Made by a program: the position numbers and the translations under genes. DNA of 64,000 nt from Onchidella celtica (lineage: Eukaryota > Mollusca > Gastropoda > Systellommatophora > Onchidiidae): positions 31,964,461 through 32,028,460 of the forward strand of contig OZ007574.1 in the NCBI GenBank assembly GCA_963931925.1, given 5' to 3'. Positions 1 through 64,000 of the stretch are shown here, piece after piece. The notes beneath the pieces are model-generated. The model saw only the letters and a program-made list of their open reading frames with translations, made no database searches and was not told where the DNA came from. Positions within the stretch are counted from its first letter, which is position 1, and each line of letters begins with the position of its first letter.

Positions 1-1671
1 ACAGGAAGGCTATTTTTGGAAAGGAAGCTCAGGCAAAAAGATGGATAGAACATTTTAACAGCCTCTTGAACAGACCTCCACCAAGCAACCCACCCGACAT
101 TCTACCCACAAGAAATGATTTACCGATCAGTTGCGACCCTCCGACTAAAGCAGAGATTAATGATGCCATAAAGCAGTTAAATCGAGGCAAGGCAGCTGGA
201 CCAGACCAGATCCCACCAGAGGCGCTGAAGGCAGATGCTGCTGGGGCTGCAGAGGGTCTGCACTCACTATTCTCGAGGATTTGGATCGGAGGCAAGTTTC
301 CAAAGGACTGGAAGGAAGGACACCTCGTGAAGCTCCCAAAAAAAGGGGACCTCAGCAATTGTAGTAACTACAGAGGAATCACACTTCTCTCCATCCCAGG
401 AAAGGTTTTCAATCGGATTATTCTCAAGCGAATACAGAATGCAACAGACCAAAAACTTCGCGAGGAGCAAGCTGGTTTCAGGAGTAATCGATCAACCACC
501 GACCAGATCGCCACGCTGAGAATCATAGTAGAGCAGTCGCTAGAGTGGAACTCCCAACTGATAGTGAACTTCCTTGACTACGAGAAGGCCTTTGATAGCA
601 TCGATAGAGAAACACTGTGGAGAATATTGAGACATTATGGAATCCCAGAGAAGATGGTGAATCTTATCAAGAGCATGTACGAGGGGACAAGTTGCAGAGT
701 CGTACATGATGGTGAGCTTACTGACAGCTTTGATATCAAGACTGGTGTTAGGCAGGGTTGTTTGCTGTCCCCATTTCTGTTTATCCTGGTGATTGATTGG
801 CTTATGAAAGAAACCACCAGTGGAGGAAGAAATGGCATACAATGGACCCCATGGACACAGCTGGACGATCTAGATTTTGCAGATGACTTGGCACTATTGT
901 CGCACACACACGACCAGATGCAAGCAAAGACTACAGCTCTAAACAAAATTTCAGAATCTATTGGATTGAGGATACATCCCGCGAAGTCGAAGGTCCTAAA
1001 AATTGTTGCACCCCTAAGCGAACAAGTCACAGTAGGAGATCAACCACTGGAAGATGTAGAGTCCTTCTGCTATCTTGGTAGTATCATTGACAATAAGGGA
1101 GGAACAGAGGCAGAAGTCAAAGCACGAATTGGAAAGGCACAGGCAGCTTTCACATCCTTAAGCAAGATTTGGAGAACCAAGGATATATCTCTAAAAACAA
1201 AGCTGAGGATATTCAACTCGAACGTGAAGTCAGTCCTGTTGTATGGATGTGAGACTTGGAATGCGTCCCAGGCCTGCATAAAGAGAATCCAAGTTTTCAT
1301 CAACAGATGTTTGAGGAAGCTACTTAAGATCAGATGGACAGACAAGGTCAGTAATGAAATTGTATGGAAAAGAACAAGACAGAACCCAGTCAGAGAGGAA
1401 ATTGGTAGGAGGCGATGGAGATGGATCGGCCACACTCTCAGGAGGCCAGGAAACAGCATCACGAAGAAGGTATTGGACTGGAATCCCCAGGGCAAGAGAT
1501 CAAGAGGAAGGCCGCGCGGAACGTGGAGAAGAGCCAGAGAAAATGATGTGCAACGAAGCGGAAAGACTTGGAATAATGTAAAGAGGCTGGCCCATGATAG
1601 AGAGGGATGGAAGGTGTTTGTTGGTGGCCTATACCCTGATCCAGGGTGAGAAAGGCAATGATGATGATGAT
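1..1671 (+). mobile_element. RTE-like non-LTR retrotransposon, copy 1 (5' part outside window)
   Basis: The window opens inside this element. It matches the 3' half of the full-length copy at 26518-29766 almost perfectly and ends in the same short 3' UTR (about 20 nt after the stop) and an ATG-triplet tail at about 1658-1671. A very short 3' UTR ending in a microsatellite-like tail fits RTE-type LINEs. Clade assignment is by organisation and motifs, not by phylogeny. The element sits just upstream of exon 1853-1929, probably in an intron of that host gene. Confidence 0.9.
3..1649 (+). CDS. Retrotransposon polyprotein, reverse transcriptase and C-terminal part (partial)
   Basis: The frame is open from base 3, so the true start lies left of the window; this part corresponds to residues 458-1005 of the copy-2 protein. 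Visible RT blocks include [33 protein letters not shown] and the catalytic [11 protein letters not shown], followed by YLGSIID. The C-terminal region has [13 protein letters not shown] and a basic [10 protein letters not shown] stretch typical of this kind of LINE. I see essentially one residue difference from copy 2 (Thr for Ala in ILP-T-RND), so both copies derive from a very recent source. The endonuclease half is not in the window. No frameshift or stop is seen, so the visible part could be functional. Confidence 0.92.
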   Translation, partial: RKAIFGKEAQAKRWIEHFNSLLNRPPPSNPPDILPTRNDLPISCDPPTKAEINDAIKQLNRGKAAGPDQIPPEALKADAAGAAEGLHSLFSRIWIGGKFPKDWKEGHLVKLPKKGDLSNCSNYRGITLLSIPGKVFNRIILKRIQNATDQKLREEQAGFRSNRSTTDQIATLRIIVEQSLEWNSQLIVNFLDYEKAFDSIDRETLWRILRHYGIPEKMVNLIKSMYEGTSCRVVHDGELTDSFDIKTGVRQGCLLSPFLFILVIDWLMKETTSGGRNGIQWTPWTQLDDLDFADDLALLSHTHDQMQAKTTALNKISESIGLRIHPAKSKVLKIVAPLSEQVTVGDQPLEDVESFCYLGSIIDNKGGTEAEVKARIGKAQAAFTSLSKIWRTKDISLKTKLRIFNSNVKSVLLYGCETWNASQACIKRIQVFINRCLRKLLKIRWTDKVSNEIVWKRTRQNPVREEIGRRRWRWIGHTLRRPGNSITKKVLDWNPQGKRSRGRPRGTWRRARENDVQRSGKTWNNVKRLAHDREGWKVFVGGLYPDPG

Positions 1672-1852
1672 AACTGAAAAGCGTATGTAAGCTCCTCCAG
1701 AAACTCCTTCTCGCTCCAAGTGCATTTTTTGTATGCTAGGATCAAACCCCCTGCTCCTTATACTGTTTACTAGTTTTTCTGCATATTATTCCAACTCCAC
1801 TCATGCAATGTGCAGTATGTAATGTTGAATATATTATGTATTTGCTGTTTAG

Positions 1853-3067
1853 GACTGGGCAAAATTGGGGTGGATCTGCCAGTAACTGGTGATGTCAGAT
1901 TCCACAATACAAAGCTGACCATGCAAGAGGTAGGTCTCAGTCTCAAAGAGTTTTCCAGATCTTAGCCTCTTGGGACAGAATGGGGAAGTGTGGCGGAGGA
2001 ATACAGATTTACAATCTGGAAAATGAAAATTTCAGTGCAGTTGAGGAATGGGTGAAAAGAGGGTATTAGAATGTGCCATATGCAACCAAGTTATTTTAAT
2101 TTACTCTCAGGTTCATGTAATTTCTATACTTTCCTCATGACAAATTTCGTTGACCCACTATGTTAGGGAAATAACTGGTATGTGATGCATTTTCAGTTTC
2201 TAGGATGCACAGAAACATAAACACTGTCACTAGGCTATACGAAGATATGCTTGTGAACAGAACCTGGTATTGGCCCATTGCCTTTAAATGCCCTTCATCA
2301 AATCGTGGTCCATTTCACATACTAATGTACCAATGATTTTGATGCCTTTGAATTATGACTACCATATCATTGCTTGTGGTGAGACCTATACTCTCACAAA
2401 GTGACATATCAATACCTTTAATAGTTTTGTAAGCCGGAACATTCTGCCACATGCTTGCCTCAAGGAAATCTCATTCACCACCAATAGTTTTAAACACTGT
2501 CTTGCAAAATGGGAAAACAATTGCTACGCCAGTAATGGAGATAGACGATGAAATGTATTTTAACAAGATGCCCACGTTCGCTTTGTTTTGAAACAGGCTG
2601 TTATTTCAAATTTATGTGTGACACGAGAAGGCACCATAGTTGAATTGTTTTCAGATCAAATGTTCAATATATTTCAGCTGTACCATACTGTAATTAAATA
2701 GCTGTCAGGAAAACAGTTTGGTTATCTTCTGTTTACAATAAAATGTAAAGCAATTTCATTCTTTACAGTTGCAGATAAATTATTAGCATCTCTGACAGTC
2801 AGACCGTCCACCAAAGGCCTTTGAAGACAGTTGTATTGTAGAATTTTATCCATGACTTCAGTGATTCTTAAGCAATGGCATATTGAGGGAAATTTTCAAG
2901 AAGTTATTTTCTTTCTGTAAGTTTATCTAATAGGTTAAGCAGATGAAATTTACATTCTTGATAAAATGTGCTTACAGGGTGTCCTGCTTGTGTCGAGCGA
3001 TGTGGACTATGAGAAAGACTACGACACTCTGAGGTTTTCACCCGAAGTTAAGAAGCAGAACCTGTAA
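1853..3067 (+). CDS. Last two coding exons of an unrecognised host gene
   Basis: Exon 1853-1929 (77 nt) follows a TTTAG acceptor and ends at a GAG/GTAGGT donor. Exon 2978-3067 follows a CTTACAG acceptor and ends in TAA. The first exon carries 2 nt of a split codon, then reads LGKIGVDLPVTGDVRF...TMQE. It joins in phase 0 to GVLLVSSDVDYEKDYD...VKKQNL-stop. The combined C-terminus is about 54 residues, acidic with a basic tail, with no signal peptide, membrane segment or motif I can name. Upstream exons must lie left of the window, with retrotransposon copy 1 in the intervening intron. Conserved-looking codons, consensus splice sites and a poly(A) signal downstream support a real gene. I do not recognise the family. 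Confidence 0.6.
2337..2440 (+). repeat. Dispersed repeat family A, copy 1 (intronic)
   Basis: The string around GACTACC...ATTGCTT...GAGA...TCTCACAAAGTGACATATCAATA recurs at 8416-8580 and 10421-10580 in the same orientation with moderate divergence. It lies between the two terminal exons of the left-edge gene. No coding potential; probably an old interspersed repeat. Confidence 0.6.
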
Positions 3068-3420
3068 TCTTCTTGTTAGATAGATGCTGAACTAGGGCCT
3101 GCTGTAAAGTGGCTGTTCTTCCAGTTATTTCAATCAACTCTTTGTGTATATAGACGGGAGATTTACCCTAACATCTATGTGGCACTGCAGAAGCTTCACC
3201 TGAAAATTAGCATACTCTATCTCCACTGATTTTCTGTTTTTGATGTCTTCTCACAAACATTTGTACATGTTGGATAAATTTGCAATATTAAATATTTTAT
3301 GCTTTAATTATATTGCCTCTCTGATTGTGTTTCTGAGGAGCTTTGAAAATGCTTCATACAAATAGCATTATGATTTGAATCATAGTTTGAAGTTTTACAA
3401 TAAAAGGGTTCCTTCATTCT
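3068..3420 (+). other. 3' UTR and poly(A) signal of the gene ending at 3067
   Basis: AT-rich sequence follows the TAA. AATAAA occurs at 3399-3404, giving a 3' UTR of about 340-360 nt. An earlier weak AT-rich stretch near 3290-3310 could be an alternative. Confidence 0.45.
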
Positions 3421-4458
3421 GATCTAGACACTGTGATAACTTTGCTTTCCCAGGGTACCATTTTCTTTTCTTTTTAAATTGCAGTTAAGCGTCACGATGC
3501 CTTATGGCATATTTTTATAAATTTCATTAGCTACATTCATTTTCTTGTAGGACCTGCATGTAATGAATTTTAATTGGAAAAGTTTACAGTGAGGCGTCTG
3601 TTGAAAATATTCTGTTTTGTATCCAAAAATATTACAATCACTTATACAATCATGTTATTCTCTGAAGATGTTGGCGCCTCCAGATGAAAATGTGTACATG
3701 TATATCTATGGCACAATCATATATTACAATCATATTACTTTGAAAACTGCAATGCAAAACTATCATTGGTTTCCTTCATCATAATTATAATAAATACTAA
3801 ATCTTATGGGACATAGAGATGTAAATTCAAGATTTGCCTTGAGCTCTTTCCTTCTCCTACTTAGAATGAATTTTCCATCCACCCATTCTGCTTCCAGCGG
3901 AACGATGATAAAATTAATTGAATATGACTTAGAATGGAAAATTTGTCAAAATCAAACGTTGACAGTTACATTGTGAATTATGGTCCCTGTTGTTGAAATT
4001 TTGTAGATGCTTTTCACTGCATTTTCCTGTGCATCTCACATAAAAGCACGTTTTCTGTGACGATTGTTTATGATCAAAGCGATATATTATTCTGTATCAG
4101 GGCATTCCTATAAATATTTGAGATGTCTTTGACGACATTCTATGCTTGCGGATGTTAATGTTCTTTGGGGATCTCCTGCCCCTCGGCTGGCCATTCTTGA
4201 ATTCACAAGAACTGTCCAACCCAAGAGAGCATTCCAAAATAACCATTTTCAGATATGGCAGTTTTCTTTCTCAATGTATTTTCGTAGTCGATTTGATTTG
4301 TGCAGGAAGTAAGATTTTTTTTAAAAAAAAAAGAAAGGCACGTTGTAATAACAAGTATAAAGCTTCCAAGTTTCACTTTTTGTTCAGTAAGAAGCTAACA
4401 ATAGTTCATTTCATGTCACCTTGGACAAGACTGTTCAATAGGCTTCATATTCCACTGT
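3421..4458. other. AT-rich intergenic stretch, no gene seen
   Basis: No ORF with recognisable features, no tRNA and no clear repeat. Only low-complexity A/T runs. Confidence 0.5.
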
Positions 4459-4637
4459 AAAAATGTGGCAGAAAGAAAAGGTTGCATGTTCCTAAGTCTC
4501 ATGTAAGAATATGTTGTAGACACAGTGCATTTCAACACAAAGAAATTGGAAAGATTGTTTTTGTTTTAACATGTCCGCATTGTTTTTTAGGTGACGCTTT
4601 GCAACATGCAACCTTTTCTTTTTTTTGCCACATTTTT
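4459..4637. repeat. Foldback element (inverted repeat arms of about 32-35 bp)
   Basis: Left arm 4459-4490 (AAAAATGTGGCA... GGTTGCATGTT) is complementary to right arm 4603-4637 with a few mismatches and small indels, around a spacer of about 112 nt. Sequence from about 4590 to 4700 (ending with a CAAGCCTT...GATTTTCAGTGG segment) is related to 8295-8402. The structure therefore belongs to a dispersed family rather than a unique regulatory hairpin. Confidence 0.6.
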
Positions 4638-4639
4638 AT

Positions 4640-7424
4640 TTCAAGCCTTGCTGTGATCCCACCGATTTTCAGTGGCTTTCACGATATTTTGTCTACATTT
4701 CACTGTTAAATCACTGTTGTTTCTGTTGTACATTCACATCTTCATGGCAAATATGTATCATAATGATCATGAAAATCATTACATGTTTGTTATTCTCATG
4801 TTAACTCAGTTTACCCTAAAGGTTAGCAATTGTCCGAAGAAAACAAGTGAGGAAATGTGAACTCCACAGTTTTAAAATCACATTTGGCATGAATAAATCT
4901 CTCAGCGCCATGGTTGGGAGGCTGATAACTCATAAATGCTTAGATCTACTTCACATTACGAAGATTTTTTGTGTGCTTATTGAGATAAAGGCATCTTTTT
5001 TTTTTCCCATGTTGAACCTACCTCTTAGTAGCCCAGGGAAAGAATGCATCTTCTGAGATTTTTTTGTTGCGTTGATTTTTCACTGAGCCACATCTCCCAC
5101 CAAAAATGTACTATTGTGTGATTCTTCACTTTTGAGTTTTTTTTGCCAACATGTTAAATCTGTCAGTTTTATATGTGAGTAGACCAGGCTCAGGGTGAGA
5201 GACCAAATTCCTGCAAAAGAAAAAAAAAACTCAAGAGGGGTGAAAATTTTGTATGGAAATTGAGATTTGCTTAAAATATGAGAGATGAAGCCATTTTCTG
5301 CCGTTTGTTAAAATTACTTGCTTAAAACCATCTTAGAAATATTTTATTCAGATTTTTTAAAGACATATAAAAATTTCACCCTGAGCCCGCTTTCGCCAGA
5401 TCCGCTCACATACCTTATTTTCTGATTCAGTAGTACTTGCATGAAACATTCCAATGTCGTAGTTAATTTTTGATATCTCTTCCAATTATTTTTATTTAAA
5501 GTTGTCATTACAGAACTATATAGGCCCTACAGTTTTTTGTTTTTTTTTCTTAATGTATATATTTCATAAAGCTTTGAAAATAATATCCTTCTGTAAAAAC
5601 CATTCAGAATGTTCTGTCGTTCTCCTAATTTTCACCGAATATGTATGTGTGGTATTATAGAGATGGATGTTAATCTTTTCACATCGCGCAGCTCGCGAGT
5701 TGTACCTTCCTTCCTTCTGAGAGCTCTTATTTCAGAGTAATTATTCCCTGCATGGACAGGGTTTACCAAGAAGTTTGAAAATCCACAATTAATATAATAC
5801 AGAAATAAACTTACATTATATATCACTGTGTAGGTAATTAAGGGTGGAATATAGGACAACATTACATCCTCTTTGCAAACAAATGTTGTACTGTGTGTAA
5901 TGCGTAATTTACAAACTTGGGGTTGAGTGGAATGGTGTGAAAAGATTGGGAGAACAATCACGCAGTTGTGTCTCGATCAGTTGTAAAGTGGATCACTCAG
6001 GCATTGCATGCAGTTTTGTAAATGATTACAGACAAATAAAAAACAATGATAACTTGCTGTTACCACAACACTAACACATAACAGATCTCGAGATAGTCAC
6101 TGATAGTAACAAAACCATGTGACTTGACACATAAAGACATTGAGGCAGTTCAAATTAGAAGGGATCTAAGTGCCATTTGACTGCTTTTGGGTGAAAAAAA
6201 CAAAAAACATCATTTCAGTATGAACCAATCAAATTCAGTGAACATCTGTAACCTGACAACTTTTTTTTATCCCACTCTTTTCCATTTTCCTGGTTGCTAT
6301 TTTTAGCATGTTAAGGTTACGAGGATTCACCTCATGTAAATAGTTTTAAATGTTCGTATTTGGCACATACACCCCTTCTAATTCTAACCCCCTCAACTGA
6401 ACAAACCCCCCAAAAAATGAAAGAAGTTAAGCTTGAGAAAAAAACTTGATAAATATATTCTTTATTGATGATGTGTGCATTGCCTAGAATGAAAGGGTTA
6501 TTTGCAAAAGAATATCAAATATCAAAACTCATTCCCATATAATTATATACTCCATTCACACCATTTGCCTATCTCTTTGCCTCCTTTCTATTTTCTCGGA
6601 ATAATTTTTCATTAACCCTTTCTTTCCCCAAAAATTCTTGCAATACTATTTCTTCATGCCATCCTGTGGATGTCAAAGGGCCTTGCAAGGCTTTGAGATA
6701 TGCAATGACAGACCTATTCAACCTCTAATGCCTCGCCTTCCATTTTTGAAACGCATCACCTTAAGCCGAATATTCTATATTCGCGATGCTTTTTAATTTA
6801 TCTCTATGAATTAGTCCTCTCTAAAAGCTATAATAAATTCCCAGAATAAATATGTACGCTTTGGCATTCAAATTACTATTTCAAATCATTTTTTTATGTT
6901 TCCCAATTTGTGCCTGGGCATGAGAGGGTCAAAATCCCTTCAAATTTTTTCAGTCATTCCATTTAGTCATGTCACAGAATAATAAGGGGTTTAAAATGTC
7001 TGCAAAGTGACAGTGACACAGAGGAAGATTGCATGAAAACAGGAAAATGTACAATAAAAATGCCAAAGAAAAACACAAACAACTCCCACATGAAAACAAC
7101 GGTTGCAGTTTTGTACGGCAAAGCATTCTGTCCCTGCCATCCTAGTTACATCTGTATCTCCTACTTTCAACTCTCATGTGGTCACTCCATCCGAGCAGAA
7201 ACTGGCTGGACATAAAAATAAACAATTCAAAATGCTCTTTAAAAAAACAACAGAGAATGTGGAAGTTGAGAATTTTAAACCAATTCATGTGACACACTGT
7301 TAGCTGGCAAAAGCAAGACACCACTGCCCAGCCCCAGTCATAAGTATTCTATCTTTTTATTTTTCCTTATGAAAATTTACATTTTTACATTCGACATCTA
7401 ATCTGTTGATATATTTATTTGCTT
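4640..7424. other. AT-rich intergenic stretch, no supported gene
   Basis: Many short ORFs without motifs; homopolymer A/T runs are frequent. Two related segments (about 5150-5260 and 5340-5410) each contain a CCCTGAGC-type core on opposite strands, but I could not define an element. Confidence 0.4.
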
Positions 7425-7508
7425 TCTCACAGACACATGCCTTGTATCTAATTCTCACAGTCACATGCCTTGTATCTAATTCTCACAGTCACATGCCTTG
7501 TATCTAAT
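7425..7508 (+). repeat. 28-bp tandem repeat, three units
   Basis: Three consecutive 28-bp units starting TCTCACAG(A/T)CACATGCC and ending TATCTAAT; one substitution distinguishes the first unit from the other two. Confidence 0.9.
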
Positions 7509-8294
7509 GTACATGTATTCTTTAATGTAAAATTTCAAGCCATAAAAATATTATTTTTTTTTAGTGTAATGACAATTTGTAGAAGCAAATTATGACTGAG
7601 TTCTGAGGCCAATGACATCTTGCTCACTGAGGACAATGCATTGGTTTATCCCTAGGCACCCATAGAGGTAAAACTGTTCATGTTTGAAACTGAAATGACT
7701 GATCAATTGACAACTAATACACATCTTCCTGCATTTCACTTCAATGAACATGATTTTCAAGATGTTTTTCAAGACAATGTCACCTGTGAATACAAATCCT
7801 ACCCATACCATTAACATTTCACAGTCACAGTGCCAAGTACCCTTCTTTCAAAGTCTGGGAGAGCCAATGATGTTGCAATGCAAAGAAAATTAAAAACTTA
7901 CAGTATGGAGAAATTTGGCAGAGGGAAAAACAACTGCACCATAACGAGAATTCACAGTTGCACAATTACTCCACTGTCATAAGACCATATGCATGCTCGA
8001 TCAATATCTCTAGAGCTGGAAACTACGGATTAAGAATGCATTTCATCACCCATCTCACACAGAGGCTTTGTAGGAATGCATCACTTTGAGCCACCATATA
8101 CCGACTGGCGTACTGCGTTCTGAGAATCCAAGTTTGGGACTCGCAGATGATAAGTATCCGCATTTGTTAAACGTCCTTCGATTTTTATATTTGTTTAATT
8201 TTCTATCCTGTCACAATTTTTTTCCTGAAGGAGGTTATAATGCCGAACACTTAATTTGTCTTTGCTTTTCCTTTGGATTTCATTGTATCGTTTC

Positions 8295-8402
8295 TGTATT
8301 ATTTCCTAAGCCAGGCTTTGCCATGTAAAACGTTTTCTTTTTGGTACATTTTGACTTTACTTCAAGCCTTACTGCAACCCCACAGATTTTCAGTGGTTTT
8401 TA
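8295..8402 (+). repeat. Relative of the 4590-4700 repeat
   Basis: Shares ordered blocks with 4590-4700, including CAAGCCTTACTG(C/T) and GATTTTCAGTGG, and runs directly into dispersed repeat A copy 2. Confidence 0.5.
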
Positions 8403-8415
8403 TAAGATTTTTACA

Positions 8416-8580
8416 TTACAGGATGATGATTTTGGCAATTTTGAGCTATGACTACCTTAATATTGCTTGATATGAGTTTTATGTTCTCACAAAGTGACCT
8501 ATCAGTATCTTAATAATTCTGAAGTTTAAAGCAAAAATGCTTTTTCCAATTTCAAGAATGACAAAAGTGACCAAAACTTT
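8416..8580 (+). repeat. Dispersed repeat family A, copy 2
   Basis: Aligns with 10421-10580 over roughly 160 bp, including GTTCTCACAAA(A/G)TGAC and AATAACAAAAG-like segments, and with 2337-2440 over the first part. Confidence 0.6.
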
Positions 8581-8602
8581 GAAATATTCTACTATTAAAT
8601 GA

Positions 8603-10420
8603 AAAAAACTGTTGACAAGCCAGTATGTGAGATGGACATGTCCGATATATCAACTGGGAATTATCTGTCCTATAAAGCTGTTGAGTGCCAAAATTTGAAG
8701 CCCATCTCCTCCCTTAATTGGCAACCTACATTATTCAGATTTGGCATGATCATTCATGACCAATGAACTTAGGATCTGGTCATCTATAATACTTCCTTAC
8801 TTAGATTTTTTTCTATTCAATGGTTCCTCATATTGTTTCACTACTGGCCGAATAATTATTTGTGTTTTCTTCGTAGGCAAGATAGTTTGCAGCAAGCCAC
8901 TCAGGCCCTACTAAATATGAAGCCAGGGAAAACATGATATTTCTGTAAACTGGGGAGTAGGCTGGGTTCTCCTGCTTGTCTTCAATAAAGAGGCCCTACG
9001 AGTACTCTCTTATCTACCAGGAAGACAATTACAACAAAATGTTACTGTAGTTAGCGTTTTAATTCATTTATACATTCTCAACCATCACATTAGCGTAGAG
9101 GCAAGCTATCACACAGAATTTGCAACTGATTGCTTCTAAGAAAAGTATGAAATATGAAAATATGAATATGATAAAAACAAATGTACATGTACAAATAGAA
9201 CTTAAATAAATATAAAAATACATTATTTAGGAACATGTGCATCCTAATTCTTCTTTCCTTCATATTCACATCTCTTTTAAACACTGATTAATGGAACTTC
9301 CACACGCCTTTCATCCACTTTGATAAAAAAAAGAAAAAAAAAAGCCTTTTGCTGCCTTTAAGTTAAAAACCATTGCTTTGGAGAAAGATGATACAAAAGA
9401 AACCAAAAGAGCAATAAATTGTGCAAGCATGAAAATAATGGATAATCAGATACTTTCATTTGTACAAATTTTATACCTCAGAGAATAGAGTCTTGAAATA
9501 ACAAAACAGTAACACAAGGAAATAGGATGTAGACTTTTTTCTGTTCATTTACAAGTGACGTACTGTACAAATGCTTATTTACAAATCATTTTTTTTGTCA
9601 CATATTGCACACTATCACAAAAAAAAAAAAAAAAACATTAACGTGAAAATATTCTGTTATTACAACAAAAAACAAACAAAAAAATTGCGTGAGATAATTC
9701 TGCATAAAATTTGCTCTGCAAGGTTCATAGAGGACCTTGAAAAGCCTCGAAGAACAAAATTATTTTACATCTTGAAAAATCTTGAAAAACACATTTTCCA
9801 TCTCTGTCCCATTAGGAGAAAAAATCACTGACAGCACACACCTCTTTTTCCATATTAGCAATTTACTGATTTTACTTTGATACTGCCGTCAGTGGCATTA
9901 GTCACTTTGAAAACTATAAATTTCTTTTTCACACTGCGTTAATGTTACTTAGGCTCCACTACAGCAAATCTCAGCTGTCTGTGAAAACTTCCAATCATTC
10001 TAATGTGTAGATTTAGATTTGTTATCAACTTAATGAAAGTTAAAACAGCTCGCAAAGCACATGAAGCGCATTACTTATATAAAGATTATAAAAAATATAA
10101 AATATGACAATTTAATGCATGTCCTTGGTCCTTGAGAAACACTTATTATCCTGACTTACCAGAGAAAAGAAGTCCATAAAAGTATCCCGTTCTTCAATTC
10201 AAGTGCGGGTAGACAGGCTTACAACGATGTTTGGTGCACAAAATTGCTCACTAACGATTCATGAACTTATGAACAGATGCAGCAAAACATGACAGTTTTA
10301 CTTTAAACTTTTTCATTGATGAATTGAACAAAAATTTTAGACTAAGCCCATATGACTGACATTGGTTTTTTTGTTGGTTCAAATTATCGTCTACGTCACA
10401 TACTGGCGTGCCCAAAGTTT
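8603..10420. other. AT-rich stretch, no supported gene
   Basis: Poly(A) runs (for example near 9328-9342 and 9619-9635) and short unsupported ORFs only. Confidence 0.4.
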
Positions 10421-10580
10421 TGGTGGTTTTGAGCTGTAACTGCCTTATTATTGCTTCTGGTGAGATATTTGTTCTCACAAAATGACATATCGATATCTTT
10501 AATAGTTGTGAAGTCATAAGAAAAAATGTTTTTGCCACATCCGAGAATAACAAAAGAAACCACAACCTTGAAACGTTCTC
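10421..10580 (+). repeat. Dispersed repeat family A, copy 3
   Basis: Same orientation as the copies at 2337 and 8416. Best matched to copy 2, diverged by substitutions and small indels. Noncoding. Confidence 0.6.
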
Positions 10581-11466
10581 CCATGAAATAAGAATATACC
10601 AGGACATGAGCTGAACCAAGAAATGTTTGTTGGTAGTAAAAACTTCAGGCACAAAGAAAGTTACGCTTTTCACACTGACCTAACTGACTGATGTGAGAAA
10701 TTCTGCAAAACAACAGAGGTGAATTACTGATCACTACTTCAGATTTGTCATAATAATATATCAAATGTACATATAACCTGATATTCATCTGCCACGTTAC
10801 TAGATTCATTTTCATCACACTTCTGCACACAATTTGCATGAGTCACTAATCAACGAAGACAGATCTTCGTCACAGATCAATGATTATCATGCAAAGACAG
10901 GCAAATTTAAGGAAATGACAAATCTCATCTCTGCCACTTTTACAAAAACTGCTTTACCATGGTAAGGAATACATTTTAAAGATCAATTGGTATGCAGCGA
11001 TGATCTCAATGATAAGTAAATATTAAACTGAAAAGAAAACAGCCAATTAACTGGTACAAATTATATTATATCAAGAAATCATTCCATTAACGCATCACTG
11101 CCTATCTACAGAACCTTTGCATTTCAGAACATATTTTTTAGACAGGAAAAGAATGTATATACATCTATGATGCATTCAGTTTCAGGGATCTCTCAGACAG
11201 GACATCATCTTGGCTTTGATGGTTTTGATTTCCAAACTCATGTCTTGGTATTTTGTCAACTGCTGCAAATAAGTTTCCTGCAGCTCTTTGAGCAAGAATG
11301 TTTTTCCAGGATATTTCCAGGACTTTTTCCAGCACGGAAATGTTACATTCCAGGGCTTCATATTACATAAAATTGAGAGAAAACTGGCAACTGAAATCTG
11401 ATGGTTTGTTATTTTCATGTATTTCGGTGTTTTCTAAACCCAAAGAGAATTCCTGATAAGTGCATG

Positions 11467-14189
11467 GGCCAGTGGGCGAAACCCTCCCCCCGGGGGAGTT
11501 TTCGCGACATATTTTTTCTGAAGCAGCCATACATATGGAGTATAAATCCGGGTGTTACCGTTTTTTCAAGTGTCATATAAGGGAGTTATAGCCCTTGAAA
11601 GGTCATTGGGTGCGATTTTTCTTGAATGTGTTTTTGTGCACAGAATGATTGCTTATCATCCTAAAATTGTTTTACATACAATCAATAGTGGATTTTTATT
11701 GTCATTTCTCATTTTTTGCCTCTTATCATTCAATATTTAACAAAGCTATACAATGTTTTAAAATCTTTGACAGCCGTTTTCTCTATAATTTGAAAAAAAA
11801 AATCTATTACTGTGTATTTGCTTCCCTTCAGTGAGAAATAAACGAGAAATTCTTCCAAGCTATTACCATTGGAGTGTAACAAGACACAGTCGAGCAGAGT
11901 ATGTATCAGCAACCAAAAAGATGATCAACAACAGCTGTATGGAAACAAACAGTCACAAAGAACTGAGTCCTGCAGAAAAAAGACTAAGCGAAAGGCGAGT
12001 GCAAAAGACCCTCCAGGCATTTTCAGCATTCATAAACCCCTTTGAAGTTGAAGATGGTCTGGTCAGTCTTGCTTCAGGAATGAAAGTTCAAGAAGATGTT
12101 GCTGATGACCTGCTATCAGTGGAAAAAACAGGGAAAGGGTTATTTGAAAGTTTTGTTGACAATAGACTGAAGGAAAAGACTGTAGAATTTCACAAGCCAT
12201 TAGAGAGGAACAAGATCAAGACATTTGCATCATTGAAGAAAGTGGTAACATTGAAAAAAGACAAGAATGTGGTCAAAGTCAAAGCACAAAGGAATTTATT
12301 TGGCCAGCTTCTTGTTTTGTCCCAAGAGCACAATGTTGATCTTCAAAAAGTCCTTCAATATCCTCTAACACCTACTCCATGGTCGCTAGCTTCATCAGAT
12401 GGCTCACCTCTCAAGACTAACAAGGCAACTCTGTTGCACAAGCTCACACCTCAGAATTCATTAATGTTTGAGGATTATGCAAAAAAACCAAACACTGTTT
12501 ACATTGTTGATGGCAATGCACTGTTACAAACTCTGTCAGCAACCCCAAGTACATTTGGTGAAGTAGCCACACTTACATTTTCCTCCTTACCACAATCAGC
12601 TTGTGTACACTTTGTAACTGATACTTACATGGAAGATTCTATCAAAAATTGTGAGAGATTAAGGAGAGGATCTTCTGAAGACAATGCATACTTGTTAAGA
12701 GGATCTGCAACCACAGTGCCTAGACGTTGGAAATCATTTCTCAGCTGCAATGAAAACAAAAGGTCCCTCATCAGATTTCTCCTCAAGGAATGGGAAAGTG
12801 ATGAATATGCAAAGAAACTGAGAAAGAGGGAAGTGTTCTTTGTCTGTGAAGAGAGATGCACCTTACTTTACAGTGACTCGGGTGAATCTACAACAGCTGT
12901 ACCTTTTCCAGATCTCTACTCATCACAGGAAGAGGCAGACACACGGCTCATACTGCCCTGTCAATATGCTTCATGCCAACCAAACTGTGAAACGATTGTT
13001 GTCAGATCACCAGACACTGATGTCTTCTTACTTCTCCTTTCATTCTCTGAGACTATTGGAAAGACCCTGATTTTTGATACTGGCTGTGGAAACAACAGAC
13101 GACAAATCAATGTCTCTCAGATAGCAAAGTCTTTGTCTAAACAGATGTGTGATGCATTAATTGGTGTCCATGCATTCACAGGCTGTGACACAACAAGTTG
13201 CTTTGCTGGGCAAGGAAAACTCAAAGCTTTGAAACTTGTTCAAAAGGAGGAAGACCTTAGAATTCTGTTCTCCAGATTTGGAACCTCAACAGCTGTTTCA
13301 AATAATGACTGTGCCATGTTAGAGTCATTTGTGTGCAAGCTGTATGGCAAAACCTCATGCTCAAGTGTCAACAAAGTAAGGTATGACATAGTTCGCCAGC
13401 GTTTCAAAGGACAGAAAGGTGCCATCTCATGCAATGGTGGAATTGATCTGTGTCAGATGCCTCCTTGTAGTCAAGTGTTGTCAACTCCTTGGTAATGATG
13501 CTTCACTTGGATTGTGTACAAAATATGCTTTTTATATTGTCTATTGTTGTTATCAAATCAATGCATCTTCTGCATACTTTTAAATGTAAGAACTGGACAG
13601 TAATACCATATTTTGAAAAATGAGTGTTATGATGAATTGGTCAATCATCTCAAAAGGTAAAGAGAGACTTAACGGTTTTGAATACTTTCAAGTTTTTGCT
13701 CTACCATAGAAATGTGAATGTTGTTGTTGGGGCTTAACCATAGCTTCTTTCAGTGCTATATTTTCACTGTACATGCTATTTTGACCATGTTTTATCATTA
13801 TTTTGCATAAAATACTCACATAGCCCAAAAATCTAGATACGACACTTCATGAGATTGCTGACAATTTGTTTCAACTCTTTGTGAATCTATATGATTCAAA
13901 CAAATTGAAGGCTAATGCACACAGTTGGGTAGTATATTCAATTTCCTTTTGTTTGATACCTAATTTGCATATATTTAAGTTATTACTGTAGGCTCTAGAG
14001 CCTTTGAAAGAAATGTTGTCTCGTTTTTGCAAGGGGACTTAACCTCAATTTTTTCAAAGGGCCATAACTCTCTTAATTGACACTTATTTTTACGGTAACA
14101 TGTGAATTTGCATGGCATATATGTTGTTATATTTGAAAAATATAGTGGCATAAACTCCCAAGGGAGGGGGAGGGGGGGTCCCAGTGGCC
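11467..14189 (+). mobile_element. Candidate DNA transposon with diverged ~130-bp inverted repeats and a PIN-nuclease-like ORF
   Basis: The left arm (11467-11600) and the reverse complement of the right arm (14052-14189) share, in order: GGCCA(G/C)TGGG, CCCTCCC, GGGAGTTT, a CATAT-rich stretch, TGTTACCGT, AAGTGTCA, then TAAG-GAGTTAT-GCCCTT-GAAA. I estimate roughly 70-75% identity by eye. Both arms end at the palindrome GGCC, so GGCC could be a 4-bp target duplication or part of the termini; I cannot decide. The arms bracket a single long ORF. A C/G-rich tract lies near each end. Whether the ORF belongs to the element or two related repeats flank a host-derived gene is an inference from this geometry. 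Confidence 0.55.
11832..13495 (+). CDS. FEN1/XPG-like (PIN-fold) nuclease-like protein, long terminal exon
   Basis: The 554-codon frame begins immediately after a strong acceptor (pyrimidine run then CAG at 11829-11831), so it looks like the last exon of a spliced gene. The first in-frame ATG is at 11921, which would give 524 residues. Motifs (numbered in the 554-codon frame) match the acidic set of FEN1/XPG PIN domains: YIVDGNAL (Asp227), SQEEADTR (Glu368, Asp370), RSPDTDVF (Asp395, Asp397) and FTGCDTT (Asp453), like FEN1 D34, E158/E160, D179/D181 and D233. The AFTGCDTTS and EADTR signatures recall abundant uncharacterised multicopy proteins of marine invertebrates (from memory, unverified). 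The N-terminal 200 residues are Lys/Glu-rich with no recognised domain. The ORF is intact to TAA. Function is inferred: a structure-dependent nuclease, possibly of mobile origin. Confidence 0.65.
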
Positions 14190-15888
14190 TAAGTACTATG
14201 AGCTATTTCTTGGGCTAATCCAATTTTTCGAGAGCTGTTTGTCACTTATCTAAATTTTGGGGCTTTTCCAGGTATGTTTTCACAAGTTCATTTATTGTTG
14301 TTTTTTTTTGGCAACAAATTTCTAGTCTTGCAAATAAACATATGACTTTTATGTAATAAGGTTGAGGCACGATCTATAAAAAACTGGTTTTATATTCCCC
14401 ATCTCTTTCTTTTTTCTACATACACAACTATCTGCCAGGAAAAATGCACACAACAAACTGATTGACATACAAGTACTTAAGTTGATGCCCAGTCTATCTC
14501 AACATGGGAGGATTCAATCAACACGTTAAAAAAAAAACATTCACATCATATCAAATCATAATCTAAAGGAGTTAAACAACAGGTTGCATCTTGTCGCTTT
14601 TTTCAAATAATTGTTCTTCAAACATGGACACTGAAGTTTTATAAGACATAAAAATATTCTGTATCTACAAAAACATTGTGGATGGAGGGGGTGACAAAAT
14701 GAGTTGTTTTCTGCCTCTAACGGCAAGCACCTAGATTTCATATGATGATGAATGTAATGTTGGTAAAAGCCGATCATGGTATTAATAACATTAAATGTAG
14801 CTGACACAACTGTTAACTCACTGATCACTTTTTACAATGACAGGTGCAGTAAAAATCATTGCTACAGTAACCTATTTCTAATGCAACTCCTGCAGTTCCA
14901 ACGTCATAATTTTTTTTCCGGATTAATACTGGAGCAGGTTGCAGTATAATTTTGCTTACTTGATAGTGCATTCATTTCCCCTTGCACAGAAAGTTGCGAA
15001 GTCATACTGGAACAAATAGGAAGCGAGCTATGATAGCTTAATGGCAAACACCCATAGCGGGGAATAGTGACAGTTATGGTCTTTTACAACTCATGCTGAA
15101 TGTGAATGAGATAACAGAAGTTTCTTCACAGTCTGAGATATTGTTTATTATGTTGCAAAACCATTCCCCAAATTTCATGTGTCTATGTAAATTGCAGAGA
15201 CTTTTTAAAAATATCCTTGAAACGGCTGATCCACACAGAATAGTGCAAGAAAAATGGCTGATAGTCAGTGAGTTAATCTGCACGTTAATAATGATACCAA
15301 AGACATTAATGAAAAAGCATGATCTTATGACTGAACTTCTTGATGCATGACATTGACAATGAGGAAATGGTGACGTTCATCATGATTACAATCCACATAA
15401 TCAGACTGAATCTTTGCAAAGTCTGATTTTATATATGTACAAATGAGAAAACTGAGATCTTGAACTGGACAAGGCTGAAATCCCTTCAGACAACATTGGC
15501 AGACAGGTATTGGATTTCCCTAAATGTGGAGCCAGTTATGTAGAGTTCACTGACTTTTCAAAAAAAAAAAAAATGTACAGAAGAGTGAAATACTGAACAT
15601 TAATTACATAAAGGAAAAAATATGTCAGTCCATGTACATCATTGTAGATGATTCATGATATCTGTGCTAATTTGCCACATCTACACTATTTACTGATAAA
15701 TACTACTAATAATGTCACATTTTCTTACAAAAAACGTATTTGACCCTGTATTGCTTAGCCCATTCTGTTCATGTCTTTCTGTATTCTTAAAAAAAAAACA
15801 AGGAACCCTCCTAGTCTTTGTGTATGGAATATAAAGCCTATTCTTACCCAATGAGTAATACAAAAACAAACATGATGAGCATGATAAT
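14190..15888. other. AT-rich stretch, no supported gene
   Basis: No coding motifs. Contains an A-run near 14526 and one near 15560, both simple sequence. Confidence 0.4.
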
Positions 15889-16513
15889 TTGTGAGCGAGC
15901 CCCACTAACCTCAACAGAAGTCGCACTGGACCAAACAGAGAAAACTGTGATGAAACACAAATATGCGATTTTTTGACAATTTTTATATTTTGGTCGATAC
16001 TTGAAGTTCAACAATTTTTCTGCATTCTGTGAAAATATTAGATCTCAAATCAGCCTCTAGATATTGCTTTTAATGCCTTTAATTTTGCCTTTGTCATCGA
16101 ATATCACTTCAGTAATGGGGTTCATTGAACTCCCGTTAACTTCAAAATTAATAAACCTATTGTCACATACTTTTCACAAGGCATGTACATATATCATTTA
16201 TATTGGCATAGATATGCAAAATTTTAAAGCCGTAGGTTAATTACAAGTACCCGATGCTAGGGAGATAGTAAGGACACCCATCTCGCCGAGTGCGAAAACC
16301 ACTCCTCCATCTATAATGGCGATTTTCTCAAAAGTTTGCGTCCATTTTTGACCGGGGTAAGTGTCTTTAAAAAGCCATAACTTTGCGATGAAAAGGAGCA
16401 TTGCAATAATTTTTACACCAAATTAAAGATGAAATTTCATACTTTGTGGTGATATCCATAACTCAAAACTGAAAAAATGCGACTTCCGTTAAGGTTACTG
16501 AGGCTCGCTCACA
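15889..16513. mobile_element. MITE-like element with 36-bp terminal inverted repeats
   Basis: The left end at 15889-15925 (GTGAGCGAGCCCCACTAACC...GAAGTCGCA) is the reverse complement of 16478-16513, with about four or five mismatches over 36 bp. The 625-bp element has no coding capacity. An unambiguous target duplication is not visible. The length and non-coding interior fit a non-autonomous DNA transposon. Confidence 0.75.
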
Positions 16514-19500
16514 TATGGTTTTAATTGAGCCAGGACAGAAAATCAATTTCAGAGATGCTTAAGTCTTGTCAGTAATCAGCTGTATTATAGTTAAGTGCCT
16601 TAGTATCAATATAAGACCTACTGATGCCACTTCATAAGAGCCCTTAAGTTAATGTCTTGAGGGCTTGTTCATGTTTTTGCATCTTCTCCAACTCGCTATT
16701 ACTTTCAAAACCACACCGTCACAGAACATTTTCAGAGTTTTGAGTAAATTTCTCAGGCACAACACTATCTTATCTTAAAACTTTACATTAACAGTATCAA
16801 ATTAAAATCTATCAGCTTCACAATGAAGAGAGATATTTTTACATACATTTTCAAGATTCCTGGGGTTTATGAAAATATGCTATTGTACACTTTGAAACTG
16901 AAATGTTAATTAAGCAGTTCTTTAAAATGCTCAAATACTCCATTTTCGACCAAACTGACCATAATGAGCCTTTCCCTCTTATTTCAAAAATAAAAAACCA
17001 GAACATCCTTATGACTTCAACTTTCTTTTTTATATTTTCAATTGATCTACTGCCAAGAATTTGTTAGAGATCAACAGTACCACTTTCCTAAGAAACTTAA
17101 ACTTGAACCTATAAATAAACTCCTTCCATAGTTTTATTATGTTTTCATTTCCCCTTGTTAGCTTATGATGATAACCTTTTAGTTTATGCTGTGAATAAAT
17201 TATCGACATTCACTGTGGAGGACCTTTCGCTCTTGTTCTGAATTTACTTTTCACAACAACCCACATTTTATGTCCTGTCTTTCCAAACTAGTTATAAAGT
17301 CAAGTTACAATGAATTAAGAAATCCATGCTTCTGAAACATGTCTCAAAGTCCATGGTTTCAGATCATGTGAGACAGTTGTTGATCTAGTCCAGCCAGTCT
17401 GTGACTTGATGTGTGAGCAAAACCAATACTGAAGCTTCATTTCTCACTGTCAGATCCTCAGGATATATCTTGAAGAGGCCAACAGCTGGAGATTTCAGGA
17501 ATTATACAGAGAACTTAAAAACTTTAAATTGTCCTAATTTACACATCATCACTGCTCTATGATAATGGCATATGTCAGACAGCCAAAAGGAGACTGATGG
17601 TTCATTGCATTTCTGAGCATGAGGGCTGTCAGAGAATATTATAGAAAGAGAAATGTACCAATAGGAAAATGTAATATCCAACAGATTCATTATGGTATTT
17701 CTCTCCAAAATGACAGGAAATGAAACAGTTTTTCTTAAAAGCTCAATCGTATCAAACATGACATGTGCCACTAGCGTGGAGCAGTGACGACATGATGCAT
17801 GCAAGTTATTACATTAAAATGTGCTACTGATGCACATTTTTCAAACAGTCTGAATATTAATTAAACTTAATAATTCTTTCATGCACTTCCAATGTTCAGT
17901 GATGCCTCTGGTTGTCTCTATTCTAATATGAAACAGATTTAAAAAAAAAAAAAAAAGAACAAATGACTGGTGGCCATTCAGAATGAGACGCTTGTCGCTA
18001 GGCTTGAACCAGAGAAATCGGGAGTTGAACTTGCTTTGGGGGGTCAGATATCGATTTTTGTTTATTGCGGAAATGGAAAGTTTATCCATTTCTGAACTAG
18101 AAAACATTAATAATATGAGCAGATTTTAAGTATAAAGAGATTAAAATCACAATTTTCTGAGGTAGGTATCAGCTGTTATGTGTTGAGCCCGATCTTTAAT
18201 CGCGATTTTTCAAGGGATTTCCTCCTTTGTTCAGGGCTCACCCCCACCTCTTTAAACTGCAATATCTCAGGCCAGAATTAAGCTAGCTCAAAACTTTTTT
18301 CACCATGTGAACGTGCATGAAATAGGCTTTCACATGATACCAGTAACTCTATTATGATAAAAAGCGACAAATGACTCATTTTGACTGGCTGCGCGACAAA
18401 TTTTCCTGCTTAAAGCATGGAAATACATCACTAATTTCTGATCAGATCTGAAGCTTGTATAATTACAACACAGGCCATGCAGGCTACAGACACAACAGCA
18501 ATGTACCACAGTTTTTGCAGTTTTGACACTTTTAACCCTCGTCCTGCGGGAAGCCACTATATTGGCCACCCCACGCAACACGTGAGGCCAACATTGTAGC
18601 CTACATACTACAAACCAGGTCCAGTGGGATATATATTGTATGGCAGCGCTGCTCCTCGTGTTTTGTTTATTCGGTTGCCGCAACTATCGTTTTTTTCACG
18701 TTTTTTTTCCACACTATTTTCGCGTGTTTATCTATAATGTCACCCCTACTATATCTAACAAAATGGTATCGTCCAATTACATTTATGACGATGCAACTAT
18801 TCGTAACTATTCGTCATACTCATGTAATAGTACTGACGGTCTGAAGTTCGAACTGGGGAAAACCTTGGGGAAACTTTTGCTTTGATGCTGGTTGTCGTTT
18901 ACATGTGAAATGAGAAGAAAGGGCCCATGTGTGTATTTGAGACACCGTTCTATGTCTGTAATTATGAATTCCGATGTAATACTAGGGTATGCTGCATAAG
19001 GGCGTCTGTTGGTAGGTTTTTCATCAGGGAAAACTGGGAGAAAGTGGCCGACTTTGTTGTTGGTCGTTGTCTTTATTTGATGTGGTAATTAGAGAGATAT
19101 ACTGTGTTGCTTTGATTAAACCGATTTTCAGTACATGTATGTCCTCTACAAGCTGGAAATCAAATCTCTTGCTACAACTAACATTATAGTACGTGGAAGC
19201 TTTGCATAGTAGAGGAGGGAGATGGCAATGCCATTATATGTGGTTAGTAAATTAAGCGCCTGGCTTAAAAAATTTGTTCACCTGAATGGCCTGACTTAGG
19301 GACAGAAAAAGCGCACAGGTCTTGGGAAAATGATAAAACGTGTGTTAAACGGCATGTAAATGCAGAAAATTCTTGATTTTGGGCCTTCCATTTAACAATA
19401 GATCTTACTGCATATCATCACAAGTACTTTATCCAAATATCATAGGGATCCTTTATGATTTATCCACTACTATTGTTATTGCGTCCTTAAGTAAACACGA

Positions 19501-19943
19501 TACACATGTTTACAAGGACCCGATTGGCCCGACCGCCGAGGTTATCGGCAACACACGAACGATCGGCTGACAGGCCGCTGGCTATCCCCGCACGGAGCAT
19601 TATGTGGATGAGTTCACTTAACATGGGACGGGGGTTAACATTATCAGAAACAAATAAAGCCATTCCTGATTAACCCTTTTGCTGCCAAACTCAAATGCCC
19701 TTCCTTCTTTTAGACTACCAGAATAACAAATCATCAGGAAGAGTAGGAAGTAGTAAAATTAGGAGTGCAAAACATGCTGCAACAATATCGGCCACACACC
19801 AGTTTTGGCATGAAACATTACGCCCGATATATCGGCCATGCAGCAGTCTTCTGCAACAAATCCTTGTGGCAGCAAGAAGATTAAGAAAATCATCACCACA
19901 GAGAAGTGCTTTTGTCCAAAAGAAACAGAAGATTAAATAAAGT
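16514..19943. other. Intergenic stretch, no supported gene
   Basis: Only short motif-free ORFs. A poly(A) run is at about 17941-17956. Around 18180-18310 there is GC-richer sequence with a CAATATCTCAGG-type block similar in style to molluscan interspersed repeats, but it has no partner in this window that I could align. Confidence 0.4.
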
Positions 19944-19946
19944 TGG

Positions 19947-20150
19947 ATCTAAATCTTGAAATAGGCAATAATCCTTGACACCAGAAATCTAAATCTTGAA
20001 ACGGGCAATAAATCCTTGAAACCAGAAATCTAAATCTTGAAACAGGCAATAATCCTTGAAACCAGAAATCTAAATCTTGAAACAGGCAATAATCCTTGAA
20101 ACCAGAAATCTAAATCTTGAAACGGGCAATAATCCATGAAACCAGAAAAT
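19947..20150 (+). repeat. 40-bp minisatellite, five units
   Basis: Units of about 40 bp read TCTAAATCTTGAAA(C/T)(A/G)GGC...CCTTGA(A/C)ACCAGAAA; one unit carries a 1-bp insertion. The final unit changes CCTTGAA to CCATGAA and then diverges. It lies about 700 bp beyond the PCIF1 stop codon. Confidence 0.9.
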
Positions 20151-20468
20151 TACTCTGCTGAAGACACCAGAAATCTGCCACACACTGGGAAAGTGGCAGC
20201 AGCCACCCAAGCTCTTGTATTTGCTATCTTTTATATATTTATAAATCATGTGAGCCATGAAAACAGCATTTTTTATCAGATTGTATTTCTAAAGCAGGGG
20301 TGGTGGGCACGCTACAAATTAATATGGCCCGCAAGAGATTGATAAAAATATATTATCACGAAGCAATAAAAAATAGTTTAGAAATATACACATTATGGTG
20401 GTCAGTCCCTCCGTGCACAGGCGGTTTTTTTTCTTTCTTTTTTTTCTTTGGAGATATGTTGAGCTCTT

Positions 20469-20656
20469 AAGCTGTGTTTTCATGGGTACAGAAATGGCAA
20501 AAATCCATGAAGTAGTAAAAACAAAAGGCGCTTCCATGTGCATGGAAATGGCATTTTTGTACACGTGAAGACGAAAAAATTCTTTCTATATTACTAGATC
20601 TACTTGAAGATTTTTTCACCTTTCCGTTGCCGTTTCCGTACATGAAAACACAGCTT
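20469..20656. mobile_element. Short foldback/MITE-like inverted repeat downstream of PCIF1
   Basis: AAGCTGTGTTTTCATG at 20469-20484 is exactly inverted at 20641-20656, and complementarity continues inward through GTAC-GAAA-GGCAA, giving arms of about 33 bp. The spacer is noncoding. It lies 180-370 nt past the PCIF1 stop and may be in that gene's 3' UTR. Confidence 0.7.
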
Positions 20657-20835
20657 GAGAGTTAGTTTTAATTGTGCCCCACTTTACACAGGACTAATCC
20701 TCATGCCGTCCTCCATAGCAAAAGTTTGCCTGTCCCGTTTCTAAAGTTTCATGCTCTGTGCACTCCATTTATGCAAAACAATACATGTTTTAATACCTCT
20801 TTTGAGTGGTCACCATTAGGTGAATGAGGTTATTT

Positions 20836-23800
20836 TCAGGATGGTGAAGTTGGACTGCTGATTGGATCTTTTGGTTTAGAGGCTAATATGATCTCTTTGA
20901 TTTTCTCCGGTGTTGGGGTCCACCGTGCATTGCCGGCATCATTTTGCAGAAACACAACCAGTGTCCCAAATACAGCCTTAGAGCTCATCTCATTCCTGTG
21001 TTACAGAAAAACATGACACAATGACAGTGAAGAAAAACAAAGCACTAGTGACATCCAGCTACCCCTCTAGGCCCCACCCCATTTTTACTTGTGGGAAAAA
21101 TTCTGATTTTGTGAGAATGTGTTCTTAGGGGCCTAATGAAGGGGGTTTTCGTGATAATTTGCTTGATTTAGTGTATATTGTAGAAATTACTGTAAATAAC
21201 TTTTTTTGCCTTGAGTTCTTGTGGGAACTGCAGCCAAGAGATAAATTTCTGTGTATCAGTGGTGACATATGGGACCTAGGGGATTAGAATGGTATAATCA
21301 TCTCTCTGATTAAACCTGAAAAACCAAGTTTGAACAATTCCTTGCGGTTGCATAAAAAATCATGAGATGCCATCCCAGCCAGCATCCCTAAGTCAATCCG
21401 ACAAAGATTTGCATAGGATTGGTAAGATTATTGTAAAGGAGGATTTCCTACATCGAACCGACAGCGACACAATGCTGTAACCAGCGGACCTACGTCAAAC
21501 TATGTCATTCCCACAAGCAAACTTGATGTCAGAGCTACGGACTGTAGACTGATGTAGGGTTGCTGGCTGCAATCATTATCTAATTACCACAAATCTGTGG
21601 TTGACATGTTGTTTCTGTAATAAATAAGTTCTGTAAAGCGCTTAGAGCCTGTCAAACAGGGTTAGGCGCTATATAAATGCCATTTATTATTATTATTATT
21701 AAATCAGAAGTTTTCCCATGAATTATCTATCTCTGTTTATTAAAAACTGATCATAAGAAACTCTGGTACAAAGTAGAAAAAAACAAAAAAATTACACATG
21801 GAAGAATTTAGATCTAGAGCAAAATAACAGGGGTGTAAATGACATTTGAAAAAATTCTCTGAAAATGAAACGCCAGCGGCCACATAGGCGAACACGATGC
21901 CATGATGTTGTTTACAACTAAAAACAATAAGAGTTACTTCCCTTGCCTTGCATCTATTTCCCCGCTTGGCTAGGCTATTTTCGTGGGTCACAGAATTTTT
22001 CTCTGAAACCCCGGAGATTCTCGGACTAACGATAGTGAAGGAAACTCTCCGTCAGAGAATTTTTCTCTGGAAATTCGTCGTACAAATAGCAAACCAATGT
22101 CGTGACAATAGCATTAATGTAGTTGTGAAATTAACTGTTTTTATTCGTTTTCGAGTTTTTAGGTTTCGAGTTGTTACTGTTGAAAAAATATATTATCAGT
22201 GAATAAAGAAACACAAACAACCTAAATAACTAAAAATAAGGATAGATTTAGCTCTAGATCTAGAAATTTACCCTCAAAATTCAACAAAATGAAAAAATCT
22301 GAAAGATTTACACGCCTGAAAATATGTCATAAATCAACAATATGAAAAGTTAGCCACTTACTTTGCATTTGGCAGATGCTGAAAGCCATTACGATACTCA
22401 TGATCAAAAGCCGGGCACACAAATTGTTTTTTCTTGAATCTGTGAAGCAAAAATGATGCATGTCCAATGGTACAATTAATACTGATAATTTGTTTCACCG
22501 CAGGCAGTTTCCAGTCTCATATAGGTAGAATGCGCATATCCACCATCTTGTCTGTCCGGACCCACTTAAGGCGTCGCGAACCAATCGGCGGCGCTACTGT
22601 AAACAATGACACATGTGCATACGCACATGGGAGACGTTCGGTCAATTCTTTCACTTCCTTTCTCTTGTTTACATGGATGGTAGGGAATCGGACCAGTTTG
22701 GATACATCCTTTCCACCCCTGTCACAAGTCAACTGCAATGCAACCAGCAGGCATTTTAACTGCTTAGACACATCTCGAAGTTACACTCATCAGCTGATCC
22801 ACCGGCCATCTTGTTTGGCGGAAGTACAAAACAAAAACTCTGTGATGTCATGCGCATTCTACCTATTGCTTAACTTTTCCCACTCTTGAGAGACCTGCCT
22901 TGTTTATCTTTCAAATCATTGATCACCCAATGAAAATTTGCTAAACTTTTTTTTTTTTCACTTTAGGTAACCAAACAAATGTTCCCCACCAAAGTCAACT
23001 TGCCGTGAGACTTTTATAGTGTCCTTTCATCTGATTTGATACACACTACAGCTGGAAGGGCAAACTGATACTGAGTCTGTGGACATTAATTCATATGCTA
23101 AATAAAATACATGAGTTTTTCTCAGATTTCACACAGAAATATAGAAATTCACTATCCTAAAACATCAGCACTTTCCAGTTTTGTGCCCACAGCCTGAGGT
23201 TTGATAATGATTTTTGTCACTAGGCAAAAACTGTTTTCATTTTAAAGTGTGAATTTTTATACTTTCCAACATGATTCATTCTGATTGGCTGTGACATAAA
23301 TATTTCTTACGGGCTGCTCTCAAGTCGTATCAAGGCCTCAGTGGGAGGATCTCTCCAGTCTGGGATGAACACAATAAACGAAAGGGGCTCCTTTGTTTCC
23401 CCTAATAAACTTTCCATGTGGTCTACCGTTGCCTCCATCAGTTCATCTGAGAAGGGTGGATTGGCTTCAAAAGAACCACTTGTTGGGTAAAAATTCAAAA
23501 ATGGCCTGAAAGAAGTAAAAAAAAAAAAAATTCTTTAAATCATGAAATTACCATCATTCCTTGGGGTCAAATCAAGAAAAGGAATCCGTAGATGATATTT
23601 TGCATTTAACATTCTCTTTCCATTAAAAAGTTACTGATATGCATATTTCTTAATTACTCTGTTGCCATTTCGGTGGTCTAATACAAAACAACTCCAGGAG
23701 GAACAGAATATAGTCACTAAAATTATAAAATTACTGTTACAAAACAGGATAGCAGTAAATTTACTTTTGGAAAGTAACAACAGGTTGGTAACTTCTGCTT

Positions 23801-26800
23801 CACACTAATGAGGGAAATTTGATATGGAATAACTGAAAAGAGGCAATGTGATGGTGTATGATATCTGAATAACCAAAAACACAGTCTTGTAGTTCTTCAC
23901 ACAATATACCATCTCTCTTCCCTAAAACAATAGTAATCAGTTTTGACTTTTCAGGAAAAGCAAAAAACTTTTATGTTAATCCAACTGACCTAGTTATGAT
24001 GAAGTTTTGAAAGGTTGCGATTCAATTACTTTTTCAGCTTGGGAGTCTTTGACGAACATCATTCAATGCAGCTTTGAATGTAGTTGAATATATAGATGAA
24101 AATTGATTTTTAAAATTTTTTTGAGTTACCACAGTCTTAGGGAATAGTAACGATATAAAGTCCATTCTTCTGGCATGAGATGCCACTAAATATCTTGTTT
24201 TCACCCGAGTTTCCAGTTGCAAAATAAATTAACACCCGGCCTTAGCACTCATATCATTACAAATCATCACTGACTCACCCTCTTGATCCAAAATAACCAT
24301 CTGTGTCAGGGAAAGCTGAACAGTACTGTCTGAAGAAGCAGTTAAGAGGGGAAGCAAAGCACTCGAAAGTCACACCAAACACACGATGAAGGCACTCCAT
24401 TACTGCTGGTGTCAGTGCACCTTGGTTACCTTTTCCTTCATTTGCACCAATGCCGAAATAGGTCTGAAAGGAAGAAAAAACATACACAAATTCTTATACT
24501 GAATACATTGATGTTCTATCTGCATTGGCGAAGTTGTGAAAATTGCCCTTTTTACTTAACTCAAACCGAATATTTTATTCCAATTCTGATAACTTACAAC
24601 ATAACAATCTTATATCTGCTGAGGCTGAAAAGAGACATCTTCGATAAAACAACTTTGAGTTTAGTTTTAATGAGGTTCCAACAGCCGATCAATGATTTCA
24701 AGTTTCTTAAAGTGCTATCTTCTATTCTTTGTTAAGGTTCATTCAATACAGAGCTCGAAAAACATTCAAAATCATTACAAATAAGTAAATACCAGTACTG
24801 ATTTCAAGATTTTCATTCTCAAATATTGACTGCCTGAGAAAGCAGACACAGAATAGGATGGATCAACAGTGATGTCTATCATTAAAAGAGAAAAGATAAT
24901 ATTTAATTTGATTACTCAGTTTGGTGACTTAAACGTCAGCCTGACCACATATTAAATTTTAGTCTGAGAAGCACAAATCATTTACAGACCTGATATCTCT
25001 TGAGCAAGCACCATACTCGGGCCAGGAAATTGTCAAATCTGGGATCATCTCGACAGTTTAAACCATAGAGTTGTTCCTGTGAATTAGATGATGATAAATC
25101 TTATAATCTGCTGTGTAGACCTCCAATTTATGAAAAAAAAAAACGGGGGGGGGGGGGGGGGGGGGGGGCTAACCAGGGTGGTTGCACCAATGTTTTACAA
25201 ACTCACGGCGAGGGTGATATTGATTGTGAGTATTTGGTGATTTGGATAAAAACAAAATCATGTCTCATCAAGCATCAAACCCTCTGCAGCCATGTGAATG
25301 GGTACATTTTTAACCCTGAATGAAATCGGTAAGGGCACCATTTGATGTTTCCAAAATTAGTACCTGAGAATCATTATTCATAGCACGCCTGTGCAAACAA
25401 TGTCCAAATCCTCTTCTATTTCATACCGTTGTTGCTTCAACTGAAATTACCCACTTGTTCTTTACTAACAATGAATGCAGCATTATGAGATCGGTAAGAA
25501 AAGTTTTCGGTACATGAAATGGGTTGACCTAGATACATTCAAACACATGAAGAAAAGTGTGATGATTATGTGAAACATAAAAAGGCATGACCGTTAATAT
25601 GAAAAAAAAAAAAAATCTGGGGCCACAGTGGTCTAGAGGCAAGGTGCCAAAGGTACCGAGTTCAAATTCCAGTATGTGCAAGCATGTTGGGATTTTGGGA
25701 TTTTTCTCACATTTTCCTGTCCCTGACCCTATGATGGTAGGATCAAGCACATAGTCTTCTCGGGTAAGGACGAAAAATTCGGAGGGTTCGTGTGCAAGTT
25801 GCATACATTAACTCATTCACTACGGAACGCCGAATATTCGGCTCAAGCGGACACCGATTTCCAGCACTATTATCTTAAGCCAACTTCTCGAAATATTGAA
25901 TCCCACCCTGGTTCGCTGATTTTCCTTTACTTTAAAGTCTAATGTATTATGTCTTGTGTTTATACTGAGTGAAAGAAAAAACATCTTTGAACTACATCTA
26001 AATTTCAGACTGGATAGTGTTGAGAGTTCCCGTCCACACCCACAAATATTTACCGTAGGAAATGGGTTAAAGATACCTTGACAGTTGGAAATCATGAAGA
26101 GCAGATCATACTACAAGGCCACTGTTCAGGCAAAATTCTAAAACTAAAACTAATCCCTACCACAACAAGAAAAAGAAAAATAAGAAACAGTGAGGTGTAA
26201 ATGCCAAGGGCAGCGAAACCTCCTGAAATAAAGACTTAAACACAGTATGAAAAAAAAGGAGGGAGTTTTCAAAGGAATATGGGGAGGGCTCGGTTATATC
26301 ATAAAAAAAAGGCAAGATCCCCCAGAAAGTGGGGAGAATTAGGAGGTCTGTTTATGGGTCACTGTATTACTAAACATTTTGTCTGTCTGCTACAGAATTG
26401 GAACGAATTTTTCAAATCTGTTAAATGTTTTTAAATTAATCTGTAGGTTTCAATCTTCCTTAGGAGATATCATACTGAGCCCAGAACAGCACAGTCAGCT
26501 GCTGGTTGACAGGGGGTCATCATCATCATCATCATTGCCTTTCTCACCCTGGATCAGGGTATAGGCCACCAACAAACACCTTCCATCCCTCTCTATCATG
26601 GGCCAGCCTCTTTACATTATTCCAAGTCTTTCCGCTTCGTTGCACATCATTTTCTCTGGCTCTTCTCCAGGTTCCGCGCGGCCTTCCTCTTGATCTCTTG
26701 CCCTGGGGATTCCAGTCCAATACCTTCTTCGTGATGCTGTTTCCTGGCCTCCTGAGAGTGTGGCCGATCCATCTCCATCGTCTCCTACCAATTTCCTCTC

Positions 26801-29800
26801 TGACTGGGTTCTGTCTTGTTCTTTTCCATACAATTTCATTGCTGACCTTGTCTGTCCATCTGATCTTAAGTAGCTTCCTCAAACATCTGTTGATGAAAAC
26901 TTGGATTCTCTTTATGCAGGCCTGGGACGCATTCCAAGTCTCACATCCATACAACAGGACTGACTTCACGTTCGAGTTGAATATCCTCAGCTTTGTTTTT
27001 AGAGATATATCCTTGGTTCTCCAAATCTTGCTTAAGGATGTGAAAGCTGCCTGTGCCTTTCCAATTCGTGCTTTGACTTCTGCCTCTGTTCCTCCCTTAT
27101 TGTCAATGATACTACCAAGATAGCAGAAGGACTCTACATCTTCCAGTGGTTGATCTCCTACTGTGACTTGTTCGCTTAGGGGTGCAACAATTTTTAGGAC
27201 CTTCGACTTCGCGGGATGTATCCTCAATCCAATAGATTCTGAAATTTTGTTTAGAGCTGTAGTCTTTGCTTGCATCTGGTCGTGTGTGTGCGACAATAGT
27301 GCCAAGTCATCTGCAAAATCTAGATCGTCCAGCTGTGTCCATGGGGTCCATTGTATGCCATTTCTTCCTCCACTGGTGGTTTCTTTCATAAGCCAATCAA
27401 TCACCAGGATAAACAGGAATGGGGACAGCAAACAACCCTGCCTAACACCAGTCTTGATATCAAAGCTGTCAGTAAGCTCACCATCATGTACGACTCTGCA
27501 ACTTGTCCCCTCGTACATGCTCTTGATAAGATTCACCATCTTCTCTGGGATTCCATAATGTCTCAATATTCTCCACAGTGTTTCTCTATCGATGCTATCA
27601 AAGGCCTTCTCGTAGTCAAGGAAGTTCACTATCAGTTGGGAGTTCCACTCTAGCGACTGCTCTACTATGATTCTCAGCGTGGCGATCTGGTCGGTGGTTG
27701 ATCGATTACTCCTGAAACCAGCTTGCTCCTCGCGAAGTTTTTGGTCTGTTGCATTCTGTATTCGCTTGAGAATAATCCGATTGAAAACCTTTCCTGGGAT
27801 GGAGAGAAGTGTGATTCCTCTGTAGTTACTACAATTGCTGAGGTCCCCTTTTTTTGGGAGCTTCACGAGGTGTCCTTCCTTCCAGTCCTTTGGAAACTTG
27901 CCTCCGATCCAAATCCTCGAGAATAGTGAGTGCAGACCCTCTGCAGCCCCAGCAGCATCTGCCTTCAGCGCCTCTGGTGGGATCTGGTCTGGTCCAGCTG
28001 CCTTGCCTCGATTTAACTGCTTTATGGCATCATTAATCTCTGCTTTAGTCGGAGGGTCGCAACTGATCGGTAAATCATTTCTTGCGGGTAGAATGTCGGG
28101 TGGGTTGCTTGGTGGAGGTCTGTTCAAGAGGCTGTTAAAATGTTCTATCCATCTTTTTGCCTGAGCTTCCTTTCCAAAAATAGCCTTCCTGTTGTAATCC
28201 TTGACAGGAACTTCAGGTTTTCCATATTTTCCAGCAAGAGTCTTTGTAGTCTGGTAGAGGATCCTCATGTGTCCTCCTGTTGCTGCCTTCTCTGCTTTCT
28301 CTGCTAACATTCCTATGAACTCCTCTTTGTCTTTTTTAATTGATTTTTTGACCTCTTTAGCTGATGCTCGGTACTCTTCCTGGTTACCAACTCTTGGGCT
28401 TCTTGTACGACTTGCATTTACCCGTTCTTTTAGGTCTCTTCTTATCCTTATCAAGTCCAGTGATTTTTGACTGATCCATTCCTTGTGTTCCACTTTCTTT
28501 TCCCCAATAACATCCTGACATGTCGATGTAAATACTCCTTTTACCTTAGCCCAGTGAGTCTCCAAATCTACTGTCTCTTCGAGGTCAACAAGGGGTTTGA
28601 ATCTATTCCTCAGTGTCAGCTGGAACTCTTCCTTCTTGTCTCCATCCAGAAGGCTCACTTGAAACTTTCTCCTCTTTGTTCCTGCTCTGGTACCTTGTTT
28701 CTTGAGGCGGAGTTTGAGTCTTGCCAGCAGCATGTGATGGTCAGATCCAACATCTGCTCCTCTCTGTACTATGACATCCTCTAGTGAGCGTCTGAATCGT
28801 CGGGTGATGCAAAAGTGGTCAATCTGATTTTCAGTTACTCCATCCGGTGAAATCCAAGTGGCCTTATGGATCCTCTTGTGTGGGAATACTGAACCTCCAA
28901 TCACATAGCTGTTAAATGCGCAGAAACTTGCAAACCGCTCTCCATTCTCATTCATTTGTCCTAAGCCATTGCACCCCATAATGTCCTCATACCCTGTATT
29001 GTCCTGTCCTATCTTGGCATTGGCGTCTCCCATTATAATGTTCACATCTTTTCTTGGCAATGTGTCAACTATTTCCTGAAGCTGGTTGTAGAAGTCGTCC
29101 TTGTCCTCATCGGTTGCTTCATTTGTTGGGGCGTATATCTGCACAATGTTCATGTTGATGTTCTTGTTCTTTGTAGTAAATGATGCCAATATAATTCTCC
29201 TTCCGTAGGGTTCCCATCCCCTCAGTGACCTCTGGGCGTGCTTGCTCAAGATGATCGCTACTCCTTCTGTATGCTTTTTGTCCTCCCTTCCAGAATACAA
29301 AATCTTTTCCCCAGTATTAAGTTGTTTCAGTCCGGACTGTATCCAGCGGGTCTCGCTAACTCCAAGTATGTGCAGTCTGTATCGCCTCATCTCCATTGTA
29401 ACCTGGGCACTCTTTCCTGCTTCATACATGGAACGGACATTCCACGACGCAATCCGGAGTGACTTGCTTGATGAAGGAGCAGTCGGGCCAGTGGCGTCCT
29501 TTCGGCTTTGTCCATTGTCCTTCATTGAATCTACAGGTGCAGATGCTCCCCCTTCTCCCAAGATAAAAGACTGATTTGAAGTATTTGCTTGTGTTTCTGT
29601 AACTGGTTTATTTTTACAGGGTGGGTAGTTGGCCCACCGCCAACTGGCTCTTCTCGGGAGACCAGGACCTTTGCACCTTTAGTCGCCTCTTACGACACGC
29701 AGTATCACGTCAGATGTATTCTCTGCTGTCCCTCTTCTACAAGAGAGCCCCGCATCTGCACGGGCGTGACAGGGGGTGCACACCATAATTTCCTATACTT

Positions 29801-32800
29801 TCTTAGCAAATTCGGGAAAACCCTATCGTACCAAGCCCAGTCAGACACAATCAGCTTCTGCTGTTATTTCTTGGGTACATATTTTGCTGGCAGAAACTGG
29901 CTGTGACATTCCAGGCTTAGTATGATACTGGCTGTGACATTCCAGGCTTAGTATGAAACTGGCTGTGACATTCCAGGCTTAGTATGATACTGGCTGTGAC
30001 ATTCCAGGCTTAGTATGATACTGGCTGTGACATTCCAGGCTTAGTATGATACTGGTTGTGACATTCCAGGCTTAGTATGAAACTGGCTGTGACATTCCAG
30101 GCTTAGTATGATACTGGCTGTGACATTCCAGGCTTAGTATGAAACTGGCTGTGACATTCCAGGCTTAGTATGATACTGGCTGTGACATTCCAGGCTTAGT
30201 ATGATACTGGCTGTGACATTCCAGGCTTAGTATGATACTGGCTGTGACATTCCAGGCTTAGTATGATACTGGCTGTGACATTCCAGGCTTAGTATGATAC
30301 TGGCTGTGACATTCCAGGCTACCCCCCATAGGATGGACAAAGTGAAAAGATTCAACCAGATAATTAAAATGATTTAATCCCTCACCATTTTCCAAAAATG
30401 TTCCTGATTCATCTTGAGTGTCTCATTTTTATAGCGTAAATGTGCCACTTCATTCTCAATCACCCTTTCCACCACTGGTAATCTCGGCGAGGGGATACTC
30501 AGCTGTACGGCATAGCAATAGGTCAGTCGTGGGTTGGTGGGTTCTGGCAATGGAGTTCCCTCTGAAAAAATCAAACACTGAGCAACTGAAATATTTTGTT
30601 AACATTCATCTACTAACATTAAATCAATTGTGTTCGCCTTCTGTTGCAATGTAGACAAATCTGACAGAACACATCACAAGAAATCTTGTGCTATTCAAAC
30701 AAACAGATCTTCATCAATTCAAACTGATAGAAATTAAATTTTTGAGGTTTTCCATAATGATAAATGTATCCCTAATGTTTATTTCCTGGTCTTTCATATG
30801 TAGTCATTAACATTTTCAAACTTCATTCTATAAACAACAATCAGATGTTTCACAAGTACTCTCATATAATACATATCTATAACTTTTTCAACTACACGTG
30901 GATGAGTAAATTTCCTTTCTTGCAGTCAGAAAAAGAGGTGCCTGATTATTTTACGTGCACCTTTTGGTTCCTCGAGGTGAGACAAAACGAAGGCAAGGTT
31001 CGACAAAAGAGTTTGAAAAATGGTGCTCAGTTGTTCTGTACTAATTGTGGGCTGTAATAAATAGTTGCTTGCCCTCCTTTTGTCAGCAATAGTGCAGCAC
31101 TAGGTGGCCATGCAAAATTGCAGGCGTCTTTTAGTGGATGGGAGAGCCATCTCTTGTCTATTGTATAGCTCTGTGTTTCAGCCACACAAGAGCAAACTAC
31201 ACATTTTCTGATTTTCAACATCACAATAAAAAAAAGTACTATCTGACGTTTTCATGTCTCATCAAGCATCAAACCCTCTGCGGCCATGTGAAAGGGTACA
31301 TTTTTAACCCTGAATGAAATCAGTAAGGGCACCATTTGATGTTTCCAAAATTAGTACCTGAGAATCATTATTCATAGCACGCCTGTGCAAACAATGTCCA
31401 ATTCCTCTTCTAATTCATACCGTTGTTGCTTCAACTGAAATTACCCACCTGTGATACTGTGTTCCTTCAGGAGTTCCCAAGTCTTTTCCTGAATCTTTTG
31501 AACATTCTCTGCTGATAACTTGTAGACTTTATGCACAATGCCCTTGACAGATTCTTCAGCAGCTTCATATAAATATGGTTCACATTGGCGTTTTAAGTGG
31601 GTCAGTCGCTCCTGAGAACATGATAGGAAAAAAAATATAGAAAACATTGAAACACATGAGGCACAGAGAACACGGGATCAAGATTCAACAATGTCAGTAC
31701 TCTCACCATTGAATAAACATTTGACAAAATTTACAATACAAAACAATCAAATGACATCACTAGAGCACCTACTCATGTTAACTCCGATCCAGGTACGATA
31801 ATAAGCCAAAAATTGGAAATTTGGTTACACAGGTTAACTACTAACCATACTCACCCTTTACATAAATATGGGAACCTACAATATGGTAACAATTCCTGTT
31901 CCAAATTGAAAAGTCAGGAACATCTAGATCGGTCAGGTACAGTAAGTATTAATATAATAGTGCTGTGAAGACATAAAAATTGCCAATACGAAACTGAATG
32001 GATCTAAATTACAGAATATGACCAGGTCAATAGCAAATGACAAATGAAAAGTTGATAATATAAGGCATTTGGATCTTACCAAATAATCGTCATACTGAGG
32101 ACTGTGTCTTTTGCGTAACCACTTAAATGTCTCTTCCACATTCCACTTCACAACTTTACGACCCTCCGGTGAAGCTTTCCTGAAATTTGCAAGGTAGTTT
32201 ATTAAGATGATTTAAGCTGAACTTAATTCCTGGTCTTTGATCATGACACTAGTTGTGTTGCCCCATAATTTCAAATAAAGTGAAAAGTACAGCTGTGAAA
32301 TAATGTCAAATAATATTCCACTACCTCAAATGATGAATCAAGACATAAATTATTTGATCATTGTAAGACAAATAGATGCAAATAACTATATGCCCATTGC
32401 GAATGACGTGACAGTGTTTTTATTTTGTTCTTCCTACACCCAAGATGGCCGTTGGATCAGCTGATGAATGTAACTTCCAAATATGTCTAAGCGGTTAAAA
32501 TGCCTGCTGGTTGCATTGCAGTTGACTTTATGACAGGGGTGGAAAGGATGGATCCAAGCTGGTCAGATTCCCTACCATCCGTGTAAACAAGGGAAAGGAA
32601 GTGAAAGAATTGTCCGAACGTCTCCCATGTGCATGTACACACGTGCCATTGTTTACTGAAGTGAACTACTTTTAGCTCGCCGCCGGTTGGTTCGCGACGC
32701 CTCAAGAGCTCGCAGTGCAAATCAGCTAATGAATCAAAATCATTGCCACAATCGCCATGGTGATGCGTCGGCCCTTACAACAAAGATGGCCGATATGCGC

Positions 32801-35800
32801 AATGGGCCTATACAAGGCACTGTAATTTTTAAAAGGATGCTGTTATAGGGACATAGTCAAATTACAAAACCAAATAGAGAAAATACTGAGTTATGTCACT
32901 GTTCAAGATGGAAGTCGACACCTGTTTTTCATCCCCAGTATGGCCTTGGGTTTTATGGCCTTCTTTTGTTTGTTTCATCGTCACTGTCCGGTTTTTTGGC
33001 CTACAATTTACAGCAACAATCAAAGAAATATTTAAACAGTTACATCAAGAACATGGCATAAATATTATTGGTGAAGATCTGCAAGACTTGAGATTTGCAG
33101 ACGATATCGTACTCTGCACAAATGAGGTACACCAAATGGAAACCAATCTCAACATACTAAACAAATGGAGCAAGAAGGTCAGCCTGAAGATGCACAAGGA
33201 CAAAACTAAATACATGACAAACTATGAGACAGAAGAAAAGCTTATAATTGAAAACAAAGCCATCAAACAAAGCACTGTCGAAGGGCTACATCCTGCAGTG
33301 GGTGGACAACGCCTAGGTGAAAGGTGAAAAGGTCACTGTCCACCGATAGCTTTCTAGGTAAAACACTAAGTCCCCCAAACAACAGCCACTTTAAAATGAA
33401 AGGATAAAACAGCAAATAATAATCCAAAAATCATGCAGTTCGTTACCTGCTCTCAATCATTTTCTTTGCAGCCTCGGCATATTTGAACAACTGTTTCCTT
33501 GCATCTGTGGCGAACTTGGGTTTGACTAGCTTGACTGGTATGTCATTCATGATTTCATGGATCATGGACTGGGACGATTCAGGGGAGCAATCAGATGGAA
33601 GAAATGGATCTTTACCCTTGTCAATCACTTTCCGTTCTAATAACCATCGATTAAATGAGTCCATGGGAGCATCAATATCTGAACAAAAATATGGATATTA
33701 CACAATTGAGACCAAATTATAAGCTACTAGATGACCGATCAATCATGTGCTCCCCCCCCCCCCCCCCCCCGCCCCTTTCTCTCTCTCTTACAATAAAAGT
33801 AGTAATCTGCAGTCCTGCTTCAGAATTATGCGCACCAGAACACTATGCACCAAACTGAACGCTTGACACGGTTACTTTTTATGACATGAACGGTACTATA
33901 ATAATACGAAACAAACATGCAAAAATACAGATGTTACATAGCAATAAACATTGTTATTTCTTAAAAATACATGCTTGAAGTAAACAACTTTTAATTGTAA
34001 CCATCATCTTCCTTATCTCAATTGCCACCTTCCTGCCAAATTTAAGGCCTGAAGAGTGTGTAGTTTGGTCAGTTAGTCATGCCAAAGGTTGCAAGTTACT
34101 GAAATATATAACAGATACAACTACTTAAACTCAAGTCCCTTTTATCCTCCTTTTTACATAATATGAATTTTCATATTTTATGAATAAACAATGCTTTCCT
34201 TTAGGACATCTCAGCTGTTAACGAACTCCACTGTTTGGGTGCCATACTTTTTCATGGAAATCATTAAATGCAAAATACTAACACAAGCTGATTTTATTTA
34301 ATAAGCATTTAACCGTCAGTCAGATGTTGGAATCTCATTAAAACTAGCCTGTAAGGCCTCTAAGGAGATCATAGCCTAATTACAAAGCCAAATAGAGAAA
34401 ATATTGGGTTATGTGTTCCCTCGTCAGCTATCACTTTCTATTATGAAATACTACAGTTCCCTATCAACAACAGCCTTAAAGGCTAGTTTTAATGAGGTTC
34501 CACCAGCCGACCATTGATGTAATTATGATTTATTACACCATACTTTTATGTAAAGGCATCATTTTTTGTTTGTATAGTGTGTATCATGAATGAAATATTT
34601 TTGTATAAATTTCAAAGCCACTAAAATTACAAAATACAAAGGAAGCAAACTTACTTTCTCTTTGACGACACATATCTTCATAAATTTGCCGCAACCTCGT
34701 GACTAGGTTACAACGGAAGGATTCGATTTCTGGATGAGGGGGTGGGATATGTAATGGTGCTCTTTCTTTGATAATGGCATTTGTTGGCACATCAAAATTC
34801 CAAAATGGCCTGTTGAGAGTAGAGAAAAATACAAAATTTATCAGTGAACTTTGCAGTGATAATTTCTTATCGCATCCATTAACACATGACATCTCTGACT
34901 TACTGTCATTATTACCCACAGTGCCCCCTTGAGAAAACATTCTGTAAAATGATATTCAGTATCCATTTGACTCTGTTTTATTTAAAAAGCAAATAAATAT
35001 AATACATGACGATCATCACTTCATTTTGGGATAAGACAGAACAAAATGACTGATTTTAACACATGAATGTACATACTTGTAGTTTAGCTGAGCTTTCTTT
35101 AATGGGCTTCCTACACACAATTCAGCACTTGCCCTTCGTTTCATAACAGCCACCACAGGAGTGATCTCTGTGCTGGGTCGACTCAACCTCCTGTCCAAAG
35201 GCCCAGGGACGGGGGTTCCTGGAACCCCATTTGAACTGTCTGTGTTGATGCCCAAAGGATCTGTGAGAGGGTCATGCTACAAAGACAAGACACAAAGAAC
35301 ATGCAAAGTAAGTTAAAACTAAATTTCAGAAACAGAGCAATGAATACTTTCTGCACATGGCTCTATTAATTAATCATAGGTGCCACCCAGGAATTATGAA
35401 AAAGGAGGAACTTTTTTTCGACTCGCCGGGTGAAGGGGTTGCCCCCCTCCCCCAATTTAGAATTTTTTTTTAAAAATCAAGCATAAATAACACAATTTGG
35501 CGGTACCTAAAGTGCTATTTTATTAATTTTCCTTGACTCACTGAAATAGACAGTTACATATAAGTTCAGCGGCGAAAGTTTGAAAAAATTCAAGATCGCG
35601 GAAAAGTGGCACCTATGATTAATATGCGCCATATGACATAAATTATCATTTCAGGCTGTGAGTTTGGGTTTGAGCTTGGGTTTTATGGTGTGTCGGCACG
35701 ATAATGGCCACTTCGCGCCCTTCATGGTCTGGATACTCTTTCTCTAATTATGTTAAAATTGTGGTAAGAGCTGTTAAATTTAACATAGAATTCATGCATA

Positions 35801-37397
35801 TAATTTTAACACATTGGTAAACCTCTAAAAAAGTTGTTTTGTAAAGAAAAAAGTCTTGTAAACGAGTATAAAAGTTATTAAATCAAGTTGTAGATCTCAG
35901 CCTCTCTCAGAAAGGGCAGGATCCTCGTCAGAAAATAATTCTTTCATGGATCCGCAAGAATTTAGTGCCTTCTACGGATATATGCATAAAGTCTACACAT
36001 TCAGTTCAAATGTTTTATTGATAGATGGCAATTGCATGCCACACATTCAGGCGGATCTTCCCGCCTAAGTAAAAAAAAAGGGTGTGTGAGGTGCTCACTA
36101 AAAAGTGGGTCACATGATCAAGATTGAGTTTCCAAATATAATTTATTTTAACAACTAAAATCTGTCCCTCAAAAGGCTTTTTGCACATCATTTGATGTTC
36201 AAGTTATTTTAACAAGTACCTTTTTCGGACTCTACATACTAATACCCTAAGAAATCATGAAAATTGTTGATTTTAAATGGCCAAGATCACTACTTTATAT
36301 CATGCACCTATTTGAAAATAACAGTGATTCAGAAAACTTTGACTGAGTGAATTTTTACCATCAGCAAACCTGAGAAAATATTTCTAATAGGTGTATTCCT
36401 CATTGTGAACAATGAACTTGATGGACCAGCTTCTGACTTACACAATTTGCTAATATTGGTCACATAGTATGTATAATATGAGGAAACTGCCTTTAACCTC
36501 GAAGAAACAAGCTCTAATGACTGCCAGCCTAATTATAATGCTTTGAAATATTAATCCTGAAAATCGATTAAAACAACAAGTTTTTGTGAGTTATTCTATC
36601 TTCATTATTTTCTGTTCAAAATATCAATGCTGCTATAAAAAAAAATGTTTTTTATGGACTGAAGTAATCTAAATGTTTTTTTCCCTACTTGTATTATATG
36701 CTGAATTGTGTGTCTTTACAAATACAGCAAATTCCGTGGTTTCATTATAACTTATTATAAGAAATACATCCTACATTAATCAATTGGTATTGGCATGAAA
36801 TTAAAAAGCTCTATATGTGTTATCTCTTTTAGTCGCGCAGTGGTAGATTTTGACTGATGTTGTCACACCAATCACAACACATTTGTGACACATTTGTAAC
36901 ACTGTCATCAAAATTATTTCATATTGATATGGGGAAGATTTCTCAACACAATCAACAAACAAAGAAAAAGAAATCTGAACTAGCACCATGATATGATGAC
37001 ATCTGTTGTGAAATGTGTAAATTTAACAGAAATCAAATGATGGTATGAAATCTGAATGATTAATGACTCAACTCACCACAACCCCTAATGAAGGAGTCTC
37101 CCAGAGAGATTCATTTGTGAGTTTGTTGAAGTAATAGGGTCGCCCTTCCCGCCTGCTCCAAAACTTCCTCCAACCTGCTTGCAGTAATTCTGGAGGTAGA
37201 TCATGGACAGGATCTGGGGACATGGGCTGTGGTGAACAGGGATGGGACCCTGTAGAGTTCTGATGGTTTAAGTGTACAGGATTTGATCCTGGCACCATTG
37301 AGGTTTGTATATGAAGTTGGGGATGACTCCCAGAGGGTAATGATTCTTTGCTTGCTGTCGCAGAAGTTGAAGCACCCTGTGACACAGGGTCAGCCAT
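20836..37397 (-). CDS. PCIF1: PCIF1/CAPAM, cap-specific mRNA (2'-O-methyladenosine-N6-)-methyltransferase, 12 coding exons
   Basis: Coding exons in transcript order: 37397-37077, 35276-35077, 34809-34655, 33678-33447, 32179-32080, 31611-31449, 30561-30386, 25076-24990, 24463-24279, 23505-23311, 22439-22362, 20995-20836. All introns are GT-AG, phases agree, and the total of 2052 nt gives 683 residues plus stop, close to human PCIF1 (704). The WW domain is near residues 68-104 (W76, W99). The catalytic NPPF motif is at 555-558 in exon 10, preceded by the conserved [19 protein letters not shown] block. The family binds phosphorylated RNA polymerase II CTD through the WW domain and uses SAM to form m6Am at capped mRNA 5' ends in the nucleus. 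The start is the ATG at 37395-37397, in an exon whose acceptor lies at about 37449. The weakest part is the short divergent C-terminus in exon 12. The introns hold many transposons. Confidence 0.96.
21377..21568. mobile_element. MITE-like family B, copy 1 (192 bp, PCIF1 intron 11)
   Basis: Ends are inverted: AGCCAGCATCCCTA at the left and TAGGGTTGCTGGCT at the right. The interior (CAATCCGAC..., AAACTTGATGTCAG) is related to 41200-41395 and 52857-53049. Noncoding. Confidence 0.6.
21631..21700 (+). repeat. 3' tail fragment of a LINE/SINE-type repeat
   Basis: TAAAGCGCTTAGAG...GGCGCTATATAAATG followed by (TTA)n. This AAAGCGC...GCGCTATATAAAT plus trinucleotide tail is a well-known 3' end of SINE/LINE repeats in marine animals. 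Only the tail is seen here. Confidence 0.6.
22521..22866. mobile_element. MITE-like family C, copy 1 (PCIF1 intron 10)
   Basis: A 17-bp perfect inverted terminal repeat ATAGGTAGAATGCGCAT occupies 22521-22537 and 22850-22866. The 346-bp element contains no ORF of interest. About 260 bp of its interior (22560-22815) is the reverse complement of 32441-32700 at roughly 80-85% identity. Intron 10 spans 22440-23310. Confidence 0.8.
25145..25168 (+). repeat. Poly(G) tract
   Basis: 24 consecutive G preceded by an A run. Length is likely unreliable in assembly. Confidence 0.9.
25257..25454. repeat. Duplicated PCIF1 intron 6 segment, lying in intron 7
   Basis: About 195 bp is nearly identical (about 95%) to 31252-31448 in the same orientation. 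On the gene strand it begins at the splice donor after exon 6, so this copy keeps a donor-like GTGGGTAATT at its edge (25449-25454) but not the exon. Confidence 0.85.
25826..26078 (+). repeat. Dispersed repeat family D, copy 1
   Basis: Aligns with 56541-56803 over about 260 bp (about 85%). Both start with GCCGAATATTCGGCTC (an inverted-repeat core) and share TCTCGAAATATTGAATCC and AAAGAAAAAACATCTTTG blocks. Confidence 0.8.
26544..29525 (-). CDS. APE endonuclease-reverse transcriptase polyprotein (intact)
   Basis: The first in-frame ATG is at 29523-29525, giving 993 residues; the frame is open further upstream (a TTG at 29561 adds 12 residues, and no stop appears until about 29690). In the 1005-residue frame, the APE-type endonuclease spans about 36-285 with IASWNVRSM (Asn41), SETRW (Glu70), GDANAKIG (Asp179, Asn181) and SDHH (Asp274, His275). 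The RT spans about 510-800 with [18 protein letters not shown] (Asp649), GVRQGC and FADD (751-752). A basic C-terminal tail follows. There is no RNase H, no gag-like ORF1 and no zinc knuckle, as in RTE-clade elements. It nicks target DNA and reverse-transcribes its own RNA. All catalytic motifs are intact, so it is potentially active. Confidence 0.95.
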   Translation of the reverse strand: MKDNGQSRKDATGPTAPSSSKSLRIASWNVRSMYEAGKSAQVTMEMRRYRLHILGVSETRWIQSGLKQLNTGEKILYSGREDKKHTEGVAIILSKHAQRSLRGWEPYGRRIILASFTTKNKNINMNIVQIYAPTNEATDEDKDDFYNQLQEIVDTLPRKDVNIIMGDANAKIGQDNTGYEDIMGCNGLGQMNENGERFASFCAFNSYVIGGSVFPHKRIHKATWISPDGVTENQIDHFCITRRFRRSLEDVIVQRGADVGSDHHMLLARLKLRLKKQGTRAGTKRRKFQVSLLDGDKKEEFQLTLRNRFKPLVDLEETVDLETHWAKVKGVFTSTCQDVIGEKKVEHKEWISQKSLDLIRIRRDLKERVNASRTRSPRVGNQEEYRASAKEVKKSIKKDKEEFIGMLAEKAEKAATGGHMRILYQTTKTLAGKYGKPEVPVKDYNRKAIFGKEAQAKRWIEHFNSLLNRPPPSNPPDILPARNDLPISCDPPTKAEINDAIKQLNRGKAAGPDQIPPEALKADAAGAAEGLHSLFSRIWIGGKFPKDWKEGHLVKLPKKGDLSNCSNYRGITLLSIPGKVFNRIILKRIQNATDQKLREEQAGFRSNRSTTDQIATLRIIVEQSLEWNSQLIVNFLDYEKAFDSIDRETLWRILRHYGIPEKMVNLIKSMYEGTSCRVVHDGELTDSFDIKTGVRQGCLLSPFLFILVIDWLMKETTSGGRNGIQWTPWTQLDDLDFADDLALLSHTHDQMQAKTTALNKISESIGLRIHPAKSKVLKIVAPLSEQVTVGDQPLEDVESFCYLGSIIDNKGGTEAEVKARIGKAQAAFTSLSKIWRTKDISLKTKLRIFNSNVKSVLLYGCETWNASQACIKRIQVFINRCLRKLLKIRWTDKVSNEIVWKRTRQNPVREEIGRRRWRWIGHTLRRPGNSITKKVLDWNPQGKRSRGRPRGTWRRARENDVQRSGKTWNNVKRLAHDREGWKVFVGGLYPDPG
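29560..29766 (-). promoter_or_regulatory. Structured 5' leader of retrotransposon copy 2
   Basis: On the element strand it contains a hairpin-forming GTCGTAAGAGGCGAC (29682-29696) and, downstream, AGTTGGC-GGTGG-GCCAACT, a perfect 7-bp stem. The coding frame is already open after the TAA inside the first hairpin but has no AUG until 29525. The role in internal promotion or translation is inferred. Confidence 0.5.
29896..30320 (+). repeat. 31-bp minisatellite, about 13.7 units (PCIF1 intron 7)
   Basis: Nearly perfect units starting ACTGGCTGTGACATTCC and ending TTAGTATGA(T/A). The main variation is the last base of the unit plus one GGTT for GGCT change. The array ends 65 bp from the exon 7 boundary at 30386. 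Confidence 0.97.
31252..31448. repeat. Source (or sister) copy of the intron 6 duplication
   Basis: Intron 6 sequence directly following the PCIF1 exon 6 donor; almost identical to 25257-25454. Confidence 0.85.
32392..32809. mobile_element. MITE-like family C, copy 2 (PCIF1 intron 4)
   Basis: The ends GCCCATTGCG (left, about 32392) and CGCAATGGGC (right, about 32798-32807) are inverted, next to an AAGATGGCC motif at both ends. The interior 32441-32700 is the reverse complement of the copy at 22560-22815. Orientation is opposite to copy 1 within the same gene. Confidence 0.75.
32903..33331 (+). mobile_element. Non-LTR reverse transcriptase fragment insertion (PCIF1 intron 4)
   Basis: The 429-bp insert lies between direct repeats GTCACTGT at 32895-32902 and 33332-33339. 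From about 33007 to 33280 it encodes an RT segment with [10 protein letters not shown] (the YADD-type catalytic box) and [20 protein letters not shown]. It is antisense to PCIF1 and differs from the RTE-like copies, so it comes from another LINE. Both ends of the RT domain are missing. Confidence 0.7.
33007..33327 (+). pseudogene. Reverse transcriptase fragment (palm, FADD box)
   Basis: About 90 residues of recognisable RT palm around FADDIVL. It is open but lacks the fingers and thumb. Upstream codons from 32893 are not RT-like and the last 20 residues also diverge. A dead fragment. Confidence 0.7.
33753..33787 (+). repeat. Poly(C) then CT simple repeat
   Basis: A run of about 20 C followed by TCTCTCTCT. 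It directly precedes dispersed repeat E copy 1; the other copy of E is followed by a GA array. Confidence 0.85.
33827..34115 (+). repeat. Dispersed repeat family E, copy 1 (PCIF1 intron 3)
   Basis: About 290 bp aligning with 47832-48118 in direct orientation at about 90%. Shared blocks include CTGAACGCTTGACACG, ACAGATGTTACATAGC and AAATTTAAGGCCTGAAGAG. Noncoding. Confidence 0.85.
35655..36100 (+). repeat. Dispersed repeat family F, copy 1 (PCIF1 intron 1)
   Basis: About 450 bp related to 41446-41935 (about 85%). Shared blocks include GTCTTGTAAACGAGTATAAA, AGCCTCTCTCAGAAAGGG, AAATAATTCTTTCATGGAT and CATGCCACACATTC. Noncoding. Confidence 0.85.
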
Positions 37398-37448
37398 GAT
37401 TGCTGACCAATACCCGAGGCCTGCTGTGATTCTATGTGAATTGGACTC
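37077..37448 (-). other. PCIF1: PCIF1 exon with the start codon (5' UTR plus WW-domain coding part)
   Basis: The acceptor on the minus strand is TTTTCTTTTCAG followed by GAGTCCAATT; about 50 nt of 5' UTR then precede the ATG at 37397. The donor GTGAGT follows residue 107. This exon holds the Ser/Pro/His-rich leader and the whole WW domain. Confidence 0.85.
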
Positions 37449-39337
37449 CTGAAAAGAAAAGTAATAGGTAATTGCATAAAAATGTCTTTCACATTGTTTC
37501 AAGAGAATAATCTGCCACTGAATAACTTCAAACTGTATTTTATAATATTATGACATGAAAGGATCACAGAATCCGATTATCTCCAGAAGACAAACCTAAG
37601 GGAGGGGTTCCATCCTAGGAGGACTTCCTTCATGCTGTGAGCATTACGAAAACATACATCAGTAGGACTAACTCGGCAGTGGAGCACTGACTCATCTCAC
37701 ATGGATACTCTTAAAATTGCATTCTTGAGTCACCATCAGAATAACAGGATCTGATAATCCTCCCTTACTACAGAACAAAGCTTTACCAACACAGTTAAGA
37801 ATGGAATGTGCACATCGATATTCCCAAATACTTTATCACCTCTTCAAAAAAACATTTAATTAACTGTCCATCAAATATGTGCAACCTCCTCTTTTCCCAA
37901 ATTATTATTGTACTCACATTATTGGATCCACATGGCAAAAAATAACCACAAAATTAAGACTGCCATTCCGTAGTGCACCCAGCTGAAAAAACAGTATGAC
38001 CAATATCTCCTTCCTACCGCATCACAGTCTCACACCCAATCCATAAATCCCAATACTAACCCAGTGCATTCTCAGACATTTACACTATAATATGAATTGT
38101 GCATTAAATGCCTAAAATTTGTTCATGGAATGAAGACTTGGTATCCCTACCTTCAGAATTAAATGCATTAGGAATTCCCCTTCATGTCAAATCATTAATC
38201 TCATTTCCACTGTCAAGTACCTATCTCTACATGCACAAACTGCTGGCTGTTGAGTACTTTCCATGATTAAACAGTTACTTCTGACTTGTGATTAAATAAA
38301 ATGCCTTCAATGGCAATAACTTAACTTCATGGTTCTCACTGAATATACCTCAATCAGTACCATACTGATTGGCAATTGTTACCATGTGAAAAATAGTGGT
38401 ATTATGTGGCCTCACAAATAAGCTGAAATTAAAGATTGCAATAAATTCTGGACAATTTATATTGAATACATGTCTCCATGTGACTTCCAATATTATAATT
38501 TTAGGGCTTGTCTGTTCATTATCATGTGCCACTTCTCTAAGAGTGGTTGGTAGGCATAATAAATCCTTATGCTCCATGGCAACAATTACATGAAAATTAA
38601 ACAAAATAAATCAGAATCATTTTTGCACATGCCTGGTTGTGTAACATGTTATAATCAGGTGTGGTATACTACTACTTGCCGGCTTTAGAGAGACAAAAGG
38701 ATGAACATGAAAAAATAAAAATTGTATGCAACAGTAACCTAAAACTGATTACATTTACAGTCCAGGCACCTTTTCCATACCAGTTACCTGGCATCAGGTA
38801 GGCTACAATATTCCACATGTAATAAATTAACCTGCATTATATGTATTACTTTGCAAAGGAATAATATGAAAAACTACTGTCTCCAATTTAGCATGATAAA
38901 TTAATTATTGCAAATTGCTGGCATTTTTTTTTATTCCATCTATCATTGGTTTTGCCTCCTCTAAAATCTTCCCATAACCATTGTAGGTATTTCACCTATA
39001 TATGAATTTTAATATTTACAAAATCTGTATTGCCAGTTGCTCTAATAGTTAGTATTTGCATGTGCATGGTTAACTTAGTTACAGAAATAAAATTGTTTGA
39101 AGCAGATGGACAAAACAGGACAATGACTACAAACAATATAGAAAGGAAAAGGCAAACACATTATGTATAGCTCTAGCAAAATAGTGTATTCTTCAACAGT
39201 GAATTATAGTAGGTGGCATTTTTTTATTTATCATTTGATAACCGATGGAGCAATGCAAAGTTTATCATGTAGAATAGATAAATCGATAACTAATGCACTT
39301 TATGAGCTGCTTGTCGGGTATCCAGAAAAGCACTTAC
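37449..39337 (-). other. Probable first intron of PCIF1, otherwise featureless
   Basis: Lies between the candidate 5' UTR exon and the start-codon exon. AT-rich, without ORFs or repeats I can support. Confidence 0.4.
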
Positions 39338-39430
39338 AGTGGCTGTAAGCAAAAACTTTTCTAGTCGACAATTCGCCCGTAAGCACAGTCGCCATCTTGG
39401 TTTGGCAATAGCTTGGGCTAATGTTATAAA
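39338..39430 (-). other. Candidate 5' UTR first exon of PCIF1, with a short upstream ORF
   Basis: On the minus strand a Kozak-like AAGATGGCG (ATG at 39393-39395) runs open for 19 codons to a strong donor CCACT/GTAAGTG at 39338. If spliced to the acceptor at 37448, the junction makes CAC-T/GA, an immediate stop, so it would be an upstream ORF and not an N-terminal extension. The 5' boundary is arbitrary. Position and splice quality suggest a first exon; no promoter motif is obvious. Confidence 0.45.
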
Positions 39431-39815
39431 AAGGTACTGCAGCTCTTTGCAACGGAACAAAAGTAGTATTATGCCAGGGATATTTAATAAAAGTTGAATT
39501 GAATGCGTTTTCAAATTTTTTACACACATAATAATGATTCCGTTTGCATGAATTACATGTTACGAGAAATATAATTATGTATGCATATTTTTTTCAAACA
39601 TCAGCAGTGGAATTTTAGTTTTGTTTCATTATTCCGATCGCTTTTTAATGTGTTAATAATGACGCGTCCAATGTGTTATTTGCATAATATATGCAGGGCC
39701 AGTGATTCCTGTTTGTTGCATTTTGAATAACTGGAAATGAGAATTAGTTTATACCTAGGATAGCTGAATCTGAATGTTAATACAATTTATATGAAAATAA
39801 GAACAATCTCTCTCA

Positions 39816-39818
<3 letters not shown>

Positions 39819-39867
<49 letters not shown>

Positions 39868-39910
39868 CTCTCTCTCTCTTTCTCTCTCTCTCTGTCTCTC
39901 TCTCTCTTTC
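39819..39910 (+). repeat. (CT)n microsatellite
   Basis: About 90 bp of CT dinucleotides with occasional interruptions (GCCTCT, GTCTCT, TTTCT). Confidence 0.95.
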
Positions 39911-40596
39911 CCTCGCAAGCGCGCGCTCGCCTGGATTTTTAAAAAAAAGACACAGAAAATAATGATAAATAAATAATTACTTATTATTCTAACGAGGACA
40001 ATGGAATGATCTTAGAGTAAAGTACGTAACATCACTATTGAAATAGTGTCATACGGAGTGGAACGGTACTGTGCATTTTAGATGAATTCTCCCGCGTTAT
40101 CCTAGATCAGAAATTGCAGAATTAAAGTCTCCAACTGAGGAACTAAAATATCTTTGCAAATGACACAGGCTATTTCCTCTGTGTACATTTCAGGCCTTTT
40201 CCACAAGAAAACACTTTGTTACAGATTACAATCTTTATCCAGATGAGAATTTAAAACAGAGACAAGCCCAGTATAATTAGGAAGATGCATTTTATAATCC
40301 GCTGGCACTCACATGAGCATATTCATTTTTTAACATAATTTTAAAATACCCACGAAGTGAAGTATTTGCTGAACCATCCATCGAATACTTAGGCCCACTC
40401 ATATTTGGCGATTAACAGTTGCTTTTATAATTCTTTTTAAAAAAGCTATCCTTCACAAGGAAAAATGAGAATTGAGCTTGGAACAGATTCTTTTTCTGGC
40501 TAAACCATATTGTTCCTTTTCGGTGCCTTTCTAAATTAATCATTAAAAGTATTTATGAAAAGTATTTATTTAAATGAAAATTTAAAAAAAAAAAAA

Positions 40597-40669
40597 AGCC
40601 CCCAGGGAGGATCGAACTCCCGACCCCTGGTTTACAAGACCAGTGCTCTAACCACTGAGCTATGGAGGC
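40597..40669 (-). tRNA. tRNA-Thr (anticodon TGT)
   Basis: On the minus strand: acceptor 5' GCCTCCA pairs with 3' TGGGGGC (one G-T wobble), D arm GCTC/GAGC, anticodon stem CTGGT/ACCAG with loop CTTGTAA (anticodon TGT), and T arm GGGAG-TTCGATC-CTCCC. The T discriminator is followed by a long T run, a Pol III terminator. A-box and B-box (GGTTCGA-type GTTCGATCC) sequences are intact, and the sequence strongly resembles animal tRNA-Thr(TGT). No intron. Confidence 0.95.
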
Positions 40670-41199
40670 GTTGGACATCGTGGCAACCAGAAAAGTGTCT
40701 TTCGACAACCCTCGTAAAGCCTCGTGCAAGAGTCGCGGGTGGAATTCCCGTGAACTATTTTAAGATATTTTGAGGAAAGTGGGCCGAATGCGAAGGCATG
40801 TTGTCTCGTGGTGTTATCAGAGACCCGGCCGGTATTGCTGTGACTGGGTTTGTGCTGTTATATTTTGGAACGTGCAGCGCAAACCTGTCCGTCCACATCG
40901 GCGGGGCGAAGGAGGAGGAGGAGAGCTGTATCTCATAAAAGATAGTAGACAAACTCTACTGTCTTTGATCTTATGTAGATCATGCCGACACAACGACATC
41001 GTGATTACGAAAATTGTCATTGAAGGTTTATTGAGGTTGAAAATTTGTAGTGCTGGTGATTTATAACAATCAAAGCGGTAGAAAGGTAATAATTATCTCT
41101 GGGCCGCTAATGTAGATGAATTGAAAGTTAGTTGTAGGCCTACTGCTCTGAAGTGTAATTTTTAGCAAATAGTATAATTGAAGTGTAATGTATCCCTGC

Positions 41200-41395
41200 A
41201 GGCGGTATCCGTAGTCCAATCCGACGTGGATTTCCATATGGGATCAGTAGTATTATGGTGGGGTTGCATCCCCTACATCAAGCAGATGTCGGCATGGTGT
41301 CGTAACCAGGCGATCTATGCAGGAACTATGTCAACCCTGCGAGCAAACTTGACCTCATTAATCCTGCACGTTGAATTTCTGTAGGACTGCTGGCT
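41200..41395. mobile_element. MITE-like family B, copy 2
   Basis: Shares CAATCCGACGT, GTCGTAACCAG, GCAAACTTGAC and the right end GTAGGACTGCTGGCT with the copies at 21377 and 52857. The left terminus is less clear. Confidence 0.5.
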
Positions 41396-41445
41396 GAGAC
41401 ATAATAAATAGTATTATAATGTCCCGTTAGTGGTCCACTGTTGGG

Positions 41446-41935
41446 TTTGAGTTTTGGGTTTTACCGGGCGTCGACACGGCAACGTCCACTTTGCACCCTT
41501 CACGGTCTATTTAGGTACACGTTCTTTATTATTATTTTTATCTTTCGCATTCAGAGGTGTTAAGTTTAACATAGCATATATATAATACATTCATATAATT
41601 TTAACACATTAGTAAAATTCTAAGAAAAAGTTGTTTTGTAGGCTATAGATCTGGAAAAAGTCTTGTAAACGAGTATAAAAGTTATTAAATCAAGTTGTAG
41701 ATCTTATTTATAGCTTAGCCTCTCTCAGAAAGGGCAGGATGGTTGCGGATCCATGTCAGAAAATAATTCTTTCATGGATACGCAGACATAGTGCCTTCTT
41801 CAGATACGCATGAAGTCTACATTTTCAATCAAAATACCATGTACATGTATGTTGTATTGATAGTTGGCAACGGCATGCCACACATTCGGGGAATCTTCCC
41901 CCCGAAATAAAAAAAACGATATGTGAGGTGGGAAT
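41446..41935 (+). repeat. Dispersed repeat family F, copy 2
   Basis: Direct-orientation partner of 35655-36100. It has an additional TTATTTATAGCTTAG insertion relative to copy 1. Confidence 0.85.
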
Positions 41936-44179
41936 GACCCAGACGGAGTCTACTAGGGACAATTTCATCTTTCCGAGCAGCATAATTATCTTTAAGAAAA
42001 AAAAATCAACAACAACAAAAACCGCAATGGAGAATGTATCTCTATGCCATCATCAATTTTAGGCCAACGTACGCCATTCATCGATTAGGGGGAACGTGGT
42101 TGGGGGCGGGGGGAGGGGGTCATCAGTGATACCATAATAATCTCCTCCTTAATGCCACACATAATAAATTATGGCAGTCGAACCGCAGAGCAAAATGATA
42201 AAACAAACAATTTGAAGAGATAAAACACTACAGGTCATAGTAGACATCTCGAAAGGAGAAAAATGTGCCCCCCCCCCCCGGCCCCCTGTCTCCCGTGTAG
42301 GCAGAGAAAGAGATCAAACGAAGAAATAACCATAACAAACGAACAAATTAAAATGTACAGCAGAACTTAAGTGGTTGTTATGAGCCACCCATAAAAGACG
42401 CAAGCTAGATTTTGGTAATTTTTACTCCACCTCCTTTTTTTCCCAATTAAGCGTACGTAACTTAAATAATGGACGACCCAGGTTTGATGTCTTTGTATGA
42501 TCACCGCGCATAGCATTTGCACCTCGGCTTATGGATGACCCCGAAGGTTCTGTTATTTAACTGATTCACTTCTATAAGCCGCTCTCGGCCGTTCATACGA
42601 AAAAAAAAGCACCCGATTAAAATGGTGCATGGAAATTACACAGACAGTAGATGTTTGTTTTTAAATTTCCAATAATTTGGCATTTATCTATATCTCACAA
42701 TGTTTTCTCATAGCTTTAGTACTGATGCTTGACTTTCAGTGTATGGGTATTATGAGAGCTGTGGTCATCTTAAGAAAACACAAGGAGAGTATTGGACGTT
42801 ATAGCCTAAATTTCGTATCTTGCATGTTGTATGGGGAAGAAAAGGCTCCAAAAGTAGTTGCAGACAACTGCTGTTCCGTGGCAATTAAAACTTAATTAAT
42901 TTCGCAAGACGGAAACAGTAATACTTATCACTGGCAATGGCATGTAGAGGTTTGGTGATGCCCGGTGCCAACTCCTTGATTATGTGGCCCAAGACCGCTA
43001 CTACTAATATTATTATTATCTTAATCAGCATTACGTAAAGCATTTGCATATAACAGGTTCTCTACTCTGGTCTCGCTTGTTGAAACACGGATCCACATTC
43101 ACCACGGATCCACATTCACACCAGCTTGTGGAGCTGTAGAGAAGCTTGTACAACGATGTTAACAGCGATAATTTCAAATTTCAAAAAAACTTAATTTTAA
43201 TAGCATTCTTGACTTGGGTGCCCCCTGAAATGGATGCCTGGGGCCCTCGCCCTTTCTGCACCCTCTTTGCATGGCACTGATTACAGGGCTTTCTGTAAAT
43301 TACAGGGATTTAATAATCTTTACTTGAGAGCCCTTATGTAATCAAATTACAGACCTCTAAAGGGTCTCAAAGATATACCTAGATGCCTTCTTTTTTTTCC
43401 TTCACTGTGCGTCTTCCAGTAATCAAAGACAAAACACAAAAAACGTCTATTTCTGTAGAGCAGCTGCTTTAGAAGGGTGCGATGGCTGAAAAAAAAAACC
43501 AGTAGAGGGACGCCGACGTTGTATACTTCATTACTTTACGACCTGTTCTGTTATATCCATTCTATAACGGCCTATTAGTATTACCACTTCCGCCCATCAA
43601 CAAAGGCAGGAAATAACCACTATATTATTATACAATATACTCAGCGACCTTATCAGATTCCTCGTCTCGACGCATGGTTTTCTCCTTCCTGGTACATGTA
43701 TTTTCAAAGCGAAACACGCAGTTTGTGGAGTCAGTTTCTTAATATGTGGTGGTCGAGCTGTGTTGTTGCTGGTGCTGTTTGTGGGGCTTGCACGGACAGA
43801 CAGACAAACAGAAAGGTAGGTTGGTAGGAAGTTAGGTAGGTAAGTAAGTAGGTAGGTAGACAGATAGACGGACGGACAGATGCACTGTAGATAGACAGAC
43901 AGACAGATAGATAGATGGTATAGCTGAAATTATATCACTGAACATTTTACACAATCTGGGAGCAATAATAATAATTTAATTAACTAATTGTTTATTTTGA
44001 ACAGCCTCCTGTGAGTGTCATGAACAATATGCTGTTAGCACCAGTTTCAATATGATTTTATAATGTAATGACGACAAACAGTAGCGAATTTAGAAATTAC
44101 AGCTTACAGTACGAGGCTGAACATAGTGCCCGAACGTGTATGCTAGGACACAAGGAGTTAAAGTGTAAGAATAAGAGTT
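41936..44179. other. Intergenic stretch with simple repeats, no supported gene
   Basis: Contains G/C homopolymers (about 42105-42118 and 42268-42279) and a GTAG/GACA/GATA simple array at about 43800-43916. A small tandem of ATCCACATTCAC lies near 43090-43118. An open frame at 42677-42895 has no recognisable motif. Confidence 0.45.
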
Positions 44180-46985
44180 CATCATCATCATTGCCTTTCT
44201 CACCCTGGATCAGGGTATAGGCCACCAACAAACACTTTCCATCCCTCTCTATCATGGGCCAGCCTCTTTACATTATTCCAAGTCTTTCCGCTTCGTTGCA
44301 CATCATTTTCTCTGGCTCTTCTCCACGTTCCGCGCGGCCTTCCTCTTGATCTCTTGCCCTGGGGATTCCAATCCAATACCTTCTTCGCGATGCTGTTTCC
44401 TGGCCTCCTGAGAGTGTGGCCGATCCATCTCCATCGCCTCCTACCAATTTCCTCTCTGACTGGGCTCTGTCTTGTTCTTTTCCAAACAATTTCATTGCTG
44501 ACCTTGTCTGTCCATCTGATCTTAAGTAGCTTCCTCAAACATCTGTTAATGAAAACTTGGATTCTCTTTATGCAGGCCTGGGACGCATTCCAAGTCTCAC
44601 ATCCATACAACAGGACTGACTTCACGTTCGAGTTGAATATCCTCAGCTTTGTTTTTAGAGATATATCCTTGGTTCTCCAAATCTTGCTTAAGGACGTGAA
44701 AGCTGCCTGTGCCTTTCCAATTCGTGCTTTGACTTCTGCCTCTGTTCCTCCCTTATTGTCAATGATACTACCAAGATAGCAGAAGGACTCTACATCTTCC
44801 AGTGGTTGATCTCCTACTTTGACTTGTTCGCTTGGGGGTGCAACAATTTTTAGGACCTTCGACTTCGCAGGATGTATCCTCAATCCGATAGATTCTGAAA
44901 TTTTGTTTAGAGCTGTAGTCTTTGCTTGCATCTGGTCGTGTGTGTGCGACAATAGTGCCAAGTCATCTGCAAAATCTAGATCGTCCAGCTGTGTCCATGG
45001 GGTCCATTGTATGCCATTTCTTCCTCCATTGGTGGTTTCTTTCATAAGCCAATCAGTCACCAGAATAAACAGAAATGGGGACAGCAAACAACCCTGCCTA
45101 ACACCAGTCTTGATATCAAAGCTGTCAGTAAGCTCACCATCGTGTACAACTCTGCAACTTGTCCCCTCGTACATGCTCTTGATAAGATTCACCATCTTCT
45201 CTGGGATTCCATAATGTCTCAATATTCTCCACAGCGTTTCTCTATCGATGCTATCAAAGGCCTTCTCGTAGTCAAGGAAGTTCACTATCAGTTGGGAGTT
45301 CCACTCTAGCGACTGCTCTACTATGATTCTCAGCGTGGCGATCTGGTCGGTGGTTGATCAATTACTCCTGAAACCAGCTTGCTCCTCACGAAGTTTTGGG
45401 TCTGTTGCATTCTGTATTCGCTTGAGAATAATCCGATTGAAAACCTTTCCTGGGATGGAGAGAAGTGTGATTCCTCTGTAGTTACTACAATTGCTGAGGT
45501 CCCCTTTTTTTGGAAGCTTCACGAGGTGTCCTTCCTTCCAGTCCTTTGGAAACTTGCCTCCGATCCAAATCCTCGAAAATAGTGAGTGCAGACCCTCTGC
45601 AGCCCCAGCAGCATCTGCCTTCAGCGCCTCTGGTGGGATCTGGTCTGGTCCAGCTGCCTTGCCTCGATTTAACTGCTTTATGGCATCATTAATCTCTGCT
45701 TTAGTCGGAGGGTCGCAACTGATCGGTAAATCATTTCTTGCGGGTAGAATGTCGGGTGGGTTGCTTGGTGGAGGTCTGTTCAAGAGGCTGTTAAAATGTT
45801 CTATCCATCTTTTTGCCTGAGCTTCCTTTCCAAAAATAGCCTTCCTGTTGTAATCCTTGACTGGAACTTCCGGTTTTCCATATTTTCCAGCAAGAGTCTT
45901 TGTAGTCTGGTAGAGGATCCTCGTGTGTCCTTCTGTTGCTGCCTTCTCTGCTTTCTCTGCTAACATTCCTATGAACTCCTCTTTGTCTTTTTTAATTGAT
46001 TTTTTGACCTCTTTAGCTGATGCTCGGTACTCTTCCTGGTTACCAACTCTTGAGCTTCTTGTACGACTTGCATTTACCTGTTCTTTTAGGTCTCTTCTTA
46101 TCCTTATCAAGTCCAGTGATTTTTGACTGATCCATTCCTTGTGTTCCACTTTCTTTTCCCCAAGAACATCCTGACATGTCGATGTAAATACTCCTTTTAT
46201 CTTAGCCCAGTAAGTCTCCAAATCTACTGGCTCTTCGAGGTCAACAAGGTGTTTGAATCTATTCCTCAGTGTCAGCTGGAACTCTTCCTTCTTGTCTCCA
46301 TCCAGAAGGCTCACTTGAAACTTTCTCCTCTCTGTTCCTGCTCTGGTACCTTGTTTCTTGAGGCGGAGTTTGAGTCTTGCCAGCAGCATGTGATGGTCAG
46401 ATCCAACATCAGCTCCTCTCTGTACTATGACATCCTCCAGTGAGCGTCTGAATCGTCGGGTGATGCAAAAGTGGTCAATCTGGTTTTCAGTTACTCCATC
46501 CGGTGAAATCCAAGTGGCCTTATGGATCCTCTTGTGTGGGAATACTGAACCTCCAATCACATAGCTGTTAAATGCGCAGAAACTTGCAAACCGCTCTCCA
46601 TTCTCATTCATTTGTCCCAAACCATTGCACCCCATAATGTCCTCATACCCTGTATTGTCCTGTCCTATCTTGGCATTGGCGTCTCCCATTATAATGTTCA
46701 CATCTTTTCTTGGCAATGTGTCAACTATTTCCTGAAGCTGGTTGTAGAAATCGTCCTTGTCCTCATCGGTTGCTTCATTTGTTGGGGCGTATATCTGCAC
46801 AATGTTCATGTTGATGTTCTTGTTCTTTGTAGTAAATGATGCCAATATAATTCTCCTTCCGTAGGGTTCCCATCCCCTCAGTGACCTCTGGGCGTGCTTG
46901 CTCAAGATGATCGCTACCCCTTCTGTATGCTTTTTGTCCTCCCTTCCAGAATACAAAATCTTCTCCCCAGAATTAAGTTGTTTCA
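44180..46985 (-). mobile_element. RTE-like non-LTR retrotransposon, copy 3 (5'-truncated)
   Basis: Matches copy 2 from its (CAT)n 3' tail (44180-44191 in plus orientation) up to 46985, where homology stops at the codons for about residue 79 of the polyprotein. It therefore lacks the start of the endonuclease and the leader. No target duplication is evident. It is a few percent diverged from copies 1 and 2. Confidence 0.93.
44200..46985 (-). pseudogene. Retrotransposon EN-RT polyprotein, truncated with nonsense mutation
   Basis: Endonuclease (from about residue 79) and the RT N-terminal part read from 46985 to 45361, where a TGA at 45358-45360 replaces the CGA Arg620 codon of copy 2. Reading resumes in the same frame to 44200 and includes FADD and the basic tail. 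No frameshift is seen. Substitutions include Asn for Ser in KETT(S/N)GG and Pro for Leu in KIVAP(L/P)SE. An apparent ORF extension beyond 46985 to 47106 is flanking DNA, not element sequence. Confidence 0.92.
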
Positions 46986-47831
46986 CCTCTTTCACACGGC
47001 ATTGCGGTAATTGGTTGATTAATCTTGTCGCCATCTTGAATTGCTTAGTCGTTTTTAACATAAAGTAATCTATTTTGTTCGGGGGGGGGGGGAGCAGATA
47101 TTTCAATAGAAGTGTTCGGATAAAGTGATATTTTTGTGCCTGCTTATAAAATTATGTGCCTGGGTGTTTGTAGCACACGAGCATTGTGACTTTACCGTAC
47201 TACAGTGCATGTATTTAGGCCACAAATAAACTTTCACAATAAAAAACCGGTACTGATATTAAGCATCGCACACCTTAGGTCTGTGAGAAAAGTGTGTACA
47301 TCTTATCATCCATCGTAATTGCATGTATCAACCAAATGTTTTTAGGTCTTTATTATTGGTAGTTCGTTGCCATTGGCATTTACACCTCACGTTTCTTGTT
47401 TTGATTTTTTCGTGTTCTTGTTTCTGTGTGTTTTTATGGTAGGGATCAGTTTTTCAGAATTTTGCCAGGACGGCGGCCTTGTTCGGTCTGCTCTTCTCGG
47501 CTTTCAACTGCCAAGGTATCTTTAAAGTGCTCAACGTGCACATGGGCCCTCCGAGTTTTTCGTCCGTATCTGAGAAGACTAGGTGCTTCGTTCGTGAGAG
47601 TACCTTCTGCCAACATAAGAATGCTAGACTGAATTACATCTATTATATATACATTTCACAAAATCTCCACCTTTGAACGCAAAAGGCTTTTTAGTAGACC
47701 ACCTATACGAACCCAATTTTACATGTTCATTTCAAATACCGCGGAGGGTGCACGGAAGTTTTTATTATTTTGATTAGTTTGGTTCTTGAATTTATAGAAA
47801 ATGCATTGTTTCATCGTGCTGTCATTTCGTG
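46986..47831. other. Stretch between retrotransposon copy 3 and repeat E, no supported gene
   Basis: Includes a G run near 47081-47090 and an open stretch around 47430-47640 (RTAALFGLLFSAFNC-like hydrophobic reading) that ends at a GTATCT donor-like site. I cannot support it as an exon. Confidence 0.35.
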
Positions 47832-48118
47832 CACACCAGAACACTACGCACGAAACTGAACGCTTGACACGTTTACTTTTTATGACATGCACAGTACTAT
47901 AATATTACGAAACAAACATGCTAAAATACAGATGTTACATAGCAATAAACATTGTCATTTTTAAAAATACATGCTTGGAGTAAACAACTTTTAATTATAA
48001 TAGCCATCACCTTCCTGATCTCAACTGCCACCTTCCTGCCAAATTTAAGGCCTGAAGAGTGTATAGTTTGGTCAGTGACTCATGCCAAAGGTTGCAAGTT
48101 ACTGAAATATATAATAGC
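47832..48118 (+). repeat. Dispersed repeat family E, copy 2
   Basis: Direct partner of 33827-34115, about 90% identical; directly followed by a GA microsatellite. Confidence 0.85.
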
Positions 48119-48133
48119 TGTGAGAGAGAGAGA

Positions 48134-48185
<52 letters not shown>

Positions 48186-48210
48186 AGGGGGGGAGGGGGG
48201 GGGAGGGAGA
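48119..48210 (+). repeat. (GA)n / G-rich microsatellite
   Basis: About 70 bp of GAGA with interruptions, then GGGGGGAGGG-type sequence. Confidence 0.95.
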
Positions 48211-48299
48211 CACATGATTGTTTATTCCGGGCAATGTCGGTAGGTCATCTAGTTCTTTATAATGCATGTATGTCGTGCCGCACCAATGTTAAGGCTTGA

Positions 48300-49305
48300 T
48301 TTCACCCCTTTTGCGCACCGTGTCTTGTTGCATCATACCAACACCGGGAGTTCACGTGACAAACTTTAGGGCGGCGGTAAAAAAAGATTTCGCGTACGAA
48401 TGTTAACGTTCCGAAACGACCGAATAAGCTTAAGAGAATTAGGTGAGACCACTAATTAATTATAGGGGAGATGTAGAGATGAACTTAGCCCGTTCGTGAG
48501 TCGTACGAAAGTTTGCGAAAGCGGACCTCTGGTGTGAAAGCGGGGTTAATCCTTGGTTTATTTATTTTTTATAGAGCAGGACTGACACTTAACCCTTTGA
48601 CTACTGAGGCTATGAAAGCTAGATTTTCTCATATCCAGTTTAAATTAAGATCCACTTATTTTCAGTTATTTTGAATGGTAAATATGAAACTAAATCAGGC
48701 CATTGGCCTGTATTTAAAAGGTGGTAACAGCGAAACAAAACCTGTAACTGATGGAACAGTAAAGAGTCAACAGAAATGTGTTTCAGTATTGAACGGGTTA
48801 AGTATAGTGTACAGGCTGGCAGTATAATTTATAAGTATGTAATTGTATACCATTTTATGGCCCAATGGTAGAAACAACATCAGTAACAAAATGGTAGGCC
48901 TACCCCTTGTTTTAGTCACGGTAGTGGCTGCAAGAGATGGGTATATTTATGTTTTATTTTCTTTGAATCAAAGTACAGTAAACCTACATTGTAGCTAGAT
49001 CTACCTTTTCTTTCCAGAGTATACCTATACTACAAGCTACTTTCCCCCAGTGATTTTGCATCTCTGTTGACGATCCGGAGAGCGAGAGCTGACTGCGCTC
49101 TGAACACGCTATGAACTGTGTGTATTGCAGGGAACTGGGCCGCGCTGACGTAATTATGCCAGGTCACATTAGCTTTTGAGTCAGTGTGAAGAAAAATTAA
49201 TGTGGATGGTCATGGCAGTACTGGCACGGAAAAAGTGAATGCGGCAAGGTGGTCTTCGTGCTCAAGGGCCCGTTATAACAGCTGGGAGTACAAGAAACCA
49301 CAGCG
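48300..49305. other. Intergenic stretch, no supported gene
   Basis: Mixed-composition DNA upstream of the Rab-like gene. No ORF with motifs and no confident promoter element. Confidence 0.35.
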
Positions 49306-49309
49306 TGGA

Positions 49310-49555
49310 TCACAGACACACACAGGATATAAAGTGGGTTAAAAGTCAGTCACACGTGAATTTCTTGAGTCGGACTAACCAGTGTGGCTCGCAAACATTA
49401 TATATAAGGTATAGAAATGAGTTAAAAACGAATCAAAAGTGAATTTCTTGTGTCCGACATGCTAGTATGGATCACAAGTCATAAACATAGCCTACACTAT
49501 GAAGTGGGTTAATAAGTGAATCAAAAGTGAATTTCATGTGCGGACTAGTAATACT
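49310..49555 (+). repeat. Degenerate ~100-bp tandem repeat, about 2.5-3 units
   Basis: The order (AAGTGGGTTA)...AGTC/AATCA...GTGAATTTCTTG(A/T)GT-CGGAC...(TGT)GGCTC/GGATCACAA recurs three times with substitutions and indels. Confidence 0.55.
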
Positions 49556-50699
49556 AATAGTGTTAAAATGTGACTGTAATAGGCCTTAATTGTATCAACA
49601 AGCAGTTTAGGCCTACTTGTAAAGATCGCTGTTGTGTGCGAGCGGGGTTAAATCATCATTAAATTTTTATAGCAGGAGTTGGACCGGACTGACAGGCGCG
49701 GCTACGAGATTAGCGTGTGCTGAAGGGCAAAACGATTTAGAAAAATAGCGTTTCGTTAATTGAATTAATAATTAAACAATTTTGTTCTTGTGCCGGATCT
49801 AACAATCAGCTTCTGGGTCGTAATCATTTAGCCACGCAGCTGACCGATCGAAATAGCGGGAACTCACAAGTGCATTGAATACGGGTGCTTTTGGTTGACG
49901 ACCAGGATACAATCTTGATTAGGACAGGAAAATCCTCACATTAATTGGTTGTTTTTTTTATACATGCCTAAACTGGGTTCTTATAGGACTTCCGCGTTGT
50001 GTCTCGAATGCCATAATTTGAAACTGGTGTTAATAATATTATTGCGGTGTTCTTATATTACCAAGATGTCGAATTCATTGCTCTTAAATACGTGTAGATA
50101 TCCAAGACACAAGATGTGTAAAAGTTATTTCATAACCCAGTCAAACTGTTCACGTGACCGTGTTGAAGTTATTGCCATTATTTAAATATTCAGTTAAGCC
50201 TAGGTGACACATCTGTTTTTTTCTCATTTTGACGATTTTGGATATAAAACATTCTGGCTGTCAATCCTCTTTAAAGTGAACCGTTTTTAATTCACTGCAC
50301 AGGATTATGTGACAACCAAGTTATTCAACAATTCTGTAAGGAGAAATTTGAAGCAAGCACGGAGACTTGGATAATCAAAAGCCGAGTGTTATGGTGACCA
50401 TAACTGTTTGCTACGGGTATTCTTAATTCGGGACCTCAAGTCTTGTTTGTTTTATCTCCATTTTCTGAAAAACTGGAGATCTTTTAGTGTGTTGAAGAAG
50501 AATAACAAATGCACACTTTGGCACTTGTTTCAAATGTGTTGTGACACTGATCAAGCTGTTTCACAGTTCTGATATATTCTAACTCCTTGTCACAATACCA
50601 AAGCCGCAAATGTTTAACGACGAATTTCTCATTTGTGCAAAACGTGGATTTGGAACTAACAAGAACTAAGGTCGCGATTTTACACTGTAGGGAATTTTT

Positions 50700-51342
50700 A
50701 AAACACTGCCGCATGATGTTATACTGTTAGTTCTTTCTCCAACTTCTAGGACAGTCTGAGATTATATGAAGTTTCAACGTCTTTGATAGTCACCTCTTGT
50801 TGAGTCGGAATTGTTTTGTTTAGAACTTTTGGCTCCCAATATGGACATTTGGATATCGTCGGTGACTGAAACTGATGTGTTATTACTCATTTGCACGTGC
50901 CACGTATGAATGTAAACATTCATGAAATGTATTTTGTGGTGTGTGACGTGATTTACCTAACTTCGTGACTCGGTGATCATCTAGGTCAGTTGAACTTCCG
51001 CAGTTATCTGAACATCGCAAGTTACAACGAATTGAATTATAAATGATTTGGACAACGGAAGTTATTGGAAAATTCATAAACTTTGTTTGAGTATTGCTAA
51101 TCACGAACCATTGACTGGATTACTGAACATTGTGAAGTGTGAAAATTTGTTACATACAGGGCATCGTGTGAGAATAATCTTTCACTACGAACGGCATGGA
51201 TTGTTTATCAGATCAACCTCTCGTTTAAGACTAGAAGTTCTTGCACATGACCATTCAAGGAACTTCGATTTATTGAAGTTCCCACACATTACATTTAAGG
51301 AAACTTCGACTTAAGCGAGTTCAGGCGAATTCTGTGGATTAA
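50700..51342 (+). other. Probable 5' UTR/promoter-proximal region of the Rab-like gene
   Basis: No in-frame ATG joins the coding frame. The region just upstream of 51343 has stops in frame. Transcription start not identifiable. Confidence 0.3.
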
Positions 51343-60015
<8,673 letters not shown>

Positions 60016-60589
60016 GTAAGTAACACTTCAGTAAATAGATCGCGCCTGTATGCTCGTAAACACAAACACGCATTTATCGAAATGTCGGTAATATCGGTGC
60101 CTGATTTATGTATTGTAATGTAGCACGCCTGATATATAAAGTAACAGTGGTTCCTGACATAGGCTTGTGACTTTATGTTTCTTTTCGTCTATTAATGTCA
60201 GTACATTTACTATCAACGCGTCATGTTTGTAATATTAATTATGATATAAAAAAAAAAGATGTTACACTGTACGTTGATATTTGTGTTAATGCAGCATATT
60301 TTACTGTTTTTTGGGACATCCTGTAAGGACATGTCTCAATAATTGGACATTGTTGTTACTGTTTTACTGTCTTAACTTGGAAATTCCATATTTTATGGTA
60401 CGTAACGAGGAGTGTTCGCATATCATCATTTTTATGAAATACAAAAAATATTCTGTAACATAGGTAGGCTACATCTCAAGAAATTGATTTTATATTTACA
60501 TGAAAACAGTCGAATGATTCTAGATAGCCTTTTCTCTCAAACAACCCCAAAATGAAATAAAAATTTTTATACGTCTTATTTAATACTAG

Positions 60590-60930
60590 TAGGTTTATTT
60601 CCGTAATACGTGCATGAAAAAAGTTCTAAATCACTCTTTATGTATAATCTTCCTCTGAAATCGATTTCCGAAACAATCTGTTGCAGAACTTGAATTTCAC
60701 CCCACGTCAAAACGTACATTATATTCCCCTTGATGTATTGTTTCGTTTTAAACATGAATTATGCACTTTACAGAATGCGACATCTGGCATAACCAGATTT
60801 AGTTCCGACTTACAGTGCAGTGCATTTTCGTACAAAAGATTGGTTTAGTGATTAGGCAGTGCAAAAACACAATTAATGTTGATACATGTGATATGCGCCC
60901 AGTTAAATTTACACTACTGGCGTCCGTAGA
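60590..60930 (+). repeat. Dispersed repeat family G, copy 2
   Basis: Direct partner of 58785-59130, in the intron downstream of exon 2 of the Rab-like gene. Confidence 0.8.
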
Positions 60931-61131
60931 CTTTTCATTATATAAGGGTAATTTGTAATAATTAAATCCTGTCCCAGCAAACAAAATATGCACACCTGTT
61001 GTTTAAGGTTATTATTAGTTGGAAAGAAGTTAGGGGCGGGGGTTTCTCTGTTTCTCAAGATCTCCCGTATAATCGCTTTGCCAAGAGTGTCAATATGATT
61101 ATCTTTTTATTAATCATTAATGTGCTGTTAA

Positions 61132-61803
61132 CCCTATTTTACACTGGGGGACACTCACTCTTTTCATAACAAAACACCCGCCAAAATAGTCATCCATGTA
61201 CTTTCTCAAAATTTCATGAATGCCTCAAGAACATTATTCCCCACCATTGCGTGCGTGACATTTCCATGACTTATTTGTTGTATATGATTGTGCTCACACA
61301 TGAGCGTGCATTTTGAACACCCAAAATGAACCACGGGGGGGCCTGACAGACCCCTTACTTGTAAAAAGAAAAAATAAGATATATACCTGTTTTACACCGG
61401 GGGGGGGGGGGGCTGACAGACCCCCTACTTGTAAAGAGAGCAAATGCGTCATAATCCTATTTTACACTCTGCTGGTGCTAGGCCAGCAACCAATCGGCGT
61501 CAAATGAAAGAAAGAATGAGTAATAGGATACTAGGCCTATTTATAAACCCCTGTCCCACACGGGGTTGCATCCGGGTCGTCTGCCAGATTCCAAACCGAA
61601 CTGCACTTCCTGGTCGACAACCCGGAGGCAATGAAGGCAGGAAGTGAAACAATATAATTATATTCTTCTGGCAGACCAATGGATATATTTCACCATAAAA
61701 ATGTGGGGATGTGTCAGACCCCCCGTGTGTAAAATGCGAATATAAAATGAACTTGCTATGTAAATAGTGGGGGTCTGTCAGATCACCCGAGTGTAAAATA
61801 GGG
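61132..61803. mobile_element. Candidate inverted-repeat element with internal GACAGACCCC subrepeats
   Basis: CCCTATTTTACACT at 61132-61145 is perfectly inverted at 61790-61803. Inside, units combining a G run, CTGACAGACCCC and TTGTAAA recur at about 61337 and 61395, and again near 61712. Noncoding. The termini are short, so this remains a candidate. Confidence 0.5.
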
Positions 61804-61961
61804 GTTTGAAAAACACATGCAGCTATTTGCAGGAGTCAGCCGGCCGTTCATTGACTGAACTTATGACCCATGAATAAATTATAACCTCATTTCCGGTTTA
61901 GCGGGACTTTCGTTTCCTGTGAAATTGTATTTCTTCTACGGGTTTTTCACGATTTTTCTTA

Positions 61962-62199
61962 AGTAATCAATATGAAAATTATATAATCGTATTCAGCGTG
62001 TCAAACTGTATCAACACACCAAATTTCGTGAGGCTAGCTCAAAAAAAGAAAAAATAACGGTTTTTAACGGTCATATGTCAAGTAATCAATGGGAAAATTA
62101 TATATTTGTAATCAGCGTGTCAAACTGTATCAACACACCAAATTTCGTGAGGCTAGCTCAAAAAAAAGAAAAATGACGGTTTTTAACGGCCATAACGGT
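61962..62199 (+). repeat. 119-bp tandem duplication
   Basis: AGTAATCAAT...TCAGCGTGTCAAACTG...GAGGCTAGCTC...AACGG occurs twice in a row, over 90% identical. Confidence 0.9.
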
Positions 62200-62690
62200 A
62201 TAAAAGTAATGTATAAAAGTAATACTATTCACTTAAGTACGTTAAAATAGACCTGCGTTCCAAATTTTATCAAAATCGGTCAAACACTTTAGTTAGAAGA
62301 TGCCAAAACGTACAAAATCCTTCTTTGAGACTACTTAATTCTTAACGGCTCTAACGGTTTTCTGTTTAACAAAAGTACAACTTTTAATGTAGGTAAACCT
62401 TCTCTGACACAACACCAATGTAATTGCCCAATGTCAACAAAATCGGCAAAGAAGTGAATGTGTGAAAAGGTCTCAAAAATCGGTTACAGACACACAGACA
62501 CTGATGGTCTTCACGGTATAGATTTTTATTTTTTTTTTGGGATATGAAAAATTGCACTACCTCCGCCCTCGCTCTGGACAATTACAGGTTACAAATAAAC
62601 ACATCATAAATACATACATTCAGCACATGTATCTGTGCATTAAATGTAGTCTTACACAACCATGCTCGAGCACAGGGAACGATCACGATC

Positions 62691-63473
62691 AGAAGTGTAA
62701 GAGATGCAGAAATGTTACAAAATGACCTGAATAGACTCCAACAGTGGGAACAAAAGTGGAAGATGGAATTCCATCCTAAGAAGTGTCAAGTACTTCGAGT
62801 GACAAACAAAATTAACACCATCAGTTTTGATTATACTATCCACAACATCAAATTAGAGGAAACAGAAACAGCTACTTATCTTGGCATAGTTATTGATAGG
62901 AAACTTAGATGGAAACAACAGTATAGCACAATTAGTCGTAAGGCAAATGGAGTAATAGCTTTTTTAAGGAGAAATATCTCAGACTGTCCCATGGATGTTA
63001 AAGATAAATGTTATAAGACCCTTGTTAGACCAATACTCGAATATGGATGTAGCATCTGGGACCCCCATTGTAGAACTCACATAGATTATCTAGAAAAGAT
63101 ACAGAAAAGAGCAGCCAGATTCGTGACAAACAACTATAAATTTGAGGAGGGTAACACCAAGATTAATATGCAAAAACTTGGCTGGATGCCTTTAGAGGAG
63201 AGGCGGGCAAGAAATAAAATTACCAGCTTCTTTAAAGGTAGATGCGGTCTGATGGATATACCCATGGAACACATTGGGATTAATTTTAGTAAGAGTAGGC
63301 GGAATAGCCAGACCTATGCCATACCATCGTCCAGTGTTGACGGCCACTTATATTCTTTTTATCCGAGCACGTTGAGGCTGTGGAACTCTTTGCCGGAGGA
63401 CCTAAAATTGTGCAGTAGCCTAGACTCTTTTAAGACAAAATTAGAAAAGCACACGTTGAGAGCTAGCTACTGA
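62691..63473 (+). pseudogene. Reverse transcriptase C-terminal fragment (jockey/CR1-like)
   Basis: An open frame includes LQNDLNRLQQWEQKWKMEF and FHPKKCQVL, YLGIVID (RT block after the catalytic box), CYKTLVRPILEYGCSIWDP, KIQKRAARFV, LEERRARNKI and FYPSTLRLWNSLPEDL. These are typical of the post-catalytic RT region and C-terminus of jockey/CR1-group LINEs. The YADD box and endonuclease are missing, so it is dead on arrival. The frame ends at TGA at 63473. The first ATG (62712) is internal and not a genuine start. Confidence 0.9.
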
Positions 63474-63717
63474 ACAGGCTGCATAGATATACTTATAAAC
63501 CCAGTGATAAGATTGGTTGATCTGCTCATGGCCACAATCAAGTGTTTTTATAAGTTTTTATAAATCTAATCGACTCCCGCTTCTTACACCCTTATATGTA
63601 TATAAATTTTTAACTCCCAGGGACACGGGCCGAGTCGATTTTTATTGCGCACTGGTGAGATACTCAAACCTGAGAAAACCAGTTTTAAGGAAGAAGAAGA
63701 AGAAGAAGAAGAAGAAG
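62691..63717 (+). mobile_element. 5'-truncated non-LTR retrotransposon (second family)
   Basis: Contains the C-terminal end of an RT ORF and a 3' UTR of about 215 nt ending in (AGA)n at 63688-63717. It lies between inverted copies of a 22-bp sequence (62665-62686 and 63777-63799). It is unrelated to the RTE-like copies and closer in appearance to CR1/L2/jockey-type elements (by eye). Confidence 0.85.
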
Positions 63718-64000
63718 TAGTGTAGTTTATTAACAATAGAGTATTTACTTAAATGTAAACAAACCCAAAAATTATTGTGATCGTTCCCTGTGGCTCGAGT
63801 TAAGTTGAAACGTCTGGAAGGCAGCATAATCACAGACTGATTCGTAGCTTGCGGCATAGGCCTAGTTTCAGGTCGAGTCGATGTTGAAGGGGTGGGGGAG
63901 AATTTTTGAACAGAAGAAAAAGAAATATTTCGTGTTCTTTTGAGTTTTATGAACGAAGACTTCGCCGATCATCTGTCATTTTTAATGAACAGAGTGTGTC

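Follow-up and report, generated by a model that had tools for sequence, protein, structure and literature searches.

An internally deleted, probably AcademX-like DNA transposon with a nuclease-encoding frame in Onchidella celtica

The element located at positions 11457–14198 (2742 bp, forward strand) of the window, i.e., the 64,000-nucleotide stretch of Onchidella celtica DNA analysed here (C8:31964461-32028460), is very probably a non-autonomous DNA transposon of the DDE type, a copy with internal deletions, for which the AcademX lineage of the Academ superfamily is the best fit. Copies of the family share their ends and are flanked by 3-bp target-site duplications (TSDs), and related empty sites exist for the window insertion; in longer members a putative FEN1/XPG-like nuclease is fused to a DDE-like transposase region, and one deletion junction is present at two sites. 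The AcademX placement fits because of the exact 3-bp TSDs, the size and the coding for a transposase plus a nuclease, that is, features described for this lineage and not a sequence comparison with Academ. A crippled copy such as this one, read alone, can pass for a new transposon class, and the preliminary description had indeed proposed an undescribed one. Such a class is not needed, since AcademX has been described, in the available text of PMC10045372, as encoding a nuclease and having duplications of 3 or 4 bp.

Ends and insertion site of the element

The bounds of the window element are set by ends common to it, L010–L012 and L015, the left end being shared with L009 as well. The left terminal inverted repeat (TAAGTGCATGGGCC...; 11457–11600, forward strand) was delimited by the arm alignment and the comparison of ends among copies, and the right one (...GGCCTAAGTACTA; 14052–14198, reverse strand) by the same means together with the TSD boundary. 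The two arms are diverged, with a similar stretch of about 145 bp on each side; 11459–11600 aligned to 14197–14052 gives a local score of 47, the maximum in 60 shuffles being 22, and under stricter scoring 48 versus a shuffle maximum of 28. The long inverted arms ending at GGCC, as initially described, are thus similar beyond chance, but they measure only about 145 bp each and the ends lie 10 and 9 bp farther out. The ends of the family read TAG...CTA, and the left end of the window copy has one A more than the TAGTGC of the other copies.

The element is bordered by the duplicated trinucleotide TGA (11454–11456 and 14199–14201). In the genome searched (1.14 Gb, 43 contigs) other copies with both arms were found, as the preliminary description had proposed to look for, and an exact 3-bp TSD accompanies 13 of the 14 sites having both ends, which confirms a transposon bounded by inverted repeats. 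When the left boundary was slid by up to 6 bp, the 3-bp agreement was seen at 0–2 of the 14 sites, and 4-bp matches at the boundary occur at none of them. The 3-mers vary from site to site, e.g., TGA in the window, TGT at L015 and TAA at L010; the remaining agreements come from L016, L017 and eight second-family copies. The single failing site is that of L009, whose right end is damaged. L011 and L012 lie at the site of L010, so the three were counted once; L014, L018, L020 and L021, with one end each, and L023 and L030–L035, not matched at both ends, were omitted from the count. The boundary was fixed after the flanks of family A had been viewed and was then applied to the second family, where it agreed in 8 of 8 copies. 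This second, young family (L019, L022, L024–L029) is about 4.4 kb long in most copies and has the ends TAGACGGGAGGCC. Its coding part starts near the first Asp motif, and it is perhaps another amplified 5'-deleted form that retains the nuclease, in a set of loci biased by having been picked with a nuclease query.

To look for empty sites, the window flanks joined with one TGA (460 positions) were compared with the Onchidella genome itself. Of the 27 matches, two are the window locus itself in its two halves. Among the other 25, 12 cross the joint by at least 10 bp per side with 68–78% identity (e.g., ranges 43–275, 83–272 and 177–279 of 460), crossing being judged from match ranges and identities and not from base-level alignments. 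Because the joined flanks match uninterrupted repeat copies across the joint, the element appears to have been inserted into an old dispersed repeat, the left part of which lies at 11275–11456 and the right part at about 14202–14279; the uninterrupted copies would represent related empty sites.

Longer relatives and the origin of the deleted form

Four longer copies, L009–L012 (6.3–7.0 kb, or about 6.3–6.4 kb when extra inserts are discounted), have the ends of the window element plus a 3.1-kb interior, the coding sequence of which specifies a DDE-like transposase region that precedes the nuclease in the fusion. The earlier remark that no DDE motif is visible is therefore true of the window copy but not of its longer relatives. 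In L010 the interior frame of 737 aa begins with a Cys/His-rich N-terminus, recognized by eye, followed by the motifs FCWDNFD, TFDLAVAKK, IHLGVFH and GSGFEEI; D662, H691 and E710 of L010 are among the invariant columns of the six-row alignment A1, not all rows of which extend over the first Asp motif. Past one in-frame stop the frame continues through a helical part and into the beginning of the nuclease side. Each of the four longer copies read is interrupted by stops or frameshifts; unbroken DDE-like/nuclease frames are present in L016 (858 aa), L017 (990 aa), L029 (1111 aa) and L030 (1018 aa), that of L017 opening ahead of the first Asp motif and being interrupted within the nuclease. The Pfam family DUF6589 matches five of six ORFs (E 5e-7 to 0.023), one of them above the curated cut-off, and a profile of the DDE region gave no match in the PDB. 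The DDE core is judged by its motifs, and "DDE-like" denotes this putative assignment.

It is also worth mentioning that L010, L011, L012 and L014, each on a different contig, represent one and the same insertion and have an identical left flank, three of them lying no more than about 125 kb from the end of their contig; the segment has been duplicated and is perhaps subtelomeric. Beside the transposon copy in L009 there is a 190-aa frame with a GDGNC motif (612–1184 of L009, reverse strand), which we take to resemble an OTU-type protease.

The fusion is not confined to these copies. Protein searches of the genome gave at least 86 matches for the nuclease side (84 of 382 candidates scored) and at least 69 for the DDE side (61 of 361 candidates scored). 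The 27 DDE matches that extend to query position 733 or beyond were set against a list of 47 nuclease-side matches out of the 86; in this list 44 begin at or before position 10. Nuclease sequence lies downstream of the DDE part in all 27 scored matches reaching the fusion point: in 24 a listed nuclease-side match is found at a distance of −9 to 154 bp, exactly 6 bp in 18 of them, and in the remaining three (C1:85.60, C2:37.81 and C11:31.60 Mb) the nuclease lies 176–326 bp downstream, starting at query positions 59–108. Among 20 further loci chosen by their nuclease, at least the end of the DDE part is retained upstream in 17 and some of the helical part in all 20.

Compared with these relatives, the window copy bears two deletions. 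The 554-codon ORF noticed previously is present, from GTG at 11831 to the stop at 13495, within a stop-to-stop frame that opens at 11789 and encodes 568 aa. The 5' part retained from the longer element, judged non-coding (11601–11850, forward strand), is 97.6–98.5% identical to L009–L012 up to 11851. At the first junction (11850/11851) 3129 bp are missing by comparison with L010, a deletion that took out the N-terminal, DDE-like and helical coding parts; the identical junction occurs in L015. The remnant of the fusion gene, a linker and the FEN1/XPG-like nuclease (11851–13483, forward strand), stays within the open frame 11789–13495. The second junction (13483/13484) marks a deletion of about 480 bp that is found neither in L009–L012 nor in L015, and that took away the C-terminus of the ORF; it is followed by a 3' part, also judged non-coding (13484–14051, forward strand), with 97.5–98.3% identity in L009–L012 and L015. 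Because the deletions truncate the ORF at both ends, neither the GTG "start" nor the final few residues are genuine; both are artefacts of the junctions. The ORF is probably a relic, and the window copy is probably immobile by itself.

In L015 (C8:17.90 Mb) the first deletion is present, with an identical junction, whereas the second is absent; this copy is 99.3% identical to the window copy over 2002 bp. The two copies lie at different sites with their own duplications, TGT and TGA, respectively. Since they share a junction at different sites with different TSDs, the simplest reading is that an already deleted element probably transposed using the enzymes of a longer relative.

The arms were also followed separately. 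A search of the genome with the left part gave 16 matches (16 candidates scored); only the window and C8:17.90 Mb have this query almost without interruption, and in C17, C14, C11, C7 and C15 a distance of 3 to 10 kb separates the arm from the gene part. The right part gave 13 matches, eight at 96–100% identity over the full length and five short diverged ends; all eight full matches share contig and strand with a nuclease match, at a distance of some 11–14 kb in C11 and C16, presumably owing to inserts. The short diverged ends, three left and five right, lie in five of eight cases inside nuclease loci (two in L016, two in L017 and one in L032); the three others (C7:37.38, C11:52.90 and C8:42.33 Mb) have no nuclease nearby among the matches listed. 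No MITE family with these arms was seen in the left- and right-part searches of the genome, but the three isolated short ends may be solo ends. A host gene flanked by MITEs was rejected as an explanation, these three ends apart.

The nuclease and its conservation

The nuclease region of the window copy (12473–13492, forward strand) was defined from the alignment A2 of eight sequences. Seven acidic residues are invariant in all eight rows, i.e., D at 12509, D at 12620, E at 12932, D at 12938, D at 13013, D at 13019 and D at 13187, and presumably correspond, in the same order, to the active-site positions of FEN1/XPG. A2 omits L017, L032 and L034; L017 has G at the first of the seven positions. 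With the FEN1/XPG 5' nucleases the element protein shares the order of the acidic motifs, VDGN, VTD, EAD, DTD and GCD, with which EAEA and DDSD of a host XPG exon in L036 may be compared. This exon contains EAEA and DDSDIWLFG and matches a solved XPG structure at 1.5e-28. A search of the genome with PF00867 led to three places (four candidates scored), none of them inside the element.

The element nuclease differs from the known 5' nucleases in that it is recognized neither by the XPG models of Pfam nor by the PDB profile search. Pfam gave no match for the window protein and no XPG match among eight family members, the PDB profiles no relevant match to the nuclease, PHROGs nothing useful, and NCBIfam no family for three proteins; hhalign of the nuclease against the one host XPG exon of 76 aa was negative. 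No relative of the nuclease turned up in scans of viral and prokaryotic contigs, and the host XPG exon, when used to scan prokaryotes, gave nothing useful. The AlphaFold model of the window nuclease, computed from a single sequence, has a pLDDT of 34.9 and is uninformative on the fold. The protein may thus be called FEN1/XPG-like by motif only: of the FEN1/XPG-like PIN nuclease first claimed, the acids are present in order and invariant in A2, but the PIN fold was not confirmed by Pfam, PDB profiles or AlphaFold.

Selection was assessed on 28 nuclease pairs and six DDE pairs. The two young nuclease pairs, with dN/dS of about 0.86 (window and L015; 10 changes only) and 0.79 (16 changes), give no sign of constraint, at low power. 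In the 26 between-family nuclease pairs pN is 0.25–0.41 and pS 0.71–0.84; silent sites are saturated in 22 of them, and the four finite ratios are 0.14, 0.14, 0.16 and 0.20, at dS above 2. Five of the DDE pairs are saturated and one has a ratio of 0.16. In comparisons between families, silent changes thus greatly outnumber replacement changes in both the nuclease and the DDE part, and therefore the nuclease has been kept along with the DDE part.

Classification and a possible mechanism

The longer element would encode one protein, composed of a Cys/His-rich N-terminus, a DDE-like core, a helical part, the FEN1/XPG-like nuclease and an acidic tail. The DDE enzyme is proposed to bind the inverted ends of about 145 bp (TAG...CTA) and its core to excise the element in a cut-and-paste manner; the element would then be joined to a target cut with a 3-bp stagger, which would give rise to the 3-bp duplications. 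The fused nuclease may act on the intermediate by trimming its flaps, its gaps or the non-transferred strand, and the deleted form would be mobilized in trans by a longer relative. The AcademX nuclease is of the XPG type. The literature searched, available in part, yielded no statement that this nuclease is XPG-like.

The family resembles AcademX, as far as the latter is described in the accessible text, in the combination of a transposase-like region with a putative nuclease, the 3-bp TSD, the inverted ends and a size of about 6 kb, and differs in that the window copy is without the DDE part. According to the available part of PMC10045372, TSDs are 3 or 4 bp in AcademX and 9 or 10 bp in AcademH, related to the encoded nuclease or helicase; in the accessible text of PMC5199201 the Academ TSD is 3 bp, and in that of PMC10294476 the mean length of Academ elements in bivalves is 5565 bp. 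AcademH likewise has an accessory enzyme alongside its transposase, but this is a helicase, with TSDs of 9–10 bp (PMC10045372, in part), as opposed to the nuclease and 3 bp of the present family. KolobokE, KolobokD and KolobokP also combine a nuclease with a DDE transposase; however, their nucleases are of the PD-D/ExK, DEDDh and His-Me finger types, unlike the FEN1/XPG-like one of the element (available text of PMC9587614). The Ds-del forms of the maize Ac/Ds system are similarly internal-deletion copies dependent on an autonomous element (PMC3260210, in part), but in the window element part of the coding frame stays open and encodes the nuclease.

A placement of the fusion outside Academ, in some other nuclease-carrying DDE superfamily or in an undescribed one, is unlikely. 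The DDE part matches only DUF6589 in Pfam, Academ was compared by description only, and other nucleases are carried by Kolobok lineages (PMC9587614, in its available part); against this, the exact 3-bp TSDs with varied 3-mers were found, and the size and nuclease fusion fit the printed AcademX description, as far as it is accessible. The Kolobok target duplication is TTAA. It is quite improbable that the DDE–nuclease fusion forms a superfamily of its own apart from Academ and that the open-frame deletion copies spread through a truncated nuclease taking part in, or regulating, transposition.

The remaining alternatives concern the nuclease frame itself. Domestication as a host nuclease gene, to which the 568 open codons would point, is very improbable in view of the defined ends with a duplication, the same deletion form at a second site (99.3% identity over 2002 bp), the dN/dS of about 0.86 on 10 changes, and the loss of the start and the C-terminus. 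A transposon class with a PIN nuclease as its sole protein, the nuclease itself being the transposase, is scarcely credible: the window copy and L015 do carry just the nuclease side between their ends, but they share a deletion junction as compared with same-ended copies longer by 3.1 kb, all 27 scored DDE matches that extend to the fusion point have nuclease sequence after them, and 17 of 20 nuclease-chosen loci keep at least the DDE end upstream, all 20 some of the helical part. The first impression of a nuclease as the only protein of the unit was not supported, the nuclease being the C-terminal half of a DDE-like fusion in the relatives and the window copy having lost the DDE-like region; a passenger gene, a domesticated gene or flanking MITEs, also suggested at the outset, are less likely than a deletion copy.

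The family of this deleted, AcademX-like copy has defined ends, 3-bp TSDs and related empty sites, and a single genome holds several of its diverged lineages, so that the role of the fused nuclease could be tested in it. The possibility that the nuclease sets a target cut of 3–4 bp rather than 9–10 bp, suggested in the available part of PMC10045372, is testable here too.

The window contains several further transposon-like ORFs. LINE-type endonuclease/reverse transcriptase ORFs were recognized by eye at 26544–29678 (reverse strand), 44200–47151 (reverse strand) and 635–1735, in the form of one 1044-aa frame, one copy divided between two frames, and another fragment represented by antisense frames. 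The 304-aa frame at 54009–54923 (forward strand) presumably resembles a P-element/THAP-type transposase, and a frame with a WW-like stretch at 37068–37547 (reverse strand) is taken to resemble PCIF1, possibly as an exon of a host gene. At positions 29896–30320 a 31-bp unit is repeated in tandem (13.7 copies, 97% matches).
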